The notes beneath the pieces were generated by a model that did not search any database, had not been told where the DNA came from, and worked only from the letters and a program-made list of their open reading frames with translations. The translations under genes were made by a program, and so were the position numbers. From Ophiura sarsii (Eukaryota; Echinodermata; Ophiuroidea; Amphilepidida; Ophiuridae), in NCBI GenBank assembly GCA_035610835.1, contig CM069454.1, positions 58,386,580 through 58,450,579 on the forward strand: a stretch of 64,000 nt of DNA, in the 5' to 3' direction. Shown here piece after piece: positions 1-64,000 of this stretch (within the stretch, counting starts at the first letter, position 1; each line of letters opens with the position of its first letter).

Positions 1-234
1 AAGAATTTTGGAGCTTTTGTTATTGAATTATGGCAAATCTACTCAGGCATGTCAAATGCAGATTTGGCCACTTTTCATGTGCACAGAATTCTTTAAAGAG
101 AATCGTTCTTCAGTGTGTAATTGAACATAATCATTCAAATCAATAACAGTAACCTCCTAAATGTTGACAGTTAGTTCAATTTGAGCAGAAAAACATATTT
201 GCATCTATATTATCCATGACAAACTGCAGACTAT

Positions 235-959
235 TTGAATTATAGATGTATTTTACACAATACATTAATGTGTCCTAGAGATCATCATTTGCAAAGAGTT
301 GAGATATCAGTAGCAAAGGTCGGTCTGAAAATGAATGCTGGCAAGACAAAGTTCATGTCATATAACCAAAGTAAGAAGGGATCTATACAGACAAAGGATG
401 GTACCAAGTTGGATGAGGTACAATATTTCAAATATCTTGGGCCTGGATGGAGAGTACAGCAAAGGATATTAAACAACGCAAAGCAGCAGCATGGAGAGCA
501 TGTAGTATAATGACCAAAATATGGAAATTCAAACTTCGCCTATTTGCCTCTACAGTAGAGTCGGTTCTGTTATATAGTTGCGGAGCTTGGACCATCACTC
601 CCAAGTTACAGAAAGAGCTTGATGGCTGCTACACCAGAATGCTGAGAGCAGTACTCAATGTCAACTGGAAACAACACATACCAAATACCCAATTGTATGG
701 TGATCTCCCCAAAATAAGCCAGAAGATTCAGAAGAGACGGACAAGGTTTGCTGGCCACTGTTACAGAAGTGAAGAGCCAGTCTCCAAACTGGTGCACTGG
801 ACCCCCAAACATGGCACAAGAAAGCTGGGAAGACCTGCTCTGACATTCATTGAATTACTCAAGCGAGATACAGGACTGGAGACAAGTAACATTAAGACAG
901 CAATTAAGGACCGACAAGTGTGGAGAGCCATCACAGATCGGGGACACCACCCGAGATAA
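235..959 (+). mobile_element. Non-LTR retrotransposon fragment, reverse-transcriptase C-terminal part
   Basis: Two overlapping frames together read like the end of a LINE reverse transcriptase. 235-510 carries KVGLKMNAGKTKFMSYN and FKYLG; 447-959 carries STVESVLLYSCGAWTITP, ELDGCYTRMLRAVLNV, RFAGHCYRSEEPVSKLV and GRPALTFIELLKRDTGLE. This is the usual C-terminal order in endonuclease-reverse transcriptase elements of marine invertebrates. The frame shift near 450-480 and the missing catalytic core mark it as dead. It lies antisense to the channel gene. Confidence 0.85.
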
Positions 960-1719
960 GCAGCAAGTAAGCAAGAGATCATCATTTGGCAATCTCAAAT
1001 CATGAAAAAAAAGCTTCATGCTCAAATTCAGTGTTTTCAGTTGAAAACACTGCATTTCAAACTAAAATCTAGCATAATTTCTAGCATCCCTAGGGAATCT
1101 CATTAGAGAATTTTAATATTACCAACAATAAAAAATGTCTCACATGGTCCTAATTAGGTAAACATGTGGTCAAAAATTCAAATTGCTTCAATTAAGCTAA
1201 CAAGCATACCAAATTCTAGGTCTGAGCACAAGGATTCCAAAAATGTATAATCATTACGTACTGTATAAGTGGTTATTTTTGCATACAGATATTTTTGTGA
1301 TTTTGGTAGTTTTGGGAAAATGGGAAAGTCTTTAATTCCGCGCTATGTACATTAATTATAATGTAACTCTATAGCAAAATGATATTTTTCACATGATTAT
1401 ATTTTCACGTTTTATGTCCACTCACTCGAGAAATTCGCGAAAATAAACCTTAGCAAAAATGTATAGTTATTACATATTCCTCCCTCCTCCGCCAATCAGG
1501 GGCAAAAATGGCTACTGATTGCATTTTTTGCTGCTTTGTGTTACGCTCATCAACATCAAGCTCATGAGGTTGATGGGATTTTTCTTCACCGGTGTAATGT
1601 ATTATTACAAATTCAACACACAAACTAGGGATGGAAAAGCACCATTTTTGGATTTTGGACCTCTCAGGTAGGGATGGTGTTGTTTGCTTTTTGTGTATTT
1701 TCTTTTTTTTAATCAAAAT
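960..1719. other. Intron stretch, nothing recognised
   Basis: AT-rich intronic or flanking sequence. I see no exon of the channel C-terminus, no TIRs and no coding trace here. Confidence 0.5.
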
Positions 1720-1965
1720 GTTCAAATATTTTCAAAAATGTCCATAAAAAATCTAATTTCAATTTTGTTCTCCAAAATCTTATTTTTTTTAAATTAAGAA
1801 ATGTACACAATATTTGTTAAAAACAAACAAATAAACAAAATGGGTTGGTTGGGCCTGTAGATCAGGTTTTGTGTTTTTTGGTCGCCTTACCTAAGCACAT
1901 AATGGAAGGTGACATCCTGCCCAATTCCTCATCTTTTCAATCTCACAGCACATGTGCTTGTACAC
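1720..1965 (-). repeat. Duplicate of the e21 donor end plus intron
   Basis: About 245 bp that resembles the sequence around the donor of e21 (2076-2330) and a third copy at 8548-8746. It includes the intron stretch around 1860 and the last part of e21 (about 1891-1961) with the donor GTAAGG intact. The exon part has small changes and stops in a poly-C tract. Confidence 0.75.
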
Positions 1966-1987
1966 CCCCCCCCCCCCCCCCCCCCCC
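1966..1987. repeat. Poly-C tract
   Basis: About 22 uninterrupted cytosines ending the e21 partial copy. Confidence 0.9.
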
Positions 1988-2249
1988 TGTTCTACAGATT
2001 TGGGACATCTCAGGAAGGGTTGGTCGGTTGGTCATTTTGTTGTCTTTTTTATCTTGGGGAATTTTTTCTTTTTTAATCAAAATTATCAAAAATTTCCTAA
2101 ATGTTTCATATTTCATTTTTTCCCCTACAAATTTATTTTAAAATAAATAAATCAAGAAATGTACACAATATTTGTTAAAAAAAAACAAATAAAAAAAAAG
2201 GGTTGGTCGGGCCCATAGATCAGGGTCGAGTTGTTAACGTATTGCCTTA

Positions 2250-58654
<56,405 letters not shown>

Positions 58655-58729
58655 CTAGCAATAAAAATCAAGTTTGTATCATTATTTCTAAACTAGTGTA
58701 CAGAAATATTGGTATCGTCTACGTAACTT

Positions 58730-59480
58730 CTTAACACTTTCCGTGCTGCAGTCGTCTGCAGATGACAGTTACAAAAGTTTACAAAATGTTTCAAAATGTC
58801 AAAATAATTGAATTTCATCACCATATTTGGAATCACCATGAGAAATGCATTAAATAAGTGCAAACATGCCTAGTATTGATTCAGTAATCCTCAGGGTCTA
58901 AATTCTTAAATTGTAATCACCTAATCCCTTTTTCATGATAAGAATATAAACATATTCCAATACTATGTGAGATAAGCTTAAAACCCTTTCCATGCAGCTA
59001 TTGGTTTTACCATATAAAACACAGATTTTTCAGAAAACTATCCAAAACTTTCAAAGTCTTATCTCAAGGATTACTGAACCAATACTAGGCATGTTTGTAC
59101 TTATTGTAATGAATTTCTTGTGGTGATTCCATGTATGGTAATGAAATTCAATACTTTGGACATAATTCAAACATTTTGTGACATTTTGGAATGTCGTCAC
59201 TTGAAGCAGAAAGATTGCCGATGTTCTTCGCACCCGACTTCACACTTTCCATGCGGCTATTGGTTTTACCATACAAAACAGGATTTGTCAGAAACCTTTC
59301 TGAACTTTCAAAGTCTATCTCAAGGATTACTGAACCAATACTAGGCATGTTTGTGCTTATTGTAATGCATTTCTTATGGTGATTCTAAATATGGTAATGA
59401 AATTCAATACTTTTGACTTTTTTGAAACATTTTGTGATATTTTTTAATGTCGTCTGCAGAGTATGCCACGTGGAAAGTGT
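58730..59480. mobile_element. ACACTTTCC-family MITEs, three copies
   Basis: Copies at about 58730-58915 (reverse), 58978-59200 and 59240-59480 share ttactgaaccaata, ctaggcatgtttgt and gtctgca. Ends read taacactttcc and ggaaagtgtta, an inverted pair. Confidence 0.8.
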
Positions 59481-59642
59481 TATGCAAACTTACTCTTTTC
59501 TTCGATTACCTAATGCTCACATAAGGGACATACTACAGTTTATTTATTTTCCCAAAGGTGTCATGGACACTGTAGGCCTACCATAGGGAGGGCCTACCAT
59601 AGGCCTACACTATCTCTGACATAGAGAATATATTTAACTTAC

Positions 59643-60134
59643 TGGGCCATATTCTTGTACTAAATGTCTAACTAAACTTGTGTCTAAATTAAACGAGAGT
59701 TTATCTTTTAAATGATGTGCTTAACAAATACAATTTTAAACTCCAAAATCTTGTCCACAGAGTGGCGAGCGTTCTCTGTATACGGTTATTCAATTTATTG
59801 TAGCCCAAATGGGTTACAATCTCTGGGTTACAAAAGATATCGCCCAAATTCCTCAAATGCGCATGTATTTTTAAGACTTCACGATCTGTACGACAGCTTG
59901 CACTGGGCACGGTTGAGTTATCATTCAGGGCGATCAATTGGTGCACGAGTTTAGTTAAACATGTATTAAACTATTCCACACCCATGTTTAAAGTTAGACA
60001 TGTTTCAGTGTGTTAGACGCATGTACAAATTAAACAAATGTTCAAGAATTGCATTTGGTTAAGCGATGTGTTTAAAGTCAAAATTAAATGTGTGTTTAGC
60101 TTAAAAAACATTTTGTACGTACGAGAATACGCCC
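59643..60134. mobile_element. TIR element (GGGCCATATTCTTGTAC ends)
   Basis: Left gggccatattcttgtacta and right gtacgtacgagaatacgccc are inverted, followed inward by taaac(t/a)-rich subterminal repeats. No coding. Confidence 0.75.
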
Positions 60135-60339
60135 CACTACGTTTAGTGACGATAAATAAAATAAATTTGAACAGCAATTGATCAATAGCATGCAAAATCA
60201 CACTCAAATTACTCCTCACCAAAATACACATTCCACAACTTTGATCAATTTTTCATATTTTTCACGGATTAATCTGATAGAGGACACCTCCTGCCCCATG
60301 TTAAAATTGACATGCAAATGTTGATGGGCAAAGATAATT

Positions 60340-60625
60340 TTAAAGACACCACCACAATGCATTGCATTTTTGCAAATTGCCCTAAGTCTGGTCTCCAATT
60401 TGTCTCAGTTCCCATAGACACATGCACACAATAATGGCTTCATAGCGCGTTCATCACTGGAGCTCTTAGGTTCTAGTTTACATCAATGAATAAATTAGTT
60501 ATCAGTGTTCCTTTTCCTTATTTCTAAAACTTCTGGAACTGGACAAATGCATCGTTCGAAAAAATCTCTAGTTGGCTGGCGTTCGCGCAATGCATTGTGG
60601 GTGGACCTCAAAATCTTCTTTGGTA
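60340..60625. repeat. Dispersed repeat, copy 2 of 8925-9235
   Basis: Same order and orientation as the copy near e18, with moderate divergence. Confidence 0.8.
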
Positions 60626-61212
60626 GATGGGTATCTATGGTATATTTTGCTTTCTCAAGACAATGAGTTTTCCGATGGACACATGATATCTTCAGCAGTA
60701 CAACTTCGATTGTCTTTACCAAATAGGTTCATAAGGATAGTTGGTTTGAATCTGATAGGAAAAAAAATCATTATACTGATCCAATGTAAGGTACTCACAT
60801 GTACGTTTTGAAAACATCTGTATCCTTTGTCAACACTTTTGGTATTGATTATCTTTTTAATTTGCAAAAAATTGCAAACATTTTCCGAAAATGTTTGCCA
60901 TTTTTGTTGTTGTTGTTCTTTCCAATATCAATGTGTTTCAAAGTTGTAGATAAGTGAATAATAGAGTAGAGTATAACATGGAATTCACCTACTATTAACA
61001 AAACCATGTTAAAAATAAAATACACACCAAAAACCACAATATTTGGACAAAACCTGTTGGGACACTTACACATAATGATTCCCCAAAATTTGGTACTCGG
61101 GTAGTATTGATCTCAAATACTAAAAACACTAAGTTAGGCCATTTTCGTAAGTCTTTATGAGCCATTCTGTGTGAATTGCCAATGAAGATTGACAGTAGGG
61201 AAGTGGGGAATA

Positions 61213-61460
61213 TTAACACTTTCCATACGGCTATGGTTTAACCAAAAAACAAAACAGATTTTTCAGAAACCTTTCTCAGCTTTCACAGTCATCTCAAGAA
61301 TTACTGAACCAAAACTAGGCATGTTTGTACTTATGTCAATGCATTTCACATGGAGATTCCTAAATATGGTAAAGAAATTCAAAATTTTTGACATTTTTGA
61401 AACATTTTGTGACATTTTGGAAAGTTGTCTGCGGATGCCTGCCTCATTGAAAGTGTTAAG
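61213..61460. mobile_element. ACACTTTCC-family MITE, fifth copy
   Basis: Starts aacactttccatacggctat and ends cattgaaagtgtta, with the shared aggcatgtttgtactta core. Confidence 0.8.
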
Positions 61461-61505
61461 AGAGGCAAACAGTTTTGTCCAACATTGATAGTTACCGTAA
61501 TATAG

Positions 61506-61693
61506 ATCAAACCAGATTAAAATATCAGAACACTTTTTAAACATACCACATGCAAATTAAACATTAAACCAGGTTAAAACATTATACCAAAACAAGTCAA
61601 AATATACCCAAACCAGGTTAAAATACACCAAACCAGGTTAAAACAAACGAAAGCCAAATTAAAACATAGCAAACTTGATTAGAATATCAAAAC
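61506..61693. repeat. Degenerate AAACCAGGTTAAAA tandem repeat
   Basis: About nine loosely spaced (17-22 bp) units of aaaccaggttaaaat(a) and variants. Confidence 0.75.
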
Positions 61694-61825
61694 CATGACC
61701 CATGACCCATTCACCACCACATACACAGGGTGCGGTGCCTTCTATGTGTATTAATCAAAGCAATGGGTTATGGTCATTCATAAAGAAGTTAAAAAGGAGA
61801 AATCACTTTTATTAAGATGCCATTT

Positions 61826-62116
61826 TCAGGGATGCAAGTGGGTGATTGATCAATTTCCTAAACTTTTTACGTGAGCTTGACCAGATGGCCCGAGCGTTTG
61901 CACGCGGTTTCAAACTTTTATAGGGGCATGTCTGAAGAATAGATTATAGGGTATCACCACCCCTAAAAAACATGTTTGACTCTTTTTGTGCTGAAATATC
62001 TTCATCCGATTCCGGAAATGATTGTTTTTTTCCTTCTTCCAAAAATCCGGAATTCTTTTTTTTATGGCCAAATATCAGGAATTCCAGAAATTTCTGAGGG
62101 TCTTGCATCCCTGCAT
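61826..62116. mobile_element. Possible small TIR element (CAGGGATGCAAG)
   Basis: cagggatgcaag at the left and cttgcatccctg at the right are a 12-bp inverted pair. Inside has only a paired ccggaattc region. Confidence 0.5.
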
Positions 62117-62269
62117 TTTGTTTGTCAGACATTGAGAAATAATTGGTATTTATATTTCAACATGCTTCTAGGCATTTCTGATGAAACATGAGCTAATTCT
62201 TGGAATTGTTGTCATTTTGCTCGTCCAAAATGTCTGTGCCGATGCCCTGCTATGCTATGATAATAGTAA

Positions 62270-62500
62270 ATCAGTTCCAAATTAGCAACAAATATTTGTT
62301 TTTTATCTCTTCGCGCGCAAAAGTAATCCAAGTGTACACGCGAGATTATGGCCACACACGCACGGTTTGGCCACCTGCACGCATCAAGCATATGATGCAC
62401 AGTGGGCTTGTTGCCCACATGAGCGCCTGTGTCTTTCTGTATTCATTCGCTACTATACTGTAAGGAGGTTTTGCCAATTTGGAACTGATCAAACTATAGT
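62270..62500. mobile_element. MITE with CAGTTCCAAATT ends, copy 2
   Basis: Left cagttccaaattagcaacaa and right gccaatttggaactgatcaa are inverted; interior resembles 38840-39045 in the opposite orientation. Confidence 0.75.
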
Positions 62501-64000
62501 ATTTTTCTTCCAATGTTCTTTCAGTGTTGGACACAGATGCTTATATCAGCAAGATCGAGTTACAGGAAGTGCAATTTATATTCTAATGAAGTGGGTGTGG
62601 TCTGATATGGTAATTACTTTATTCAGTCATTTTAATTGGACCCTGTAAAATGTCTGCCATCCATTGTGAGGCTGTTATGGATGGCAATTACGTCAACCGG
62701 TAACCGGTTTATTTGAAGAGTTATCCCTTTTTATAACTGAGTCCAAAGGCCTATTTGAATGACTGAAAGAATTATTTGAATGACTAATTCAATAATCATC
62801 TTATATATTGCCCATATTTATAATTAAAAAAATTTAAAGATGAAATAATTTTGTTGATCACACAAGCTGAAGTATAAAAATGCTAAAATTACATAATTGA
62901 ATTAAAATCATGAGCAAATTAAACATTAAAATCACACATCATTTTAGATAAATGTAATCTACTATTAAACCACGGATAATGTGCCATAAAATGGAAACAT
63001 ATATCTGAAGTATCAAGAATGAATTTAAAATATGATAACACTATGATGTTCATATACAAATACATCAATCCAATAATGATCCTTACTATGGTATCATGTA
63101 TATCATACAAGTGGCAATAATCTTGGAGAGTATACTCTTGTCTCTGGGAGCTGACATAAGGCCCAACAAAAGAAGGTCTGTCTCAAATACATTTGCGATT
63201 TTTATTTTTTTCTTATTTTCTTATTGTGTTTTGGCCCATCCCCCCCCCCCCTTTCGAAGCAAACTTTTTTCAATTTTATTCGGACAACTAAAAAAACTAA
63301 AAAACTAAGAATTGGGCTCATCACATAGGGTTGTTATGCGGCAAAAGTGACTCCACATACTATGTGTGCAGGGTAGGTGAAACAGATCTTTTTCTCTTGG
63401 CCAATAAGCATATGTTTGATTTACCCACACAATCAAAGATTAATATCCATCCGCCCTGGCACAGAAATGCCAAGTCTTCAACCAGATTGTGTGTGTATAT
63501 CACTTTGTACACATATACACAGCATTTTCTTCCGCCCGGCATATTGGATACTCGGCTCTCAGTACCTGTACTGGTACTGTATGCCAAGTACAGTACCAAT
63601 GAAGTACCACCAATAGCATCAGTGAATCTGCTATTGTGAGGCTACTTTGGTGGTTGTACCGCACAGGTACATGGGAAATGTATACATTTCCCATGCATGC
63701 AATAAACATACATACCTGGACAGGTACTGATGGCAGCTGGGTAATCATGATGCCGGCCATAAGCAAATAGCCATGTAATATAAGGCTATATTAAAAAAAA
63801 TCTTGTCTCAAAGCTTTTCAGTTTTTCAAAACCTAATGCAGAATGCGTTTTCTTTTAAGTTTTTTTATTTTTTTTAAATATAAAATATTTAAATCCTTGT
63901 AAAAGTGACCATATTTAAAATGATGTGACCAATGAAAATCTGAAAAATCTGAAATTTTTGGGATTTAATTTTGTTTATATAATATTTTTTCTTCTTTTTT
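62501..64000. other. Intron, right edge, little recognised
   Basis: No channel exon was found here. 63155-63190 (aggcccaacaaaagaaggtc) is a lone end of the 13624 MITE family. A short poly-C tract is at 63240-63251. The rest is AT-rich without supported features. Confidence 0.45.

Follow-up and report, generated by a model that had tools for sequence, protein, structure and literature searches.

Mirage-like copies of exon edges in a NALCN gene of the brittle star Ophiura sarsii

Partial copies of exon edges lie scattered through the introns of one channel gene in Ophiura sarsii. Are the exons and exon edges of this gene duplicated more often than its introns, what kind of event left the copies behind, and could the gene make use of them? 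The gene codes for the NALCN sodium leak channel and occupies positions 2251-58654 on the minus strand of the window, a 64,000-nt stretch of contig CM069454.1, where it extends from the end of segment 6 of domain II to the C-terminal region. Exons were anchored by tblastn with a vertebrate NALCN sequence as the guide, and splice sites and phases were then taken directly from the DNA. Comparison with echinoderm orthologues added the small exons E4 and E7 to a 19-exon model. The final model has 21 exons, as the original prediction had counted, with AG and GT at all boundaries, consistent phases and 947 aa without a stop. On the minus strand these exons are E1 (58654-58509), E2 (56942-56880), E3 (45609-45394), E4 (44174-44082), E5 (40474-40340), E6 (38772-38650), E7 (34494-34441), E8 (33539-33356), E9 (30775-30617), E10 (26056-25844), E11 (25070-24967), E12 (22870-22750), E13 (20784-20686), E14 (18585-18385), E15 (16980-16765), E16 (11943-11878), E17 (11456-11308), E18 (9345-9252), E19 (6422-6290), E20 (4780-4665) and E21 (2408-2251).

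With the 19-exon model as query, the solved structures (PDB) that matched best (E = 0) were NALCN chains, labelled 'sodium leak channel non-selective protein'. The same model shares 68% of residues with sea-star NALCN, 67-68% with that of sea urchins, 63% with a sea cucumber, 61-62% with crinoids and 57-63% with hemichordates. In a tree comprising the 19-exon model and 23 chosen sequences (24 proteins, with no amphioxus and no named brittle-star entry), the window sequence fell within eleutherozoan echinoderms (support 100/99) and outside the sampled sea stars, urchins, sea cucumber and crinoids. Its exact place in this tree is unsure because its branch is long. A non-echinoderm host was rejected on this tree, and brittle stars are left as the probable class by elimination.

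Each exon, together with 150 bp on either side, was compared with its own 3-kb flanks. Direct local copies were detected at 12 of the 21 exons at E ≤ 1e-4 (E1, E6, E8, E11, E12, E13, E14, E15, E17, E19, E20 and E21), and at nine under E ≤ 1e-6. These are exactly the twelve exons that had been named in the original prediction. In inverted orientation, none of the 21 exons had a copy even at E ≤ 0.01. Flanks shuffled by a first-order Markov chain yielded no copies at all in 40 sets; chance matches were thus rejected as the source of the weak copies of E12, E17 and E19.

The clearest cases are tandem, and the arrays of 132, 137, 146 and 160 bp that had been described from the sequence were all recovered, with approximately 25, 5, 3.5 and 2 copies, respectively. 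The largest carries the 3' edge of E6 with its donor in 132-bp units (35456-38748, minus strand, as are all copies described here). Its unit consists of 113 bp of exon and intron followed by 19 bp of filler, which is missing at both ends of the array. No other occurrence of this filler was found in the window at up to four mismatches, and a templated origin for it was rejected on that ground. Comparison of 20 of the approximately 25 units showed that they carry separate variants, with four differences from the consensus in the exonic unit and zero to four in interior units; the last unit diverges mainly at its truncated outer end. The GTAAGT donor is retained in all 20 anchored copies. At E20, five 137-bp copies of the 3' edge with donor (4050-4745) are joined with neither filler nor shared bases. 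E13 has 3.5 copies, 146 bp each, of its 5' edge with acceptor (20712-21221), the outermost of which is without the intron part. At E8, a 160-bp duplication of the 5' edge with acceptor (33413-33729), made up of 157 bp and 3 bp of filler, is present in two copies that are 96% identical. Junction structures at E20, E8 and E6 were read by eye from paired copies.

Other copies are fewer per exon or more decayed; they were collected from a comparison that covered pairs other than those within the E6 array. The 5' edge of E15, acceptor included, recurs twice upstream of the exon within 16906-17446 (17080-17162, 90%; 17334-17446, 84%). E21 has a downstream copy of its 3' edge with donor (1651-2323; the copy at 1790-1964 is 87% identical over 177 columns) and an upstream copy of its 5' edge with acceptor (2369-2511; copy at 2467-2511, 91%). 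In addition, the stretch at 8549-8747 repeats the donor region of E21 in direct orientation, 6.4 kb from its source. It is 89.5% identical to a decayed copy at 1721-1918 and 72.6% identical to the exon side of E21, as if it had itself been made from a copy. The 3' edge of E14 with its donor was copied to 17617-17691 (83%), and that of E12 to 21832-21876 (76%), where the donor reads GC. Around E1 there are four decayed pieces (78-88%): 57107-57132, which is weak, 57132-57211, which includes the donor, 58173-58213 and 58293-58323.

The original prediction held that every copy contains one exon edge plus intron, which is not true of all. Units of the E6, E8, E13 and E20 arrays and the duplications at E15 and E21 all span a boundary, with acceptor-side copies at E8, E13, E15 and E21 and donor-side copies at E1, E6, E12, E14, E20 and E21. 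Three of the four E1 pieces, a 34-bp copy of E17 (11231-11264, 85%) and a 31-bp copy of E19 (6087-6117, 87%) are exon-only and do not fit this description. A 43-bp copy of E11 (24857-24899, 93%) contains the first 41 exon bases and reaches just 2 bases past the exon; it begins 2 bases before the exon, yet it sits downstream of E11.

Several other elements were noted in the window. Intron-only arrays include one with six 151-bp copies, rich in TGACCTTTGACC-like sequence (29046-29974), a 22-bp minisatellite with 27 copies (48787-49377) and a 40-bp minisatellite with 18 copies (15991-16709). An inverted repeat at 23330-24014, with arms of approximately 203 bp and 95% identity, likely represents the ends of a small DNA transposon. 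Remnants resembling non-LTR reverse transcriptases occur on the plus strand at 417-956, 46894-47337 and 47882-48323, the latter two recognized by eye. The first of these gave 210 matches; among the 120 listed, three were named to species, two of them Amphiura filiformis (65% and 69%). A minus-strand frame at 34088-34390 resembles, by eye only, a GIY-YIG-like piece of a retroelement.

Are exons really copied more often than introns? We compared the exons with 600 exon-sized intron segments, which were kept clear of exons and of 17 intervals of exon-derived copies, a choice that lowers the intron background. Direct local copies were found for 12 of 21 exons versus 101 of the 600 segments after low-complexity masking (binomial P = 3e-5), and versus 125 of 600 without masking (P = 3e-4). 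Restricting the comparison to copies of at least 90% identity gave 6 of 21 exons and 47 of 600 segments (P = 0.004). Inverted copies showed the opposite, being found for none of the exons versus 136 of the 600 segments (P = 0.005).

A second test counted events instead of segments. Self-comparison of the gene (E < 1e-3, within 3 kb) yielded 76 direct local pairs, all of which were grouped into 27 duplication events, an event being counted as exonic if it touched an exon by at least 20 bp. The 19-exon model underlies this list; neither E4 nor E7, which complete the final model, has a local copy. Ten of the 27 events were exonic versus approximately 2.3 expected (P = 4e-5), an expectation for which a rough 9 kb was subtracted from the gene length for extra copies and which is lower still without the subtraction. 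Among events of at least 90% identity, 7 of 11 were exonic versus approximately 0.93 expected (P = 7e-6), and below 90% there was no significant excess (3 of 16 versus 1.4 expected, P = 0.15). A permutation of the kind proposed alongside the original prediction was less decisive: in a per-base rotation test on the 19-exon model, the number of exons exceeded expectation (9 versus 4.9, p = 0.013), and significance was reached neither for exon edges (p = 0.21) nor for exonic bases (p = 0.14). The background of this weak test is inflated because exon-derived arrays themselves fill much of it.

The remaining 17 of the 27 events had no exonic member, including arrays of 22, 40, 80 and 151 bp, although two of them (17513-17749 and 21817-22254) overlap places with exon-derived copies. 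Introns therefore duplicate too, and the original wording, that copies are almost always of boundary sequence rather than deep intron, was too strong. GC contents of 0.17-0.39 mark these intron-only events as AT-rich, yet 23% of 1017 intron windows reach a GC content of at least 0.42, and base composition is therefore not enough to account for the pattern. Half of the exonic offsets (8 of 16) were 98-173 bp versus 3 of 17 intronic offsets, a post hoc comparison with P = 0.07, and a nucleosome-sized unit was retained only for the more tentative reading given below. Taken together, the data support the view that duplication of exons and exon edges is enriched in this gene, seemingly beyond what recognisability would give, NALCN being one gene that was picked because the pattern showed in it. 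Within NALCN, the suggestion that duplication is seeded at exon edges is partly supported, the excess being largest in the youngest class.

What kind of duplication is this? The closest known counterpart comes from amphioxus, in which a mirage is a minisatellite-like tandem duplication across an intron-exon boundary (PMC3087553). In the globin genes BflGb6 and BflGb9, either boundary can be affected, units measure 150-160 bp, and two haplotypes have 6 and 3 units (PMC3087553). Amphioxus PGBD5 has similar repeats, of 60 and 108 bp, and the report on them cites troponin C and Adh as further cases (PMC3902484); mirage units in Adh3 are given as 10-72 bp (cited via PMC3087553 and PMC3902484). Mirage copies often carry AG/GT signals, and splicing is reported to be undisturbed (PMC3087553, PMC3902484); mirages were also suggested as a route to new introns (PMC3087553). 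The Ophiura copies share the boundary-spanning tandem anatomy at both 5' and 3' edges. They differ in their host, which is an echinoderm as opposed to a cephalochordate, and in density, with 12 of the 21 exons of one gene hit and one array of approximately 25 copies. A literature search, for which most subscription papers were beyond reach, returned no report of mirages outside cephalochordates. In the reachable papers they occur in amphioxus genes only, and the Ophiura NALCN gene is best filed as an echinoderm case of high density.

We therefore regard the copies as mirages, meaning duplications that are local and in direct orientation, that are tandem wherever the case is clear, and that have one end of the unit in the exon and the other in the adjoining intron. 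The probability of this reading is put at roughly 0.78. The copies themselves, their orientation, the junctions with 0, 3 or 19 extra bp and the excess over intron-only events were all observed in NALCN. Two copies fit poorly with simple tandem growth: that of E11, which lies on the unexpected side, and the one at 8549-8747, given its distance from E21.

Among the other ways to account for the pattern, differential survival holds up best, and we consider it possible but distinctly less probable. Deletions reaching into an exon would be purged, shielding nearby duplications, and intron-only duplications would be freely deleted. The argument follows established selection logic, by inference, but its effect was estimated at approximately two-fold, which is below the excess among young events.

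Somewhat less likely still is a bias of recognition and age, whereby duplication would be uniform and exonic copies would be recognisable for longer through their conserved parent exon. Such a bias predicts exon-only decayed copies, and several were indeed seen (at E1, E17 and E19). However, it should be strongest in old copies, and the excess peaks at 90% identity or above and loses significance below. Moreover, tandem duplications simulated at unit lengths of 90 and 137 bp (250 intron and 250 edge placements, 5-25% divergence, mutations in the copy only) were detected about equally, in 94-97% of cases in introns and 96-98% at edges. Once a factor of 1.7 was allowed for exonic copies staying visible longer, P was still 0.002 for all events and 0.00015 for those of at least 90% identity. 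The caveat attached to the original prediction, that the exonic copies might be merely the recognisable ones, does not seem to be borne out by these results. Simulated 46-bp units were detected neither in introns nor at edges, probably as a result of the suppression of near-diagonal matches by BLAST, and tandem units below 50 bp are therefore covered by Tandem Repeats Finder only.

Assembly error, in which collapsed haplotypes or faulty joins created the extra copies, is improbable as a general cause. Two-copy cases at 96% identity, such as E8, could represent two haplotypes joined end to end, but the window contains no N, the decayed copies, with 75-90% identity, have diverged too far, and the array of approximately 25 copies at E6 has separate variants, so that an error is unlikely to be the main cause there.

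Finally, the copies were considered as a supply of spare splice sites or exons. When exons were extended to a copied splice site, an in-frame stop was encountered in all 13 placements (7 donor and 6 acceptor, including one from the E6 array, two from E20 and two from E13; the three exon-only E1 pieces and the copies of E11, E17 and E19 were excluded), which comes as little surprise where the copy is far from its exon, as with those of E1, E12 and E14. The alternative-exon reading was rejected on these stops, and the spare splice sites envisaged in the original prediction are not supported as usable ones. The stops also mean that the outermost sites are those that fit the open frame. GT or AG was retained in 12 of the 13 placements, the exception being the GC of the E12 copy, and the donor of the E1 copy was altered from GTAAGT to GTTAGT. 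No copy with both splice sites of its parent exon was found, each having one at most. Judged from the sequence, the copies have the look of by-products, not of alternative exons fit for use.

Pore residues were of particular interest, as NALCN has alternative pore exons 15a/15b and 31a/31b in other animals, and for echinoderms and hemichordates the switch has been reported at exon 15, in domain II (PMC3557258). In the window, the domain III pore exon E12 (22870-22750) codes for E (SLEGW), as do all six aligned echinoderm and hemichordate NALCNs; vertebrate NALCN has K at this position. The source of the E12 copy (22741-22785) stops short of the pore codon, which was placed at 22797-22795. The domain IV pore exon, E18, has no local copy in its 3-kb flanks, no second domain III pore exon was found between 20000 and 25900, and a search for a domain II switch exon in 57000-64000 yielded only the end of segment 6 at E1. 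None of these searches revealed a full duplicate exon equipped with both splice sites and a selectivity-filter codon. The likeness to 15a/15b and 31a/31b (PMC3557258) lies in exon duplication within the same gene; those are whole exons with a pore residue, whereas the Ophiura copies have at most a single splice site, and none was seen to contain a pore codon. The proposed link to pore switching is thus unsupported in this window. Despite the retained GT/AG signals and the precedent in other animals, it is very improbable that the copies are kept as a functional reservoir for a pore-switching channel.

Under the mirage reading, each copy would have started as a small duplication by break repair or slippage. 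A route of the former kind is known: fill-in of break ends by Pol alpha-primase produces small tandem duplications with no need for repeats or homology (PMC8355091). The likeness to Ophiura lies in the small direct duplications, and the route was described in mammalian cells at engineered breaks. Unequal exchange may then expand arrays such as that at E6. Purifying selection would spare only those duplications after which the outermost donor or acceptor is still the one in use, and surplus copies would end up in introns and decay there. Selection may also be why tandem units have one exonic and one intronic end, because a unit internal to an exon, or one comprising a whole exon, would change the protein. 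As for the excess at exon edges, our leading guess is that exon chromatin or transcription biases where such mutations arise.

Tandem genomic duplication has also been tied to intron gain, for example in a potato RdRp gene (PMC4974935). That case shares with NALCN a tandem duplication inside a gene, linked there to intron change; it combines duplication with a new intron, whereas in Ophiura there are only extra intronic copies and no new exon or intron is predicted.

With an echinoderm gene that has mirages at 12 of its 21 exons, a further phylum would join the one in which they are described. Its events are numerous enough, within a single locus, to explore why duplication favours exon edges over introns. 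More tentatively, and with much less confidence than for the mirage reading itself, exon edges may be genome-wide hotspots of nucleosome-sized tandem duplication in this echinoderm, and probably more widely in deuterostomes because amphioxus shows the same pattern, which would steadily furnish duplicated splice sites and, occasionally, new introns. Exon-edge duplication bears on the origin of introns and of alternative splice sites.
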